A DNA stretch of 64,000 nt. Source: Inhella gelatinilytica (GTDB taxonomy: Bacteria > Pseudomonadota > Gammaproteobacteria > Burkholderiales > Burkholderiaceae_C). The stretch is from positions 1 to 64,000 of the forward strand of contig NZ_JAEDAL010000004.1 of assembly GCF_016093295.1 (NCBI RefSeq), given 5' to 3'. Position numbers and translations under genes: made by a program. Under the pieces are notes generated by a model. The model worked only from the letters and a program-made list of their open reading frames with translations, was not told the DNA's origin and did not search any database. Within the stretch, counting starts at the first letter, position 1, and each line of letters begins with the position of its first letter. Positions 1 to 64,000 of this stretch are shown here, piece after piece.

Positions 1-3
1 CAT
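1..3 (-). CDS. Start codon of a gene running off the left edge
   Basis: Reading the minus strand, the window edge is an ATG preceded by AGGAG with six bases between them. This looks like the start of a gene transcribed leftward, away from the integrase. Nothing of its product can be seen. By position it would be the first cassette gene of the integron. Confidence 0.3.
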
Positions 4-136
4 GACCCACTCCTGGTGTGCTGAGGAACATTCCCCAGCCCCAAGACTGGCCACTCTGCGGGCCCCGCACAAGCCAAAACCCCAAAGCCAAACGCGGTGA
101 CCGCCCCTCTGAGGCAGCCACCGCGTCAGCGGTTTA

Positions 137-143
137 GTTCAAC
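137..143 (-). other. Candidate integron recombination core site (attI or first cassette junction)
   Basis: The minus strand reads GTTGAAC, which fits the integron core consensus GTTRRRY. It lies upstream of, and divergent from, the integrase gene, where attI is expected. Next to it the 10-mer CTGCATAAAA occurs twice, at 158-167 and 178-187, exactly 20 bases apart. Such repeats could be extra integrase binding sites. A seven-base match is weak on its own, so the call rests on position. Confidence 0.35.
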
Positions 144-239
144 GTGTTTTAGGGAGACTGCATAAAACCGGACGCTGCTGCATAAAAAGGCTGGCTCGCA
201 CCAGCGCAAGCGCTTGATCCGTCATGCATTTTCACCTTA

Positions 240-260
240 TTGACTGTTGTTTTATCCAGT
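240..260 (+). promoter_or_regulatory. Putative intI promoter with LexA-like box
   Basis: TTGACT at 240-245 resembles a -35 element; no good -10 follows. Overlapping it at 243-260 is an ACTGT-N8-CCAGT element, one base away from the LexA palindrome CTGT-N8-ACAG. LexA control of integron integrases is established in other integrons, so SOS control here is a reasonable inference. Confidence 0.45.
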
Positions 261-332
261 AGCAAACTGCGCCCTAAGTCGGCCGGTCCCGCAGGCGCTC
301 TGCAGGCCATGCGCCGACGCCAGGAGGCGATC

Positions 333-1394
333 ATGCAGCAAGCCCCTCACGGCCACGAGACCGAGTTTGCCCCACTTCGAGGCCAGGCCAGGCCCCTCAG
401 GCTGGTGGCACCGATGCCACCACTCAAGGCCCCCAAGCTGTTGGATCAGGTGCGTGAGCGCATCCGCTACCTGCACTACAGCCAACGCACGGAGGACGCT
501 TACCTGCATTGGATTCGCGCCTTTGTTCGGTTCCATGGCTTGCGTCACCCCACAGAGCTGGGTGCGCCCGAAGTCGAAGCGTTCCTTCGCTTTTTGGCCT
601 CGGAACGCAGGGTTGCACCGTCCACCCACAACCAGGCGCTGGCCGCGCTGATCTTTCTTTACGCCAAGGTGCTTGGCTTGGCCTTGCCGTGGATGCAGGA
701 GATTGGCCGCCCCAGGGCTTCACGGCATGTGCCCGTGGTGCTGACGCCCAGTGAAGTCACGGCGGTGCTGGACGGGCTACAGGGAGAGCACCGCTTGCTG
801 GGCCGGCTGCTTTACGGAACCGGGCTGCGCATCTCGGAGGCGCTGCAACTGCGCGTCAAGGATGTGGATTTCGGCCATCAGGCCTTGGTGGTGCGCCAGG
901 GCAAGGGCAAGAAGGACAGGATCGTGATGCTGCCCAGCAGCCTTCAAGCTTCGCTGAAGGATCAGCTGCTGGCTGCGCATGCGCTTTGGGAGGAGGATGT
1001 TGCAGGGGATCGCAGCGGCGTCGAGTTATCGGATGCGTTGGAGCGCAAGTACCCGCGGGCTGGCCATAGCTGGGCTTGGTTTTGGGTGTTTCCGCGGGAC
1101 CATCATTCGACCGACCCGCGCAGCGGGGTGGTGCGTCGCCACCACCTGTACGACCAGACCTTTCAGCGGGCCTTCAAGCGGGCGGTGCAGGCGGCGCGAA
1201 TCACCAAGCTGGTAACGCCGCACACTTTGCGCCATTGCTTCGCAACCCATTTGCTGCAGTCGGGCTACGACATTCGCACCGTCCAAGACTTGCTGGGCCA
1301 TGCCGATGTGGCCACCACGATGATTTACACCCATGTGCTGAAACTGGGCGGCGGCGCGGTGCGCTCGCCACTGGATGGCTTGGGGTTGGCTTGA
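333..1394 (+). CDS. intI: Integron integrase IntI (tyrosine recombinase)
   Basis: Site-specific tyrosine recombinase of 353 residues that captures and rearranges gene cassettes at attI and attC sites. The C-terminal catalytic set is complete: Arg about 166 (in TGLRISEAL), Lys about 193, His 297, Arg 300, His 323 and Tyr 332. The extra segment unique to integron integrases ([16 protein letters not shown]) is at about residues 239-254. The reading frame is open from 240, but a perfect AGGAGG at 322-327 lies five bases before ATG 333, so I take that start. The gene points away from the candidate attI and is followed 12 bp later by a small DUF6429 gene. It looks intact. The class is not one of the clinical mobile ones that I can recognise; a chromosomal environmental integron is likely. 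Confidence 0.93.
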
Positions 1395-1406
1395 ACGGAG
1401 GCCCGC

Positions 1407-1634
1407 ATGAATCTGAACACCGACCGCATCGACGACGCCGTGCTGGCCTTGCTGTTGCTGGGGCTGCAAGAGCAGAACCGGGTCTGGAAGTCCTTCGATT
1501 GGGAGGCCCTGAACCGGCTTCACGCGAAGGGGATGATTTCTGACCCTATGAGCAAGGCCAAGTCGGTGGTGTTGACTGAAGACGGCTTTTGAAAGGCCGA
1601 GGCCTTGATGGAAATGCTGTTTGCCCAGCGCTAA
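1407..1634 (+). pseudogene. DUF6429 family protein, interrupted by in-frame TGA
   Basis: Small acidic protein of unknown function, recognised from the conserved pattern DAVLALL, then FDWEALNRLHAKG and SKAKSVVLTEDG. ATG 1407 follows a GGAGG site and sits 12 bp after intI, so the two are probably co-transcribed. The frame stops at TGA 1590-1592 after 61 residues. In the same frame the next 13 codons read KAEALMEMLFAQR and end at TAA 1632-1634, which is the usual C-terminal helix of the family. One substitution (for example CGA to TGA) would explain this. The product is therefore shortened, or the gene is dead. Genes of this family are often found beside transposases and integrases. Confidence 0.75.
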
Positions 1635-2023
1635 CGCGCTATCGCCTTGGCACCGCGCAAGCAAACGGCGATGCGAACAGGGTTGTGGTCTTCTTGAGGG
1701 TGGGTTGCTGTCGGTTGCCGGGCCTAAGGCGCGCGGCTGCGATCAGCCATGACCGGGAGCTCGTGCGGCCAGCCCGAACGAATGCTTGTGGCCGGGTGCA
1801 GTCTCCCAAGACCACGCAACTAGCTGACAGCTTCCACTGCTACTCCGCAGCTGCAAACGACGTTGGAATCATTAGCAACGACAGGCCGAATACGATTGAC
1901 AGAGCAAGTGAGGCGCCTCAGAACCCCCGCGCGGGCTGGCTGCGCGACCCCCGCACAGCGGGGCGAGGGGCTGCCTTCGTCGGTGCCCACCGAAGACTGC
2001 TGAGGCTGGTCTGCCTTGAAGGG
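1635..2023. other. Intergenic region without recognisable genes
   Basis: About 390 bases between the DUF6429 gene and the recombinase module. Open frames here lack ribosome binding sites and familiar motifs. The only structure I see is a short GC hairpin at 1949-1963 (CCCCGC, ACA, GCGGGG) beside a CCCGCGCGGG palindrome. It could mark the end of the recombinase element or a terminator of the module, but has no T-run. Confidence 0.4.
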
Positions 2024-2401
2024 TCAGCGGACTTCCACCAACCTACCCATCTTTAACTGTCGGTTGTCTTCCTCGAGTTGGCGATTCCTCTCGCGCAGGT
2101 CATACACCTCCTCAAGTAGGCACAACTCTCGCTCGAGGGCTTGGTCGAGCCGCCGGGTCAGGGAGTCCCGCTCCTGCCGTAGCCCAGGCAGCGGGTCAGC
2201 GGCAAGCTTGGCCTCTGATTGGACCTTCGCAGCGGCATCGATGGCAGCAATCAACTCTGCGTAAGCAGGGCGTGATTTCTTGATGCTGCCACGCCCACTT
2301 CCTGCCTCAATGGCAACGGTGTCGTTGTTGATAGGGTCACCGCGAGCCACCAAGCGCTCAAGGGCGGCGTAGTACTTGTCCGTCTGAAGCTTGGCGCTCA
2401 T
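2024..2401 (-). CDS. Small coiled-coil protein of the recombinase module (TnpC-like position)
   Basis: A 125-residue protein, last gene of a four-gene minus-strand operon. Its ATG overlaps the stop of the upstream recombinase (ATGA), so translation is probably coupled. Residues about 1-60 look like a small helix-turn-helix region (NNDTVAIEAGSGRGSIKK), and about 70-120 form a charged heptad-like coiled coil (RQERDSLTRRLDQALERE and onward). Size and place match TnpC of Tn554, which follows two tyrosine recombinases and affects insertion orientation; this is an analogy of layout, not a shown homology. A KfrA-like DNA-binding role is the other possibility. Confidence 0.7.
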   Translation of the reverse strand: MSAKLQTDKYYAALERLVARGDPINNDTVAIEAGSGRGSIKKSRPAYAELIAAIDAAAKVQSEAKLAADPLPGLRQERDSLTRRLDQALERELCLLEEVYDLRERNRQLEEDNRQLKMGRLVEVR

Positions 2402-4344
2402 GCTGTTTTCTCCTTCAGTTTCTGGCGTGCTCGAAGCAAGACTTTGAGGTGGTTGACTTCCAGTCGGTGTTCAGCACTGCCCTCTTCCGTCGACTGCAGA
2501 CTGGCGACCACCGATTCTTGAGAGCCAATGATTCGCTCCAACCGCTTGGCATGGACAACGATGTTGATGCAGTTGCTTTCAAGGCAGTCGAATGGAATGG
2601 GTTCGAGCGGCGCTGTCTTGCACTCCCCAGTGGCGACACAACCTCCCAGCACAGTTTCTTTGTAGGCCAACTTGCCATCGCTGAAGAGTTTGAGCGTCTC
2701 CTGCGGGGTGCGGCTGGTCACGGTCTGGCCCATGAGCTCCGCGCCTCGGCCCAGCAAGGACTCGTCGGAGAACAGCATGCCCATGACATAGCCGAAGTAG
2801 CTGCTTTCCGCTTTGGCGGCATTCCACTCGTGGCTGAAGTGCTCGGGATCGAACACCAGGTTTACAGCCTTTGAGTAGCCGTCAGAGTAGTAACGGCGCA
2901 TCTCATCGGTGATGTGCTGCAGCTGGGCTTTGAGGGCCGGCAGACTGACCATGCCACTGCGGTGGGCATAGACAGACAGGCTGCGACGCAGTTGATGGAA
3001 GGCGAGCGGCCAAGGTTTGCCCACGACGATGCCGGCTCGATCCCACGCGCGCTCAAGTTCCAAGCGATCCAACTCGTCAATGTCTTCTTGAGTGACCAAG
3101 ATCTGGTCGCGCTCGACTAGGCGGAACTGGTGGTTATAGAGCGTTCGGGGGCTTTTAGCCTTGTACGGGTTTTTGGTAGAAGGGAACAGGAGTGCCTTTG
3201 TGTCGGTGGCGGGATCACCTCCGCTCACCTCCTGCAGGATGGACCCGGCAATCTGTTGGGCCAGGCGGATGGCCCGAGCCCCTTCGGGGCTTGTGACCCA
3301 TGAGGTGGGCTTCTTAACCCCTTTGTTCAACTTATGGGTGTAGCCGTTCACCAAATGGACCTGTCGGCCTCCGTCGTTGATGAAATCGACTGCATTGCGC
3401 AAGGGCAAGATCTTGGCCTCGCCCATCCGCATCCCAGTAAAGGCCATGACCACGTGCATAAGTTGAGACTGGTGGGCGTTGAGTCGTCCGGCGATGAAAC
3501 GGTCAAAGGAGACATGAGGGGCCAGTTCGTGGCCGAGGTCTTTCATGCGTTCTACGAAAACTTCCAGGGCTTTGGCGCGGTAGAACGATCTTTGCCCGCG
3601 GCTCCCGTCCGCAGGCGCATCGCGGGACGCCGTCATGCTTTGTCGGTAAGCATCAAGCAAGATGCCCAACTCGGCTTCAATGATGTCGAGGCCGGCAATC
3701 CACTTACCAAGCATGGCGCAGTAGATACGGCTGGGGATGACCGGCGTTTGCAGCTCATTGCCGCCTCGGCCCACCCGATCTCGAGCAATCGTGGCCTTGA
3801 GTTCAGCCAACCGAAGGTGCGCCTCAATCCCTAGGACTGCCTTGTTGCGCCAAAGGGTTTGGATCAGTGGACTGGTTGTCCGGGCATAGACTTGGTTCAA
3901 ATCCCCCAGATGCTCGGCCACCAAGCGAGGATCTGTCAGCAAATCGAAGAGCGAGAGGCCAAGCGCATGGGCTTTGGTGCTCCAGTGCCCCAAGGCGCGG
4001 TTGCTCGTTCGGACGGTTGCTAAGGCTCGGATACGTCCTGCGTCCATGTGCAGCCAGGTCAGGGCTTTGTGCTGCTCCCGGATCACTAGGCCAAGGCCTC
4101 GGGATGCTTCAGACACCGACAGTGTCGGATCGAGCTCGAAGAAGCCGAGTGAGGCGCCCGACACGCCGTCGGGGCTCTGAGCACTGAGGTCCCAACGAGG
4201 ATCGCCGTATCGAGAGCAAGGGGTTCCGTCGGCGTCGCGCGTGACGACCAGATCCGCAGGGAAGAACACATGGGGCCCAGGCTTGGTTCCCGCCAGGCCG
4301 GGCCCCAAGACCAGGTTGTCAGACCGATTTACTGGGAGTTCCAC
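2398..4344 (-). CDS. Large tyrosine recombinase, third of the module (recombinase C)
   Basis: A 648-residue site-specific recombinase. The C-terminal catalytic domain has the first Arg box (FTGMRMGE), an FHQLRR box giving His and Arg, then QHITDEMRRYY with the late His and the Tyr nucleophile, so it appears active. The family is usually 300-450 residues; the long N-terminal part is probably DNA binding. Near the C-terminus there is a Cys cluster (CVATGEC then CLESNC) that could bind zinc. It starts 9 bp after the stop of recombinase B and overlaps the small downstream gene by 4 bp, so the set is one transcription unit. Confidence 0.85.
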   Translation of the reverse strand: MELPVNRSDNLVLGPGLAGTKPGPHVFFPADLVVTRDADGTPCSRYGDPRWDLSAQSPDGVSGASLGFFELDPTLSVSEASRGLGLVIREQHKALTWLHMDAGRIRALATVRTSNRALGHWSTKAHALGLSLFDLLTDPRLVAEHLGDLNQVYARTTSPLIQTLWRNKAVLGIEAHLRLAELKATIARDRVGRGGNELQTPVIPSRIYCAMLGKWIAGLDIIEAELGILLDAYRQSMTASRDAPADGSRGQRSFYRAKALEVFVERMKDLGHELAPHVSFDRFIAGRLNAHQSQLMHVVMAFTGMRMGEAKILPLRNAVDFINDGGRQVHLVNGYTHKLNKGVKKPTSWVTSPEGARAIRLAQQIAGSILQEVSGGDPATDTKALLFPSTKNPYKAKSPRTLYNHQFRLVERDQILVTQEDIDELDRLELERAWDRAGIVVGKPWPLAFHQLRRSLSVYAHRSGMVSLPALKAQLQHITDEMRRYYSDGYSKAVNLVFDPEHFSHEWNAAKAESSYFGYVMGMLFSDESLLGRGAELMGQTVTSRTPQETLKLFSDGKLAYKETVLGGCVATGECKTAPLEPIPFDCLESNCINIVVHAKRLERIIGSQESVVASLQSTEEGSAEHRLEVNHLKVLLRARQKLKEKTA

Positions 4345-4353
4345 GAGGAGCTT

Positions 4354-6297
4354 TCAGGAGGGGTTCTGGGGCGAGGGGTTGGGACCCAGAACACCCAAGA
4401 GATGGAGTTGCTGGAGCTTTGTGGCCCAGTACCTGGACAGTTCGCCACGCTGCACTTGCGCCAGCGCAGCGGCATGCGCCTGCGGAGCCATGCGCTGGAT
4501 CTCGGCCAGCAAGGCATCGATGCGGTCGGTCACCGCGCCGTAAACACGGTCTGCGGCGAGGGAGTCGCCTTGCAGATGGACCAATCTGGAGAGGACATGC
4601 CGGCACGACATCAGCTTGAGGGCGTCGGCTTCATGTGCGTGGACGAGGTACTTGTTGCAGAAGAAGCAACCCTCGGTCTTCTTGCAGTCAGGCGCCACGA
4701 CGGGGTTGGCTTGCATGGGTTCGGGTTTGAGGTGCCCACGGCATTCGCCGGCCGGGATCTGAACGATTTGCAGGTCTGAACGGGGGGTGGCGGTGGAGCA
4801 CACCCGGTCGGTCAGGGAGGACAAGAAGCCTCCCAAGTCAGAGCGTCGAACATCCTCCTGAGCATTCGAATAGGCTCGGATTGCGGTCTGGATCGAGTGG
4901 CCCATGAGGTCGGCGGCCACCTTAACGCTGTACTTTCGGACCAAATGCTGCTGTTTAAAGGCTCGCAGTTGACGCAGGGTGGCCTTTGGGAGGTCGATGC
5001 GGAAGGCGGAGAAGCGCTTTCTCAGGTCATCAAGGAAGTCGTGATGCAAGGCGCGCAGGCCGACGAGGTGGGTTTTTCCTCGACGGCCTGGGGCGTACTC
5101 GAACTGCCCTTGAACGAACAGGTTCGCGCGATCAGGACAGTCCAAGCGTGCCAGCAGGGCCTGACGCAGACACAGGTAGTTGCGCAGGCGAGTGAAGGTT
5201 GTGCTGCTCAGTTGAACGGGCACAGGCTTGCCGCCTGCGCGGAACTTGATCACACGGTGCGTCAAGCTAACCCGGTCAGGATCATCGAGCTGGGCGTCAA
5301 TGCCCTCGGGCTCCTCAAACGCTTGAATCTGTGCCAAGTTCGCACCAGAGTCGCCAATGCACAGCCCGGCAAACGCCATACAAGCCAGCTCCATGAGGTG
5401 GGTCGCACCATAGGCAAGCGGGACGGCAACCTGGCAGCTGTCATCGGTGGAGGATGTACGCAAGAACCTCGAACCCTCGGTTGGCGTTGTCGCCTCCCGA
5501 GGCTCAGCCCCCAAGTCCATGGCCACCACTGAGTCGAACGCCGCCTGAAGGGTCGACATGAAAGTGCCGACGAGGGCATCAGGGGGCGGTTTTGTGCCGC
5601 CGCCACTGAGGTCTGGCAGGGGCTCAATGTCATCCAAGTAAACGCGATCGTGGATCTCCGACATCAGGGCGATGGCCTCCTGGTCGGCATACGCGGCTGT
5701 GCGATAAGAAATTTGGTGGGTTTGCAGGCGTTGCCTGAGGTGACGGTGGTAGCCCTTGAGTGCTTCGAGGGCGAGCTTGTCATTGCTTAGAACCGCCTCA
5801 TACCGACCCTGATGCTCGGCCTGATCGGCCCAGGTCAGAAGGGCCGCAAGGCACGTGAGGGACTGGTAGATCGTTGCAGCTCGTGCGTTTTTGAAACGAA
5901 AGTGTTTGGCGAGGCGGCCAATGACTTGGGGCAATGCATCGACGCGGGCGGGTGAGAGCGAGGCGGGGTTGAATCTGGTGTGGGGGTTGATGAACCTTCT
6001 GTCCAAGTAACACCACAGGAAGGCGAGGCACCGCCTGTCAGCTCCGATCTTGAGAATCGTGGACTCAGACACATAGACATCAGGCAGGCGCTCGAAGGGG
6101 TAGGCCAGTTCTGGCAAGCGCGTGGTGTAGCTGGGGGTCGCAGAGATCCATGAACTCGCAGGCACCCCCTGCGGGAACTCCTTGCCTACCGGCCTGTCTT
6201 TCATGACCTCTCCACCATGGCGCACAGGGTCGAAGCGGACGAGTTTTGCCGCCAAGCTGGATCCCTCAAGTTCCATAAACGGGTCAGAAGCTTTCAT
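4354..6297 (-). CDS. Large tyrosine recombinase-like protein, second of the module (recombinase B)
   Basis: A 647-residue protein with a tyrosine recombinase fold in its second half. The end of the domain is clear: LMGHSIQTAIRAYSN holds the late His and the Tyr, and ATLRQLRAF matches the HxxR box with the His replaced. The first catalytic Arg is not found where expected: the equivalent segment reads FAGLCIGDSGANL. It may therefore be a structural partner or a very divergent enzyme. A Cys-rich stretch (CKKTEGCFFC) near the C-terminus suggests a zinc ribbon. Spacing is 54 bp after recombinase A and 9 bp before recombinase C. Confidence 0.8.
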   Translation of the reverse strand: MKASDPFMELEGSSLAAKLVRFDPVRHGGEVMKDRPVGKEFPQGVPASSWISATPSYTTRLPELAYPFERLPDVYVSESTILKIGADRRCLAFLWCYLDRRFINPHTRFNPASLSPARVDALPQVIGRLAKHFRFKNARAATIYQSLTCLAALLTWADQAEHQGRYEAVLSNDKLALEALKGYHRHLRQRLQTHQISYRTAAYADQEAIALMSEIHDRVYLDDIEPLPDLSGGGTKPPPDALVGTFMSTLQAAFDSVVAMDLGAEPREATTPTEGSRFLRTSSTDDSCQVAVPLAYGATHLMELACMAFAGLCIGDSGANLAQIQAFEEPEGIDAQLDDPDRVSLTHRVIKFRAGGKPVPVQLSSTTFTRLRNYLCLRQALLARLDCPDRANLFVQGQFEYAPGRRGKTHLVGLRALHHDFLDDLRKRFSAFRIDLPKATLRQLRAFKQQHLVRKYSVKVAADLMGHSIQTAIRAYSNAQEDVRRSDLGGFLSSLTDRVCSTATPRSDLQIVQIPAGECRGHLKPEPMQANPVVAPDCKKTEGCFFCNKYLVHAHEADALKLMSCRHVLSRLVHLQGDSLAADRVYGAVTDRIDALLAEIQRMAPQAHAAALAQVQRGELSRYWATKLQQLHLLGVLGPNPSPQNPS

Positions 6298-6351
6298 GCA
6301 CTGGGAAGGTTTGTGATCGACTCTGAGAACCTGGCAAATCGAGGTCTGAAC

Positions 6352-7776
6352 CTAAGTCGCCGACTGGACCAAGGCCTGCAACACACGGTCCCAATCGGCT
6401 TTGGCCTTCTCCAGCTGGTGCATGTGCTCGTGGTACTCCAGGTAGCGGTCCGTGGTGGTCGGATGTTTGTGCCACATGAGTCTTCTCAACTGCTCGCGGG
6501 CCCACATGTACTTTTGCTTGGCGCCTTCTTTGCCGACGGAGTGAACAACCCAGTTCACACCGAACGTGGCGCGGAGGTCATGGAACCGGTACTTGAAGCC
6601 AGGGATGGTCTTGCGAACCTCGGGGATGACTCGGTCTTTGATGAACGAGCGAAGGTTCTGTCCCGTGGGCGAAGAACGGCGCAGGACCTCATCTGCGCCC
6701 CGCATGGCGTTCCGATCGTCCTTGGACTCGTAGTACGGTCCGCCTTGGTTGCTCAAGAACAGGTAGTTCATCGGGTGTTGACCCAACTTGGACTTGTCTC
6801 GACGTGAACGAAGACGTTCTGAGCAGGCATATTGATGAAGCCACTCGTAGAGAAACTCAGGAATTACCAGATAGACGTTGGGCACGTCGTTCTTGGTGTC
6901 GATGCCCGTCCCTGGTCCACACAGAAGCTTTAAGGGCCACTGTGTGATGCTGGACGGCGGGGTTTGGAAGTGGCCCCACCGCAGGGTCAATACCGTCTGC
7001 TCACGAGCGCCGGTGAACAGCGCCAGGTAGTGCATCAATTCATGGTCCCGATTGCCCAACTTCTTGAGTGCAGCGACCAAGGCACGCTGTTCTTCAGAGA
7101 GCAAAGGACGGAGTTTTCCGCCATCGTCAATGGTCGCGTCCCACGGGTCATCACGCTTGGGGACATGAATGGCGATGTCGGTGGAGGCGACGATGTGGAC
7201 CTGGCTGAAGCCCTTGTCGTCGCGGTAGCGAAGACCGATCTCCTTGTCGACCCACGGTGGGTTCTTCGGAACGAACCCCATCTTCATGTCGTGAATCAGG
7301 AAGCGATACATGCCGATGACGGCGCTCATCTTTCGGCTTGCAGTGGATGCTTTCGCCTCGCCTCTATTGATCAAGTCCTGAAGGCGCGTCTTGTAAAGGT
7401 AGGTGGGCCGGAGGTACTTGTCGACGGAGGAGAAGTCATCCCACTCAAGCCCCATGTCTTCGAGGAAGCCTAAGTAATCGCGAAGCCCCTGAGCCACAGA
7501 GGACAAGGAAGAGAGATGCAGCGGACGAGCGCGTGCTCGGTCAAGCAGCCAGAGGCAGGCTGGCGCCCAGGGGGAGCCGTCTCCGTTTAGGACAAGCGGG
7601 AACTGGGGAAAGGTGGACCACTTGCTCTCTTTGTCGGGCGCCACTTCACGCCAATACTTGACATGCTGCCCCCTGACTTGGTGGTCAACAGGGATGAAAC
7701 CAGTGCCAGGCGTGGCACTGACTTTGCTGCGTCGGAGGATTGGGAGCGTGTGAACAGCAGGCTTAGCAACGGACAT
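6352..7776 (-). CDS. Tyrosine recombinase, first of the module (recombinase A)
   Basis: A 474-residue site-specific recombinase with a complete catalytic set: Arg 258 in FTGAREQTV, His 399 and Arg 402 in FHDLRATF, late His 436 or 438 in MWHKHPTT and Tyr 445 in DRYLEY. The N-terminal 200 residues would hold the core-binding domain. It is the promoter-proximal gene of the four-gene operon. Its ATG lies only 16 bases after the CCA end of a tRNA-Leu on the same strand, with no obvious promoter between, so it may be transcribed from the tRNA promoter. Three adjacent recombinases recall RIT elements and Tn554 tnpABC, although these proteins are larger than RIT proteins. Confidence 0.88.
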   Translation of the reverse strand: MSVAKPAVHTLPILRRSKVSATPGTGFIPVDHQVRGQHVKYWREVAPDKESKWSTFPQFPLVLNGDGSPWAPACLWLLDRARARPLHLSSLSSVAQGLRDYLGFLEDMGLEWDDFSSVDKYLRPTYLYKTRLQDLINRGEAKASTASRKMSAVIGMYRFLIHDMKMGFVPKNPPWVDKEIGLRYRDDKGFSQVHIVASTDIAIHVPKRDDPWDATIDDGGKLRPLLSEEQRALVAALKKLGNRDHELMHYLALFTGAREQTVLTLRWGHFQTPPSSITQWPLKLLCGPGTGIDTKNDVPNVYLVIPEFLYEWLHQYACSERLRSRRDKSKLGQHPMNYLFLSNQGGPYYESKDDRNAMRGADEVLRRSSPTGQNLRSFIKDRVIPEVRKTIPGFKYRFHDLRATFGVNWVVHSVGKEGAKQKYMWAREQLRRLMWHKHPTTTDRYLEYHEHMHQLEKAKADWDRVLQALVQSAT

Positions 7777-7792
7777 GCACGGGCGGTGTCCG

Positions 7793-7879
7793 TGGTGCCG
7801 GCGGCGGGACTTGAACCCGCATCTCCGTTAGGAGGAGGGATTTTAAGTCCCTTGCGTATACCGATTTCGCCACGCCGGC
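7793..7879 (-). tRNA. tRNA-Leu (anticodon UAA)
   Basis: An 87-nt leucine tRNA with encoded CCA. The acceptor stem is GCCGGCG paired with CGCCGGC, the anticodon loop is CTTAAAA (anticodon UAA), and a long variable arm and a GGTTCAAGT T-loop are present. It is complete and differs from the truncated tRNA-Leu next to it. It precedes the recombinase operon by 16 bases. Confidence 0.93.
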
Positions 7880-7955
7880 AGCGGGCACATCAGTGATGAT
7901 GTGTCCACAATAGCAGAATCTGCCAAAGCAGCAAAATCTGAGCAAGTCTGCCAGT

Positions 7956-8000
7956 AGCGGAGTTTAAGTCCGCTGCGTCTACCGATTTCGCCACCCAGGC
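7956..8000 (-). pseudogene. 5' half of a second tRNA-Leu(UAA), truncated
   Basis: The 45 bases from 8000 down to 7956 form the 5' acceptor strand, D arm and complete anticodon arm of a leucine tRNA (loop CTTAAAC, anticodon UAA). Beyond the anticodon stem the sequence no longer matches a tRNA: variable arm, T arm and 3' acceptor strand are missing. It shares the block GTGGCGAAATCGGTA with the intact tRNA-Leu 76 bases away but differs elsewhere. It looks like the remains of the original host gene after an insertion in or just after the anticodon arm. Confidence 0.8.
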
Positions 8001-8021
8001 CGGTGGTCGGGACGAAACTGC

Positions 8022-8097
8022 TGGAGCGGGAAACGAGGCTCGAACTCGCGACCTCAACCTTGGCAAGGTTGCGCTCTACCAACTGAGCTATTCCCGC
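8022..8097 (-). tRNA. tRNA-Gly (anticodon GCC), copy 1
   Basis: A 76-nt glycine tRNA with anticodon loop TTGCCAA, acceptor stem GCGGGAA and encoded CCA. Its sequence is identical to the two further copies downstream in coordinates. Confidence 0.96.
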
Positions 8098-8129
8098 CTA
8101 GACGCCACCCAAGGTGACGCCACAGCGTT

Positions 8130-8205
8130 TGGAGCGGGAAACGAGGCTCGAACTCGCGACCTCAACCTTGGCAAGGTTGCGCTCTACCAACTGAGCTATT
8201 CCCGC
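8130..8205 (-). tRNA. tRNA-Gly (anticodon GCC), copy 2
   Basis: Identical to the copy at 8022-8097, separated from it by 32 bases. Same loop, acceptor stem and CCA end. Confidence 0.96.
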
Positions 8206-8223
8206 AAAACTGTCACTGACTTC

Positions 8224-8297
8224 TGGAGGCGCGAGGCGGAGTCGAACCGCCCTGGGCGGATTTGCAATCCGCTGCATAACCGCTTTGCTATCGCGCC
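8224..8297 (-). tRNA. tRNA-Cys (anticodon GCA)
   Basis: A 74-nt cysteine tRNA with acceptor GGCGCGA, anticodon loop TTGCAAA (GCA) and encoded CCA. It lies between tRNA-Gly copies 2 and 3. Confidence 0.96.
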
Positions 8298-8330
8298 GCC
8301 GTGATCAGCTCCCGGTTGGTGCCGGGATAA

Positions 8331-8355
8331 AAAAGGGAACCAAAGGCTCCCTTTT
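8331..8355 (-). terminator. Hairpin terminator between tRNA-Gly copy 3 and tRNA-Cys
   Basis: AAAAGGGA at 8331-8338 pairs with TCCCTTTT at 8348-8355 across a short loop. On the minus strand the stem is followed by a run of T residues (the A-run at 8329-8334 on the plus strand). It could partly separate copy 3 of tRNA-Gly from the genes that follow. Confidence 0.55.
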
Positions 8356-8362
8356 GGGTATC

Positions 8363-8438
8363 TGGAGCGGGAAACGAGGCTCGAACTCGCGACCTCAACC
8401 TTGGCAAGGTTGCGCTCTACCAACTGAGCTATTCCCGC
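8363..8438 (-). tRNA. tRNA-Gly (anticodon GCC), copy 3
   Basis: Identical to the two other tRNA-Gly copies and first in transcription order. A promoter-like pair lies 41-70 bases upstream. Confidence 0.96.
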
Positions 8439-8478
8439 GCATTCGCCAGCCACTTTTCAGTGATCAGCGAAGTCGCAC

Positions 8479-8508
8479 ATTCTATGCGATTTTTCTCGGC
8501 GAACGCAA
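8479..8508 (-). promoter_or_regulatory. Putative promoter of the tRNA cluster
   Basis: On the minus strand TTGCGT (8508-8503) and TAGAAT (8484-8479) are 18 bases apart, a fair sigma-70 match ahead of the first tRNA-Gly. No other promoter candidate is evident between lon and the tRNAs. Confidence 0.4.
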
Positions 8509-8527
8509 GACCCACCGAAGTTTTCAC

Positions 8528-10936
<2,409 letters not shown>

Positions 10937-10960
10937 TGGGACTTCCTTTGAGGGCAAGAA

Positions 10961-10978
10961 GCCCGGCACAGGCCGGGC
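10961..10978 (-). other. GC hairpin in the clpX-lon gap
   Basis: GCCCGGC (10961-10967) and GCCGGGC (10972-10978) form a 7-bp stem with a 4-base loop just upstream of the lon ribosome site. The following T residues on the minus strand are few (TTCTTG), so full termination is doubtful. It may be a pause or processing site. Confidence 0.35.
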
Positions 10979-11046
10979 CTCGTTCCATTCCATATGGGGC
11001 GTGAATGCCCCTCTGCAAGGCCTGAAGCGGCAAAAGGCAGAACGCC

Positions 11047-12312
11047 TTACGCGCTGGCCTTGGCCTCGCGGTAAACCAGCAAGGGTTTGCTGCCATCCGT
11101 GATGGTGCCTTCGTCCACCACCACTTGGGCCACCCCTTCCAGACTGGGCAAATCAAACATGGTGTCGATCAGCGCATGCTCCAGGATGGACCGCAGGCCT
11201 CGCGCGCCCGTTTTGCGCTGCAGGGCCTTCGCCGCAATGGCGTGCAGGGCACTGGGGCGAACCTCCAGATCCACCCCTTCCATGGCCAAGAGCTGCTGGT
11301 ACTGTTTGATCAGCGCGTTCTTGGGCTCCACCAGAATCTTGATCAGGGCATCTTCCGTCAACTCGGCCAGCGTGGCGATCACGGGCAAGCGGCCCACCAG
11401 TTCGGGAATGATCCCGAACTTCATCAAATCTTCAGGCTCGATCTCTTTGAAGAGCTCGCCAACCCGCTTCTCGCTCTTGCTGGTGACCGTGGCGCCAAAC
11501 CCGATTCCGGATTTCTCCGAACGGTTCTGGATGACCTTTTCCAGCCCGTCAAACGCCCCACCGCAAATGAATAGGATGTTGGTGGTGTCGATTTGCAAGA
11601 AATCTTGATTGGGATGCTTGCGGCCACCTTGGGGCGGCACCGAGGCCATCGTGCCTTCGATGAGCTTCAGCAAGGCCTGCTGAACCCCCTCACCGGACAC
11701 GTCGCGGGTGATCGACGGGTTGTCCGCCTTGCGACTGATCTTGTCGATTTCGTCGATGTAAACAATGCCCCGCTGGGCTTTCTCGACGTCGTAATTGCAG
11801 TTCTGGAGCAATTTTTGGATGATGTTTTCGACATCCTCCCCCACGTAGCCGGCTTCGGTCAGCGTGGTCGCGTCCGCAATCACAAACGGCACGTTCAGCA
11901 GGCGCGCCAGCGTCTGCGCCAGCAGCGTTTTGCCCGATCCCGTGGGGCCGATTAGCAGGATGTTGCTCTTGCTGAGCTCCACCTCGTTGCCCGACTCCCC
12001 CAAGTGGCGCAGCCGTTTGTAGTGGTTGTAAACCGCCACCGCCAGCGTGCGCTTGGCGGCGTCCTGGTCAATCACATACTGATCCAGCGTGGACTTGATC
12101 TCAGCGGGGGTCGGCAAATCCGATTTGGCGCTGCGCAAGGCAGGCGCCGGGGCGGCGACTTCGTCCCGAATAATGTCATTGCACAGTTCGATGCATTCAT
12201 CACAGATGAAGACCGACGGGCCGGCAATGAGTTTCTTGACTTCGTGTTGGCTCTTGCCGCAGAAGGAGCAATAGAGCACCTTCTCGCTGGAGCCGCCTTT
12301 CTTATCAGGCAT
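11047..12312 (-). CDS. clpX: ClpXP protease ATPase subunit ClpX
   Basis: AAA+ unfoldase that recognises substrates and feeds them to ClpP. The 421-residue protein begins with the zinc-binding domain (CSFC and CDEC, four Cys), followed by Walker A GPTGSGKT, the pore loop GYVGEDVE, Walker B IDEIDKI and a C-terminal helical domain. I place the start at ATG 12312 (MPDKKGG), as in homologues; eleven codons upstream are also open. The gene follows clpP on the same strand, giving the common tig-clpP-clpX-lon order. Confidence 0.97.
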
Positions 12313-12383
12313 GGGTCGTCTCTCGGCGGCTTTGGAGCGGCCCATGATAGACCAGGCACCCCATCGCCGCGATCAGGGGTTCT

Positions 12384-12992
12384 TCAGGTTCGGCGCTCGA
12401 CCACTTGGTCGATCAGCCCATACTCCATGGCCTCGTTGGCGGACATGAAGTAATCGCGTTCGGTATCGTTTTGAATCTTGTCCAAGGCCTGGCCACTGCG
12501 TTCGGCCAAGATGCGGTTCAATTGCTCGCGGGTTTTGAGGATTTCCCGGGCGTGGATTTCGATGTCCGTGGCTTGGCCATGGGCACCGCCCAGCGGCTGG
12601 TGAATCATGATCTTGGAGTTCGGCAGGGCAAAACGCTTGCCCTTTTCGCCAGCCGCCAGCAGGAACGCCCCCATGCTGGCCGCCATCCCCAGACACAAGG
12701 TGCTGACCTGCGGCTTGATGAACTGCATGGTGTCAAAAATCGACAAACCCGCACTGACCGACCCACCCGGTGAGTTGATGTAGAGCGAAATGTCCTTGTC
12801 CGGGTTTTCGCTTTCCAGGAACAGCAGTTGGGCCACCACCAGGTTGGCCGTGGCGTCATTGACGGGGCCGACCAAGAACACGATGCGCTCGCGCAGCAGT
12901 CGGCTGTAAATGTCGTAGGCCCGCTCGCCGCGGCCCGACTGCTCGATGACGATGGGCACCATGCCCAGGTTATTCGTATCCAACGCGCTCAT
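12384..12992 (-). CDS. clpP: ATP-dependent Clp protease proteolytic subunit ClpP
   Basis: Serine peptidase of 202 residues that assembles into the double heptamer degrading proteins fed by ClpX or ClpA. Catalytic Ser is in GMAASMGAF, His in MIHQPLGGA and Asp in DTERDYFMS. Length and motifs are those of the standard enzyme. It lies between tig and clpX on the same strand. Confidence 0.97.
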
Positions 12993-13034
12993 GACTCAGA
13001 TTCCTCGCTACCAAGCGGCCGATTATGAGGGTTC

Positions 13035-13078
13035 AAAATAGACCAGGGCGCCGCCCCTGGATAGGCGCGGCGCCCTGG
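13035..13078 (-). terminator. Terminator-like hairpin between tig and clpP
   Basis: A perfect 12-bp inverted repeat, CCAGGGCGCCGC at 13043-13054 and GCGGCGCCCTGG at 13067-13078. On the minus strand it is followed by TCTATTTT. It could end or attenuate the tig transcript before clpP, or act as a stabilising 3' end. Confidence 0.55.
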
Positions 13079-13095
13079 AAAAGCGAACAGCTTGA

Positions 13096-14412
13096 TCAGC
13101 CCTGGGCTTGCGCCATCAGCTCATCAAAGGGCAACGCCTTGTCGCTCACCTTGACCTTGGCCAAGACGAAGTCCGTGACATTGTTTTCGATCACGATGGC
13201 CTCGACTTCGGCCATGCGATTGCGGTCGCCCAGGTACCAGCGCATCACGTCGGCCGGCTTCTCGTAGCTCTGGCTCAGCTCTTCGATGTGCTTTTGCAGC
13301 TGCTCGGGCTTGGCCTGCAGCTGCTCAGTGCGCACCAAGTCGCCGACCACCAAGCCCAGGCGCACGCGACGCTCAGCTTGGGGGGTGAACATTTCGTTCT
13401 GTAGCGGCATCTTGTCTGCGTCCTTCAGACCCTGCGACTTCAGGCGCTCACGGAACTGTTGAGCCAAGCGCTCACATTCCTCATCCACCAGGGCTTTGGG
13501 CAGGTCGAGCTCGGCAACCTTGACCAAGGCATCCATGGCGGCCGCCTTGTTCTGTGCGAGCACCCGGAACTTGACTTCGCGCTCCAGGTTCTTGCGCACG
13601 TCAGCACGCAGGCCTTCCACGGTCGCATCGGCAATGCCCAGCGACTTGGCAAAGGCTTCGTTCACTTCCGGCAGGTTTTGGGCTTCGATCTTCTTGACGG
13701 TCACCAGGAAGTCGGCCTCTTTGCCCGCCACGTCTTTGCCGTGGTAGTCCTCCGGGAAGGCCAGGGGGAACGTCTTGCTCTCGCCCGTCTTCATGCCCCG
13801 AACCGCCTTTTCAAAGGCCTCAAGCATTTGACCTTCGCCCAGAATGAACTGGAACCCTTCAGCCTTACCGCCGGCAAAAGGCTCTCCATCAATCTTGCCT
13901 TCGAAGTCAATGGTGACGCGATCGTCGTCCGCCGCCGCAGCCTCTGCTCCGCGCTGAGCGAACGTCCGGCGCTGTTTGCGCAGGATGTCGACCGTCTTGT
14001 CGATGGCCTGTTCGGTCACTTCACTGGACACACGCTCGACTTCCACCGCGCTGAGGTCACCCAACTTGATTTCGGGATAGACCTCAAACGTGGCGTCGAA
14101 GGCCAACTCCGCCTCGGCGCCGCCATCTTTTTGCGACAACTTGGGCAAGCCAGCGACCTTCAACTGGGCTTCGCTCGCCGCTTTGGCAAAGGCTTCACCC
14201 AACTGGTCGCTCACGACCTCGTAGTGAACTGACGCGCCGTAGCGCTGGGCCACGTAGCTAAAGGGCACCTTGCCGGGACGGAAGCCGTCGGCCTTCACGG
14301 TACGCGACAGCTTCTTCAGGCGCTTCTCCACCTCGGTATTCACCGCTGCAGCAGGCAGCGTCAAGGTGATGCGGCGTTCGAGCTTCTCGAGAGTTTCAAC
14401 AGTGACGGCCAT
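13096..14412 (-). CDS. tig: Trigger factor, ribosome-bound chaperone
   Basis: Peptidyl-prolyl isomerase chaperone that sits at the ribosome exit tunnel. The 438-residue product has the N-terminal ribosome-binding domain with the signature GFRPGKVP, an FKBP-type domain in the middle and the helical C-terminal arms. Its start ATG 14412 is 23 bases downstream of a tRNA-Leu on the same strand, so the tRNA and tig could share a transcript. It heads the clpP-clpX-lon group. Confidence 0.97.
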   Translation of the reverse strand: MAVTVETLEKLERRITLTLPAAAVNTEVEKRLKKLSRTVKADGFRPGKVPFSYVAQRYGASVHYEVVSDQLGEAFAKAASEAQLKVAGLPKLSQKDGGAEAELAFDATFEVYPEIKLGDLSAVEVERVSSEVTEQAIDKTVDILRKQRRTFAQRGAEAAAADDDRVTIDFEGKIDGEPFAGGKAEGFQFILGEGQMLEAFEKAVRGMKTGESKTFPLAFPEDYHGKDVAGKEADFLVTVKKIEAQNLPEVNEAFAKSLGIADATVEGLRADVRKNLEREVKFRVLAQNKAAAMDALVKVAELDLPKALVDEECERLAQQFRERLKSQGLKDADKMPLQNEMFTPQAERRVRLGLVVGDLVRTEQLQAKPEQLQKHIEELSQSYEKPADVMRWYLGDRNRMAEVEAIVIENNVTDFVLAKVKVSDKALPFDELMAQAQG

Positions 14413-14435
14413 GGCCCAAATCTCTAGTTCAGTTG

Positions 14436-14522
14436 TGGTGCGCGGGGCCGGACTCGAACCGGCACGCCCGTGAAGGCGTCAGGACCTAAACCTGGTGCGT
14501 CTACCAATTTCGCCACCCGCGC
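14436..14522 (-). tRNA. tRNA-Leu (anticodon UAG)
   Basis: An 87-nt leucine tRNA: acceptor GCGCGGG, anticodon loop TTTAGGT (UAG), long variable arm and encoded CCA. It lies directly upstream of tig. Confidence 0.95.
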
Positions 14523-14619
14523 AAGGAAACAACCGGACGCCACACGAAGGCGTGCCGTCCAGTCGGAATTCGGCGAACCGGCGATTCTATCGCCTGTCAA
14601 AGCCCATTCTCGGCGCTCT

Positions 14620-17600
14620 TTAGGTGTTTGTTTCAGGCGGCTTGACCCGAAACCAGGCCGCATACATGGCCGGCAAGGACAGCAGTGTCAACACCGTGGC
14701 AACCATCAAGCCCCCCATGATGGCCACCGCCATGGGGCCCCAAAACACCGAGCGAGAAAGCGGGATCATGGCCAACACGGCCGCCGCCGCCGTCAGCACA
14801 ATGGGCCGGAACCGTCGGACCGCCGCTTCGACTATCGCCGTCCAATCCGGGACGCCCCGGGCCCGGTCTTGCTCGATCTGGTCGATCAGGATGACGGAGT
14901 TGCGAACGATCATGCCCATCAATGCGATGACACCCAGCATGGCCACGAAGCCGAAGGGGCGCCCCAAGAGAAGCAACGCGCCCGCCACCCCGGCCAGCCC
15001 CAGCGGGCCGGTCAGAAAAACCAGCAGGGAGCGCGAAAAGCTCTGCAACTGAATCATCAGCAAGGTGAAAGTGATAAATAGCATGAGCGGCACCCCCGCC
15101 ATGATGGAGCCTTGGCCCTTGCTGCTTTCTTCCACGGCACCGGCCACTTGGATCGCATACCCCGGGGGCATTTTGGTTTCGAGTGCCCGCAGGTCCGGCA
15201 ACAGTTGGCCCGTCACCGTCGCACCTTGGATGCCATCAATGACATCGCCTTGGACTGTGATCGCAAACTGCCGCCCCTCGCGCCACATCACCCCCGGCTC
15301 AAACACGAACTGATGCTGAGCAATTTGTGTCAGGGGGATTGAACGTCCGCTGCTCGTGGGCACATAGGCGTTGGCCAGGTCTGAAACTGCATCCCTTTCC
15401 GCCAAGGGCTGGCGCAGCACGATGTCGATCAGCCGATCGCCTTCTCGGAACTGACCAACCGTCATGCCAGACAACAGGGTGCGAGAGGCCTGGGCAATGC
15501 TTTGGCTACTGACCCCAAGCGCCCGGGCTTTGTCTTGGTCAATTTGAAGGCGCAGGACCTTGACCGACTCATTCCAGTTGTCGTTGACCCCGCGCATGGC
15601 GGCGTGATCCCGCATCACCGCCTTGGCTTGATCAGCCCAGTGCCGCAATATTGCAGGATCGGGTCCAACGACCCGGAACTGCACCGGATAGGGAACTGGT
15701 GGCCCGTTGGGCAGGAGTTTGACACGCGCCCGCGCCTCGGGGAACTCGTGCGCCAAGATGGTCGGCAGCCGCTTGCGCAAGGCCTCGCGTTCCGCCAAGT
15801 TGTGCGGCAGCAGAATCGCTTGCGACACGTTGGCTTGGGGAAAGATCAGATCCAGCGGCAAATAGAAACGAGGCACACCGCTACCCACCCACAGAGAGAC
15901 TGACTCCAATTCGGGCTCTTTGAGCAAGCGCTCCTCGAACCGCTTGGCCAGGGCCTCCGACGCTTGAATCGGGGACCCCTCCGGCAGCCACAGGTCTACC
16001 AAGATCTCCGGACGGTTGGAGTCGGGAAAGAACTGCTGTTGCACGCGGGACATGCCCAGCACGCCCAATCCAAACAGGGCCAACGTCAAGGCCAAGGTGA
16101 GCCAACGGTGCTTAACGCAACCGTTTACCAAGGCACGAAAGCGCACATAAAACGGCGTATCAAAAAGCTCGTGCGCTTCCCCGCCGTGCAGAGCCCGGTT
16201 GTGAAGCAGCCATGCCCCCAAGTAAGGCACGAAGTACACCGACACCCACCAAGAGATCACCAAGGCGGCCGCCGTGACGGCAAAGATGGCGAATGTGTAC
16301 TCCCCCACGGCCGAGCGCGCCAAGGCAATCGGCAAGAAACCCACGGCCGTGATGAGTGTTCCCGTCAGCATGGGCATGGATGTGGCGTCATACGCATAGG
16401 TGGCGGCGTACAGCTTGTCGTAGCCCTCCTCCAATTTGCGAACCATCATTTCAACGGCAATGATGGCGTCATCCACCAGCAGGCCCAGCGCAATGATCAG
16501 CGCGCCCAGTGAAATTTTGTGGAGTCCCACGCCCCAATAAAACAGCGTCACGAACGTAATGGCCAGCACCAGCGGGATGGTGATGGCCACCACCAACCCC
16601 GGCCAAATGTCGATACGCAAGGGTCGGGTGTGCAGGCCCAGCGCCACGAAGCTGACCGCCAGCACCACCACCACCGCCTCCACCAACACCTGAATGAACT
16701 CTCCCACGGAGCGTGTCACGGCCTGGGGCTGATCTTGAATCTGGTGCAGTTCGATGCCGACCGGCAACTCCGACCGAATCCCCTTCACTGCCAATTTCAG
16801 CGCTTTACCCAAGCGGACGATGTCTCCGCCCTTCATCATCGACACGCCCAGAGCCAGCACTTCCCGGCCTTGGTGGCGAACGCTGACGGCCCGCGGCTCC
16901 GCATAGGTCCGTTGGATGGTGGCCAGGTCTCCAAGCCGCAACTGGCTGGCCACCCCGGTCTGAGGGTTCACCGCCCGTATGGGGAGGGCGCGCAACTGGT
17001 CCAAGTCCGTGATTTGGCCCTGAATACGAATCCCCACCGTGTCCACGCCGGTGTCCAACACGCCCGCGCCTTCGACGGCGTTTTGCGCATTCAGTTGCCC
17101 CAAAACGGCGTTGAAATCCACCCCCCGCTGCGCGAGCGCCTTCTGCGAAATTTCAACAACGATGCGCTCGGGCTGCACCCCAAAGAGCGTGACCTTGGCC
17201 ACATCCGGCACCCGAAGGAGTTGACTGCGCAAGCGCTCGGCATGGCGACGCAGCTCTTCCGGGCCGAAGCCATCGCCCGAGAGCGCGTACAGCGTGCCGT
17301 ACACGTCGCCAAACTCATCGTTAAAAACAGGACCGACCACCCCCTGCGGCAATTGGTGGCGCATGTCACCAATCTTCTTTCGGACTTGATACCAGGTTCC
17401 GGCCACATCCTTGGCCTGGACGCTGTCCTTGAGCTGAAAGATCGTGAGGGACTCACCCGGCTTGGCGAACGAGCGGATCTTGTCGGCCTCGGCCACCTCT
17501 TGCAAGGTCCGTTCAATCTTGTCGGTCACCTGCTCGGCGACCTGCTGGGCCGTCGCTCCCGGCCAAAAGGTCTGGACCACCATGGCCCTGAACGTAAACG

Positions 17601-17748
17601 GCGGGTCTTCGTCCTGCCCCAATTGGAAATACGCCACCACCCCGACAAGCAACAGCACCACCATCAGGTAGCGCGTCAGGGCTGGATGTTCCAGTGCCCA
17701 GCGGGAAATATTGAACCGGCTGCCGCTGCCGCCCTCGGATGCATCCAT
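14620..17748 (-). CDS. RND efflux transporter, inner membrane permease
   Basis: Proton-driven exporter of the AcrB/MexB superfamily, 1042 residues, the usual length. It shows the twelve-helix plan with two large periplasmic loops. The proton-relay Asp pair is present in GLLVDDAIIAVEMM of helix 4. The N-terminus (ALEHPALTRYLMVVLLLVG) is helix 1. It follows its adaptor gene by 22 bp on the same strand. No outer-membrane channel gene lies in the window, so a TolC-type channel must be encoded elsewhere. Substrate unknown; drugs, solvents or metabolites are all possible. Confidence 0.93.
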   Translation of the reverse strand: MDASEGGSGSRFNISRWALEHPALTRYLMVVLLLVGVVAYFQLGQDEDPPFTFRAMVVQTFWPGATAQQVAEQVTDKIERTLQEVAEADKIRSFAKPGESLTIFQLKDSVQAKDVAGTWYQVRKKIGDMRHQLPQGVVGPVFNDEFGDVYGTLYALSGDGFGPEELRRHAERLRSQLLRVPDVAKVTLFGVQPERIVVEISQKALAQRGVDFNAVLGQLNAQNAVEGAGVLDTGVDTVGIRIQGQITDLDQLRALPIRAVNPQTGVASQLRLGDLATIQRTYAEPRAVSVRHQGREVLALGVSMMKGGDIVRLGKALKLAVKGIRSELPVGIELHQIQDQPQAVTRSVGEFIQVLVEAVVVVLAVSFVALGLHTRPLRIDIWPGLVVAITIPLVLAITFVTLFYWGVGLHKISLGALIIALGLLVDDAIIAVEMMVRKLEEGYDKLYAATYAYDATSMPMLTGTLITAVGFLPIALARSAVGEYTFAIFAVTAAALVISWWVSVYFVPYLGAWLLHNRALHGGEAHELFDTPFYVRFRALVNGCVKHRWLTLALTLALFGLGVLGMSRVQQQFFPDSNRPEILVDLWLPEGSPIQASEALAKRFEERLLKEPELESVSLWVGSGVPRFYLPLDLIFPQANVSQAILLPHNLAEREALRKRLPTILAHEFPEARARVKLLPNGPPVPYPVQFRVVGPDPAILRHWADQAKAVMRDHAAMRGVNDNWNESVKVLRLQIDQDKARALGVSSQSIAQASRTLLSGMTVGQFREGDRLIDIVLRQPLAERDAVSDLANAYVPTSSGRSIPLTQIAQHQFVFEPGVMWREGRQFAITVQGDVIDGIQGATVTGQLLPDLRALETKMPPGYAIQVAGAVEESSKGQGSIMAGVPLMLFITFTLLMIQLQSFSRSLLVFLTGPLGLAGVAGALLLLGRPFGFVAMLGVIALMGMIVRNSVILIDQIEQDRARGVPDWTAIVEAAVRRFRPIVLTAAAAVLAMIPLSRSVFWGPMAVAIMGGLMVATVLTLLSLPAMYAAWFRVKPPETNT

Positions 17749-17770
17749 GTCGATTCCTTCGATCCGAGAC

Positions 17771-18895
17771 TTATTGGGCGGCGGACGCGGCGCCGCTCGC
17801 TGCGTAGCGGCGCACCTTCTGCCCAGGGGTCAGGGCATGCACGCCTGCGGTCACGACTTCCTGGCCAGACTTGAGTCCAGCGGTGATGACCAATTCATTG
17901 CCCGCTGCGTCACCGACCACCACCGGCTGCAATTGCACCTTCAGACTGGTCGGATCCAAGACCCACACCTGGGGTTTCCCCTGGACCTCCAGAACCGCGG
18001 TCATCGGCACCAGCATGACCCCCGACCGCTTGGGCAACTGCAGCGTGACCGTCGCCGTCTGACCGAGTTTCAAGCTGGCGTCGTCACCCAAGTCCACTTT
18101 GGCCACGAAGGTGCGCGTGACAGGATCCGCCGACTCCGCCAGTTCGCGCAAGCGTGCTTTCAGCGGTTCAGGTTGGCCCCAGAGTCGCACCGACAGGGCC
18201 CCAGGCGCGGCCGCCCACTCTCGAAACGCCCCAACCTGGTGCTCAGGAATGGAAAACACGGCGTCGCGAGGGCCCAGATGCGCCAGCCGCAGCACCGGCA
18301 GCCCCGCGCTGACCACCATCCCCGGCTCAACATCCACACTGGTGATCACGCCCGGCGCGTCGGCCTTTAACGCCGCGTAGTCCGCCTGGTTTCGTTGGGC
18401 CGTGGTCTGCGCGACGGCCTGATCGAACTGACTTTGTGCCGCCTGGAACGCCACTTCACGGCGCTCCAGTTCCGCCCCGCTGATGAAACCCTGCTCTTTG
18501 AGCGATCGATACCGTTTCAGATCGGCGGCGGATTGCTCCCGCTGGGCCTGCGCCGCTCGCCAGCCGGCTTGCGCGGCTTCAGCAGCCAAGGCCAAGTCCT
18601 GAGGGTCTAGGCGCGCCAGCACTTGACCGGCTTTCACCCGATCGCCCAGTGAAACGGTGCGTTCGGCCACCTTGCCCGGAACCCGAAAAGCCAGGCGAGA
18701 TTCAGTGCGCGCCCGGACCTCCGCCGCAAACTCCAAGGCGCGGCCCGCTTCAGTGGCCTGCACCACCAAGGTGCGAACCGCCCGCTCAGGCGCGGCCTCC
18801 GGCGCCGGCCCCTTACAGGCCGCCAACATCAGCAGTGCCGCGCCGGCCAAACGAACGGAACGCACCAAGTGACTGGCTGGGAATCGGAAGTTCAT
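17771..18895 (-). CDS. RND efflux adaptor (membrane fusion lipoprotein)
   Basis: Periplasmic HlyD/AcrA-type adaptor of 374 residues that joins the permease to an outer-membrane channel. ATG 18895 is chosen because it has GGAAG six bases upstream and opens a lipoprotein signal ending in the lipobox LMLAAC. After it come the biotinyl-lipoyl halves (RVPGKVAERTVSLGDRVKAG), a coiled-coil hairpin rich in Ala, Gln and Glu, and the beta-barrel domain. It is the first gene of a two-gene operon with the permease and is divergent from hpnC. Confidence 0.92.
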   Translation of the reverse strand: MNFRFPASHLVRSVRLAGAALLMLAACKGPAPEAAPERAVRTLVVQATEAGRALEFAAEVRARTESRLAFRVPGKVAERTVSLGDRVKAGQVLARLDPQDLALAAEAAQAGWRAAQAQREQSAADLKRYRSLKEQGFISGAELERREVAFQAAQSQFDQAVAQTTAQRNQADYAALKADAPGVITSVDVEPGMVVSAGLPVLRLAHLGPRDAVFSIPEHQVGAFREWAAAPGALSVRLWGQPEPLKARLRELAESADPVTRTFVAKVDLGDDASLKLGQTATVTLQLPKRSGVMLVPMTAVLEVQGKPQVWVLDPTSLKVQLQPVVVGDAAGNELVITAGLKSGQEVVTAGVHALTPGQKVRRYAASGAASAAQ

Positions 18896-18943
18896 GAGCA
18901 GCTTCCATTCGCGGCGGGGGCCGCAAGCTGAAGGAAACGAGCA

Positions 18944-19003
18944 ATGTACGGGAGACCACCCCGAATTCCCGATCCGCTGCATCGCGCCCGCCACAATCTG
19001 CCC
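18944..19003 (+). promoter_or_regulatory. hpnC upstream region with CACAATC motif
   Basis: ACAATC at 18993-18998 lies five bases before GTG 19004. That is where a -10 element would sit if the transcript started at or near the start codon. An alternative in-frame ATG at 18944 with an AAGGA site would add 20 residues. I see no decisive way to choose from sequence alone. Confidence 0.3.
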
Positions 19004-19852
19004 GTGCAATCCCCCTCAGACCATCGGCACCATGCCGAAAACTTCCCCGTCGCCTCCTGGCTGTGCCCCGCGCGTCTGCGCCCACCCATCCTGGCGATCT
19101 ACCGCTTTGCCCGGGCAGCGGATGACGTCGCCGACGAAGGGGACGCACCGACAGCGGCACGTCAATGGCAATTGGCCCAACTGCGAAGCAGCCTGCGTCG
19201 CTGTGCGGTAGGGGCCCCGCTCAGCCCCGATGAACAGCCACTTTTTGAGCCCCTGGGCGTGGCCATTCGTGAGTTCAATCTCCCCACAAGCCTGTTGGAC
19301 GCCCTGCTCGACGCCTTCGAGCAGGACACACGGATCCACCGATACGCGGATCGCGATCAACTGCTTCACTACTGCCAGCGAAGCGCCAACCCTGTTGGCC
19401 GATTGCTACTGCATTTGGTGAACGTCCATTCACCAGAGGCGCTTCGAGCGTCTGACGCCATTTGCACAGGGCTACAACTGGTGAACTTTTGGCAAGATAT
19501 TCGCATTGATCGACTCAAGGGCCGGGTGTACCTGCCCGAGACCGATTTGGCGCACCATGGTCTGACGGTCGAGTCCGTTCTGCTGGGTTCACCCTCCCCC
19601 GCGCTCAGGGCCTGCATCGCAGACCTCACGGCTTGGGCCGTCGAGTTGCTTGAAAGTGGCCGCAGCTTGCCCCGGCAGGTACCGGGGCGGCTCGGATGGG
19701 AACTCCGCTGGGTCATCGAAGGGGGTCTGCGTATCGCGGAGAAAATCCGCCACCTTGAGCACGACACCTTGACCCACCGTCCCCGGCTGTCCGCCGGAGA
19801 TGCTCCCTTGCTGCTGGCTCGCGCCCTGCGAAACCGCCTTCGCCATCCATGA
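19004..19852 (+). CDS. hpnC: Hydroxysqualene synthase HpnC
   Basis: Trans-isoprenyl diphosphate synthase-like enzyme that converts presqualene diphosphate to hydroxysqualene in the three-step HpnCDE route to squalene. Both Asp-rich metal-binding motifs are present (ADDVADEGD and NFWQDIRID). With GTG 19004 the protein has 282 residues and begins 11 residues before the conserved ENFPVASWLCP segment, as homologues do. ATG 18944 is the alternative start. The stop overlaps the hpnD start (ATGA), so translation is coupled. Confidence 0.9.
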   Translation: MQSPSDHRHHAENFPVASWLCPARLRPPILAIYRFARAADDVADEGDAPTAARQWQLAQLRSSLRRCAVGAPLSPDEQPLFEPLGVAIREFNLPTSLLDALLDAFEQDTRIHRYADRDQLLHYCQRSANPVGRLLLHLVNVHSPEALRASDAICTGLQLVNFWQDIRIDRLKGRVYLPETDLAHHGLTVESVLLGSPSPALRACIADLTAWAVELLESGRSLPRQVPGRLGWELRWVIEGGLRIAEKIRHLEHDTLTHRPRLSAGDAPLLLARALRNRLRHP

Positions 19853-20697
19853 CACCCGAACAGTACGTGCAAGAAAAGGCCGCCGCGAGCGGTTCCAGTT
19901 TCTATTACGCCTTCAAGTTTCTGCCCCCGGATCGGCAGGCCGCCATCACGGCGTTCTACGCATTCTGTCGTGAGGTCGATGACGTGGTCGACGAAGTCAC
20001 GGATGCCAGTTTGGGTGCCACCAAACTAGCCTGGTGGCGACAAGAGGTCCACCGCCTGTTTGCAGGAACGCCCACCCACCCGGCCCTGCTCGCCTTGGCA
20101 CCACACCTCGCGCCATATGACATTCGCGCCGACCACTTGTTGGCTGTGATCGAAGGTTGCGAAATGGACTTGCAGCAGTCGCGCTATTTGGACTTCCCAA
20201 GCCTGGCCCGCTACTGCCACCTCGTGGCGGGCGTGGTCGGTGAAGTGGCCAGCAGTATTTTCGGTCGCACGGACGAGCGCACGGTGGCCTATGCCCACAA
20301 GCTTGGCTTGGCCCTGCAACTGACCAACATCTTGCGGGACGTCGGCGACGACGCGCGCCGCGGTCGGATCTATTTGCCCATCAGCGAGCTGCAGCAGTTC
20401 GACGTCAAGGCCCATGAAATCCTGAAGCGCGAGGCCCCCTGGGGATACAGCGACCGTTTTTCCGCCCTGATGCAGTTCCAGGCTGAACGCGCCCATCGCT
20501 GTTATGACGAAGCGCTGGCCCTGTTGCCGGAGGTGGACCGCCGCGCACAGAAACCCGGCCTGATGATGGCCAACATCTACCGCGCGCTGCTGCGTGAGCT
20601 GGAGGCCGAGCAGTTCCAGGTGCTGCACCAGCGGATCGCGCTGACGCCCATTCGTAAGCTCTGGATCGCCATGAAAACCAATTGGCGCGGCCGGTGA
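19849..20697 (+). CDS. hpnD: Presqualene diphosphate synthase HpnD
   Basis: Joins two farnesyl diphosphates head to head into presqualene diphosphate, the first step of HpnCDE. The 282-residue protein has the squalene/phytoene synthase motifs CREVDDVVDEV and LTNILRDVGDDARRGRIYLP. Its start overlaps hpnC and its stop overlaps hpnE (TGATG), so the three are translated as a block. Confidence 0.95.
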   Translation: MTPEQYVQEKAAASGSSFYYAFKFLPPDRQAAITAFYAFCREVDDVVDEVTDASLGATKLAWWRQEVHRLFAGTPTHPALLALAPHLAPYDIRADHLLAVIEGCEMDLQQSRYLDFPSLARYCHLVAGVVGEVASSIFGRTDERTVAYAHKLGLALQLTNILRDVGDDARRGRIYLPISELQQFDVKAHEILKREAPWGYSDRFSALMQFQAERAHRCYDEALALLPEVDRRAQKPGLMMANIYRALLRELEAEQFQVLHQRIALTPIRKLWIAMKTNWRGR

Positions 20698-21965
20698 TGC
20701 GGCTGGGCATCATTGGCGGCGGCTGGGCGGGACTGGCAGCGGCCGTGCGGGCCCGCCAAGCGGGAGCCACGGTCACACTTTTTGAAATGGCGCCGCAATT
20801 GGGGGGGCGCGCTCGCAGCCTGGGTCCAGAACCCGATGCGCTCGACAGCGGGCACCACATCTTGATTGGCGCCTATCGCGCCACGCTGGCTCTGATGAAA
20901 ACGGTGGGTGTGGACTTGGATCAGGTGATGTGGCGCGCCCCGCTCTCCCTGGTCAATGCGGCGGGCCAAGGCCTGCGCTGGCCAGACCACGGCTGGGCGC
21001 CCAAAGCATTGCTTCAAGCCATTTTGAACAACCCTCTGTGGACACCCCATGACCGCTGGGGGTTCCTGCGGTGGGGGCTGGTTCGCGCTGTGCATGGCCT
21101 GCGCTGCTCGCCGCAGGTCAGTGTTGAACAGCTTTGCGCCGACTTGCCCGCAGCGGTGCGGCGTGATTGGGCCGAACCGCTGTGCATCGCCGCTTTGAAC
21201 ACCCCCATTCAAACGGCCAGTGGGGTCGTTTTTTTGCAGGTGCTCCGCGACGCACTGCTGGGCGGTTCGGGTGCGGCCGACTTGTTGCTACCCAGACGCC
21301 CGCTGTCCGAACTGCTGGCGACGCCCACCGAAAAGTGGCTCCAAACTCAGGGCGTCAAAATTCTTCGCGGGGAACGCATCCACGAGATCGCACCGCACCG
21401 CTCACAGTGGCGGATCCAGGGCGAGTCGTACGACGCGCTCGTATTGGCCGCCAGTGCCACGGAAGCGGCGCGACTGACCCAGGACATCGCACCGGCGTGG
21501 TCCGAAACTGCCCAGGCACTGCCCTTCGAAGCCATTGCAACGGTCTACCTTCAGGCGTCCGGCGTCCGACTCCCCTTCCCCATGGTGGCACTGACCGGAG
21601 GTCCGGCGCAGTTTCTTTTCGATGTCGAAGCCATTGGCGGCCCGACCGGACGTTGGGTGTTGGTTTGCAGCGCCGTGGCCCAAGACTTGCAAATGGGGCG
21701 CGAGGCCCTGGCGCAAGCCGCACTGACCCAGTTACACACGCAAGTTCCGGCTCTGGGGCACGCCACCCTTCAACAAGTGCATGCGGACCGGCGGGCCACT
21801 TTCGCTTGCACCGTGGGACTTCAGCGTCCACCCAGCTTCATTGCCCCCGGACTGTGGGCCGCGGGTGACTATGTCCAAGGCCCCTATCCCGCCACATTGG
21901 AGGGCGCCATCCGCAGTGGCGAAGCCGCCGTGCAGGCCGCGATTGCACAATGCGGGAATGAGTGA
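20697..21965 (+). CDS. hpnE: Hydroxysqualene dehydroxylase HpnE
   Basis: FAD-dependent oxidoreductase that reduces hydroxysqualene to squalene, 422 residues from ATG 20697. The N-terminal dinucleotide-binding motif GIIGGGWAGLAAAV is clear, followed by GGRARSLG typical of the amine oxidase/phytoene desaturase group. Five codons upstream are open but ATG 20697 overlaps the hpnD stop. No squalene-hopene cyclase gene is within the window, so the use of the squalene cannot be told here. The end overlaps the IclR gene by 8 bp. Confidence 0.93.
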   Translation: MRLGIIGGGWAGLAAAVRARQAGATVTLFEMAPQLGGRARSLGPEPDALDSGHHILIGAYRATLALMKTVGVDLDQVMWRAPLSLVNAAGQGLRWPDHGWAPKALLQAILNNPLWTPHDRWGFLRWGLVRAVHGLRCSPQVSVEQLCADLPAAVRRDWAEPLCIAALNTPIQTASGVVFLQVLRDALLGGSGAADLLLPRRPLSELLATPTEKWLQTQGVKILRGERIHEIAPHRSQWRIQGESYDALVLAASATEAARLTQDIAPAWSETAQALPFEAIATVYLQASGVRLPFPMVALTGGPAQFLFDVEAIGGPTGRWVLVCSAVAQDLQMGREALAQAALTQLHTQVPALGHATLQQVHADRRATFACTVGLQRPPSFIAPGLWAAGDYVQGPYPATLEGAIRSGEAAVQAAIAQCGNE

Positions 21966-22728
21966 CACCCCCAGCCCCGCAATTCAAGTTTTGGAGCGCG
22001 CGTTCGCGTTGCTCGATGTGCTGGCTCGCCATCCCGATCCGATTTCGCTCAAAGCCCTGAGTGAAGCCACGGGCTTGCATGCCTCTACAGCCCATCGAAT
22101 CTTGAACGATTTGACCCTGGGCCGGTTTGTCGATCGTCCCGAAGCGGGAAGCTACCGGCTCGGCATGCGACTGCTTGAACTCGGCAATCTGGTCAAGGCT
22201 CGCCTCGACGTGCGCGACGCCGCATTGGACGCCATGCGCGAATTGCACAAGTTGACCCATCAGCCCGTCAATCTCTCTGTGCGCCAGGGCGATGAGATCG
22301 TTTACATCGAGCGCACCTACAGTGAGCGAAGTGGCATGCAAGTGGTGCGAGCCGTCGGGGGCCGGGCACCCCTTCACTTGACATCCGTCGGCAAACTCTT
22401 TTTGGCCTACGACGAATCCCCCCGCGTGCGGGCTTATGCCACGCGAACCGGACTGGCGGGTCACACCCGCAACAGCATCACCGACTTGGCTCGTTTGGAA
22501 CGCGAACTCGCCCAAATCCGTGCTCGGGGCGTGTCGCGCGACGAGGAGGAGCTCGAGTTGGGGGTTCGCTGCATGGCTGCCGGCATTTATGACGACCAGG
22601 GCAAGCTGGTTGCCGGTCTGTCGATATCGGCGCCGTCCGACCGCCTGGAAGAAAGCTGGGAGAGTCGACTGCGCGACACGGCCGCACAGATCTCCACCGC
22701 GTTGGGCTACCGCCCGTCCTTACGCTAA
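21958..22728 (+). CDS. IclR family transcriptional regulator
   Basis: DNA-binding regulator of 256 residues. An N-terminal winged helix (SLKALSEATGLHASTAHRILNDL) is followed by the IclR effector domain with the typical RGxxxxxEExxxGxRC pattern (RGVSRDEEELELGVRC). ATG 21958 lies inside the end of hpnE and starts a family-typical N-terminus; the open frame upstream belongs to no conserved domain. A CACAAT element six bases before the ATG may be a promoter -10, giving it transcription separate from hpnE. Its target is unknown. Confidence 0.9.
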   Translation: MSDTPSPAIQVLERAFALLDVLARHPDPISLKALSEATGLHASTAHRILNDLTLGRFVDRPEAGSYRLGMRLLELGNLVKARLDVRDAALDAMRELHKLTHQPVNLSVRQGDEIVYIERTYSERSGMQVVRAVGGRAPLHLTSVGKLFLAYDESPRVRAYATRTGLAGHTRNSITDLARLERELAQIRARGVSRDEEELELGVRCMAAGIYDDQGKLVAGLSISAPSDRLEESWESRLRDTAAQISTALGYRPSLR

Positions 22729-22742
22729 GCCGCTCTTCGCGG

Positions 22743-23729
22743 TCAACCCGGCTGCTGGGTGGTCACCCAGCGCCGCACCCGTTCGGCATCGCCGATTCGG
22801 CTGTATTTACCCGCCGAATCCAAGAAAACCATGATGAGTTTGCGGCCCGCCATCTCCGCTTGCATCACCAAACAGCGGCCGGCTTCCGCGATGTAGCCGG
22901 TCTTCTGCAGGCCGATGTCCCAGGCGGGGCTCCGAACCAAACCATTGGTGGTACGAAACGCCATGTCGCGACGGCCCACCCGCACTTTGTGCTCAGGTGA
23001 AGTCGAAAGCTCGCGCAGCAGCGGCACTTCCGATGCAACCTCCACCAAACGCGCCAAGTCGCGGGCGCTGCTTTGATTGGAACTCGACAACCCAGTCGGC
23101 TCCACATAGCGCGTGTCCGCCATGCCCAGCAGTGCGGCTTTGGCATTCATTGCAGCAACCGCCGCCGTCAGTCCGCCCGGGTAGTGGCGGCCCAGCGCGT
23201 TGGCCGCCCGGTTTTCACTGGACATCAACGCCAAATGCATCAACTCACCTCGCGTGAGCTGGGTGCCAATGGCCAGTCGGGAGCCCGTGTGCTTTTCCGT
23301 GTCAATGTCATCGGAAGAGATGGTCAGCACCTCATCGAGGTCCTGCTTGGCCTCGGTGACCACCAGCGCGGTCATGAGCTTGGTGATCGAGGCGATGGGC
23401 AAGACCGCGCGATCATTCTTGGCCAGCAGGACTTCCTGCGTTTCCTGATCCACAACCAGGGCCACATTCGATTTCAAACTCAGGGGCCCATCCACCCGAT
23501 GAAGACCTTGCTGAGTGCCCAAGGAGGCCCTGGGAGCCGCGCCACTCTTGGCGGCTGGGGCTTTCTTCTTGACCACGGCCTTTCGAAGGGGTGCCGGCGC
23601 CTTGGTTTTCCGCACCTGGACACGGTCAGCGGGCTTGTCTTTTTGCGCAGCCTGGGCCAGGTGCAAGCCAGAGCCCACATCCCCCACCACCAGCGCCATC
23701 CCCACAGTCAAGCCAGCCAACCAACGCAT
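22743..23729 (-). CDS. pbpG: D-alanyl-D-alanine endopeptidase (PBP7 type)
   Basis: Periplasmic penicillin-binding serine peptidase that cuts peptidoglycan crosslinks. The 328-residue precursor starts at ATG 23729, chosen for its GAGGAG site six bases upstream and for the signal peptide MRWLAGLTVGMALVVG that follows. A Lys/Ala/Pro-rich linker precedes the domain. The three active-site motifs are ASITKLM (SxxK), SSEN (SxN) and LQKTGY (KTG). It is convergent with the IclR gene. Confidence 0.9.
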   Translation of the reverse strand: MRWLAGLTVGMALVVGDVGSGLHLAQAAQKDKPADRVQVRKTKAPAPLRKAVVKKKAPAAKSGAAPRASLGTQQGLHRVDGPLSLKSNVALVVDQETQEVLLAKNDRAVLPIASITKLMTALVVTEAKQDLDEVLTISSDDIDTEKHTGSRLAIGTQLTRGELMHLALMSSENRAANALGRHYPGGLTAAVAAMNAKAALLGMADTRYVEPTGLSSSNQSSARDLARLVEVASEVPLLRELSTSPEHKVRVGRRDMAFRTTNGLVRSPAWDIGLQKTGYIAEAGRCLVMQAEMAGRKLIMVFLDSAGKYSRIGDAERVRRWVTTQQPG

Positions 23730-23826
23730 CCGCCACTCCTCAGAAGAACGCCGAGTGTAGGCCGACGCAACCAAGCGTTCAAGATCAATCACTTAAGGGA
23801 ATCTCTTGAGAGCTTGGCTGAGCCGC

Positions 23827-25368
23827 TCAGCCCTGGGCCGTGACCCGATCCGCCTTGGTCCTGAGTTTGTTCAGCGCGTTCAGATAGGCCTTGGCAGAAG
23901 CCACGATGATGTCAGGGTCCGCCCCCACAGCGTTGACCACCCGCCCCCCCAATTGCAAACGCATGGTCACTTCACCTTGGGACTCGGAACTGCCAACGCT
24001 GATGGCGTTGACACTGAATAGAAGCAACTCCGCGCCGCTTTGCAGTTGCGATTCGATGGCACGCACACAGGCATCCACCGGTCCGTTGCCCGTGCTGCTG
24101 GCGTGGTACTCACTGCCACCCGCTTCAAACACGACCTCGGCTGAGGGCTGTTCCCCCATCTCAGAGGTCTGCTTCAAGGCCAACAACTTGTAGTGATCCG
24201 GTTGGTGATCCGCCTGCTCCTCCATCACCAAGGCCAAAATGTCTTCGTCAAACACCTCGGCCTTGCGGTCCGCGAGTGCTTTGAACCGTTGAAAGGCCTC
24301 GTTGATTTCGGCCTCGCTCTCCAGCTCGATGCCCAAATCGGTCAGGCGCTGCTTGAACGCATTCCGCCCACTCAATTTGCCCAGCACGATGCGATTGGCG
24401 GTCCAGCCAACATCTTCAGCACGCATGATCTCGTAGGTGTCGCGGGCCTTCAGCACGCCATCCTGGTGGATGCCCGAGGCATGGGCGAAGGCATTGGCAC
24501 CCACTACGGCCTTGTTGGGCTGAACCACGAAGCCCGTGGTCTGTGACACCAAGCGGGAGGCGCCCACAATTTGACTGGCATCGATGCCCAAGTCCAGGCC
24601 GAAGTAATCCCGGCGGGTCTTGATGGCCATGACCACCTCTTCCAGGGAGCAATTTCCAGCGCGCTCGCCCAAGCCGTTGATCGTGCACTCAATTTGTCGC
24701 GCGCCCCCAATCTTGACGCCAGCCAAGGAATTGGCAACCGCCATGCCCAGGTCGTTGTGGCAGTGCACACTCCAAATGGCCTTGTCACTGTTGGGGACAC
24801 GGCGGCGCAGATTGGCGATGAACTCCCCGTACAGCTCCGGAATCGCATAGCCCACCGTGTCCGGAATATTGATGGTGCCAGCCCCTTCTGCAATGACCGC
24901 CTCCACCACCTGGCACAAAAAGTCCGGATCGCTGCGGTAGCCGTCTTCGGGCGAAAACTCAACGTCGTCGCAGTGGTTGCGGGCAAAGCGAACCGCCAGC
25001 CGTGCCTGCTCGAGAACCTGTTCGCGCGTCATGCGCAACTTTTTCTCCATGTGCAACTCGCTGGTGGCGATGAAGGTATGGATGCGGCCCGCATTCGCCC
25101 CGCGCAAGGCTTCGGCCGCGCGACTCAAGTCCCGATCGTTGGCCCGCGCCAAAGAGCAAATGCGGCTGTCTTTGATGGCATCCGCAATCGCCTTTACGGC
25201 TTCGAAGTCACCCGGGCTGGCGGCGGCGAATCCAGCCTCAATCACGTCCACCCGAAGCCTCTCCAATTGCCGCGCAATGCGCAGCTTTTCGTCCTTGGTC
25301 ATCGACGCGCCGGGGGACTGCTCGCCATCGCGCAAAGTGGTATCAAAGATGATCAGACGGTCGGCCAT
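23827..25368 (-). CDS. leuA: 2-isopropylmalate synthase
   Basis: First committed enzyme of leucine synthesis; condenses acetyl-CoA with 2-oxoisovalerate. The 513-residue protein has the metal-binding start [15 protein letters not shown], the [13 protein letters not shown] box and the C-terminal leucine-binding regulatory domain ([13 protein letters not shown]). CAGGAG precedes ATG 25368. Upstream lies a leader peptide with clustered Leu codons and a terminator hairpin, so leucine-controlled attenuation is likely. It lies near ilvBNC and pssA on the same strand. Confidence 0.97.
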
Positions 25369-25383
25369 GAGGGGCTCCTGAGT

Positions 25384-25426
25384 CGAAAAACAAAACGGCC
25401 CGCGCAGTTCAAACTGGGCGGGCCGT
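25384..25426 (-). terminator. Attenuator terminator in the leuA leader
   Basis: ACGGCCCGC (25395-25403) pairs with GCGGGCCGT (25418-25426). On the minus strand the stem runs into TTTTGTTTTTCG, directly before the leuA ribosome site. With the leader peptide 30 bases upstream it forms a classic amino-acid attenuator. Confidence 0.8.
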
Positions 25427-25455
25427 CGGAAGGGGTCAGCACAAGGCTGGACGCG

Positions 25456-25509
25456 TCAACGCACCCGGTGAACCTCCGGTAGTAGGGCGAGCGGGCGAAT
25501 TGACAACAT
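25456..25509 (-). CDS. leuL: leuA leader peptide (attenuation)
   Basis: A 17-codon frame reading MLSIRPLALLPEVHRVR. Five of 17 residues are Leu, encoded TTG, CTC, CTA and CTA in the first ten codons plus none later except as listed; the two adjacent CTA codons are rare in a genome this GC-rich. It ends 30 bases before the terminator hairpin. A TACATT element six bases before its ATG may be the promoter -10, which would make the leader almost leaderless. Ribosome stalling at the Leu codons when leucine is short would prevent the terminator from forming. (By direct count there are four Leu codons: TTG, CTC, CTA, CTA.). Confidence 0.72.
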   Translation of the reverse strand: MLSIRPLALLPEVHRVR

Positions 25510-25546
25510 GAACTGAATGTAGCAGCGTGGCGGGCGCCATGTTTCG

Positions 25547-26380
25547 TCAACCGTGCAGCCCGGCTTCGTCGGGCTCGTCGGTCGACGTCGCAATCAGGCT
25601 GGCGTGCCGGCCCTTCCACTTGCGGCGTGCGTATTCCCCGTACCCCGACACGCTGTAACAGCAGAACAGCGCGAAGAGCGCGATCGGCGGATGACTGGAC
25701 ACCAGGGCAATCAGCAACACCAGCGCCACCAAGAGTGCAAACGGCACGGAGCGCTTCAGACTGAAGTCCTTGAAACTGAAAAACGGCGCGTTGGTCACCA
25801 TGGTGAGGCCGGCATACAGGGTGATGACCACCATCACCCAACTCAGCCAAGGATGACTCTGCGTGGACCATCCGGCATCCACGGCCAACCACAGCGACCC
25901 CGCCACCAGGGCGGCTGCGGCGGGGCTGGGCAGCCCCTGAAACCAGCGCTTGTCGATCACCCCGGTGTTGACGTTAAAGCGCGCCAAGCGCAGCGCGGCA
26001 CAGGCGCAATAAACGAAGGCGGCGATCCAGCCGATTTTGCCCAGGTCTTTGAGGGCCCATTCGTAGGCCACCAAAGCCGGTGCCGCACCGAAGCTGACCA
26101 TATCGGACAGACTGTCCATCTGCTCGCCAAACGCAGACTGCGTCCCCGTCATCCGAGCTACGCGCCCATCCAGGCTGTCCAGGACCATGGCGCAAAAAAT
26201 ACCGATGGCGGCGTTCTCGAAACGGCCATTCATGGCCATCACGATGGCGTAAAAGCCCCCAAAGAGCGCCGCCAGAGTGAAGAGGTTGGGCAAAACATAA
26301 AGCCCCTTGCGCGGCTTGCGCACAGGGGCTTCAGGGAGTTCAGGCTCGGAATCTTGGAAGTCAGAAGGGGCTTCGTTCAT
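25547..26380 (-). CDS. pssA: CDP-diacylglycerol-serine O-phosphatidyltransferase
   Basis: Integral membrane enzyme that makes phosphatidylserine, precursor of phosphatidylethanolamine. The 277-residue protein carries the CDP-alcohol transferase motif, seen as DSLDGRVARM, FGEQMDSLSD, and several hydrophobic helices. ATG 26380 is chosen since homologues begin shortly before RKGLYVLPNLFT; 33 more codons upstream are open. It follows ilvC by 56 bp on the same strand. Confidence 0.92.
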   Translation of the reverse strand: MNEAPSDFQDSEPELPEAPVRKPRKGLYVLPNLFTLAALFGGFYAIVMAMNGRFENAAIGIFCAMVLDSLDGRVARMTGTQSAFGEQMDSLSDMVSFGAAPALVAYEWALKDLGKIGWIAAFVYCACAALRLARFNVNTGVIDKRWFQGLPSPAAAALVAGSLWLAVDAGWSTQSHPWLSWVMVVITLYAGLTMVTNAPFFSFKDFSLKRSVPFALLVALVLLIALVSSHPPIALFALFCCYSVSGYGEYARRKWKGRHASLIATSTDEPDEAGLHG

Positions 26381-26436
26381 TCGAGCATTATCTGAGGCAA
26401 CCACCCGAGCTGGTACTGGCAGTTGCCTGAGGGAAC

Positions 26437-27483
<1,047 letters not shown>

Positions 27484-27975
27484 TTACACGCGCAGCACGC
27501 GGTCACCGCGGCCGATGCCGCTAGCGCCCGTGCGCACGGTTTCCAGAATGGCGGTGCGGTCCACCGCCTCCAAAAAGGCGTCGAGCTTGGGGGCATCCCC
27601 GGTGAGCTCAATGGTGTAGGTCTTCTCGGTCACGTCCACGATCCGGCCGCGGAAGATGTCCGTGGTGCGTTTGAGCTCTTCACGCTCTTTTCCCACGGCA
27701 CGGAGCTTGACCAACATCAGCTCCCGCTCAATGAACTGGGCCTCGGTCAAATCCACCACTTTCACCACCTCGATCAGTCGGTTCAAGTGCTTGGTGATCT
27801 GCTCGAGTACGTCGTCCGAGCCGGTGGTGGTAATCGTCATCCGTGACAGGGACGGGTCTTCGGTGGGCGCCACCGAGAGGGATTCGATGTTGTAGCCCCG
27901 CGCTGAAAACAACGCGACCACGCGCGAAAGCGCACCCGGCTCGTTTTCGAGGAGAACTGCAATGATGTGTCGCAT
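27484..27975 (-). CDS. ilvN: Acetolactate synthase, regulatory subunit
   Basis: Small subunit that confers valine feedback on acetolactate synthase. The 163-residue protein has the N-terminal ACT domain (LLENEPGALSRVVALFSARG) and the usual C-terminal domain. It follows the catalytic subunit by 10 bp. It could equally be named ilvH. Confidence 0.96.
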   Translation of the reverse strand: MRHIIAVLLENEPGALSRVVALFSARGYNIESLSVAPTEDPSLSRMTITTTGSDDVLEQITKHLNRLIEVVKVVDLTEAQFIERELMLVKLRAVGKEREELKRTTDIFRGRIVDVTEKTYTIELTGDAPKLDAFLEAVDRTAILETVRTGASGIGRGDRVLRV

Positions 27976-27985
27976 GGCGTCCTCC

Positions 27986-29767
27986 TTACAGTTCTTCCGA
28001 GCCCAAGAGCATTTCAGTAATGCCCTTGCCAGCCTGCACCATGGGCCAAACGTTTTCGCCGGGGTCGGTTCGGATGTCCAAGAACACCGTGCGATCCTTC
28101 AATCGAATCGCTTCCTTGAGTGCGGCTTCCACCTCGCTGGGGTGATCCACCCGAATGCCCACGTGTCCATAGGCTTCCGCCAGCTTGACGAAGTCCGGTA
28201 GGGCATCCATGTAGCTGTGGCTGTAGCGCCCGCCATAGCTCAGTTGCTGCCACTGGCGCACCATGCCCAGGTAACGGTTGTTCAGGGCTACGATCTTGAC
28301 CGGCGTGTTGTACTGCTGGCAGGTCGAAAGCTCCTGAATGCACATTTGGATCGAGCCCTCTCCCGTGATGCAGAACACGTCGGAGTCGGGCTTGGCCAGC
28401 TTGATGCCCATGGCGTAAGGCAATCCAACACCCATGGTGCCCAGACCTCCGCTGTTGATCCAGCGCCGAGGTTCGTCAAATTTGTAGAACTGGGCCGCCC
28501 ACATTTGGTGCTGCCCCACGTCCGAGGTAATGTAGGTATCGCGTCCTTGGGTGAGTTCCCACAGCTTTTCAACGACCGCTTGCGGCTTGATCAGGCTGTC
28601 GCTGGACTTATAGGAGAGGCAGTCTTTGCTCCGCCACTCTTTGATTTGCCGCCACCAGGCGTTGAGCTGGTCGGCATCAGGTCGTTCGCGCGCGTCTCTG
28701 ATCTGGCTGATCAACTCCTGGAGCACCTCTTTCACATCCCCGACGATGGGGATATCCACCTTCACTCGCTTCGAGATGGACGAGGGGTCGATGTCCACAT
28801 GGATGATCTTGCGCTGGACTTGGGCGAAGTGTTTGGGGTTGCCGATCACGCGGTCGTCAAAGCGCGCGCCGACGGCCAGCAACACATCGCAGTGCTGCAT
28901 GGTCATGTTGGCCTCGAAGGTCCCGTGCATCCCGAGCATGCCCAGAAATCGCGGATCGGTGCCAGGCATGGCCCCGAGACCCATCAGGGTGTTGGTCGTC
29001 GGGAACCCGAGCAAATCGACCAACTCGCGCAGTTCGGCGGTCGCCTCGCCCAGGATGACGCCGCCCCCCGTGTAGATATAGGGGCGCTGCGCCGACAGCA
29101 GGAGTTGAACCGCTTTACGGATCTGCCCCGGGTGCCCTTTCTTTACCGGCTGATAGCTGCGCATGTGCAACTCCGCCGGATACTCGAAAACAGCCTTGTC
29201 GATCGAAACATCTTTAGGGATGTCGACCACGACCGGCCCGGGACGTCCCGTGCGGGCGACATGAAACGCCTTCTTCAGCGTCAAGGCCAAGTCCTTGACA
29301 TCCTTGACCAAGAAGTTGTGTTTCACCACCGGTCGGGTGATGCCCACCGTGTCGCACTCTTGAAAGGCATCTTGACCGATGGCCGACGTCGGGACCTGCC
29401 CCGTCACAATGACCATCGGGATGGAATCCATGTAGGCCGTCGCAATGCCGGTAATGGCATTGGTGACCCCCGGGCCCGAGGTCACCAAGGCAACGCCCAC
29501 CTCGCCCGTGGCGCGTGCATAGCCATCGGCGGCATGAATCGCCGCCTGTTCGTGCCGGACCAGCACATGCTGAATGGATTGCTGCTTGTAGAGCGCGTCG
29601 TAGATGTAGAGCACGGCACCGCCGGGATAGCCCCACAAATACTTGACGCCTTCGAGTTCCAAGGCGCGCACCAAAATGTCGGCGCCGATTAACTCTTCCT
29701 GCTGGGGGATTGGGCTCGCGCCCGCCGCGCCCTGACGCGACTTGGGGTCCATATCGGACATCGTCAT
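27986..29767 (-). CDS. ilvB: Acetolactate synthase, catalytic subunit
   Basis: Thiamine diphosphate enzyme making acetolactate and acetohydroxybutyrate, 593 residues. The N-terminal domain has the catalytic Glu segment (VRHEQAAIHAADGYAR), and the C-terminal TPP domain has ITGEGSIQM with Glu in place of the usual Asp of GDG, followed by the NN pair (VALNNRYLGM). CAGGAG precedes ATG 29767. A 12-codon frame with a strong ribosome site overlaps the start. The name ilvI would serve equally. Confidence 0.95.
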   Translation of the reverse strand: MTMSDMDPKSRQGAAGASPIPQQEELIGADILVRALELEGVKYLWGYPGGAVLYIYDALYKQQSIQHVLVRHEQAAIHAADGYARATGEVGVALVTSGPGVTNAITGIATAYMDSIPMVIVTGQVPTSAIGQDAFQECDTVGITRPVVKHNFLVKDVKDLALTLKKAFHVARTGRPGPVVVDIPKDVSIDKAVFEYPAELHMRSYQPVKKGHPGQIRKAVQLLLSAQRPYIYTGGGVILGEATAELRELVDLLGFPTTNTLMGLGAMPGTDPRFLGMLGMHGTFEANMTMQHCDVLLAVGARFDDRVIGNPKHFAQVQRKIIHVDIDPSSISKRVKVDIPIVGDVKEVLQELISQIRDARERPDADQLNAWWRQIKEWRSKDCLSYKSSDSLIKPQAVVEKLWELTQGRDTYITSDVGQHQMWAAQFYKFDEPRRWINSGGLGTMGVGLPYAMGIKLAKPDSDVFCITGEGSIQMCIQELSTCQQYNTPVKIVALNNRYLGMVRQWQQLSYGGRYSHSYMDALPDFVKLAEAYGHVGIRVDHPSEVEAALKEAIRLKDRTVFLDIRTDPGENVWPMVQAGKGITEMLLGSEEL

Positions 29768-29802
29768 TTCAAACTCCTGGGTTTTCCGGCAAGAAAACGC
29801 AT
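29764..29802 (-). CDS. Short upstream frame overlapping the ilvB start
   Basis: ATG 29802 is preceded by a strong GGAGGAGG site and opens a 12-codon frame, MRFLAGKPRSLK. Its TGA overlaps the ilvB ATG (ATGA). It could couple ilvB translation to ribosome arrival. It has only two Leu codons and no hairpin between, so it is not a classical attenuator leader. Whether it is translated is unknown. Confidence 0.35.
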   Translation of the reverse strand: MRFLAGKPRSLK

Positions 29803-29984
29803 CGGTCCCCCCTCCTCCAATCCTTTTGAGATGGGCTCGGGCTCGCTTGGCAACTCAGCGCAAGGGCTGGGCAGTTGGGTGATTATGGCCTCGTCAATTC
29901 AGAAGGCAAGCGAGTGTTTCTTCGTCAGCAACGAAGCCTGTAGTCGTCCGATAATCCGCCACCTTTTTTCTTCCTCGTCCCGTT

Positions 29985-30551
29985 TTGGCCAACGACACCG
30001 AACTGGATGCCTTCCTCCGCTCCGTCGAGCGCAGGGCATTCAAGCGCACCGCTTACATGGTCCGCGATGACGAAGCGGCCCTGGACATCGTTCAGGACGC
30101 CATGATTCGGTTGGCCGAGCATTACGCGCACCGGCCCGCCGAGGAATTGCCGCTGCTCTTTCAGCGCATCCTCTCAAATGCCACCATGGACTGGTTTCGG
30201 CGACAAAAGGTCCGAAATGCAGTTCTCGTCAACTTGTCGGACTTCGAGGGCGATGACCCCGATGATGGGTTTGACTTACTGGAAGCCCTGGATGGGGGCT
30301 CCGGCGCTCTAGGGGCCCTGAGCGCCGCCGATGAGGTTGAACGAGCCCAAATCGTGGCGGCCATCGAAGAAGAGGTACAAAAGCTCCCGGCGCGTCAACG
30401 CGAAGCCTTCATGCTGCGTTACTGGGAAGAATTTGACTTGGCAGAAACCGCTAGCATCATGGGCTGCTCGGAAGGCAGCATCAAAACGCACTGCTTCCGG
30501 GCAGTGAATGCGCTGGCCAAAGCATTGACCGCACGGGGGATCCAACGATGA
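29985..30551 (+). CDS. RNA polymerase sigma factor, ECF type
   Basis: A 188-residue sigma-70 family protein. Region 2 is seen at AALDIVQDAMIRLAEHY and FQRILSNATMDWFRRQK, region 4 at LPARQREAFMLRYWEEF followed by the helix-turn-helix ETASIMGCSEGSIKTHCFRA. The frame begins with TTG 29985; the next ATG would remove part of region 2. GATAATCC at 29950-29957 may be its -10. It heads an operon with DUF3619, DUF3106 and RDD genes, each overlapping the next. No dedicated anti-sigma factor is recognised, though the DUF3619 membrane protein could serve as one. Confidence 0.88.
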   Translation: MANDTELDAFLRSVERRAFKRTAYMVRDDEAALDIVQDAMIRLAEHYAHRPAEELPLLFQRILSNATMDWFRRQKVRNAVLVNLSDFEGDDPDDGFDLLEALDGGSGALGALSAADEVERAQIVAAIEEEVQKLPARQREAFMLRYWEEFDLAETASIMGCSEGSIKTHCFRAVNALAKALTARGIQR

Positions 30552-31030
30552 GCAGCTTGCCTTCAAACCAGCGCAGCCCAGCGACGGTTGACGCCGTGGG
30601 CCGTCAGTTGGCGTACCCGTTGGCCCGGTCGGGCGAGCAGGTGGCCCCGGAAGTCCAAGCGCGCTTGAGTTCAGCTCGCGCGCGTGCTGTGGCGCGCGCC
30701 CAAGAAGTGCGTCAGACACAGGAGGCCATTGCCTCGATCGGCGGCGGGCAAGCAGCACTTTCAGGTGGCCCCGCTGGACGCGGCAAGCGCTGGGGCGTTG
30801 CACTGCTGCCCTTCCTGCTCGTGACGCTGGGCTTGGTGGCGCTGGTGCAGGCTCAATGGGTCCAAGAGGCGCTGGGATTGGGGGATGTGGACACGGCGTT
30901 GCTTAAAGACGCCCTGCCGCCCAATGCTTATGGCGATCCGGGGTTCAACGAATACCTGGATGAAGAAGACCCCAAGGGGCGCTCGTCGGAAAGCCATCCC
31001 GAGGCCGAGCAGAAGGACGAAGGCGCATGA
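30548..31030 (+). CDS. DUF3619 family membrane protein
   Basis: A 160-residue protein with a cytoplasmic N-terminal half, one membrane helix (WGVALLPFLLVTLGLVALV) and a short acidic periplasmic tail. Start overlaps the sigma gene (ATGA). The one-helix layout directly after a sigma factor resembles anti-sigma factors, but that is inference from context. Overlaps the next gene by 4 bp. Confidence 0.82.
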   Translation: MSSLPSNQRSPATVDAVGRQLAYPLARSGEQVAPEVQARLSSARARAVARAQEVRQTQEAIASIGGGQAALSGGPAGRGKRWGVALLPFLLVTLGLVALVQAQWVQEALGLGDVDTALLKDALPPNAYGDPGFNEYLDEEDPKGRSSESHPEAEQKDEGA

Positions 31031-31665
31031 ACGGTCGGCGCGGGCTCCTGGTGTTTGTCATGATCCTTGGGCTGACACCGCCGGTTTGGAGCCAATCTCC
31101 TGCGCCCGCCGCGACTCCCGTGCTACCCAGTACCAAGGCCTGGTCTCAACTCTCAACGCAACAACGTGCTGTGCTGGCTCCGCTGTCTGAAGACTGGGCG
31201 GAGTTGCCGGCCGCCTCTCAGCACAAGTGGTTGCAAGTGGCGGCTCGATTCCACGAACTGGACGCAGCCGAGCAGGGCCGGGTTCGACACCGCATGGCGG
31301 AGTGGGCGCACATGAGCCCGCAGGAGCGTTTGAAGGCCCGAATTGGCTGGCATGAAGCCCAGCGTGTCGCCCCGGAACAGCGGCAGTCCAAATGGGAGCG
31401 CTACCAAGCCCTCCCGCCCGACGAGCGTGCAGCCCTGCAAGAGCGCGCCGCACAACGCCTGTCGAAAGCTACCGCGCCGAACCTCCCCAATCCTGGCACC
31501 AGCCCCAGTTCTTTGATGGTGCGCGCGCGCGCCGGAGCGACGACCGTCCCCATCACGCGACGCGCGCCGCCCGCCACTGTTCCGCCCCGCCCCCTCACCC
31601 TGGCCGGCGTGGACCCAACAACGCTGTTGCCCCGGCCACCGGCGGCGCCCGCCAGTCAGCCATGA
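31027..31665 (+). CDS. DUF3106 family exported protein
   Basis: A 212-residue protein with an N-terminal signal peptide (GLLVFVMILGLTPPVWSQ). The mature part repeats a pattern of W/L-x-x-L-P and Arg/Glu-rich helices (LPPDERAALQERAAQRL) typical of DUF3106. A Pro/Arg-rich tail ends it. Function unknown; periplasmic by prediction. It overlaps both neighbours. Confidence 0.82.
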   Translation: MNGRRGLLVFVMILGLTPPVWSQSPAPAATPVLPSTKAWSQLSTQQRAVLAPLSEDWAELPAASQHKWLQVAARFHELDAAEQGRVRHRMAEWAHMSPQERLKARIGWHEAQRVAPEQRQSKWERYQALPPDERAALQERAAQRLSKATAPNLPNPGTSPSSLMVRARAGATTVPITRRAPPATVPPRPLTLAGVDPTTLLPRPPAAPASQP

Positions 31666-32201
31666 ACCCTGCGGCTGGATTTTCGACGCCCCCACTGCGT
31701 CGCCGCTTGGCCTGCCTGCTGTACGAAGGGATGTTGGTTTTCGGCCTTTTGATGGTCACGGGTTTCCTCCATGCCCTGGTCACCCAGCAGCCCTATGTGC
31801 CTGGTGACAACCACGGTGCCGGATGGGTGGCGTTGGCCGCGATGGCGCTCTACTTCGTCTGGTTTTGGCACCACGGCCAAACCTTGGCCATGAAGACTTG
31901 GTTCATCACCGTGCAAGACGTCCGCACCGGGCAACCGCCCCATTGGCTGCGAGCATTGGCACGCTTCGCCGGGGCGTGGCTCATGATCTTGCCGGCATTG
32001 GCGCTGGTCAGCCTGCTGGGCCTGATCAGTCCGCGCAGCGGGGTCTATGCTGCGGTTGCACTCAACGTCCTGGTGTACGCAGGGTTGAGCGTGTGGCTAC
32101 CCGGGCGTCAGTTTCTGCACGATTGGCTGGCGGGCACAGCCTTAGTCGACCTCCGACGCCAGCCCTTGACAACGCCCGAGCCCGGGCGCCCCCCTCTTTA
32201 A
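31662..32201 (+). CDS. RDD family membrane protein
   Basis: A 179-residue integral membrane protein with three to four hydrophobic helices. The family Arg and Asp-Asp pattern is seen at PPLRRRLACLLYEGM and VQDVRTGQPPHWLRA. ATG 31662 overlaps the DUF3106 stop (ATGA). RDD proteins have been proposed as transporters, but the role here is unknown. It closes the sigma-factor operon and converges on glnB. Confidence 0.85.
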   Translation: MNPAAGFSTPPLRRRLACLLYEGMLVFGLLMVTGFLHALVTQQPYVPGDNHGAGWVALAAMALYFVWFWHHGQTLAMKTWFITVQDVRTGQPPHWLRALARFAGAWLMILPALALVSLLGLISPRSGVYAAVALNVLVYAGLSVWLPGRQFLHDWLAGTALVDLRRQPLTTPEPGRPPL

Positions 32202-32235
32202 CCAAGGGCCCTGGAGAGCCCCCATGTGAAAGGGC

Positions 32236-32595
<360 letters not shown>

Positions 32596-32600
32596 TTAAT

Positions 32601-34277
32601 TTAAGCACGGAAGCGATTGGTGATTGGATAGCGCCAATCTCGGCCAAAGCTCCGGTGCGTGATGCGAATCCCAATGGGTGCTTGACGCCGTTTGTACTCG
32701 TTCAGTTGGATCAGCCGTGTAACCCGCTCCACCGCCGCCGGCGGGAATCCTTCGTCCAGCAAGTCTTGGATCGAGGCGTCTTCTTCCATATAGCGGGCCA
32801 AGATGGCGTCCAGCAAGGCGTAGGGCGGCAAGCTGTCCTCATCTTTTTGGTCGGGACGCAGCTCCGCCGATGGTGGTCGATCAATGATCCGTTCGGGAAT
32901 AACAGGGCCCACCGTACCATCCGCCCGCTGCGAGGGCTGCCGGTTTCTCCACCTCGCCAATTCAAACACCAGCGTCTTGGCCACATCCTTGATCACCGCG
33001 AAGCCCCCCGCCATGTCGCCATAGAGGGTGCAGTAACCCGTGGCCATTTCACTCTTGTTCCCGGTGGTCAGCACCAACGCCCCAAACTTATTGGAGAGCG
33101 CCATCAGCAGCGTGCCTCGAATCCGAGCCTGCAAGTTTTCTTCCGTGGTGTCCGGTCGACACTCCTCAAACTGCGGTGCCAGCGCGGTATTAAAGCCCTC
33201 GAAGAGGGGAGCAATGGAGATTTCGTCATAGCGCACACCGACACGCTCCGCCATGTCTCGGGCATCGATCCAAGAGATATCGGCGGTGTAGGGTGAGGGC
33301 ATCATGACCGCTCGTACACGCTCGGGCCCCAACGCGTCCACAGCAATCGCCAACACCAAGGCCGAATCGATGCCGCCCGACAAGCCAATCACCGCCCCAG
33401 GGAATCCGTTCTTTCCGATGTAGTCGCGCACCCCCAGAACCAGAGCCATCCACACTTGCTCCAGCGGTTCTGGAACGGGGGTAACCTGCCCCTGTGGCAC
33501 CAGATCAAAGTCGACCAGCCAGACGACCTCTGTGCCCATGGGCGCCCGGGCCACCAGGGACCCGCTGGCATCCACCGCAAACGAAGCCCCATCGAACACC
33601 ACTTCGTCCTGTCCGCCCACCATGTGGGCATACACCAAGGGACGATCGACGCGCTTGGCCACGGCGACCATTCGAGCCTCTCGCTCGCCCACCTTGCCCT
33701 GGTGAAAAGGCGACGCATTGATCACGGCCAGGAGGTCGGCGCCCCCTGCGCAGGCGGCATCCACGGGCTCGTCCAACCACGCGTCCTCACAGATCAGCAG
33801 CCCTATCTTGCGGCCCGCCACCTCAAACACCAGGGGACCCCATCCCGCATCCCGGCCACTCACGAAATAGCGGCGCTCATCAAAAACTTGGTAGTTGGGC
33901 AATTCCCGCTTCGCATAGCGGCCCACTTCCACCCCATCTTGAAGTACGGCGGCTGCGTTCAGCGCCGGGGCTTGCTGCTGCGAGCGCCCCCTCACTGAGG
34001 TTCCTGCCGCCATGGGTAAGCCCACCACAACGGTGAGGCCTTTGAGTGCACGCAGGTCTTGCGCCAATTGAGCGAGTTGCTGTTCACACGCCTGAAGAAA
34101 CCCGGGGCGCAACAACAAGTCTTCGGGGGGATATCCGCTCAGTGCAAGTTCGGGCGTCAAGAGCAACTGCGCCCCACGCCCATGCGCGTCTTGGGCTTGC
34201 GCCAAGATGCGGGCCGCATTGCCCGCCAAATCGCCCACCGTCACGTTTACCTGCCCGAGCGCAATCCGAAGGCTCAT
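32601..34277 (-). CDS. nadE: Glutamine-dependent NAD+ synthetase
   Basis: Last step of NAD synthesis, amidating nicotinic acid adenine dinucleotide with ammonia from glutamine. The 558-residue protein joins an N-terminal nitrilase-type glutaminase (Glu in ELALSGYPPED, Lys in KRELPNY, Cys in LICEDAW) to a C-terminal synthetase with the P-loop SGGIDSA. GGAGAG precedes ATG 34277. The downstream glnB may tune it, as PII is known to act on NAD synthetase in some bacteria. Confidence 0.96.
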   Translation of the reverse strand: MSLRIALGQVNVTVGDLAGNAARILAQAQDAHGRGAQLLLTPELALSGYPPEDLLLRPGFLQACEQQLAQLAQDLRALKGLTVVVGLPMAAGTSVRGRSQQQAPALNAAAVLQDGVEVGRYAKRELPNYQVFDERRYFVSGRDAGWGPLVFEVAGRKIGLLICEDAWLDEPVDAACAGGADLLAVINASPFHQGKVGEREARMVAVAKRVDRPLVYAHMVGGQDEVVFDGASFAVDASGSLVARAPMGTEVVWLVDFDLVPQGQVTPVPEPLEQVWMALVLGVRDYIGKNGFPGAVIGLSGGIDSALVLAIAVDALGPERVRAVMMPSPYTADISWIDARDMAERVGVRYDEISIAPLFEGFNTALAPQFEECRPDTTEENLQARIRGTLLMALSNKFGALVLTTGNKSEMATGYCTLYGDMAGGFAVIKDVAKTLVFELARWRNRQPSQRADGTVGPVIPERIIDRPPSAELRPDQKDEDSLPPYALLDAILARYMEEDASIQDLLDEGFPPAAVERVTRLIQLNEYKRRQAPIGIRITHRSFGRDWRYPITNRFRA

Positions 34278-34291
34278 GGTGTCTTGCTCTC

Positions 34292-34318
34292 CAAAAACAA
34301 AGGCGGCCGAAGCCGCCT
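34292..34318 (-). terminator. Rho-independent terminator after ppa
   Basis: AGGCGGC (34301-34307), CGAA loop, GCCGCCT (34312-34318). On the minus strand it is followed by TTTGTTTTT. It separates ppa from nadE. Confidence 0.85.
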
Positions 34319-34360
34319 CTCATCATGCCCGGGATTCAAGGCACGTTAACAAGGTCTAAC

Positions 34361-34903
34361 TCAAACGCCCTTCTTGCGCGCCACCCAAGCGGCCATGCCA
34401 TCGGTCACTTCTGTCATGGCACTCTCCGGCCCCTCCCACCCCTGTACCTTGACCCATTTGCCAGCTTCCAAGTCTTTGTAATGCTCAAAGAAATGCTGAA
34501 TGGCCCGCAGGCGAGTCGGATTCAGGTCCTCGGGACGGCGCCAGTTTTGATACAGCGGGAGCACTTTTTCGATGGGCACCGCGAGCAACTTGCTATCGCC
34601 GCCGGCCTCGTCTTCCATCTTGAGGACGCCAATGGGACGGCAGGTCACCACCACACCGGGGATCAACGGCACGGGTGTGATCACTAGCACATCAACCGGG
34701 TCCCCGTCTGCGGCGAGCGTTTGCGGGATGTAGCCGTAGTTGCACGGGTAGTGCATCGCCGTGCCCATGAAGCGATCCACGAACAAGGCCCCGGTGTCCT
34801 CATCGACCTCGTACTTGATGGGGTCACCGTTCATCGGAATTTCGATGATGACATTGAACTGCTCGGGCGCGTGGGCGCCGGGGGTCACGTTGTGCAGGCT
34901 CAT
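34361..34903 (-). CDS. ppa: Soluble inorganic pyrophosphatase
   Basis: Family I cytoplasmic pyrophosphatase, 180 residues from ATG 34903. The metal-binding motif DGDPVDVLV is present, with the surrounding Tyr and Lys residues ([11 protein letters not shown]). Nineteen codons upstream are open but lack homology. It is divergent from hppA, so the soluble and membrane pyrophosphatases sit side by side and share a 180-bp promoter region. Confidence 0.95.
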
Positions 34904-35084
34904 GAATCGCTCTCGAGGGAAAACCCGGATTCTAGGGTCTGGCGTTCTTGATCCAGGCAATGCGGGTTATCCCGGCGACCGCTGGAAACTACTCACGAGT
35001 GCGGCCCGTGTCCTTCCCTAGGATCGCCGCGCGGCGCCGCATGGCGCTTTTGTTTTGTGTTCGAACATCGATGGAGTGGTTGGC

Positions 35085-37286
35085 ATGACAAACGATTGGG
35101 CGCTCATGGGTGCGCTGGCCTGCGGCCTCGCCGCAGTCATTTATGGATTCATCCAGCGAAGCTGGATCCTGTCGCAGAGTGCGGGCAATGACCGCATGCA
35201 AGAAATCGCGACAGCCATTCAACAAGGGGCCGCGGCCTATCTCGGACGTCAGTACCGCACCATCGGAATCGTGGGTGTGGTGCTGGCCGTCGCTATTGGT
35301 GCTTTTTTGGGCACCAAGACGGCCATCGGCTTCGTGGTCGGTGCCGTGCTCTCGGGGGTTTGCGGCTTCATCGGCATGAACATTTCGGTGCGCGCCAATG
35401 TGCGTACGGCACAGGCCGCGACCCAAGGCATTGGTGCCGCGCTGGACGTCGCCTTTAAGGGCGGTGCGATCACCGGCATGCTGGTGGTGGGCCTGGGGCT
35501 CTTGGGCGTTGGGGGCTTCTTCTACGCCATCACTGGCGGCACGGGCGCCACCAGTGAGGCGCTGAAGCCCATGCTGGGTCTGGCCTTCGGCTCCTCACTG
35601 ATTTCGATCTTCGCGCGCCTGGGTGGCGGCATCTTTACCAAAGGCGCCGATGTCGGTGCCGACTTGGTGGGCAAGGTTGAGGCCGGCATTCCCGAGGATG
35701 ACCCCCGCAACCCGGCAGTGATTGCCGACAACGTGGGCGACAACGTGGGCGATTGCGCGGGGATGGCCGCTGATCTGTTTGAAACCTATGCTGTGACCCT
35801 TATCGCCGCGATGGCCTTGGGGGCCCTGATGGTCAAGGGTGATGCAGCGCTGACCGGCGTGATCTACCCGCTCGCCTTGGGTGGCGTGTCGATCTTGGCA
35901 TCGATCATTGGCTGTTTCTTTGTGAAGGCCAGCCCGGGCATGAAGAATGTGATGCCGGCGCTCTACAAAGGCTTGATCGTCGCGGGCGTACTCAGCGCCG
36001 GCGCTTTCTTTTTGGTCACCAAAGCGATGTTCCCGGCTGACGTCATGCTGGCGGGCGGGCAAACGGCCAACGCGATGTCGCTGTTCGGTGCCTGCCTGGT
36101 CGGTCTGGTGCTGACGGCTGCCATGGTGTGGATCACCGAGTACTACACCGGCACCCAGTACCACCCTGTTCAGCATGTGGCTCAGGCTTCGACCACCGGC
36201 CACGGCACCAACGTGATCGCCGGGCTCGGTGTCTCGATGAAGTCCACGGCTTGGCCTGTGATCTTTGTGTGCGCAGCCATTGCGGTGGCCTACCAACTGG
36301 CCGGTCTTTATGGCATTGCGGTGGCGGCCACCTCCATGCTCAGCATGGCCGGCATCATCGTCGCGCTGGACGCCTACGGTCCCATCACCGACAACGCCGG
36401 CGGCATTGCCGAGATGAGCGAATTGCCCGCCAGCGTTCGGGATGTGACCGACCCGCTGGATGCAGTGGGCAACACCACCAAGGCGGTCACCAAGGGCTAT
36501 GCCATTGGTTCTGCCGGTCTGGCCGCTCTGGTTCTGTTCGCGGACTACACACATGCCCTGGAAGCGCGTGGCATGGCCTTGGCGTTTGACCTAGCCGACC
36601 ACAAAGTCATCATCGGCCTGTTCATTGGCGGCTTGATTCCCTACCTCTTTGGCGCCATGGCCATGGAAGCGGTCGGCCGCGCTGCCGGTGCCGTGGTCGT
36701 CGAGGTGCGCAAGCAATTTGCCGATGGCCAGATCATGGCGGGTAAGCGCAAACCGGACTACAGCGCGGCCGTCGACATGCTGACCAGCGCCGCGATCAAA
36801 GAAATGATTGTCCCGTCGCTCCTGCCGGTGGCAGCCCCCATCATCGTGGGTTTGGTGCTCGGCCCGGCCGCCTTGGGTGGCTTGTTGATGGGCACCATCG
36901 TCACCGGTTTGTTCGTGGGTATCTCGATGTGCACCGGCGGTGGTGCCTGGGACAACGCCAAGAAACTCATCGAAGAAGGCTTCAAGGATGACGCGGGCGT
37001 CATCCACAAGAAAGGTGGCGAAGCCCATAAGGCGGCAGTGACCGGTGATACGGTGGGTGACCCCTACAAAGACACCGCCGGCCCGGCCGTGAACCCGCTG
37101 ATCAAGATCATCAACATCGTGGCCCTGCTCATCGTGCCCTTGCTGCCCATGACGGCCAGCAAGCCGGTGGTGGCCGAGCCGCATGCGGCAGCAGCGCCCG
37201 CTGCGGCAGCCTCGGAGCAAGCCAGCGTGCCCGCGCTGCCTGTTGCACCGGCGGCGACCGCAGCCAGCGAAGCGGCCTCGCAATAA
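35085..37286 (+). CDS. hppA: Membrane proton-pumping pyrophosphatase
   Basis: Integral membrane enzyme coupling pyrophosphate hydrolysis to proton export, 733 residues with about 16 helices. The substrate loop is seen in [17 protein letters not shown] and [11 protein letters not shown]. The motif GNTTKA marks the potassium-independent type (Lys where potassium-dependent enzymes have Ala). ATG 35085 has GGAG eight bases upstream; ten more codons upstream are open. The last about 35 residues are an Ala/Pro-rich tail unlike the core family. Confidence 0.95.
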
Positions 37287-37302
37287 GGCCTCTGCTCGTG
37301 GC

Positions 37303-37330
37303 AAATGCCCGCTTCGGCGGGCATTTTTTT
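37303..37330 (+). terminator. Rho-independent terminator after hppA
   Basis: AAATGCCCGC (37303-37312), TTCG loop, GCGGGCATTT (37317-37326) and a T-run to 37330. Very strong tetraloop terminator. Confidence 0.92.
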
Positions 37331-37356
37331 TGACGCTCGCCGCCACAATCTTGCCA

Positions 37357-38244
37357 ATGGCTTCTGCTGCATCCAAACCCGTAATGAACCCCCAGCTCTG
37401 GCGGCTGGAGGCTGCACGACGTCGTCGTCAGTTGGAGGAGTTGCAGACCTACCTACTGCGGATGGAAGCGGAATTTCAGGACTTGGAGCGACAGGTCCTG
37501 AGTTTTCAAGCTGCCTACCGTCAGCAGCTCGGAGCCGCCTGGAAAGAAGTGGAGCAGCTACAAGGGGATTTGCTCCACATTTTGGAAGAGCTGTCCCGCG
37601 CACAAGGACTGGAGTCCCCGGCCGTGCCTCCGCAGCGCAAGCACCAAACGCTGCCTCAGCTGCCCCCAGCCGTCGCTTGGCCCACGCCCCCCCCCTTCGA
37701 GAGCGAGTTAATCGCGCCCTCACTGAAAGATTTGCACCGGCGTGCCGCCATGCGGTTGCACCCCGATCGCGCCACCGATCCTGAAGACCGCATCCGGCGC
37801 GAGGCGTTGATGCGCGACGCCAATCTTGCCTACGCTGACCATGACCGCGCCACCCTCGAAGCGCTGCTCATCGCCTCGGGGGAGTCACCACAGCGATTGG
37901 GTGGGTTCGATGTCCGTGCCCACTGGCAATGGCTCGAGCGCTGTGAGCATCTGGCACAGGGGCGAATGCGCATCCTGCGGGCGCACCTCGTCGCGCTGCG
38001 GCAGCACCCGGTGACCATCCTGGCCGAACACGTTGACCGTGCGCGCGGGCGCGGTCTAGACGCCCTCGCGGTGATGCATTCCGTGCTGAGGTTACAAGTC
38101 CAGGAGTTGACGCAGCAGCTGTACATTGCGCGTCGCATTCCCGCACGGAGTACGCTGGCGATTGAGTTCATCGCACAGTGGCAACGACGATGGGGGCAGG
38201 AGCCACGCCACACACCAGAAGCGGAGCAGAGCACAAGCGCCTGA
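37357..38244 (+). CDS. J-domain-like protein with N-terminal coiled coil
   Basis: A 295-residue protein of unknown function. Residues about 15-85 are a charged coiled coil (RRRRQLEELQTYLLRMEAEF). A partial J-domain follows, with the DnaK-activating HPD at 135-137 (RRAAMRLHPDRATDPEDR). The C-terminal 120 residues are helical and Arg-rich. J-domains are usually at the N-terminus, so the central place is unusual. CACAATC lies six bases before ATG 37357 and may be a -10 for a nearly leaderless message. ATG 37384 is an alternative start. Confidence 0.75.
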   Translation: MASAASKPVMNPQLWRLEAARRRRQLEELQTYLLRMEAEFQDLERQVLSFQAAYRQQLGAAWKEVEQLQGDLLHILEELSRAQGLESPAVPPQRKHQTLPQLPPAVAWPTPPPFESELIAPSLKDLHRRAAMRLHPDRATDPEDRIRREALMRDANLAYADHDRATLEALLIASGESPQRLGGFDVRAHWQWLERCEHLAQGRMRILRAHLVALRQHPVTILAEHVDRARGRGLDALAVMHSVLRLQVQELTQQLYIARRIPARSTLAIEFIAQWQRRWGQEPRHTPEAEQSTSA

Positions 38245-38357
38245 TATGGACTAATGTCGACGGGCTGCGTGGGCGGACTTGGTTGCTCCAACGGTGTCCT
38301 GAAGCCCAGAACAGCTAAAGCCCGGAATCTTTCGACTCCAGGCTTTCGCGTTTTTCT
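38245..38357. other. Convergent intergenic gap
   Basis: About 110 bases between two converging genes. AAAGCC and GGCTTT around 38308-38353 with a following T-run (GTTTTTCTC) could form a weak terminator for the J-domain gene. Nothing else is seen. Confidence 0.3.
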
Positions 38358-39011
38358 CTATGGTCTGTCAAACACCTCAGCCGGCGCACAGCGCAGCAGT
38401 TGGCCAGCCTCCTGCACAGGGGCGGCAAGCCATGCGTTCCAGTCTGCAGGCTCCAACACACACACCATGCGCTTGTCTTGGGCGTCCGGTGGCAGCTTGG
38501 GGTCGGGTTTGTGCATGCGCCCCATGAGCGAATGACCATCGGCATTGATGGTCAGCATGGTGTAGCTCTCGTGAACCTCGCCGGTCGCCTTGTCCACCCA
38601 GGTCGCCCACAGGCCGGCGAGGCCAAACGGATCACCATCTGCCCGCTTGAACCGCCACCACACGTTGCGGCCGGTCTCCCAGCAGGGCTCCCAAAAAGCC
38701 TGGACCGGGATGATGCAGCGCTGCCCGCGCGCCCAGGGCGCCTTGAAACTGGCCTTGTTGGCTAGCTCCTCGCTGCGCGCGTTGTTGGTGCTGTAAGGCA
38801 GGGTGGCTGTCTTGGCAAACCATGGGATCAGCCCCCACTGGCCCACGACCAGCTCCGTGCTGTAGTCGGTCTCAGCCCGGGCCCTGCGAATAAAGGGGCC
38901 CTGACCTCGCGGGAACAACTCTGGGAGCCACCATTTGGGCTGATTATGTCGACCGATGTGCCAAAGGCGCTCAATTTCGGCAACGTGGGGTGGGACGTAG
39001 CGATTGCACAT
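38358..39011 (-). CDS. SRAP (SOS response-associated peptidase/HMCES) protein
   Basis: Protein of the YedK/HMCES family that crosslinks to abasic sites in single-stranded DNA to protect them. The 217-residue frame starts at ATG 39011 as MCNRY, so Cys2 becomes the N-terminal nucleophile after Met removal, as the family requires; 36 open codons upstream are discarded for this reason. The Asn of NNARSEELA, the Glu of QAFWEPCW and the His of GHSLMGRMHKPD are in place. It lies just outside the left end of the tRNA-Pro element. Confidence 0.9.
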   Translation of the reverse strand: MCNRYVPPHVAEIERLWHIGRHNQPKWWLPELFPRGQGPFIRRARAETDYSTELVVGQWGLIPWFAKTATLPYSTNNARSEELANKASFKAPWARGQRCIIPVQAFWEPCWETGRNVWWRFKRADGDPFGLAGLWATWVDKATGEVHESYTMLTINADGHSLMGRMHKPDPKLPPDAQDKRMVCVLEPADWNAWLAAPVQEAGQLLRCAPAEVFDRP

Positions 39012-39125
39012 GGGGCATTGGAACCTGCGGGAGCAGATGCGGATCGCAGCTGCAGCGAATCTTGTCACCAGCTTGGCGACTAAGCAAAACGCAAATGGTG
39101 ACCAAACGGTGACCAGCAACCTAGA

Positions 39126-39225
39126 AAAGCAAAAGGCCCAACATCTTGCGATGCTGGGCCTAAGCCGTTTTCTCTATGGTCGGGGTGGCGGGATTCGAAC
39201 TCGCTACCCCTTGCACCCCATGCAA
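39126..39225 (-). repeat. Left attachment repeat (3' half of tRNA-Pro plus terminator)
   Basis: 100-bp direct repeat, identical to 49584-49683 except for one base (T at 39205, G at 49663). It contains bases 39177-39225 of the tRNA-Pro 3' part including CCA, and the tRNA terminator hairpin at about 39134-39161. No 5' tRNA half follows at 39226, so this copy is not a gene. Confidence 0.93.
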
Positions 39226-39346
39226 TACGGGATGCGTTTTCATCCGCCCAAACTGCCGCCAGACCGCCGCTCAAATCGTTATAAATCAATAACTTGCTGA
39301 TTCTGAGGCTCCACAAGGACCCACTTGGCTACACTAGCAACCGCCA

Positions 39347-39372
39347 AGTTGTAGTCACCGAGTAGTCACCAG
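39347..39372 (+). promoter_or_regulatory. Candidate integrase arm-type binding sites upstream of int
   Basis: Two direct copies of GTAGTCACC, 2 bases apart, end 8 bases before the integrase ATG. The whole 26-base string is repeated exactly at 49549-49574 near the right attachment site. A related pair, GGTGACC-AAAC-GGTGACC, lies outside the left repeat at about 39097-39114. Such repeats fit integrase or excisionase arm sites. Confidence 0.5.
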
Positions 39373-39380
39373 GAGCCTTT

Positions 39381-40877
39381 ATGCCCATCACCCCGCTGCA
39401 GATGGAAGCGACGCCGCAAGCCAAGGAGCAATGGTTCACGGAGTCCCTAGGCCGTGGGTTCGGGACGTTTCTGGGGCGAATCACTCCGGCGGGAGAGCGG
39501 CGCTTCTACTTTCGGTACACAGACGCAGAGCGGCGGCAGCATCGCCTTCTAATTGGCGCCTACGGGCCGGGTGGGCTGACAGTGGCGCAAGCTCGGGTCA
39601 AGGCGCGGGAACTGTCCGCGCTCTACCAATCGGGCACACGCGACCTGCGGGCGCACTTCGAAGCCCAGGCCGCCGCCCAGCAGGCAGCGCAAGAAGCCGA
39701 GCGGCTGGCGGCTGAAGCCGAGGCACGGCGCCTGCAAGAAGCGGCCGAACAGGAAGCCCGGGAGCGCGAAAGGCGCCTGACCGTGCGCCAACTGTTCGAA
39801 CGCTGGCGCAGCACGGAACTGAGGCCGCACACCGGCGCCGATGGAAAACGTCAGGGCCGCAAGGATGGCGGCGCCTATGTGGCCGCCCAATTCGAGCGCC
39901 ATGTTTTCCCCACCATTGGCGCCCTGCCCGTGGCCGAACTCACCCGCGCCGACCTCATGGCCGTGCTGGACGCCCGCAAAGCCGCCGGCACGCTGCGCAC
40001 TGCCAATGTGCTGTTCACCGATCTGCGGCAAATGCTGGCCTTCGCGCGGGACCGGGATCTGATCGCAACCGATCCCCTGGCAGGGCTGAAACGCACCAAG
40101 ATCGGCGGCAAGGACACCGAGCGCGAGCGGGTGCTGAAGGATGACGAATTGCGCCTGCTGCTGCAAGCCATCCCCAATGCCCGCCTGCACCCCCGCACCG
40201 CCTTGGCCCTGCACCTAATCCTGGCCACCGGCTGCCGCGTGGGCGAAATGATGGGCGCCGTCTGGGCCGATGCCATCGGCAAAGGCAAAGGCGACGCCAA
40301 GGCCCTTCGCGCCACCGCTGAAGCCGCCGAAACCAAATTCGGCATCGTGGACTTGGCCGCCGGCACTTGGTATCTGCCGGACACCAAGAACCAGCGAGAC
40401 CACACCATTCACCTGAGCAGCTACGCGCGCCAGCACCTGCAAGCCCTGGCTGAACTGCGCGAGCTGACCCCAGATGGCACGCCTTGCCCCTGGCTTTTCC
40501 CAGACCGCAACCGGCTCCAGCCCGTTTGCGTCAAGAGCCTAAGCAAACAGATTGCCGACCGCCAGCGCCCAGAAGGCGAGCGCCTGAGCCGCCGCGCCAA
40601 GAACACCGAGGGATTAAGCCTGCCCGGTGGCAAGTGGACACCCCACGACCTCCGCCGCAGCGCTGCCACGGCCATGGCCCGGCTGGGCATCTCAACTGAC
40701 GTGATCGACGAGTGCCTAAACCACAAGCTGCAGAGCAAGGTGGCCCGGGTCTACATCCATGACCGCAGGGAGGCGGATCAAGCGCGGGCATTTGAAGCCC
40801 TTGGGGCCATCCTCTTGAAACTGGCAGACACCGCTCTGCCGCATGCCCCGAATGTTTTGCCCATTCGGGCCGCATAA
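39381..40877 (+). CDS. int: Tyrosine integrase of the tRNA-Pro element
   Basis: Site-specific recombinase of 498 residues. An N-terminal arm-binding domain of DUF4102 type is seen (FYFRYTDAERRQHRLLIGAY), then a long Ala/Glu/Arg coiled stretch at about 95-135, a core-binding domain and a catalytic domain with Arg in LATGCRVGEMMG, HDLRRSAATAMAR, the late LNH and Tyr in ARVYIHDR. It lies 155 bp inside the left repeat and reads into the element. It should drive integration at tRNA-Pro(GGG). Confidence 0.93.
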   Translation: MPITPLQMEATPQAKEQWFTESLGRGFGTFLGRITPAGERRFYFRYTDAERRQHRLLIGAYGPGGLTVAQARVKARELSALYQSGTRDLRAHFEAQAAAQQAAQEAERLAAEAEARRLQEAAEQEARERERRLTVRQLFERWRSTELRPHTGADGKRQGRKDGGAYVAAQFERHVFPTIGALPVAELTRADLMAVLDARKAAGTLRTANVLFTDLRQMLAFARDRDLIATDPLAGLKRTKIGGKDTERERVLKDDELRLLLQAIPNARLHPRTALALHLILATGCRVGEMMGAVWADAIGKGKGDAKALRATAEAAETKFGIVDLAAGTWYLPDTKNQRDHTIHLSSYARQHLQALAELRELTPDGTPCPWLFPDRNRLQPVCVKSLSKQIADRQRPEGERLSRRAKNTEGLSLPGGKWTPHDLRRSAATAMARLGISTDVIDECLNHKLQSKVARVYIHDRREADQARAFEALGAILLKLADTALPHAPNVLPIRAA

Positions 40878-41275
40878 GGTCGTCGCCCAGCTCGCAATTC
40901 AGCCGAGCCCGCGCTGAGTTCGTGCACCTAAGCCCCTGCATTCCAAGACGCGCCCTGGCCATCTCCCGAATCGAACATTTCGACCGAAATAACCAACCAA
41001 TTCAGTTGGTCATTCGAAAGGTTGACTTTCTGGTTTTTGCGGGGACACTTTTTTCACACGCTTGGATTCATCTAGTTGGATATGGCGCAAAGCCCCAAAA
41101 CACGACTCCAAACGGGTGAGGGGCCACCGTCGCCAAACAGTAGCCCCTCGGTGCGCCGGGCGCAAGTGTCAACTTTGAAGGGAAGACGCTTGTGAGCTTA
41201 CACCATGCAACTGGCAGCAAGCCATAGCAGGGTGTTGCGGCCCGACGCGTGAAAGCACTTTTACGCAACGGATTT
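40878..41275. other. Regulatory gap between integrase and AlpA-like gene
   Basis: About 400 bases without a credible gene. An inverted repeat ACCAAC-N7-GTTGGT at 40992-41010 stands before TTGACT (41022-41027), a possible -35, so an operator is likely. A stem GAGGGGC (41118-41124) and GCCCCTC (41143-41149) follows. Base composition drops here relative to the integrase gene. Confidence 0.4.
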
Positions 41276-41551
41276 ATGAAGCTTCAAGACCGCTCGCCGC
41301 GCGAAACTGCGCAATCTCTCCCGGCCGCCCTGGCCGACGTCACGCTGATCGATGCCCGCACCAGCGCCGCCACCGGCGGCATGGGGGTTTCCTGGTGGCT
41401 GGCCCGCGTGGCAGCCGGCGAAGCCCCAAAGCCTGCCATCCAACGCCCGCGCATGACGCGGTGGCGTTTGGTGGACGTGCGCAACTTCTGGGCCGCTCAG
41501 GCCGTAGACAGCAGCGCGCCGGCATCCAGTAGCAATACGAACAAGGGGTAA
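41276..41551 (+). CDS. AlpA-like helix-turn-helix protein
   Basis: A 91-residue protein whose centre (LIDARTSAATGGMGVSWWLA) and the following PRMTRWRLVDVRNFW resemble the winged helix-turn-helix of AlpA/excisionase-type regulators in P4-like elements. ATG 41276 is taken; GTG 41249 would add nine residues. It probably controls the integrase or acts as excisionase. Its place between integrase and primase supports that. Confidence 0.7.
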   Translation: MKLQDRSPRETAQSLPAALADVTLIDARTSAATGGMGVSWWLARVAAGEAPKPAIQRPRMTRWRLVDVRNFWAAQAVDSSAPASSSNTNKG

Positions 41552-41681
41552 TCCATGCCCCACCTCCCAAAAACGACCACGGTCTGCGTGGCCGTAGGGC
41601 AGTGCATTGCCCATCGAAACCAATGGGCCCGGTTCTGGCGTTGCTTTTCTTGGGCAATCGTTATTTCCCAGGGGGCGCTCC

Positions 41682-42626
41682 ATGGCTAACCCCATCCGCA
41701 CCTTCCAGACCGCCATCCTGACGGCCCTGGACCATGCGCCCGCGCACATCGAACCCGGCAAGCTGCACCGTTTCGGAACCGGGCGCGCGTGCTGGTGCCT
41801 GCTCTTCTCCGACGGCCGAGCTGGTGTGTTTGGATGCTGGCGACAGGGCATCACCGAAACCTGGACCGCCTGCGATCGCCAAACCTTGACCCTGGCCGAA
41901 CGTGCAGAATTGGCCCGCCAAGTCGCCCGAGCAACAGCAGAGCGTCAACACCAGCAGCGCCAGCAATGGGCAGAGAACCGGTACCGCATAGTCAAGCTCT
42001 GGGGCGAGAGTCAGCCCCTACAGGCGGGCGACCCGGCGACGCTGTACTTGAAGAAGCGCGGCCTGGGCGGGGCGTGGCCGCTGGCTGATTGTCTGCGCTT
42101 GCATCGTGGCCTGAGTTACTGGATTGAGGGGCGCGAGCTGGGCCGATACCCCGCCTTGCTGGCCCCAATCGTGGCGCCGAACGGGCAGACCGTAGCCCTG
42201 CACCGCACCTATCTGACAGCGGACGGCAGAAAGGCCGATGTGCCCACGGTCAAGAAGCTGACCGGCGCAGCTGGGCCACTCGCTGGCGCCTGCATCCCGT
42301 TGGGCAAAACGCAGGGCGGACTGATCGGCATCTCTGAGGGCATGGAAACTGCGCTGGCGGCCTGGGCTGGGTCTGGTGTTCCGACCGTGGCGGCCTACTG
42401 CGCCAACGCGCTGGCGGGCTGGCAATGGCCTGCTGAGGCCCGTCGCATCGTGGTGTTTGCCGACCATGACCGCGCCGGCCTGAATGCCTCTGCCGCCCTG
42501 CGAGCCCGGGTCTTGAAAGCCGGTTTGCGCTGTGAGGTTCACCAGCCCAGCGAGCCCGGAATGGATTGGGCGGACGTGTGGCTCTCTGGCCAAGCCCAGG
42601 TGATCGGCGCGGAGGTACAGCCATGA
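41682..42626 (+). CDS. Toprim-domain primase-like protein
   Basis: A 314-residue protein of the P4-alpha/DUF7146 type. After an N-terminal region with Cys residues it has a Toprim domain: GGLIGISEGMETALA with the catalytic Glu, and RIVVFADHDRAGLNA with the DxD. ATG 41682 has AGGGGG eight bases upstream; 25 open codons before it are not used. It would prime replication of the excised element. Its stop overlaps the next gene (ATGA). Confidence 0.88.
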   Translation: MANPIRTFQTAILTALDHAPAHIEPGKLHRFGTGRACWCLLFSDGRAGVFGCWRQGITETWTACDRQTLTLAERAELARQVARATAERQHQQRQQWAENRYRIVKLWGESQPLQAGDPATLYLKKRGLGGAWPLADCLRLHRGLSYWIEGRELGRYPALLAPIVAPNGQTVALHRTYLTADGRKADVPTVKKLTGAAGPLAGACIPLGKTQGGLIGISEGMETALAAWAGSGVPTVAAYCANALAGWQWPAEARRIVVFADHDRAGLNASAALRARVLKAGLRCEVHQPSEPGMDWADVWLSGQAQVIGAEVQP

Positions 42627-44161
42627 GCGCCATGCTGGACTTGGAACGAATCAATGGGTTGGCCAAATCGACGGCAGCTGTCTCGCCACCCGAACCGCTA
42701 CCCCCGGAGCTGCCCGCTGTGGAAGCGTTCCCGGCGGCGGCCCTACCTTGCACCCTGCGGCCCTGGATCGAGGATGTTGCAGAGCGCCTGCAGTGCCCGC
42801 CTGACTTTGTGGCGGTACCCATGCTGGTGGCCGGGGCTTCCCTGGTGGCCCGTCATGTTGGACTGCGCCCGCAACAGCGCACGCCTTGGACGGCGCGCGG
42901 CAACCTGTGGGCGCTAATCGTGGGCCGACCCGGAATGATGAAGTCGCCTGCGCTGGCTGAGGCCCTGGCGCCGATTGACCGGTTGGAGAGCCGTGCCTCC
43001 CATGAGTACGCAGAGCAAGCCGCAACGCATCGCGCCGCAGCCCTGGCCGCCAAGCTCAGGTGCAAAGCGCTGGAGTCTGAGGCGACCAAGCTGCTGAGGA
43101 AGGACCCGGCTGCTGATGTGGCCGCCCTGCTTCTGGAGGGCGACGAGTACGAAGACCCGCCACGACCGCGCTATCTGGTAAGTGATGCGACTTACGAAAA
43201 GCTTGGCGCCATCCTGTTTGAGAACCCTGCTGGCGTGCTGTCGGTTCGCGATGAAGTGCGTGGCCTGCTGCAAGACCTAGGGCGCGAAGAGTCGGCGCCA
43301 GCGCGCGGCTTCTACCTGCAGGCCTGGAGCGGTGGCCGCTACACCTTTGACCGCATCGGCCGAGGCACGCTGACCATTCCCGACGCGCTGCTGTCAATGG
43401 TGGGGGGCATTCAGCCCGGCCCGCTGGCCGAACTGATGCGACTGGCGCGGATGGGCAAGGCCGACGATGGAATGCTGGAGCGCTTCTTGATCTCATGGCC
43501 TGACACGCGAGGGGAGTGGAAGAACGTGGATCGCTGGCCCGATTCGAGCGCGCGCCGGCTGGTGTTCGACACCTTTGACCGGCTGGACGTACTGACCCCT
43601 GAAAGCCTTGCCGCTGAGCAAGACAAGACCAAGGAAGGCGAGCCCTATGGACGCCCCTTCCTCCGTTTCGACGGCGCCGCGCTGGAGGCGTTCACCGAAT
43701 GGCGCTGCGAGTTCGAGGCCGAGTTACACAAGTCCGAGGGAGAGGGCCTAGAGGCTGCACTTTCAAAGTTCCGCCACCATGTCCCGTCGCTAGCGCTGGC
43801 GCTGCATGTCATCGAGGGCGACACCGGCCCTGTAAGCCTCAAGGCCACCTTGCGCGCGCTGACCCTGGCGGGCTACTTCGAAAGCCACACGCGCCGCCTA
43901 CACAGCAGCGCCCGGCGTGCCACTGTGCAAGCCGCACGCAAGCTGCTGGCCAAGGTACAGGCGGGGCAGCTTGGCAGCGAGTTCACGGCGCGCGATGTGC
44001 AGCGCAAAGACTGGGGCAGCTTGACTGAGCGGCCCGTGATCGCGGGCGCGCTGGAGCTGCTGGTGGCACACCGCTGGCTACTGGAAACCGAGGTTCCAGC
44101 CACGACACACGGCGGCCGGCCGACCGTGGTCTATAGCTTGGCAGGGGGCACATCATCATGA
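42623..44161 (+). CDS. DUF3987 family protein (replication helicase-like)
   Basis: A 512-residue protein of the DUF3987/YfjI group found with Toprim primases on satellites and integrative elements. A phosphate-binding-like segment is GRPGMMKSPALAEAL, in which the usual GKS appears as MKS, and the central part holds the conserved SVRDEVRGLLQDL and GTLTIPDALLSMVGG. The ATPase activity is thus not certain. It overlaps the primase by 4 bp and the next gene by 4 bp, so the three are coupled. Confidence 0.85.
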   Translation: MSAMLDLERINGLAKSTAAVSPPEPLPPELPAVEAFPAAALPCTLRPWIEDVAERLQCPPDFVAVPMLVAGASLVARHVGLRPQQRTPWTARGNLWALIVGRPGMMKSPALAEALAPIDRLESRASHEYAEQAATHRAAALAAKLRCKALESEATKLLRKDPAADVAALLLEGDEYEDPPRPRYLVSDATYEKLGAILFENPAGVLSVRDEVRGLLQDLGREESAPARGFYLQAWSGGRYTFDRIGRGTLTIPDALLSMVGGIQPGPLAELMRLARMGKADDGMLERFLISWPDTRGEWKNVDRWPDSSARRLVFDTFDRLDVLTPESLAAEQDKTKEGEPYGRPFLRFDGAALEAFTEWRCEFEAELHKSEGEGLEAALSKFRHHVPSLALALHVIEGDTGPVSLKATLRALTLAGYFESHTRRLHSSARRATVQAARKLLAKVQAGQLGSEFTARDVQRKDWGSLTERPVIAGALELLVAHRWLLETEVPATTHGGRPTVVYSLAGGTSS

Positions 44162-44601
44162 GCAAATGGGCGCAGAGACTAGCCCTGCTGGAAGCGGGAC
44201 CCCACCAGCAAGCCACCGACAAAACCGACACAACCCCGGTTTCGTCGGTTTTGTCGGTGGCTGCAGAGCGGGTGCCGCCAAATTCGCGGCCCGAACTTGT
44301 CGCGGCGTCGGGCCCGCTGTGCGCCATCGCCCACGAACTTTCCGAGGACGCCCGCCGGTTATTGGACTGCTTGCTGTGGATCTATCCCGATGCAGGCGCC
44401 GTGTACGCCAGAGCCCTGGCCGAAGCTGCGCGGCTCCCGATCAGCATGGTTTTGGCTGACCTGGACGTTCTGCACACCGCTGGACTGGTGAGGCGCTCAC
44501 GGGGCTACTGGGCCCCGACGGCGGCTTTGCAGCGCGAGCTTGCTACCGTCAACGTGGGCGGTGGCATGCCAACTTGCCAATTGATTTCGGAAAACTTTTG
44601 A
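44158..44601 (+). CDS. Winged-helix-like element protein, unknown function
   Basis: A 147-residue protein. Residues about 20-40 hold a polar TDKTDTTPVSSVLSV stretch often seen in element-borne helicase partners. The C-terminal half (ARLPISMVLADLDVLHTAGLV) looks like a winged helix. It is coupled to the DUF3987 gene by a 4-bp overlap, so a role in replication or its control is likely. Not otherwise recognised. Confidence 0.6.
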   Translation: MSKWAQRLALLEAGPHQQATDKTDTTPVSSVLSVAAERVPPNSRPELVAASGPLCAIAHELSEDARRLLDCLLWIYPDAGAVYARALAEAARLPISMVLADLDVLHTAGLVRRSRGYWAPTAALQRELATVNVGGGMPTCQLISENF

Positions 44602-44613
44602 AAGGAGCCGGGC

Positions 44614-45267
44614 ATGGGCGGTATTGGCAGTGGCCGGAAGAGTGGAAAACGCTGCACCGATGACATGCGGGCGCTGGACGTCCGCAGCATCCATCGCACT
44701 GGGTTGTTGACACCAGGAAGCCAATTTGGCTGGCAGTGGATGTGCGACGGTGAGGTGACAGGGCGCATCGATCTGCATGTCCAAATGGGTGAAGTGGTCT
44801 TGAGCTACCGGAGTAGGGACAGGCAGCACTGCGGCGGCGAATGGGAAACGCTGACCTACAGGGTGTGGTTAGACTGGACCTCTTGTGGCCTTGGCGGCCG
44901 CCGGGTGTGGTGGCGATGTCCGAGCACTTGCTGCGGACGGCGTGTCGCCGTTTTGTACGGCGGCCGCATCTTTGCTTGCCGCAGCTGCAACCGGTTGGCC
45001 TACCGCTGCCAGAGAGAAGCCGACGACGACCGAGCCGCACGGCGAGCAGAAGCCATCCGCAAGAGGCTGAACTGGGAGCCCGGCATCTTGAACGGGGGCG
45101 GGCTGAAGCCAATGGGCATGCACTGGCGCACGTTCGAGCGGCTGCAGCGTGAGCACGACGACCATGCCAAGGAATCTGTTTCCCATATGGCAGCACGGTT
45201 CGGCTGCCTGCAGGGAACAATCGGCGAGATCGACCCAAGCTTGGCTTGGTTGCACAATTGGCGATGA
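44614..45267 (+). CDS. Zinc-finger-like element protein, unknown function
   Basis: A 217-residue protein starting MGGIGSGRKSGKR, a Gly/Arg N-terminus common in proteins of phages and integrative elements. The middle (WWRCPSTCCGRRVAVLY followed by FACRSCNRL) has four or more Cys spaced like a zinc ribbon. GAAAGGAGC precedes the ATG. Its stop overlaps the next start (TGAATG). DNA or RNA binding is plausible; no function is known to me. Confidence 0.65.
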   Translation: MGGIGSGRKSGKRCTDDMRALDVRSIHRTGLLTPGSQFGWQWMCDGEVTGRIDLHVQMGEVVLSYRSRDRQHCGGEWETLTYRVWLDWTSCGLGGRRVWWRCPSTCCGRRVAVLYGGRIFACRSCNRLAYRCQREADDDRAARRAEAIRKRLNWEPGILNGGGLKPMGMHWRTFERLQREHDDHAKESVSHMAARFGCLQGTIGEIDPSLAWLHNWR

Positions 45268-45588
45268 ATGTGGATCCCGTTACCTGGAGCACTGGCCAAG
45301 TTGGGAAAAAAACTGGGCAGTTTCAAAGGGCAGAACTACCGGACTGCGCGCCCAAAGGGCACTAAAGCCAAATTCGAGGTTTGCCCACCTCTGCCTGAGG
45401 ATTCTGTTCTGATCCGAGACAAGGCCGGGGATTTGCATGTGCGGGTGTTCTTGCAGCACCTTGAGCACAAGTGGGAAGGCGTGGCGCCAGGAGGGTTCCT
45501 GGTCACGCTTCACGGAGGGATGCCAGGGTGTGAGCCAGTCGCCGTGCTGGACGCCCTAGCGGGGGGCTGGGCTCAACTCAGCAGATAA
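45268..45588 (+). CDS. Hypothetical 106-residue protein
   Basis: A small basic, cytoplasmic-looking protein starting directly after the previous stop. The first half is Lys/Gly rich (LAKLGKKLGSFKGQNYR). No family recognised. It is followed at once by a run of 13 G. Confidence 0.5.
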   Translation: MWIPLPGALAKLGKKLGSFKGQNYRTARPKGTKAKFEVCPPLPEDSVLIRDKAGDLHVRVFLQHLEHKWEGVAPGGFLVTLHGGMPGCEPVAVLDALAGGWAQLSR

Positions 45589-45601
45589 GGGGGGGGGGGG
45601 G
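45589..45601 (+). repeat. Run of 13 G directly before a start codon
   Basis: After the stop TAA of the upstream gene there are 13 consecutive G, then AG and ATG 45604. The run sits where the ribosome binding site should be. G-runs of this length change length during replication and are used for phase variation in other bacteria. A sequencing length error is also possible. Confidence 0.8.
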
Positions 45602-45603
45602 AG

Positions 45604-46026
45604 ATGATTAGAGCGATTCCTTGCTTCACAGTTGCCTTGTGCCTGTCTACGGCGGCAATGGCGGAGGGCATATTGCCCGTTTACGTCAATTCAACTGGGG
45701 ATGATCGGATAGGAGTCCGTCTAGCCTATGAGATACGAGAGCAAGTTCGTAAGAGCAGCGGATTCAGCGTCCTAAAAGAAGCAACCCAGCCAGGGCTTGG
45801 AATCCAACTTGTTACGCTCGAAGCCAATAAAGACCCCGAGCAAACGATGACGATCTACTCGGTTGTGTTCACGGCAAGGGCAAAAGGCGTACCGGCAACT
45901 CTTTACCTTACAACGCTCGTTGGGCGATGCGGTCAGAACGTCATCCAAAGCTGCGCAGCGGACATCGTTTCGCAAGCAGACCATGTTGCACGAGAGTACG
46001 GTGTACCTAGAGTTGGCAGCAATTAG
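45604..46026 (+). CDS. Exported hypothetical protein behind the G-run
   Basis: A 140-residue protein with signal peptide MIRAIPCFTVALCLSTAAMA and cleavage probably before EGILPV. The mature part is a small alpha/beta protein with two Cys near the end (GRCGQNVIQSC) that could form a disulfide. Lower GC than the replication genes before it. The G-run in its ribosome site suggests variable translation. The last 44 bases overlap the HNH gene. Confidence 0.6.
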   Translation: MIRAIPCFTVALCLSTAAMAEGILPVYVNSTGDDRIGVRLAYEIREQVRKSSGFSVLKEATQPGLGIQLVTLEANKDPEQTMTIYSVVFTARAKGVPATLYLTTLVGRCGQNVIQSCAADIVSQADHVAREYGVPRVGSN

Positions 46027-46276
46027 CCTGTATCGGGCTGCGGTCGTCCTGTTTATTGCTCAGGCCACATTCGATGTAAGCGCTGCTCCTCGTTCCAGTG
46101 CCGCCCGTGCCGAGTTCGTGCGGGCCAACCCCTGCCCTGCCAACGGGAAGATCAAGGGGCCATGCCCAGGATGGGAGGTGGACCACACCATCCCGCTGAA
46201 GTGCAACGGCCCTGACTCACCGGACAACATGCAGTGGCTCACCGTTGAGCAGCACAAAGCAAAGACTCGCCGCTAA
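45983..46276 (+). CDS. Exported HNH-type nuclease
   Basis: A 97-residue protein. A hydrophobic N-terminal segment (LYRAAVVLFIAQATFDVSAA) looks like a signal peptide. The mature domain has the HNH pattern: His in WEVDHTIPLKC, Asn in DNMQWLT and His in EQHKAKTR, with Cys pairs (NPCPANG, GPCPGW). The frame is open from 45863, but ATG 45983 gives the signal peptide. It overlaps the previous gene. An exported nuclease on a satellite could cut foreign DNA on entry; this is inference. Confidence 0.7.
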   Translation: MLHESTVYLELAAISLYRAAVVLFIAQATFDVSAAPRSSAARAEFVRANPCPANGKIKGPCPGWEVDHTIPLKCNGPDSPDNMQWLTVEQHKAKTRR

Positions 46277-46321
46277 GCGCGGCAGTGCAGGCGAGCCCTG
46301 AATAAATGAGGGAGGACGAAT

Positions 46322-46810
46322 ATGAAAAAAGTCAGTGTGTTTGTGGCTGCCGCTCTGTCGTTTGCCAGTTGTGGTGCCCAGACCGAATACCAGTGCCCAT
46401 CTACTGAGCCGGGAAAATTTGTCACAACGAACAAGATCACTGACAAAGAGGCCACTGCAAGGCGCTGTTCAAAGTTGCCCAAAAATCAGCCCGCGCTAGA
46501 CACTGTTGGGGCCGCCGCCCCACGCTACGACGGGGCTGGCGTTCCGGCGCCTGCTGCTTCAACCATTGATCCCGACGCCCTGATCGCGAAATTCAAAGCT
46601 ACCAATGCGAAGGAGCCGCAATGGACGCCAAAAGAGTTAGGGCCAATCGACAAGTGGCGTTATGAGTCCTGCCTTGAAAGCGCAACCAAAGCCCCTACCG
46701 AGGTAGGTGTGCGCCAGGGCACGCGTTTGTGTAAGGTCAAATTCGGGCGGTTGCCCCCCTGCTCAGGCTATCGACTGCCAGTTGGCGCTCAGTGCCATGA
46801 CCCCTCTTGA
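46322..46810 (+). CDS. Exported or lipoprotein-like hypothetical protein
   Basis: A 162-residue protein with GGAGGA eight bases before ATG 46322. The N-terminus MKKVSVFVAAALSFASC is a signal peptide that may end in a lipobox Cys (FASC, a poor lipobox). Eight further Cys are scattered (YQC, RRC, ESC, LCK, PPC, QCH), pointing to a disulfide-rich periplasmic protein. No family recognised. Confidence 0.6.
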   Translation: MKKVSVFVAAALSFASCGAQTEYQCPSTEPGKFVTTNKITDKEATARRCSKLPKNQPALDTVGAAAPRYDGAGVPAPAASTIDPDALIAKFKATNAKEPQWTPKELGPIDKWRYESCLESATKAPTEVGVRQGTRLCKVKFGRLPPCSGYRLPVGAQCHDPS

Positions 46811-46968
46811 CTATAGACCGAGATGGCTTTATGCCGCTGGGCTCTCCGCTTGTCCTGCATGAACCCAAAGCCCATACCCTGTACTCAAGGAATGGTTGAT
46901 GTGCTCAGCACGATTGGCACCGAGCGCGACAAGGGCGTGATTTAAAAGCTGTGAGGGAGGAGAACAAG
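46811..46968. other. Gap inside the cargo cluster
   Basis: About 160 bases. Only very short frames occur. Lower GC; a GGGAGGAG ribosome site for the next gene ends it. No promoter is clear. Confidence 0.4.
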
Positions 46969-47448
46969 ATGAAAAGATTGAGCAAGTTGCGTGGATGGCT
47001 TCTTGCGTGTGCCCTTGCGGCCGCGCTTCCGATGCCTTCAATGGGGCAGACCAGCAGTTCCAGTTCAGGTAGCTCGGGTAAAAGCCGTCCCATCGATATT
47101 TCGGCGATGCACCGAGCAATGAACAACATGGTGGCTGTGTCCAACAAAAAGTTGGCCGGTACTCGCGTGGACGAAGTCACAACGCTGCGGATGGTCACCT
47201 ATGACGAGGGCAAGCCAACTTTGGCGTACTTTTATTTCGTGGATTTTTTTGTCAATACGGGCAGGAAGACCATGACCAAGGCCGAGCGTGATAATGTAAA
47301 AAACTTCAACGTTGCGAGCACTTGCGGCGGAAAATTTCGACCCTTCATGACTGAATTCGGCTTGGAGGTCGCGCATCATTTCCAAGACGCGAGCACAGGA
47401 ATTCATTTGATCGAGATCCGCGTAAAGCGCGACGACTGCAACGCGTAG
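46969..47448 (+). CDS. Exported hypothetical protein
   Basis: A 159-residue protein with a strong GGGAGGAG site before ATG 46969 and signal peptide ending near PMPSMGQ. A Ser-rich linker (SSSSSGSSGKS) leads to a small domain with HRAMNNM and AYFYFVDFF. Two Cys near the end (STCGG, DDC) may pair. Unknown function. Its stop is exactly where the opposing polyvalent fragment breaks off. Confidence 0.6.
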   Translation: MKRLSKLRGWLLACALAAALPMPSMGQTSSSSSGSSGKSRPIDISAMHRAMNNMVAVSNKKLAGTRVDEVTTLRMVTYDEGKPTLAYFYFVDFFVNTGRKTMTKAERDNVKNFNVASTCGGKFRPFMTEFGLEVAHHFQDASTGIHLIEIRVKRDDCNA

Positions 47449-49410
47449 TGTCCATGCGAACGGGCCTGCCATCAGCATCCCGCGTCCAAACGAGCGTGCC
47501 CTCAAAGATTGGCGCCTTGATGGCCTTGTTGTCCTCTGGGGAGATGGCTTGCTTCAAGGTATCCTTGAATTCCTCCAGCGTCGGCAACAAGGTCGGCGCT
47601 AGCTTTGCCGCCTCGGTGGCGTAGAAGCTCACATCCCGCAGGAAGTTCTGCACCCCGTTGAACACCGGGCCAAAGGTCTTGGGATGCTTCTGCGCTAGGT
47701 TGAACGGCGTGCCCACGCTCTCGTCCCACCAACTGAGCGTGCCCGTGGTCGTCAGGTAGTCCCCCACTTTTCGACCGGCCAGCAATTCCAGTTGCTTGAA
47801 CGCCTCGACCTTGCCCATTACGGCATCGCGCACCGTCTCCAGCGTTGCGGGGCGGCGTGAGAAACGGATGTCTCTGCTTTCGCTGAATTGGCCCGTGTTG
47901 TCTGTGGCTGACTTGAGCCCGTTAGCCTCGAAAACGGCCAACTCGACGGAGCCATCCTCATAGACCATCATTGAGCCGCCGTTTCCAGCCTCACGCCACT
48001 CATCGGTGATTACGGCCACATCAGCGGGGCGGGCGCGAGCCAGAATTTCCTTGTGACGAGGCAGCAGCTCAACAGGGTTGTTCGGGCGAACGAACAGCGC
48101 CATTACATGAGGCTTCCCAACCCCACGCTTTGCCCGGGAGTAACGGTCAGCAATCCATTCGTCGCTACTGACGTAGTGCCCAATACCGAGCCACCCGTGA
48201 TCCTTCTTGTTCGGGTGGTCTACCTCGAACGCGGTGAACGCATCTCGCGTTCCATGGAAGAAAACTCGGGGTTCCTTGGTTCGCTCATGAAGAAAGGGGA
48301 ATCCTCTGGAAGCTGTTCCATCCACTCCAAACGCTTGTCCGCGTTCGGTAGCGCCAGAAATTCGGCCCTCAGTTCCTCGTACGTCGGTTTTTTCCCAGTC
48401 ATAACCCCACCATTTCTTGAAACTCGGCGTTCGGACTTGCACCCACTGCCGATAGGTCAGCTCCGTTCGGCCTTCTTTGTGCGCCAAAGCATAGGCAGAT
48501 TCGCCACCCGCTTCAATCGCCGTCCGGTTGAACTCATCACTTTCGCCGGAATCCCGACTGAACCTCGCCCCGCCAGGGCCACCCGGCCCACGGCTAATGT
48601 CCTCGGCCTTCTTCACGAAGGCAATCACCTCGCTATCGGTCCAGGTCCGGGGCTCCAGGGAATCGGCCAGCTTCGCAAACCCGGCCTTGCGCAGCTTGAC
48701 TGCGACTGATCGGAGCCACTGACGCACTGCATTCGTCAGCACTCGGATTCGAGACAAAGCCGCAACCTCGGACACCGGTAGATCCGCCAGTACTTCCTCG
48801 ACCGCCTCTGCAAAGTTTTTGGGGCCGTTCTTGGAGTCCATCAGGGCTCGCGCACGCAGGGCAACCCGGCGATTGGTGCGGCCAATGTCCTCCATGATGC
48901 CATTGCGCTTGTCGCCAAGCATGGCGTCCCAGCCCGCATGGCGAACCTCATGCCGGCCAACAACGAAGTTGAACCGCTCGACATCAGCGAAGTGATTCGG
49001 GAAGGCGTAAATCTCGCCACCCCAGTACACCGCCTCAACATCGTTCTGGGCGCCGCGCTCGATGATTTCGGAGCGCAAGCCAGCGGGAGCATCGTCAATG
49101 CTCTCCAGCAGATTGATCTTTGGGCCGTTGGGCAAAGCCTGCTCGATGGCTTTGACCGCCATGCGAGCCTGGGGCATCGGGAGGCCAGAGCCAGAGCGGG
49201 AAAGGCTGAACATTGCCTCGCAGCTTGCATCGTCCTCACGGTTCTGGATGGTGTTCAGAAGCGGCTGCGCAGCATGGGCCACAGCAATGCGCTCGTCGCC
49301 CTGTAGGTGTGGCGTCAATCCCGTCCTGGCGGTGTACTCCTGCCACTTGGGCGAATCGAGCTTCGCCTTCTTGTCCGCACGTCGCCTTCGGCTGGAGTCG
49401 GTACACTATC
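47449..49410 (-). pseudogene. Fragment of a polyvalent protein with zincin and ADP-ribosyltransferase-like parts
   Basis: The frame is open from about 49410 to 47345. It reads as the inside of a very large protein of the kind injected by phages and conjugative elements. It has no proper start: a TTG at 49318 lies inside the homologous part. An HExxH motif (VVGRHEVRHAGW) marks a zincin metallopeptidase domain. Later, FFHGTRDAFTAFEVDH and GIGHYVSS resemble the ART domain of polyvalent proteins. The familiar text ends at TRDADGRPVRMDT by about 47449, and the last 35 residues are unrelated read-through. It is therefore truncated at both ends. Confidence 0.7.
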
Positions 49411-49583
49411 CATGACCCCATTCGTGGCTGGATCGCCCAACACACCGGAAACGACCGATGAAGTGGCCCCAGATAAACCGGATGGGGTTTCGCTTTTCTG
49501 GATGAAGTGAAATTGCAGCGAATCTTGTCACCACCGCGCCAGCGCGGGAGTTGTAGTCACCGAGTAGTCACCAGCGACCCCAG
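49411..49583. other. Right end of the element
   Basis: About 170 bases with no gene. It holds the 26-base copy of the GTAGTCACC pair (49549-49574) and a 20-base match (49514-49533) to sequence outside the left repeat (39051-39070). Confidence 0.5.
49549..49574 (+). promoter_or_regulatory. Second copy of the GTAGTCACC pair (candidate arm sites)
   Basis: Exact 26-base copy of the sequence before the integrase gene (39347-39372), 10 bases from the right attachment repeat. Confidence 0.5.
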
Positions 49584-49683
49584 AAAGCAAAAGGCCCAAC
49601 ATCTTGCGATGCTGGGCCTAAGCCGTTTTCTCTATGGTCGGGGTGGCGGGATTCGAACTCGCGACCCCTTGCACCCCATGCAA
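49584..49683 (-). repeat. Right attachment repeat (3' half of intact tRNA-Pro plus terminator)
   Basis: Partner of the repeat at 39126-39225. Here it continues at 49684 into the 5' half of the tRNA, giving a complete gene. Confidence 0.93.
49591..49620 (-). terminator. Terminator of tRNA-Pro
   Basis: On the minus strand a stem GGCCCAGCATC with GATGTTGGGCC (one G-T pair) closes a GCAA loop and is followed by TTTTGCTTT. It lies inside the attachment repeat, so it is duplicated at the left end. Confidence 0.85.
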
Positions 49684-49711
49684 GTGCGCTACCAGGCTGC
49701 GCTACACCCCG
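49635..49711 (-). tRNA. tRNA-Pro (anticodon GGG)
   Basis: A 77-nt proline tRNA with acceptor CGGGGTG, anticodon loop ATGGGGT (GGG) and encoded CCA. It is the integration target of the neighbouring element and remains complete. Confidence 0.95.
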
Positions 49712-49772
49712 ACGAAGCCTCGCAGTATAGCGAATTTTTTCGCTGCATCGCAAGACCGAAGGCGGGCCCTGG

Positions 49773-50126
49773 TCAGGTCTCCGAAAGGTCGTCTCGCAAT
49801 CGCAGCAATTCCATCCGCAGCTCCACAAGGCCAAGGGGGCCTTCGGCCTCAGGGGACCGCAGGGCTAGCCCTTCTCCTGAATCGCCGAGTTGGTTGCGGG
49901 CGCCGCTGATGGTGAACCCCTGGTCGTAAAGCAGGTCGCGAATGCGACGAATCAGCAGCACCTCGTGGTGCTGGTAATAGCGGCGATTGCCGCGGCGCTT
50001 TTGCGGGCGCAGTTGCGTGAATTCTTGCTCCCAGTAGCGCAGCACATACGGCTTGACGCCGCACAACTCACTCACTTCACCGATTGTGAAGTAGCGCTTG
50101 GCAGGAATATCTGGCAACGCAGCCAT
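49773..50126 (-). CDS. MerR family transcriptional regulator
   Basis: A 117-residue DNA-binding protein with the N-terminal MerR winged helix (YFTIGEVSELCGVKPYVLRY) and a short dimer helix. The Cys is not in a metal-binding arrangement. It sits 26 bp after ihfA at the end of the phe operon, where this regulator is usually found in Burkholderiales. Target unknown. Confidence 0.9.
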   Translation of the reverse strand: MAALPDIPAKRYFTIGEVSELCGVKPYVLRYWEQEFTQLRPQKRRGNRRYYQHHEVLLIRRIRDLLYDQGFTISGARNQLGDSGEGLALRSPEAEGPLGLVELRMELLRLRDDLSET

Positions 50127-50152
50127 GGTTGAAGCGCCTCCGTGGGGAAGTC

Positions 50153-50509
50153 TTAGCTAGCGCCTGGCCCGTCTTCATCCCCTTGCACCGAGGACTTGAG
50201 CTTTTGGCTAGCGTGAAATGTCACGACCTGCCTTGCTTCGATAGGAATGAGTTCGCCGGTGCGTGGGTTGCGCCCGGGCCGAGCCGCTTTGAGCCTCAAC
50301 GCGAAGTTCCCGAACCCGCTGAGCTTGACCTCATCCCCTTGTTTCAGGTGGTCGCCCAACAGTTCAAAGAAAGCCTCGATCAAATCCTTCGACTCGCGCT
50401 TGTTCAGTCCGAGCTTGTCAAACAACAAATCAGACAGCTCCGCCTTGGTCAGCGTCGGGGTCTCCAAGGCTTCGAGCATGAATCGCGTGGGGTCCAAAGC
50501 ATCATTCAT
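50153..50509 (-). CDS. ihfA: Integration host factor subunit alpha
   Basis: A 118-residue DNA-bending protein that pairs with IhfB. The HU/IHF arm is seen in [20 protein letters not shown] with the conserved Pro. ATG 50509 follows AGGGTGGG; a GTG five codons upstream overlaps pheT. It follows pheT as in E. coli. IHF is also a typical cofactor for tyrosine integrases such as the one nearby. Confidence 0.94.
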
Positions 50510-50520
50510 ATCCCACCCTC

Positions 50521-52938
50521 TCACTGGCCGCGCAACCGCGCTCCGACTTGGGTCTGCAACGCACGGATCACGGCCTGAACCGCGGCTTCCATGCGCTCAT
50601 CGGTCAAGGTCGTTGCCTCATCCTGCAGCTCAAGCCGCAGCGCCAAGCTGCGTTCCCCGGCCTTGAGGTCGGCGGTGGGCTGCGAGGGTTTGAACACATC
50701 GAACAACTGCGCTGAGCGCACGATGGCATCACCGCATTCGTTAACGGCCGCCATCAACGCATCGTGCGTGGCGCCTTCCCCGACGATCACGGCTACATCT
50801 CGCACACTGGCCGGATGTCGTGGAACCGGCAGCCCATGCGGTACACGCTGGTGAAGCACGGCGGCCAGATCCAACTCGAACAGCACGGGCGCCTGCGGTA
50901 GCTCGTAGGCCTGGCGCCAGCGCGGGTGCAGTTCGCCGACCCAACCCAAGACCTTGCCCTCGCACTCGATGCGCGCGCTGCGGCCCGGGTGCAGCGCCGG
51001 ATGCTCAGCGGCCACAAACTGAGCTTGCTTGGGTGCTAACAGCATTTCCACGTCACCCTTGGCATCGAAGAAGTCCACCGCACGCTCTTTGCTGGACCAC
51101 TGCAGCCGCTCAGCCGCGCCGTAAAGCAGACCCGACACGCGACGCGGCTGGTGCACCCCAGCGACTTCCAATTCGGCATCGGCCTGAGCCGGGTTACGCA
51201 AAAACACGCGGCCGGTTTCAAAGAGGCGGGCCCGCGTCTGGCGACGGGCCAGGTTGTGCTTGAGAGCTTCGATCAAGCTGCCCATCAAGGACGAACGCAT
51301 AACCGCCAGCGGCGCGGCGATGGGGTTGAGCACCCGGATCGGGTCGGCGTTGCCGGCGAGTTCGCGCTCCCAGCGCTCTTCCACAAAGCTGAAATTGATG
51401 GTTTCCTGATACCCCAGGTCGCAGAGCTGGCGGCGCAGTTGGCTCAAAGGCCGCATGCGTTCGGGGCGCACCACGGGCCGCACAGGCCCCAGCGGCGGCG
51501 CGTCATTCAAGCGATGCAGGCCCAGCACTCGGATGACCTCTTCGATCAGGTCCTCTTCGATCTGAATGTCATGGCGCCAGCTGGGCGGCGTGACTGTGAG
51601 CGCACCTTCTTCCTGCACAAAGGGGAAACCCAGACGCTGCATGACTTGAACGCATTCGGCCTGCGTCACATCGATACCCAGCACCTTGGCCGCGCGGGCC
51701 ACGCGCAAGCGCACGGGCTTGGCCACCGGCACGTTCAGCACTTGATCGTCCAGCGGGCCAGCGTGGCCGCCGCAAATCTCAAGCACCAAAGCCGTGAGAC
51801 GCTCAATATGGTCAGCAATTGAAGCCGCGTCCACCCCCCGCTCGAAGCGGTGGGCCGCATCGGTGCTGAAGTTGTAACGGCGGGCGCGACCTTGAATGCT
51901 CTCGGGCCACCAGAAGGCGGCTTCGATGTAGAGGTTTTGCGTGTCGTCGCTGACCGCCGTGCTGTCGCCGCCCATGATGCCGGCGAGCGATTCGACATGA
52001 ACCGCGTCCGCAATCACGCCAACTTTTTCATCCAGTTCGATGGTGTTGCCGTTGAGCAGCTTGAGCGTTTCACCCGTGCGCGCCCAGCGCACTTCCAGGT
52101 CACCCTGAATTTTGTCCAGGTCGAACATGTGACTGGGACGGCCCAGCTCAAACATCACATAGTTGGAAATGTCCACCAGGGCCGACACCGGGCGCTGGCC
52201 GCAGCGCTCCAGCGCCGCCACCATCCAGGCCGGCGTTTGGGCTTTGGCATTGACGCCGCGCACCACGCGGCCCGCAAATCGGCCGCACAGATCCGTCGCC
52301 CGCACGTGAACCTTCAGCTTGTCATCGATCTGCGGGGCGACCGGAGTGATGGCAGGAAGGTTCAGCGTCGCCCCCGTCAAGGCGGAGAGCTCGCGCGCCA
52401 CGCCCATCACCGAGAGGGCATGGCCGAGGTTGGGCGTGAGTTTGAGCGTCAGCAGCTGATCGTCCAGGTTCAGCTGCGCGCGGATGTCGCGGCCAATGGC
52501 GGCATCGTCGGCCAATTCCAGCAAACCGCCGTGGTCGGTGGACAACCCCAGCTCGCGGGCCGAGCACAGCATGCCGAAGCTTTCGACACCCCGCAGCTTG
52601 CCCACCTTGATCTTGAACGGTTTGCCATCCTCACCGGGCGGAAGCTCAGCGCCCACGGTGGCCAGCGGCACTTTGATGCCCACGCGAGCATTGGGCGCGC
52701 CGCAAACAATTTGCAGCAACTCGGTGCCGCCAGCGTTGACCTTGCACACGCGCAGGCGGTCGGCATCGGGATGCTGCACAGCCTCCACGATCTCGGCGAC
52801 CACGATGCCCGTGAAGGCGGGCGCCACCGGGCGCATCTCTTCGACCTCAAAACCCGCGAGGGTTAGGGTATCGGCCAGCTCTTGGGTGTTCAGCGGCGGG
52901 TTGCAGAAGGCCCGCAGCCAGGACTCAGGGAATTGCAT
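50521..52938 (-). CDS. pheT: Phenylalanyl-tRNA synthetase beta chain
   Basis: The 805-residue large subunit of the tetrameric synthetase. It has the N-terminal tRNA-binding OB domain ([20 protein letters not shown]), the B3/B4 editing domain, B5 and the C-terminal anticodon-binding FDX-ACB domain ([12 protein letters not shown]). It starts 21 bp after pheS and overlaps ihfA slightly. Confidence 0.97.
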
Positions 52939-52959
52939 GACAGATTCGCAGCGGGAGAT

Positions 52960-53994
52960 TTATTTGAATTGGGCGAGGAAGCGCAGATCGCCCTCGAAGA
53001 ACTGGCGCAAGTCGTTGACGCCATAGCGCAGCATGGTCAGGCGATCGGGACCCATACCAAAGGCGAAGCCGATGTACTTCTCAGGGTCGAGGCCGAAGTT
53101 GCGCACCACATTGGGGTGCACTTGGCCAGAACCCGCGACTTCCAACCAACGCCCTTTGAGCGGGCCGTCGCCAAACGCGATGTCAATTTCCGCTGAGGGC
53201 TCGGTGAACGGGAAATAGCTGGGGCGGAAGCGCAATTCCAACTGCTCCGTCTCGAAAAAGCGCTTGCAGAATTCAGTAAAGACCGCCTTGAGGTCGCGGA
53301 AGCTGACGTTCTCGCCAATCCACAGGCCTTCGCACTGGTGGAACATGGGCGAGTGGGTGGCGTCGCTGTCCACGCGGTAGGTGCGGCCAGGCGCAATCAC
53401 CCGAATCTCGGGCATCACGTCGTGGTCCGAGAACTTCGCCGCATGGGCGCGCGCATAGCGCACCTGCATAGGACTGGTGTGCGTGCGCAGGCAATAGGGC
53501 ATGCCGTCGGCATCCTTCAGGTCCACGTAAAACGTGTCCTGCATCGAACGGGCTGGATGGTTGGCGGGGTTGTTCAACGCCGTGAAATTCATCCAGTCGG
53601 TTTCAATTTCGGGGCCGTCCGCGACGTCAAACCCCATGGAGCCGAAGATCGCCTCGATGCGCTCCAGGGTGCGGGTCACCGGGTGCAAGCCGCCCACGCC
53701 GCGGGCTCGACCCGGCAGGGTGACATCCAGCGCTTCGGCCTTCAGTTGGGCCGCCAATTCGGCCTCTGCCAGAGCGGCCCGGCGCGCAGTCAGCGCCTCT
53801 TCGATGCCCTGCTTGATGCGGTTGATTTCCGCCCCACGCGTCTTCTTCTCCTCGACGCTGAGCTGGGCCAGGCCCTTCATCAAGTCGGTCACACGACCGC
53901 TCTTGCCCAGAAAGCGCGCCTTGGCGTCTTCCAACTGGGCCGGCGTGCTCGCGTGGGCGAAGGCGTCTTGCGCCTCATGGATCAGTTCAAGCAT
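52960..53994 (-). CDS. pheS: Phenylalanyl-tRNA synthetase alpha chain
   Basis: The 344-residue class II catalytic subunit. An N-terminal coiled coil is followed by the motifs [20 protein letters not shown] and [23 protein letters not shown] 53994 (MLELIHEAQ) is the family start; 33 codons upstream are open but run through a hairpin. The terminator-like hairpin only ten bases upstream suggests attenuation from rplT read-through. Confidence 0.97.
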
Positions 53995-54003
53995 GGGACA
54001 GCA

Positions 54004-54039
54004 GAAAAAAGGAAGGCCGAGCACGGGCGTGTCGGCCTT
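54004..54039 (-). terminator. Terminator-like hairpin before pheS
   Basis: AAGGCCGA (54013-54020) pairs with TCGGCCTT (54032-54039). On the minus strand it is followed by CCTTTTTT. It lies between rplT and pheS. pheST is under attenuation in E. coli with a Phe-rich leader; no clear Phe-codon leader is seen here. Confidence 0.7.
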
Positions 54040-54103
54040 CGGAATGGGCTGGCCCAGGGAACCCGGGCCGGCTGTTCGGTGCCCATCAGGCACCCTGGTC
54101 GAT

Positions 54104-54460
54104 TTACGCCAGCGCGGCCTTCACCTTGTTAAAGATGGCGGCAAAGCCAGCGGGGTCGTGCACCGCCAGATCGGCCAGGACCTTGCGGTCGATGTCGATC
54201 TGGGCCTTCTTCAGGCCGGCCACGAACTTGCTGTAGGACAGGCCGAGGCCACGCGAAGCGGCATTGATACGGGCAATCCAGAGCTGACGGAAGACGCGCT
54301 TCTTGGCACGACGGTCGCGGTAGGCGTACTGACCCGCCTTCATCACCGCCTGTTTGGCGATACGGAAGACGTTCTTACGACGACCACGGAAGCCCTTGGC
54401 CAGAGCCAGGACCTTTTTGTGACGGGCACGAGCGGTTACACCACGTTTAACGCGAGGCAT
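54104..54460 (-). CDS. rplT: 50S ribosomal protein L20
   Basis: The 118-residue L20, needed for early 50S assembly, with the basic N-terminus ([18 protein letters not shown]) and the conserved RRDRRAKKR-type core seen as [12 protein letters not shown]. Follows rpmI by 25 bp. In E. coli L20 represses this operon. Confidence 0.98.
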
Positions 54461-54485
54461 GAATGTTCTCCTTCAGTTCTAGGAA

Positions 54486-54689
54486 TTACAGACCAGCGCT
54501 GGGCAGCATCGCAGCGATGTGGCCCATATTGGTCTCATGCACGTTCGCAGCGCCGCGCAGCTGGCGCTTGTTCTTCGTGGTCTTCTTGGTCAGGATGTGG
54601 CGCTTGAAGGCTTGACCGCGCTTCACGGTGCCACCCGGACGCACGCGAAAACGCTTCTTCGCGCTGCTCTTGGTCTTCATCTTGGGCAT
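54486..54689 (-). CDS. rpmI: 50S ribosomal protein L35
   Basis: The 67-residue basic L35 ([20 protein letters not shown]). It follows infC, with a 121-bp gap that holds a perfect 13-bp inverted repeat. Confidence 0.98.
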
Positions 54690-54764
54690 GTTCTGCTCCT
54701 TTTAAATTTGCCGGGCTGGGCGGCTGGAGAGACTCCAGCACTTGATGGCCTGCTCGGCTTGTGT

Positions 54765-54796
54765 CGATCAGCAGACTGACCAAAGTCTGCTGATCG
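54765..54796. repeat. Perfect 13-bp inverted repeat between infC and rpmI
   Basis: CGATCAGCAGACT (54765-54777) and AGTCTGCTGATCG (54784-54796) around a 6-base loop. No T-run follows on the minus strand, so it is not a normal terminator. It may be an RNA processing site or part of L20/L35 translational control. Confidence 0.6.
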
Positions 54797-54810
54797 AATC
54801 CCGAAAAAAC

Positions 54811-55359
54811 TTACTTTTTCTTGGGCGCCAGAATCATGATCATCTGGCGGCCCTCGAGTTTGGGCATGTGCTCCACCATGGCCACGTCGGCCAACTCATC
54901 ACGGATCTTTTCCAGCAGGCGCAAACCAATTTCCTGGTGGGTGATCTCGCGGCCTCGGAACCGCAGCGTCACCTTGCCCTTGTCGCCATCTTCCCCAATG
55001 AAGCGGCGCAGGTTGCGCATCTTCACGTTGTAGTCGGCGTCATCGGTACCCGGACGGAACTTCACTTCCTTGACGTCGATGACCTTTTGCTTGGCCTTGG
55101 CTTCCGCCGCCTTCTTCTGTTCTTGGTATTTGAACTTGCCGTAATCCATCAACCGGCACACGGGCGGGTTGGCGGTGGCGGCAATTTCCACCAAGTCCAC
55201 ATCGGCTTCGCCTGCCAGACGCAGCGCTTCCATGATGGACACGATGCCCAGCGGCTCGTTCTCCACCCCATTGAGGCGGACCTCGGGGGCCATGATTTCG
55301 CGGTTCAGCCGATGTTTACGCTCCACGTTGGGCGTGCGGCGGTCCATGAAGGTAGCGAT
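54811..55359 (-). CDS. infC: Translation initiation factor IF-3 with ATC start
   Basis: IF-3 keeps 30S subunits free and checks start codons. I place the start at ATC 55359, giving 182 residues (reads IATFMDRRT): AAGGA lies seven bases before it, while ATG 55347 has no ribosome site in reach. A rare AUU-type start with IF-3 self-control is established in E. coli, so this fits. The body ([23 protein letters not shown]) is standard. It follows thrS by 51 bp. Confidence 0.92.
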
Positions 55360-55410
55360 GGTGGAATCCTTGTTCGTTACAAAAAAAGCAAGTGCGCGCC
55401 AAGGCGGACC

Positions 55411-57318
55411 TTAGACCTTGGCGGTGACGTCGGCGGCGAGCTTCACAAGGAAGTCGTCCAGCCCCATCACCCCCAAGTCTTGGTTGCCACGGGCGCGCAC
55501 TGCAACGCTCGAATTCGCCTTCTCCTTGTCGCCCACGACCAGGATAAAGGGAACCTTTTGCAGGGAATGCTCGCGGATTTTATAGGTGATCTTGTCGGCG
55601 CGCACGTCTACATGGGCCCTAAACCCTTGTTTTTGCAACGTTTTCGCGACTTCATGCGCGTAGTCGGCCTGGTTTTCGCTGATCGAGCAGATGACAACCT
55701 GGGTCGGGGCCAGCCAAACCGGCAGGGCACCCGCGTGCTGTTCAATCAGGATGCCGATGAAACGCTCCAGGCTGCCCACGATGGCGCGGTGCAGCATCAC
55801 GGGCGGGCGGCGGCTGCTGTCTTCAGCCACGTATTCAGCGTCCAGGCGCTGGGCCATGCTGAAGTCCACCTGCATGGTGCCGCACTGCCACTCGCGGCCC
55901 AGGGCGTCTTTGAGCGTGTACTCGATCTTGGGGCCGTAGAAGGCACCATCGCCCGGTGCGATGATGAATTCCACACCCGAGCGGCGCAGGGACTCCATCA
56001 GCGCGTGCTCGGCTTTGTCCCAAATTTCATCCGAACCAATGCGGGCCGCCGGGCGCGTGGCCACCTTGTAGAGGATGTTGGTGAACCCGAAGTCCTTGTA
56101 AACCTTTTGCAAGAGCTCCGTATAGACCACGCACTCGTCCAGGATCATGTCCTCGGTGCAGAAGATGTGGCCGTCGTCCTGCGTGAAGGCGCGCACGCGC
56201 ATGATGCCGTGCAAGCCGCCGGTGGGTTCGTTGCGATGGCACTGACCGAACTCGCCGTAGCGCAGCGGCAAGTCGCGGTAGCTCTTGATGCCCTGCTTGA
56301 AGATCAGGATGTGGCCCGGGCAGTTCATGGGCTTCAAGGCGTACTCGCGCTTCTCGGACTCCGTCGTGAACATGTTGTCACGGTACTTGTCCCAGTGCCC
56401 CGTCTTCTCCCACAGGCTGCGGTCGACGATTTGCGGGCCCTTGACCTCTTGGTAGCCGTTGTCGCGATAGACGCGGCGCATGTACTGCTCCACCTCTTGC
56501 CACAGCGTCCAGCCCTTGGGGTGCCAGAACACCGTGCCGGGGCTGTGCTCGTCCAGGTGGAACAGGTCCAGCTCCTTGCCCAGGCGGCGGTGGTCGCGCT
56601 TCTCGGCTTCTTCCAGGCGCGTCAGATAGGCTTGCAGATCATCCTTGGAGCTCCATGCCGTGCCATACACGCGCTGCAGCATCTCGTTGCGGTGGTCACC
56701 GCGCCAGTAGGCGCCCGCCACCTTCATCAGCTTGAAGTGCTTGAGCTTGCCCGTGCTGGGCACGTGTGGGCCCCGGCAGAGGTCTTCGAAGCCGCCCTCG
56801 CGGTACAGGCTGACCTCCTCCCCGGCGGGAATGGCACCAATGAGTTCCGCCTTGTAGGCCTCCCCCATCGCCGTGAAATGGGCGATGGCCTCGTCCCGGG
56901 GCAGCACACGGCGCACCACGGGCTCGTCCTTCTTGGCCAGCTCCAGCATCTTGGCCTCGATGGCAGCCAAGTCGTCTGGCGTGAAGGGGCGCTTGTAGGC
57001 AAAGTCGTAATAGAAGCCGTTCTCAATCACCGGGCCGATCGTGACCTGGGCTTCGGGAAACAGCTCCTTCACCGCATAGGCCAGCAGGTGCGCCGTGCTG
57101 TGGCGAATCAGCTCCAGGCCGTCAGCATCCTTCTCGGTCACGATGGCGAGCTGCGCATCCCGCTCGATCAGGTGCGACAGGTCAACGAGCTTGCCATCGA
57201 CCTTGCCGCCCAGCGCCGCCTTGGCCAAGCCTGCGCCGATGCTCGCCGCGACCTGACCCACCGTCACGGGGCCGTCAAACGGGCGCTTCGAACCATCGGG
57301 GAGTTGAATGGAAATCAT
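55411..57318 (-). CDS. thrS: Threonyl-tRNA synthetase
   Basis: A 635-residue class II synthetase with the N-terminal TGS domain, the editing domain ([13 protein letters not shown]), the catalytic core with zinc Cys in LKPMNCPGH and the C-terminal anticodon-binding domain. First gene of the infC-rpmI-rplT-pheST-ihfA group. A leader with Thr codons and a terminator lies before it. Confidence 0.97.
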
Positions 57319-57334
57319 GAAAGTACCTCAGCAG

Positions 57335-57362
57335 AAATGAAAACGCGGCCCACAGGCCGCGT
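57335..57362 (-). terminator. Attenuator terminator in the thrS leader
   Basis: ACGCGGCC (57343-57350) pairs with GGCCGCGT (57355-57362) around a 4-base loop. On the minus strand TTTTCATTTC follows, 24 bases before the thrS start. Confidence 0.72.
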
Positions 57363-57380
57363 CGAATCCAGCAAGAAAAG

Positions 57381-57446
57381 TCAGCAGGCGCGGCCCCACG
57401 CGGCGGAGGCACGCCGTTCAGAAGGGGATGTAGTCCGCGGTGTCAT
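57381..57446 (-). CDS. thrS leader peptide (candidate attenuation)
   Basis: A 21-codon frame, MTPRTTSPSERRASAAWGRAC. Three of the first six codons are Thr (ACA, ACT, ACA), with none of the ACC/ACG codons favoured in this GC-rich genome. It ends 18 bases before the terminator stem. Stalling at Thr codons when charged tRNA-Thr is low would favour thrS transcription. The ribosome site (AAAGG) is poor. Confidence 0.55.
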   Translation of the reverse strand: MTPRTTSPSERRASAAWGRAC

Positions 57447-57494
57447 AACCGTGCTGCCTTTCTCGCTCTTGTGAGACTGGTAAGAGGGGCGATT

Positions 57495-58586
57495 CTAAAG
57501 CGCTTCGGCCTGAATCGAGTTCTTTTGGGTGAGGCGCTCGAATTCCGCCGCCAGTCGCTCACTTTCCGCCACGACCTGCCGCCAGCGGCCTTGGCGCTCG
57601 CTCACGCTGAGCGTGGCGAAATCCGCTCGGTCGGGCAGCTTGCCGCCGGGCAGGCGGGCCACCCACGCGGGGTGCGGCGCCACCACCACCGTCTGACTCA
57701 GAAAGGCGCTGGCCCGGTGGCGGTGGCGGAGCGTTTTGTCCAGCCAGCCTGGCACCACGGCGCGCTGGAAGTGCGGGTACAGCACCAGCGGGCTGCTCTG
57801 CCCTGCCAGGCTGCGATAGTCCCAGTGCAGGTGGTAGTCGGTGATGCCGCCATCCCAATACGCCCCCGGCGGTGCGCCCGGGATCTCGGACTGCGCCCGC
57901 AGGTAAAACGGGATCGAGCAACTGGCCAGCAGGGCCGGCAGCAGGTTGCGTTCGGTTAGCGGCAGCACACGGCTGCGGTAATCGCTCAACGGCAAGGGCA
58001 AGGGGCTGCGCGGGTCGGAGAACACGACGCGCTCCAGCCAGCGCCCCATCCAGGGCCGATGCGCTGCGTTGGCTGCGAAGGCCGCCAGATAGCCCAAGGG
58101 CGTGCGCCAGCGGGACTCCCGCGCCAACACCCCCAGGCCGCGCGAGGTGACCAGGTGCAAGCGCCAGCGGGGGTGCGCCACCAGCCGCGCCTCCGCCCCT
58201 CCAAACTGCTGCTGCAGCGTGTGCTGGAAGCGGGCCGTCACCGCCGCAGCCGGTAGCCGCCGCTGGCCGGGCTCTGGGTCGTAACGCTGCGCCACATAGG
58301 CCTCGGCCAGGCGTTCGAAGGCCGCGGCCACCTCCTCGGCCCCGTGTGCGGATGCCGCCGCAGCCATGCGCCACGCGCCAATTGAGGCCCCCACCAGGTG
58401 CACAGGCTGGTGACTCTCGGCCAGGAAGCGACCGAACAAGTGCCGGTCCAGCGCATTCAGGACCAGGCCTTTAGGGCCACCGGCCGCGGCCGGGATCAGG
58501 CCAACATCCGCCGCCTGCAAGCCCCGTTCGGCTAGCCGCGCGCGAGCGGCCGGCCCGGCGAAAACCTGCAGGGCCGGCCCAGACAT
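57495..58586 (-). CDS. Patatin-like phospholipase
   Basis: A 363-residue serine acyl hydrolase. The oxyanion loop AAAGGPKGLVL, nucleophile elbow GASIGAW (GxSxG) and the Asp of DGGITDYH make up the catalytic dyad layout. ATG 58586 overlaps the stop of the TonB receptor gene (TGATG), so translation is coupled. No signal peptide, so cytoplasmic or membrane-associated. It may remodel lipids or act on something imported by the receptor; that link is inferred only from coupling. Confidence 0.88.
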   Translation of the reverse strand: MSGPALQVFAGPAARARLAERGLQAADVGLIPAAAGGPKGLVLNALDRHLFGRFLAESHQPVHLVGASIGAWRMAAAASAHGAEEVAAAFERLAEAYVAQRYDPEPGQRRLPAAAVTARFQHTLQQQFGGAEARLVAHPRWRLHLVTSRGLGVLARESRWRTPLGYLAAFAANAAHRPWMGRWLERVVFSDPRSPLPLPLSDYRSRVLPLTERNLLPALLASCSIPFYLRAQSEIPGAPPGAYWDGGITDYHLHWDYRSLAGQSSPLVLYPHFQRAVVPGWLDKTLRHRHRASAFLSQTVVVAPHPAWVARLPGGKLPDRADFATLSVSERQGRWRQVVAESERLAAEFERLTQKNSIQAEAL

Positions 58587-60793
58587 CAGAACTTGTGTTC
58601 CCAGTTCACGGCGTACCAAGCCCGCTGGCGGCGCTCGCTCAGGGCAAAGTCGCCGCTGGTGTACACCGTGGCGCTGGTATTGGCCACGGGGGCCAGGTTC
58701 TGCACGCCAAAGCGCAGCGAATCGCTTCGGCTCATCGTCCACAGCACGTAGGCGTCCATGCCACGGGCGCGGCCCGTGCTGAGGCGACTGAGCAGCGTTT
58801 GCTGCACGTCATAGGAGGGCGTGAAGTTCAGGTTCAAGCCCATGGACACCGGCACGTCCTTCAAGCGGTAGTCGGCACCAAAGGTGAACGACCAAGGCTG
58901 CTGCTGCTCCAGGCGGTTGTCGGGCCCCGGCAGGTCCTCCACCTTGGAGCGGTAAATCGACAGCGAAGCCCGCAGACTGAGCGCGGTTGCCGGCTCGAAC
59001 AGGCTGGGGAACAGCTCGCCCGCCCGACCCTTGATTTCCAACTCGAGACCGGAAGTGTGGACGCGGCTGAGGTTCACCGGCATGGCCACCCACCGAGGCT
59101 GGCTCGCCCAGCCGACGTTTTGCAGGCTCAGGCTGTTGCGGATCAGGCCTGTGATGCGACGGTGGAACACGCCCACCGACAGCATCGACCCCCCGCTCAG
59201 GTATTTCTCCCAGGCCAAGTCCAGGCCCGTTGCCAGTTCCGGCTCGAGCGCCGGGTTGCCCACGCGGTCCGGCGCGGTCTCGGTGTTAGGTCCGGTCGTG
59301 GGGTAATTGGTGTTGATGGTGGGGCGGGCAATCAGCTGCTGCACGTCCGGCGCCTTGTAGCTGCGTGTCAGGCTCATGCGAAGCAAATCGCGCGCCTTGG
59401 GATCGAACTTGTAGTTCAGGTGCAGCAACGGGGTCAGCACCGAGCTGGTGCTGCGGAAGGTGGAGCCACTGCCCTCGCTGTCGGTGCGGATGCGCTCATT
59501 GCGCAAGCCCAGGTAAGCGGACCATTGGGGTGAGATTTCCCACTCGTCCTGCACAAAAAGCGCGCTGCGGGTGACCGTGGCGTCAAAGGGCTGGCCTTCG
59601 ATGCCCGGCAGCAGGTCAACGCCGTTCTCCAGCGTGCGGCGCGACTCCTCCCGGCTGCGGCGCTCCAACTCGCCCCCTGCCGTCACGGTGTGCGCCTCGC
59701 CCACGAACTGGCTGTACTTGCCGCTCAGATTGAGGCCGCGGTTCTGGCCCTCGCCCGTGGTGCGGCGGTCGACCGTGGGCAGTCCGGCGGCGTTGCGCCC
59801 GAGGAAGCGGGTATCAAACTCCGAACTGGCACCGCCCGCGCCCACGCGCAGCTCCAGACGCTGGTCTTCCTGGAACCGGTTGTTGTATTGCAGGTTGAGG
59901 CGCGCGTGCTGGAAGTAGCCTCGGTTGGTGAATTGGTCGTCCACCGAGCTCGGGGCGCTGCCCTGCAACACGGTGGTGTCGGTCTCGCCCACGTTGCGGA
60001 AGTTGTTGCGCACCGCAAAACCTTGCAGCGTCAGCGTCTCGTCTTCGCCCAGCTTCCAGTTGATGCGCGGCGCCAGGTTCACCCCATGCCCATAAGGAAT
60101 GTCCGTCCCCGCCGTCGCGAGCGTTTGCGGCTTGCCCTGGGCGTCGCGGCCCTGACGTATGCCGTCGTTTTCGTTCAGCAGGCGCCAACTGAAAAACGAC
60201 ACGGGCATGACCACACCCAGGCCGCCTTTGCGGTCGCCATACGTGAAGCTGCCGTTCACGACGGGCTTGTCATGGTTGTAAGCCAACCCCAAGCGCAGGT
60301 CCTTTTGAACCACGCGCGGCGCATCCTTCAGGATGATGTTCACCGTTCCCGCAATGGCCTGCGCACTCTGATCGGCCGTGGGCGCTTTGCTCACCTCAAT
60401 CCGTTCGACGCTGGCGGGATTGACTTGGTCCAGCGCGAAGCCCGGAGGCGCCGGATCCCCGTTGACCAGGATCTGCGTGAACGCCCCGCCCAGGCCGCGC
60501 ATGCGCAGCTGGTTGCCCTGCATGTTGATGCCGGGCAGGCGCTTGAGCACATCGGCGAGCTGGGTGTCCCCGTACTTGTCCAACTCCTCGCGCCCATAGA
60601 TTTGCTTGGCCACGGGTTGGCGCCGGCGCATGTCGGTGTCGCTGGCCTGGCGGGCTCGCACCTCCACCCGATCCAACTGCTGGGGATTGGCTCGGTTGTC
60701 ATCCGACTGCACTTCTTGCTGCGCATGCGCCGGGATCAGACTCAAGTGGGCGGCCATAACGCTGGCGGCCAGGGCGGTGGGTTTCAATTTCAT
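58586..60793 (-). CDS. TonB-dependent outer membrane receptor
   Basis: A 735-residue outer membrane transporter. Signal peptide MKLKPTALAASVMAAHLSLIPAHA, then a plug domain (YGREELDKYGDTQLADVLKR, LRMRGLGGAFTQILVNGDPA) and a 22-strand barrel ending in aromatic EHKF. Substrate unknown: iron chelates and lipophilic nutrients are both possible. No Fur box was recognised upstream. It is coupled to the patatin-like gene. Confidence 0.92.
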   Translation of the reverse strand: MKLKPTALAASVMAAHLSLIPAHAQQEVQSDDNRANPQQLDRVEVRARQASDTDMRRRQPVAKQIYGREELDKYGDTQLADVLKRLPGINMQGNQLRMRGLGGAFTQILVNGDPAPPGFALDQVNPASVERIEVSKAPTADQSAQAIAGTVNIILKDAPRVVQKDLRLGLAYNHDKPVVNGSFTYGDRKGGLGVVMPVSFFSWRLLNENDGIRQGRDAQGKPQTLATAGTDIPYGHGVNLAPRINWKLGEDETLTLQGFAVRNNFRNVGETDTTVLQGSAPSSVDDQFTNRGYFQHARLNLQYNNRFQEDQRLELRVGAGGASSEFDTRFLGRNAAGLPTVDRRTTGEGQNRGLNLSGKYSQFVGEAHTVTAGGELERRSREESRRTLENGVDLLPGIEGQPFDATVTRSALFVQDEWEISPQWSAYLGLRNERIRTDSEGSGSTFRSTSSVLTPLLHLNYKFDPKARDLLRMSLTRSYKAPDVQQLIARPTINTNYPTTGPNTETAPDRVGNPALEPELATGLDLAWEKYLSGGSMLSVGVFHRRITGLIRNSLSLQNVGWASQPRWVAMPVNLSRVHTSGLELEIKGRAGELFPSLFEPATALSLRASLSIYRSKVEDLPGPDNRLEQQQPWSFTFGADYRLKDVPVSMGLNLNFTPSYDVQQTLLSRLSTGRARGMDAYVLWTMSRSDSLRFGVQNLAPVANTSATVYTSGDFALSERRQRAWYAVNWEHKF

Positions 60794-60889
60794 GGGAAAC
60801 GGTTAATTGCGCGGCGCAGCATGCCGCAAGCGCGTCCGGCTGGCATTCGTCATGCCCCAAAGACCCTTGAGGCGTGACCCAGCCTGGGG

Positions 60890-63217
60890 TCAGCGCTTGC
60901 CTTGCAACTTGGCAAACGCTGCGGCCATGGCCCCACTGGCCGGTGCAGGCGCGGCCGGCCGTGCGGCTCTTTCGTGGCGGCCCGCTGGCCGATAAGCGTT
61001 GTCGTCGCGTGCACCAGCTCGGGGGGCCGCCATCTCCAGCTTCATGGTCAGGGAAATTCGCTGGCGCTCCAGGTCCACCTCCAGCACTTTGACACGCACG
61101 ATGTCACCGGTCTTGACGACCTCCCGCGCATCGTTGACGAACTTGTGGCTGAGTTGGCTGACGTGGATCAGCCCGTCTTGGTGCACGCCCAGGTCCACGA
61201 AAGCGCCGAACTGCGCGACGTTGCTAACCGTGCCCTCCAGCACCATGCCGGGCTGGAGGTCCTTGAGGTCCTCGACGCCGTCGTTGAATCGCGCCACCTT
61301 GAAGTCGGGGCGCGGGTCGCGGCCGGGCTTTTCCAGTTCGGCCAGCACGTCCTTGACGGTGATGGCGCCAAATTTCTCGTCGGCCAGAGCCTCCGGGCGC
61401 ACCTTGCGCAGCACGTCGCTACGGCCCATCACGTCGTGGATGGGGAGCTTCAGCTGATCGAGCAGGCGCTGCACCACCGGGTAGGTCTCGGGGTGCACCC
61501 CGCTCTGGTCGAGCGGGTTGTCGCCCTCACGGATGCGCAGAAAGCCCGCCGCCAACTCGAAGGTCTTGGGGCCCAGGCCGGTCACATCCAGCAGTTGCTT
61601 GCGGTTCTTAAACGGACCTTGGGCATCACGGTGGCGCACGATGGCGCCGGCTAGGCTCTGCGTCAAGCCCGACACCCGCGCCAGCAGCGGCGCGGAGGCC
61701 AAGTTCAGGTCCACGCCCACGCCATTCACGCAGTCTTCCACCACCGCGCCCAGGCTGCGGGCCAGTTCGCTCTGGTTCACATCGTGCTGGTACTGGCCCA
61801 CGCCGATGCTCTTGGGGTCGATCTTCACGAGCTCCGCCAGCGGATCCTGCAAGCGACGGGCGATGGACACCGCGCCGCGCAGGCTCACATCCAATTCGGG
61901 AAGCTCCTTGCTCGCGACTTCCGAGGCCGAGTAGACCGAGGCACCGGCCTCGCTGACCACCACCTTCTGGATTGCCACACCCGGCGCCAGGCTCTGCAGG
62001 CGCTTGATCAGGTCAGCGGCCAGCTTGTCGGTCTCTCGGCTGGCGGTGCCGTTGCCGATGGCGATCAGGTTCACGCCGTGCAGCGAGCACAGCTTGGCCA
62101 GGGTGTGCAGGCTGCCCTCCCAGTCGCGGCGCGGTTCATGCGGGTAGACCGTGCTCGTGTCTAGCACCTTGCCGGTCTCACCCACCACCGCCACCTTTAC
62201 GCCGGTGCGGATGCCTGGGTCCAGACCCATCACCACCTTGCGGCCGGCCGGGGCGGCCAGCAGCAGGTCGCGCAGGTTCTCGGCAAACACCTTGATGGCG
62301 GTGGCTTCCGCGGCCTCACGCAGGCGGGTGAAGAGGTCGCGCTCCAGGCTCATGCTGAGCTTGACCTTCCAGGTCCAGGCCACGGTCTTGCGGATCAGCG
62401 CATCGCCCGGCCGGTTCTGAGGGCTCCAGCCCAGGTGAGCGGCAATCCTCATCTCCGCCATCGTGGGCTTGCCGGGCAGCACCTCCTCGTTCAGCACCAG
62501 CTTGGCATCCAGGTAACCCGCCGTGCGGCCGCGGAACACCGCCAGCGCACGGTGACTGGGTACGCGGGCGATGGGCTCGTCGTACGCAAAATAGTCGCGG
62601 AACTTGGCAACCTCAGCGTCGTTCTCGTTAGCCGATTCGACACGCTGGCTTTGGAACAGGCCCTCGGTCCAGAGCCAGTCGCGCAGCTTGCCCACTAGGG
62701 CGGCGTCCTCGGCCCAGGTTTCGCTCAGCAGATCGCGAACACCATCCAGAACGGCCGGTGCGTCGGCAAAACCGGCCTCGGCGTTGATGAAGCCGGCCGC
62801 TTCGGCCATTGGGTCCAGGCTCGGGTCGGCAAACAGCTTGTCGGCCAAGGGGGCCAGGCCGGCCTCGCGGGCGATCTGGCCCTTGGTGCGACGCTTGGGT
62901 TTGTAGGGCGCGTAGAGGTCTTCCAGCAGCTGCTTGGTGTCGGCGGCCTCTAGCTGAGCACGCAGCTCGCTCGTGAGCTTGCCCTGCTCCTCCACGCTCT
63001 TGAGGACGGCCGCCCGGCGGTCTTCCAGCTCGCGCAGGTAACTGAGGCGCGCCTCCAGTTCACGCAACTGAATGTCGTCCAGACCGTCCGTCGCTTCTTT
63101 ACGGTAGCGAGCGATAAAGGGCACGGTAGCCCCACCATCGAGCAGGTCCACGGCGGCCTGCACCTGCGCCGCACGAACCTTCAGTTCTGCGGCAATTTGA
63201 GCAACGATTCGATCCAC
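60890..63217 (-). CDS. tex: Tex family transcription accessory protein
   Basis: Nucleic-acid-binding protein of about 775 residues, known to affect transcription and stress tolerance. It has the N-terminal helical domain (ATVPFIARYRKEATDGLDD), a YqgF-like domain (VVMGLDPGIRTGVKVAVV), helix-hairpin-helix motifs and a C-terminal S1 domain (GMVLEGTVSNVAQFGAFVDL). No ATG start exists. GTG 63217 and TTG 63226 are candidates; both lie in the T-rich tail of a hairpin. An Arg/Ala-rich tail ends the protein. Confidence 0.93.
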   Translation of the reverse strand: MDRIVAQIAAELKVRAAQVQAAVDLLDGGATVPFIARYRKEATDGLDDIQLRELEARLSYLRELEDRRAAVLKSVEEQGKLTSELRAQLEAADTKQLLEDLYAPYKPKRRTKGQIAREAGLAPLADKLFADPSLDPMAEAAGFINAEAGFADAPAVLDGVRDLLSETWAEDAALVGKLRDWLWTEGLFQSQRVESANENDAEVAKFRDYFAYDEPIARVPSHRALAVFRGRTAGYLDAKLVLNEEVLPGKPTMAEMRIAAHLGWSPQNRPGDALIRKTVAWTWKVKLSMSLERDLFTRLREAAEATAIKVFAENLRDLLLAAPAGRKVVMGLDPGIRTGVKVAVVGETGKVLDTSTVYPHEPRRDWEGSLHTLAKLCSLHGVNLIAIGNGTASRETDKLAADLIKRLQSLAPGVAIQKVVVSEAGASVYSASEVASKELPELDVSLRGAVSIARRLQDPLAELVKIDPKSIGVGQYQHDVNQSELARSLGAVVEDCVNGVGVDLNLASAPLLARVSGLTQSLAGAIVRHRDAQGPFKNRKQLLDVTGLGPKTFELAAGFLRIREGDNPLDQSGVHPETYPVVQRLLDQLKLPIHDVMGRSDVLRKVRPEALADEKFGAITVKDVLAELEKPGRDPRPDFKVARFNDGVEDLKDLQPGMVLEGTVSNVAQFGAFVDLGVHQDGLIHVSQLSHKFVNDAREVVKTGDIVRVKVLEVDLERQRISLTMKLEMAAPRAGARDDNAYRPAGRHERAARPAAPAPASGAMAAAFAKLQGKR

Positions 63218-63248
63218 AAACAACAAGGGCGCCCAAAACAGGCGCCCA
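63215..63248 (-). terminator. Hairpin at the tex start
   Basis: GGGCGCC (63228-63234) pairs with GGCGCCC (63242-63248). On the minus strand the stem is followed by TTGTTGTTTG, where tex translation begins. It may end the upstream elaA transcript, or control tex. Confidence 0.5.
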
Positions 63249-63274
63249 TAGAAAACGCAAACAGCGCGATTCTC

Positions 63275-63733
63275 TCAGGCGCGGTGCATCTCCACATGGG
63301 GGATGCCGTCTTCAACGAACTCCGGCCCCACCTCAGCAAACCCATGGGCGGCGTAATAGCCCTTCAAGTGCGCCTGGGCAAACAGCACCATGGGCTGACC
63401 GGGCCACAAACGGGAACACGCCGCCACGGCATGCCGCATCAATTCATGCCCCAGCCCTTGCCCCCGAGCGGGCGCGGCCGTCACCACGCGGCCAATGCAG
63501 GCCGCACCGCTCACCTTGTCCCCCGGTGCGAACAGTCGGGCGTAAGCCACCAGCGTCTCGCCCTGCCAGCCGAGCAAGTGCTGGGCCTGGGGGTCGTGCC
63601 CGTCCACATCGGCGTAGAGGCAGTGCTGCTCCAAGATGAAGACCTCAGCGCGCAAGCGCAGCGCCGCGTACAAGGCGTGCACAGTCAGCTGCGCGAAGGG
63701 CTGGCAGGTCCAGTGAAGCGTGAGCGGGCTCAT
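63275..63733 (-). CDS. elaA: GNAT family acetyltransferase, ElaA type
   Basis: A 152-residue N-acetyltransferase recognised by LYAALRLRAEVFILEQHCLY and the acetyl-CoA loop VVTAAPARGQGLGHELM. ATG 63733 overlaps the stop of the upstream gene (TGATG). Substrate unknown. Confidence 0.88.
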   Translation of the reverse strand: MSPLTLHWTCQPFAQLTVHALYAALRLRAEVFILEQHCLYADVDGHDPQAQHLLGWQGETLVAYARLFAPGDKVSGAACIGRVVTAAPARGQGLGHELMRHAVAACSRLWPGQPMVLFAQAHLKGYYAAHGFAEVGPEFVEDGIPHVEMHRA

Positions 63734-64000
63734 CAATGAACAGGGGCCCAAAACGCCGCATCGTCATGGGCGACCGCAGCAAAAGCCCCTCGCAGCGCCG
63801 CCACAGCGCCCTCACCCCGGCGCGCCAGCTCAAACATGGGGCCGCCCTTCCAGCGAGGAAAGCCATAGCCCAGCACATAAACAAGATCAATGTCCGAGGC
63901 CCGCAGCGCCACGCCCTCGGCCAAGAGGCGCTCGCCCTCAATTCCCAGCGCCAACAGCAAGCGGTCGACGATTTCCTCGGCCCCCACGGTTCGGGCAGGC
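63733..64000 (-). CDS. 3-hydroxyacyl-CoA dehydrogenase, C-terminal end (partial)
   Basis: The last about 88 residues of a gene that continues past the right edge. The text EEIVDRLLLALGIEGERLLAEGVA and DIDLVYVLGYGFPRWKGGPM is the C-terminal dehydrogenase domain of FadB/FadJ-type fatty acid oxidation enzymes. The stop overlaps the elaA start. Confidence 0.88.
   Translation of the reverse strand, partial: PARTVGAEEIVDRLLLALGIEGERLLAEGVALRASDIDLVYVLGYGFPRWKGGPMFELARRGEGAVAALRGAFAAVAHDDAAFWAPVH

Follow-up and report, generated by a model that had tools for sequence, protein, structure and literature searches.

A probable GInt in the anticodon arm of a tRNA-Leu(UAA) gene, with its own tRNA-Leu(UAA) and an integron as cargo

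Introduction

Close to the start of the window, by which we mean the whole stretch of 64,000 nt from Inhella gelatinilytica analysed here, a row of recombinase-like genes lies beside one complete tRNA-Leu(UAA) gene and the 5′ half of another. This raises the question of what kind of element broke the tRNA gene and how a host with a split tRNA-Leu(UAA) gene would still read UUA codons. An earlier note on this DNA had proposed that an element using these recombinases inserted into the anticodon region of the host tRNA-Leu gene and brought its own tRNA as a replacement. Our best explanation, to which we assign a probability of about 0.8, is a GInt whose target is the anticodon arm of tRNA-Leu(UAA) and which carries both a rescue tRNA and an integron.

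Results

Four-gene recombination module

The minus strand of the window carries, at 2024-7776, a four-gene recombination module whose open reading frames of 474, 647, 648 and 125 aa follow each other head to tail (Table 1) and, judged by spacing and strand, probably form one operon. In a motif alignment, the catalytic residues of tyrosine recombinases are kept in genes 1 and 3, and gene 2 is degenerate. Three large tyrosine recombinases had been claimed by the earlier note; the motifs agree with this, but none of the three proteins reaches the Pfam cut-off and gene 2 is without the first Arg and the first His. Gene 3 matches Phage_integrase at E 0.0015, under the cut-off, and the same Pfam family matches nine of the 14 aligned gene-1 (ginA) members, the window protein not among them. 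Weak PDB matches connect the gene 2 profile to XerD (E 0.00056) and the gene 1 family profile to XerA (E 0.0027); those of the gene 3 family look unrelated to recombinases and were taken as chance. Since hhalign links among the gene families are weak (probability 2.4 for A1-A3, 81.5 over 85 columns for A1-A2 and 5.3 for A2-A3), the kinship of the three recombinase-like proteins is argued from the motifs together with the weak Pfam and PDB matches.

No ginB match at E≤0.001 was found in 99 other genomes. Relatives of ginA were not found among viral contigs, and a search of phage records gave one distant match (27%). The plasmid modules compared comprise 11 stretches, from a total of 169 plasmid records in which GinA had a match; L096, in which gene 3 is split into two ORFs, was excluded from the gene-3 alignments.

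Table 1. Features of the element and its cargo within the window.
Feature	Position	Strand	Remarks
Start of first gene cassette, cut by contig end	1-142	-	
attI crossover site GTTGAAC	137-143	-	by motif
Integron integrase intI	240-1394	+	NCBIfam integron integrase, 548.6 bits vs cut-off 435
DUF6429 small protein, cargo	1407-1592	+	directly downstream of intI
Gene 4, ginD/srap-like small protein, 125 aa	2024-2401	-	conserved EAG...IKKSR block
Gene 3, large tyrosine recombinase, 648 aa	2398-4344	-	R306, H450, R453, H477, Y486; conserved cysteines at C-terminus
Gene 2, tyrosine-recombinase-fold protein, 647 aa, tfp/ginC-like role	4354-6297	-	without first catalytic Arg and first His
Gene 1, ginA/intA-like tyrosine recombinase, 474 aa	6352-7776	-	catalytic R258, H399, R402, H436, Y445
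Complete tRNA-Leu(UAA) carried by element	7793-7879	-	ARAGORN; 16 bp ahead of gene 1
Element left end and leader of carried tRNA	7880-7956	-	possible promoter -35 TTTGCT / -10 TATTGT, read by eye
Putative 6-nt crossover CTCCGC at attL	7957-7962	-	identical to host gene
5′ half (nt 1-44) of native tRNA-Leu(UAA), left attachment junction (attL)	7957-8000	-	matches nt 1-44 of the G004 gene at 44/44 positions

Split native tRNA-Leu(UAA) and empty site

The fragment at 7957-8000 is not called as a tRNA by ARAGORN, and its identity with the native gene of a relative, G004, agrees with its first reading as the 5′ half of a different tRNA-Leu(UAA). The missing 3′ half (nt 42-92), which that reading implied, was found outside the window on another contig of the same genome (C23, 3625-3675). 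Both halves are 100% identical to the intact gene of G004, and because they overlap by 3 nt and jointly cover all 92 nt of it, chance is not a reasonable account. What we read as the empty site, an intact tRNA-Leu at the same Gly-Cys-Gly cluster, is present in four of the five same-genus relatives (G002-G005); the locus was not found in the fifth, G001. All five are without a ginB match, and the same fragment accompanied by an intact tRNA in the absence of the recombinases occurs in none of the four relatives that have the locus. The claim of an insertion in the anticodon region of the host gene is thus upheld by the 3′ half on C23 and the intact gene in the relatives.

The feature extends beyond the window: it runs off the start of contig C18, at base 1 of which the window begins, and its other end is on C23. 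In G004, the C23 flank maps to the contig that also holds the tRNA cluster, on the same side and at a distance of about 28 kb. To the right of the C23 half, the neighbourhood is unlike that of the relatives, with a separation of 28 kb in G004 and of 670 kb in G003, and a murI-like gene which adjoins tRNA-Leu in G004 is located on contig C1 in this genome. Copies of tRNA-Gly are repeated in the tRNA cluster.

These tRNA-Gly copies would favour another reading, in which tRNA-Leu genes were duplicated locally and decayed next to a recombinase operon that has no connection with them. We regard it as extremely improbable, given that the missing half lies on another contig next to non-native DNA, that in four relatives the locus has just one tRNA-Leu copy, which is intact, and that in a second genome, described below, a tRNA-ginA pair is joined to a split tRNA.

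Carried tRNA-Leu(UAA)

As the earlier note had stated, an intact tRNA-Leu(UAA), called by ARAGORN, is present next to the recombinase genes. It sits 77 bp inside the element. Its identity with the four genes of the genus is 73-75%, and it departs from the host gene in the acceptor and anticodon stems, the latter being AGGGA/TCCCT in the carried tRNA and GCGGA/TCCGC in the host. No other tRNA-Leu(UAA) was found in this genome by a search short of an exhaustive tRNA scan. Because it is the only one found and differs from the host gene, the carried copy looks like a replacement, in keeping with the original proposal. The lon open reading frame contains one TTA codon. In addition to the possible promoter in the leader (Table 1), TTTGCT / TAGAGT was read by eye at the corresponding place in the second element, L034; a sigma-70 scanner returned no sites in 7600-8050, so the promoter is treated as putative, and expression of the carried tRNA and its use by the host are likewise presumed. 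When the leader, the tRNA and the start of ginA were compared with plasmids, the best 20 of 52 records matched query positions 76-174 only, which is the tRNA part.

An ordinary tRNA-targeting island of the Islander type, in which the attachment site holds part of a tRNA and regenerates the target, would also come with a tyrosine recombinase, and anticodon-centred sites are common among Islander islands as far as the published table (2083 islands) indicates. However, neither host half is completed here, as ARAGORN calls no tRNA at either junction, and the intact tRNA, with its identity of only 73-75% to those of the genus, stands alone inside the element. We consider this explanation very unlikely.

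Crossover and element ends

The junctions are chimeric. Whereas the putative crossover at attL has the sequence of the host gene, attR at the opposite end (C23:3622-3627) reads CATCGC and is unlike it, and the only part common to both is CGC, 3 nt in a row. The frame of 6 nt is proposed because of the symmetry of the element ends and the published 6-nt cuts and footprints of GInts and of strand-biased circularizing elements (SEs). An attL like the host and an attR unlike it correspond to the asymmetry described for SEs and are compatible with strand-biased circularisation that leaves no empty site. The two element ends form modest inverted repeats (11/19, reached by 730 of 200,000 random pairs). 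The GC content of C23 3251-3750 is 55%, compared with 64-71% in segments beyond 3750. For GInts, a short AT-rich 3′ end and imperfect direct repeats of 10-17 nt, which are chimeric and derive from 6-nt cuts, have been described. In the present element the C23 segment is lower in GC but not AT-rich, and a repeat of 10 nt was not seen.

Second element

A tRNA-Leu directly ahead of a ginA-like gene was observed in only two of 22 loci. L034, a MAG contig, contains a tRNA-Leu(UAA) at 7583-7668 followed at 7691 by ginA, 57% identical to that of the window. At its left end, this element adjoins a tRNA-Leu 3′ half in reverse, i.e. in the opposite orientation, and an uncut tRNA-Leu allele (78 nt, to the contig end) is found on contig C63 of the same MAG. 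L034 is truncated within ginA and its contig name gives 2.4x coverage; the other end of the element was not found, nor was ginB in this MAG. The occurrence of a second element with tRNA-Leu(UAA) directly ahead of ginA strengthens the case for a tRNA brought as a replacement. The carried tRNAs of the two elements share 79% identity and the window one is up to 80% identical to some host genes; being no closer to each other than this, they do not support a common origin. An Rfam scan of L037, L039 and L073 at the gathering threshold gave no matches.

Probable integron cargo

The module is accompanied by an integron, which the earlier note had not mentioned. About 430 bp after ginD come intI and the DUF6429 gene; window 219-1740 is homologous to the intI locus of G001, and homology to the integron of G005 begins at 139-140. 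Cassettes with attC-like sites are located on C23:1-3250, where the array ends about 370 nt ahead of the tRNA 3′ half. Integrase, attI and attC array, the attC sites partly read by eye, thus lie between the tRNA halves, with intI and the array on two contigs that flank an assembly gap. Strict attC patterns gave no sites. A looser pattern gave two in C23:1-3700 (one per strand), none in the 300 bases at the C18 end and four in C17, and on controls four in C23:3701-20000 (16.3 kb) and five in window 8001-64000 (56 kb). As this automatic pattern does not discriminate, the attC sites are based on reading by eye and on BLAST likeness to other loci of the genus that bear intI.

The gin module and the integron might also be separate neighbours, the integron being a resident chromosomal one and the GInt ending before it. 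Integron integrases 94% and 90% identical occur elsewhere in G001 and G005, respectively, with no gin match within 8.6 and 20 kb, and that of G005 adjoins histidinol-dehydrogenase and EPSP-synthase-family genes. Moreover, the sequence between C18:1 and C23:1 is missing from the assembly, which leaves the continuity of the island unproved and gives room for such a separation. Nevertheless, module and integron are both bracketed by the tRNA halves, with intI and attI on the gin side and the array close to the other half, and the polarity of the array is consistent with the order intI-attI-cassettes-attR. We find separate neighbours unlikely and favour a GInt that would be continuous across the gap.

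Discussion

Proposed mechanism and implications

We propose that the joined ends of an active element, presumably in a circular form, would be recombined with the host anticodon arm by the catalytic products of genes 1 and 3, together with the degenerate gene 2 product and the small gene-4 protein. The crossover would comprise 6 nt at tRNA nt 39-44, that is, the last loop base and the 3′ strand of the anticodon stem. Insertion would split the host tRNA-Leu(UAA) gene in two, and the complete tRNA-Leu(UAA) at the very end of the element, directly ahead of ginA, would replace the broken gene. Because the anticodon stem of the carried tRNA differs from that of the host, it is without the target core and should escape re-insertion. 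Furthermore, since the anticodon stem is an inverted repeat, entry should be possible in either direction, as seen in the second element. The integron cargo (intI, attI and cassette array) would extend to the right end of the island.

If true, this would be an integrative element that leaves its tRNA target unrepaired and substitutes its own gene, and the host would need the island to read UUA codons. It offers a simple and testable idea of how the element avoids its own tRNA and why both orientations are possible, as well as a possible way for chromosomal integrons to gain mobility that involves neither a transposon nor a plasmid. A broader proposal, to which we give somewhat less than an even chance, is a GInt clade specialised on the tRNA-Leu(UAA) anticodon arm, with the replacement tRNA in the leader of the recombinase operon and a changed stem that confers immunity to re-insertion. 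If such elements copy themselves out as proposed for SEs, the native gene would stay broken, which would amount to a toxin-free addiction module, and a resident integron would have been made mobile.

Comparison with known systems

Judged by its sequence, the module is of the GInt/SE (ginABCD-like) type rather than Tn554 or RIT. Gene order, sizes and catalytic pattern match those of GInt/SE modules, one of them with a published SE Tfp, and the window contains a ginABCD-type operon of three tyrosine-recombinase-like proteins and a small fourth protein, with cargo starting beside the fourth gene. The likeness to Tn554 and RIT elements suggested before did not hold as a family assignment. Tn554 (tnpABC) and RIT elements also have several tyrosine recombinases in a row, and TnpC has been called the Srap/GinD counterpart. 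However, Tn554 is without a counterpart of gene 2, which is present here, and the archetype RIT recombinases of 315-410 aa all have the catalytic tyrosine and the elements have 34-bp terminal inverted repeats, in contrast to window proteins of 474, 647 and 648 aa, one of them degenerate.

The element might be a SE instead of a GInt. SEs (Nonaka 2022, PMC9345347; Idola 2023, PMC10214605) have four core genes with a degenerate second one, which fits catalytic genes 1 and 3 and degenerate gene 2, whereas the GInt papers name ginC as degenerate and ginA and ginB as catalytic. In SEs, the 6 bp next to intA are those of the target and the 6 bp at the opposite end those of the circle, a rule followed by the 6-nt asymmetry described above, and gene 4 is nearer to SE Srap (32% identical) than to Pseudomonas-type modules (25-28%). 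However, in a sequence comparison that covers one SE reference, L111, with published GInts compared by description, genes 1 and 3 do not join the branch that holds this reference (support 100/100), and their nearest relatives are Paraburkholderia/Cupriavidus plasmid modules; gene 2 is 17% identical to the SE reference. H56 (L110), considered as SE reference, has no such four-gene module in its gene table and was dropped. All modules aligned have this same pattern of catalytic genes 1 and 3 and a degenerate gene 2, so it cannot separate GInt from SE. Moreover, the published SE genes all come from Gammaproteobacteria, while GInts have been reported from Betaproteobacteria as well, the group to which we take the host to belong. 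We consider a SE rather unlikely and retain the GInt reading. The words tRNA and integron do not occur in the main text of PMC10214605.

GInts as described by Bardaji et al. (2017, PMC5385486) likewise have, at one end, a four-gene operon of three recombinase-like genes and a small fourth one, with cargo beside the fourth gene, and they insert site-specifically with proposed 6-nt staggered cuts and chimeric attL/attR. GInts are further characterised by excision as a circle and by a requirement for all four genes. Unlike in our element, the targets that the main text names for them are genes such as ssb and those of an ABC transporter and a ribonucleotide reductase, and the main-text sections considered here describe no tRNA target, carried tRNA or integron cargo. 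Neither a GInt with a tRNA-Leu(UAA) target and rescue tRNA nor one carrying a chromosomal-type integron was found in a literature search. The cargo shares intI, attI and attC cassettes with mobile and chromosomal integrons, and integrons on transposons, genomic islands or plasmids are already known from the accounts consulted. Finally, Islander islands (PMC4383910) and tycheposons (as described in a secondary account, PMC10872708) resemble the element, in the sections consulted, in that they insert into or next to tRNA genes and have a tyrosine recombinase close by. In Islander-type islands, as described there, the target is restored by a carried fragment, whereas in the window element a full foreign tRNA would replace it.

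Results

The earlier note had proposed that an island entered the anticodon region of a host tRNA-Leu(UAA) and brought its own replacement tRNA. Its observation of an intact tRNA-Leu(UAA) beside the 5′ half of a different one was confirmed (Table), and its main inference was supported. The 3.5-Mb draft genome of Inhella gelatinilytica (G000) comprises 23 contigs, the window covering bases 1–64000 of contig C18. From the DNA on the left side of the tRNA in the same-genus relative G004, the missing 3′ half, for which the note had called for a search, was traced to contig C23. When the complete G004 gene served as query, nucleotides 1–44 matched C18 and nucleotides 42–92 matched C23, each at 100% identity, and no whole copy of the native gene was found in G000. 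In four same-genus genomes (G002–G005) the gene is whole and adjoins a Gly/Cys/Gly tRNA cluster, which supports insertion in the anticodon region; no such cluster was found in the fifth, G001. None of 99 genomes besides G000 gave a match to ginB at E ≤ 0.001, a search that remote modules could escape because gin proteins diverge fast.

Coordinates of the features in the window and at other loci
Feature	Position	Remarks
attI-like site GTTGAAC	window 137–143	homology to G005 integron begins at 139–140
DUF6429 gene and integron integrase gene		adjoining ginD; integrase 548.6 bits (cut-off 435)
Intact (carried) tRNA-Leu(UAA)	window 7793–7879	16 bases before first ORF
5′ part of native tRNA-Leu(UAA)	window 7957–8000	44 nt; 77 bases beyond intact tRNA
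3′ half of native tRNA-Leu(UAA)	C23:3628–3675	
Short ORFs with attC-like hairpins between them	C23:1–3250	
IS110-type transposase gene	L037:1339–2355 (C23)	
Intergenic repeat, about 83 bp	L037:5744–5830 (C23)	
Tandem repeat, C1 end of G000	L038:4690–4959	units like cttccagtcgctcgg
Second integron integrase gene of G000	C17:302244–303233	525.6 bits
Repeat of about 272 bp, G005	L074:2083–2353 and 12059–12330	on both sides of integron integrase
tRNA-Leu(UAA) of second element	L034:7583–7668	
ginA of second element	L034:7691	

The two junctions, attL at the 5′ half and attR at the 3′ half, have only CGC in common. A 6-nt frame was set on the basis of the published 6-nt rule and of the symmetry between the element ends; in it, the crossover sequence of attL, CTCCGC, is that of the host gene, and that of attR is CATCGC. 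The two ends are imperfect inverted repeats of each other: 11 of 19 positions match, and as good a match arose in 730 of 200,000 random pairs, which amounts to support rather than proof. To the right of the C23 half lie a GntR/aminotransferase-type regulator gene and further genes, with counterparts about 28 kb from the tRNA cluster, on the same contig and side, in G004 and about 670 kb away in G003. The gene adjoining the G004 tRNA-Leu, which we take to be murI-like, is on contig C1 in G000. By their own sequence the two halves belong together, but rearrangement has altered the surrounding neighbourhood. The intergenic repeat on C23 matches dozens of sites scattered over G003 and G004, and the tandem repeat at the C1 end perhaps caused the assembly break.

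In keeping with the proposed replacement, the carried gene is the sole tRNA-Leu(UAA) among the tRNA-Leu genes encountered in G000, the others having the anticodons CAA, TAG and CAG. By the genetic code, G000 should need such a tRNA, since TTA codons are present in an ORF that is presumably lon (one codon) and in 24 non-overlapping, mechanically chosen window ORFs of at least 300 aa (16 codons). The anticodon stem of the carried tRNA is AGGGA/TCCCT, whereas ten aligned host-type genes have GCGGA/TCCGC; its identity to the carried tRNA of a second element, L034, is 79%, compared with 73–75% for four genus genes and at most 80% for genes from other genera. A possible promoter was read by eye in the 77-bp leader, with a similarly placed pair in L034; a promoter scanner found none in the leader region.

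L034, a contig locus of MAG LL3.bin32, holds the sole GinA relative found in genome contigs (57% identity). Its tRNA-Leu(UAA), with the anticodon stem GGGGG/CCCCT, directly precedes ginA, and its left end meets a tRNA-Leu 3′ half in reverse orientation at GTCCGC, so that the two elements have entered the anticodon arm, the stem of which is an inverted repeat, on opposite strands. On another contig of this MAG, which shares a 52-nt overlap with the element contig, an uncut tRNA-Leu(UAA) runs for 78 nt up to the contig end, which suggests that occupied and uncut states both exist in the sampled population. The L034 contig (2.4x coverage according to its name) stops inside ginA, and the MAG yielded neither ginB nor the other end of the element. 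Among 22 tRNA-scanned loci with a ginA-like gene (the window, L034, L067–L072, L092–L099, L106–L109, L111 and L112, the scan covering flanks of only about 1.5 kb in L097–L099), a tRNA-Leu adjoins ginA in two, the window and L034.

The minus strand of the window carries four head-to-tail ORFs of 474, 647, 648 and 125 aa, a layout equal to that of the GInt ginABCD operon (PMC5385486); SEs, a second family, are built on the same four-gene plan (PMC10214605). The window proteins were aligned with their counterparts from as many as 16 further loci. In gene 1, the residues Arg, His, Arg, His and Tyr were present in 17 of 17 rows, and gene 3 retained the catalytic set in all 16 rows, L069 alone lacking the first His. 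Gene 2 lacks both the first Arg and the first His, and aligned gene 4 members have an EAG...IKKSR block in common. Among the aligned modules is the SE reference L111; its second protein, WP_034039553.1, has been published as the Tfp of an SE. The gene 1 and gene 3 trees place the window not on the fully supported branch of this reference but nearest to Paraburkholderia and Cupriavidus plasmid modules, its exact position being unsure because of long branches. However, gene 4 is 32% identical to Srap of the SE reference and 25–28% identical to Pseudomonas-type modules, which counts against the GInt-side placement suggested by the trees. We file the module on the GInt side, with published GInts compared by description and sequence comparison with one SE reference. 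Matches to GinA are rare: among the other genomes, 6 out of 398 in the order sample and 3 out of 369 in the class sample have one.

On C23, the cassette array is oriented towards the tRNA 3′ half and stops about 370 nt short of it. Four of its about five ORFs have BLAST matches in other intI-bearing genus loci (about 70–98% identity); an automatic simple attC pattern did not discriminate. One attC-like site is broken at the IS110-type transposase gene, as is known for IS1111-attC elements. In the simplest arrangement, the tRNA 5′ half is followed by the carried tRNA, ginABCD, intI, attI, the cassettes and the 3′ half. The stretch from C18:1 to C23:1 is unassembled; if continuous across this gap, as we infer, the island would be at least 11.5 kb long. 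Genes of this intI type are also present in G001 (94% identity) and G005 (90%), where the 8.6 and 20 kb examined, respectively, contain no gin match; uptake of the integron within the genus is therefore probable. The second integrase of G000 is about 71% identical to that of the island and has attC-like sites nearby. The repeat of about 272 bp recurs in other genus integron loci (L075, L077, L081), once within an intI gene, and may be a MITE-like unit.

Discussion

Our comparison supports a tRNA-replacing GInt with integron cargo, for which mobility, expression and immunity to re-insertion are all proposed. According to the Islander work, islands usually restore the split gene via a carried fragment (PMC4383910). 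In the literature as accessible to us, including parts of PMC9345347, PMC10872708, PMC9229058 and PMC8865565, we found no GInt or SE inside a tRNA gene, and none with a carried replacement tRNA. Nor did this literature, including the main text of the GInt paper, reveal an integron as GInt cargo; the resistance cargo that the paper gives for P. aeruginosa (PMC5385486) may include integrons.

Two modules from the order of the window, L071 (G283:C2) and L072 (G327:C1), cluster with the SE reference (100/100, gene 1 and gene 3 trees). The SE survey gives SEs from Gammaproteobacteria only (PMC10214605); should this order be Burkholderiales, as we suspect, SEs would have a wider host range. GInts reportedly cut with a 6-nt stagger (PMC5385486), and in the description of SEs the intA side has the 6 bp of the target and the far side those of the circle (PMC10214605), the same asymmetry as that between attL and attR of the window element.
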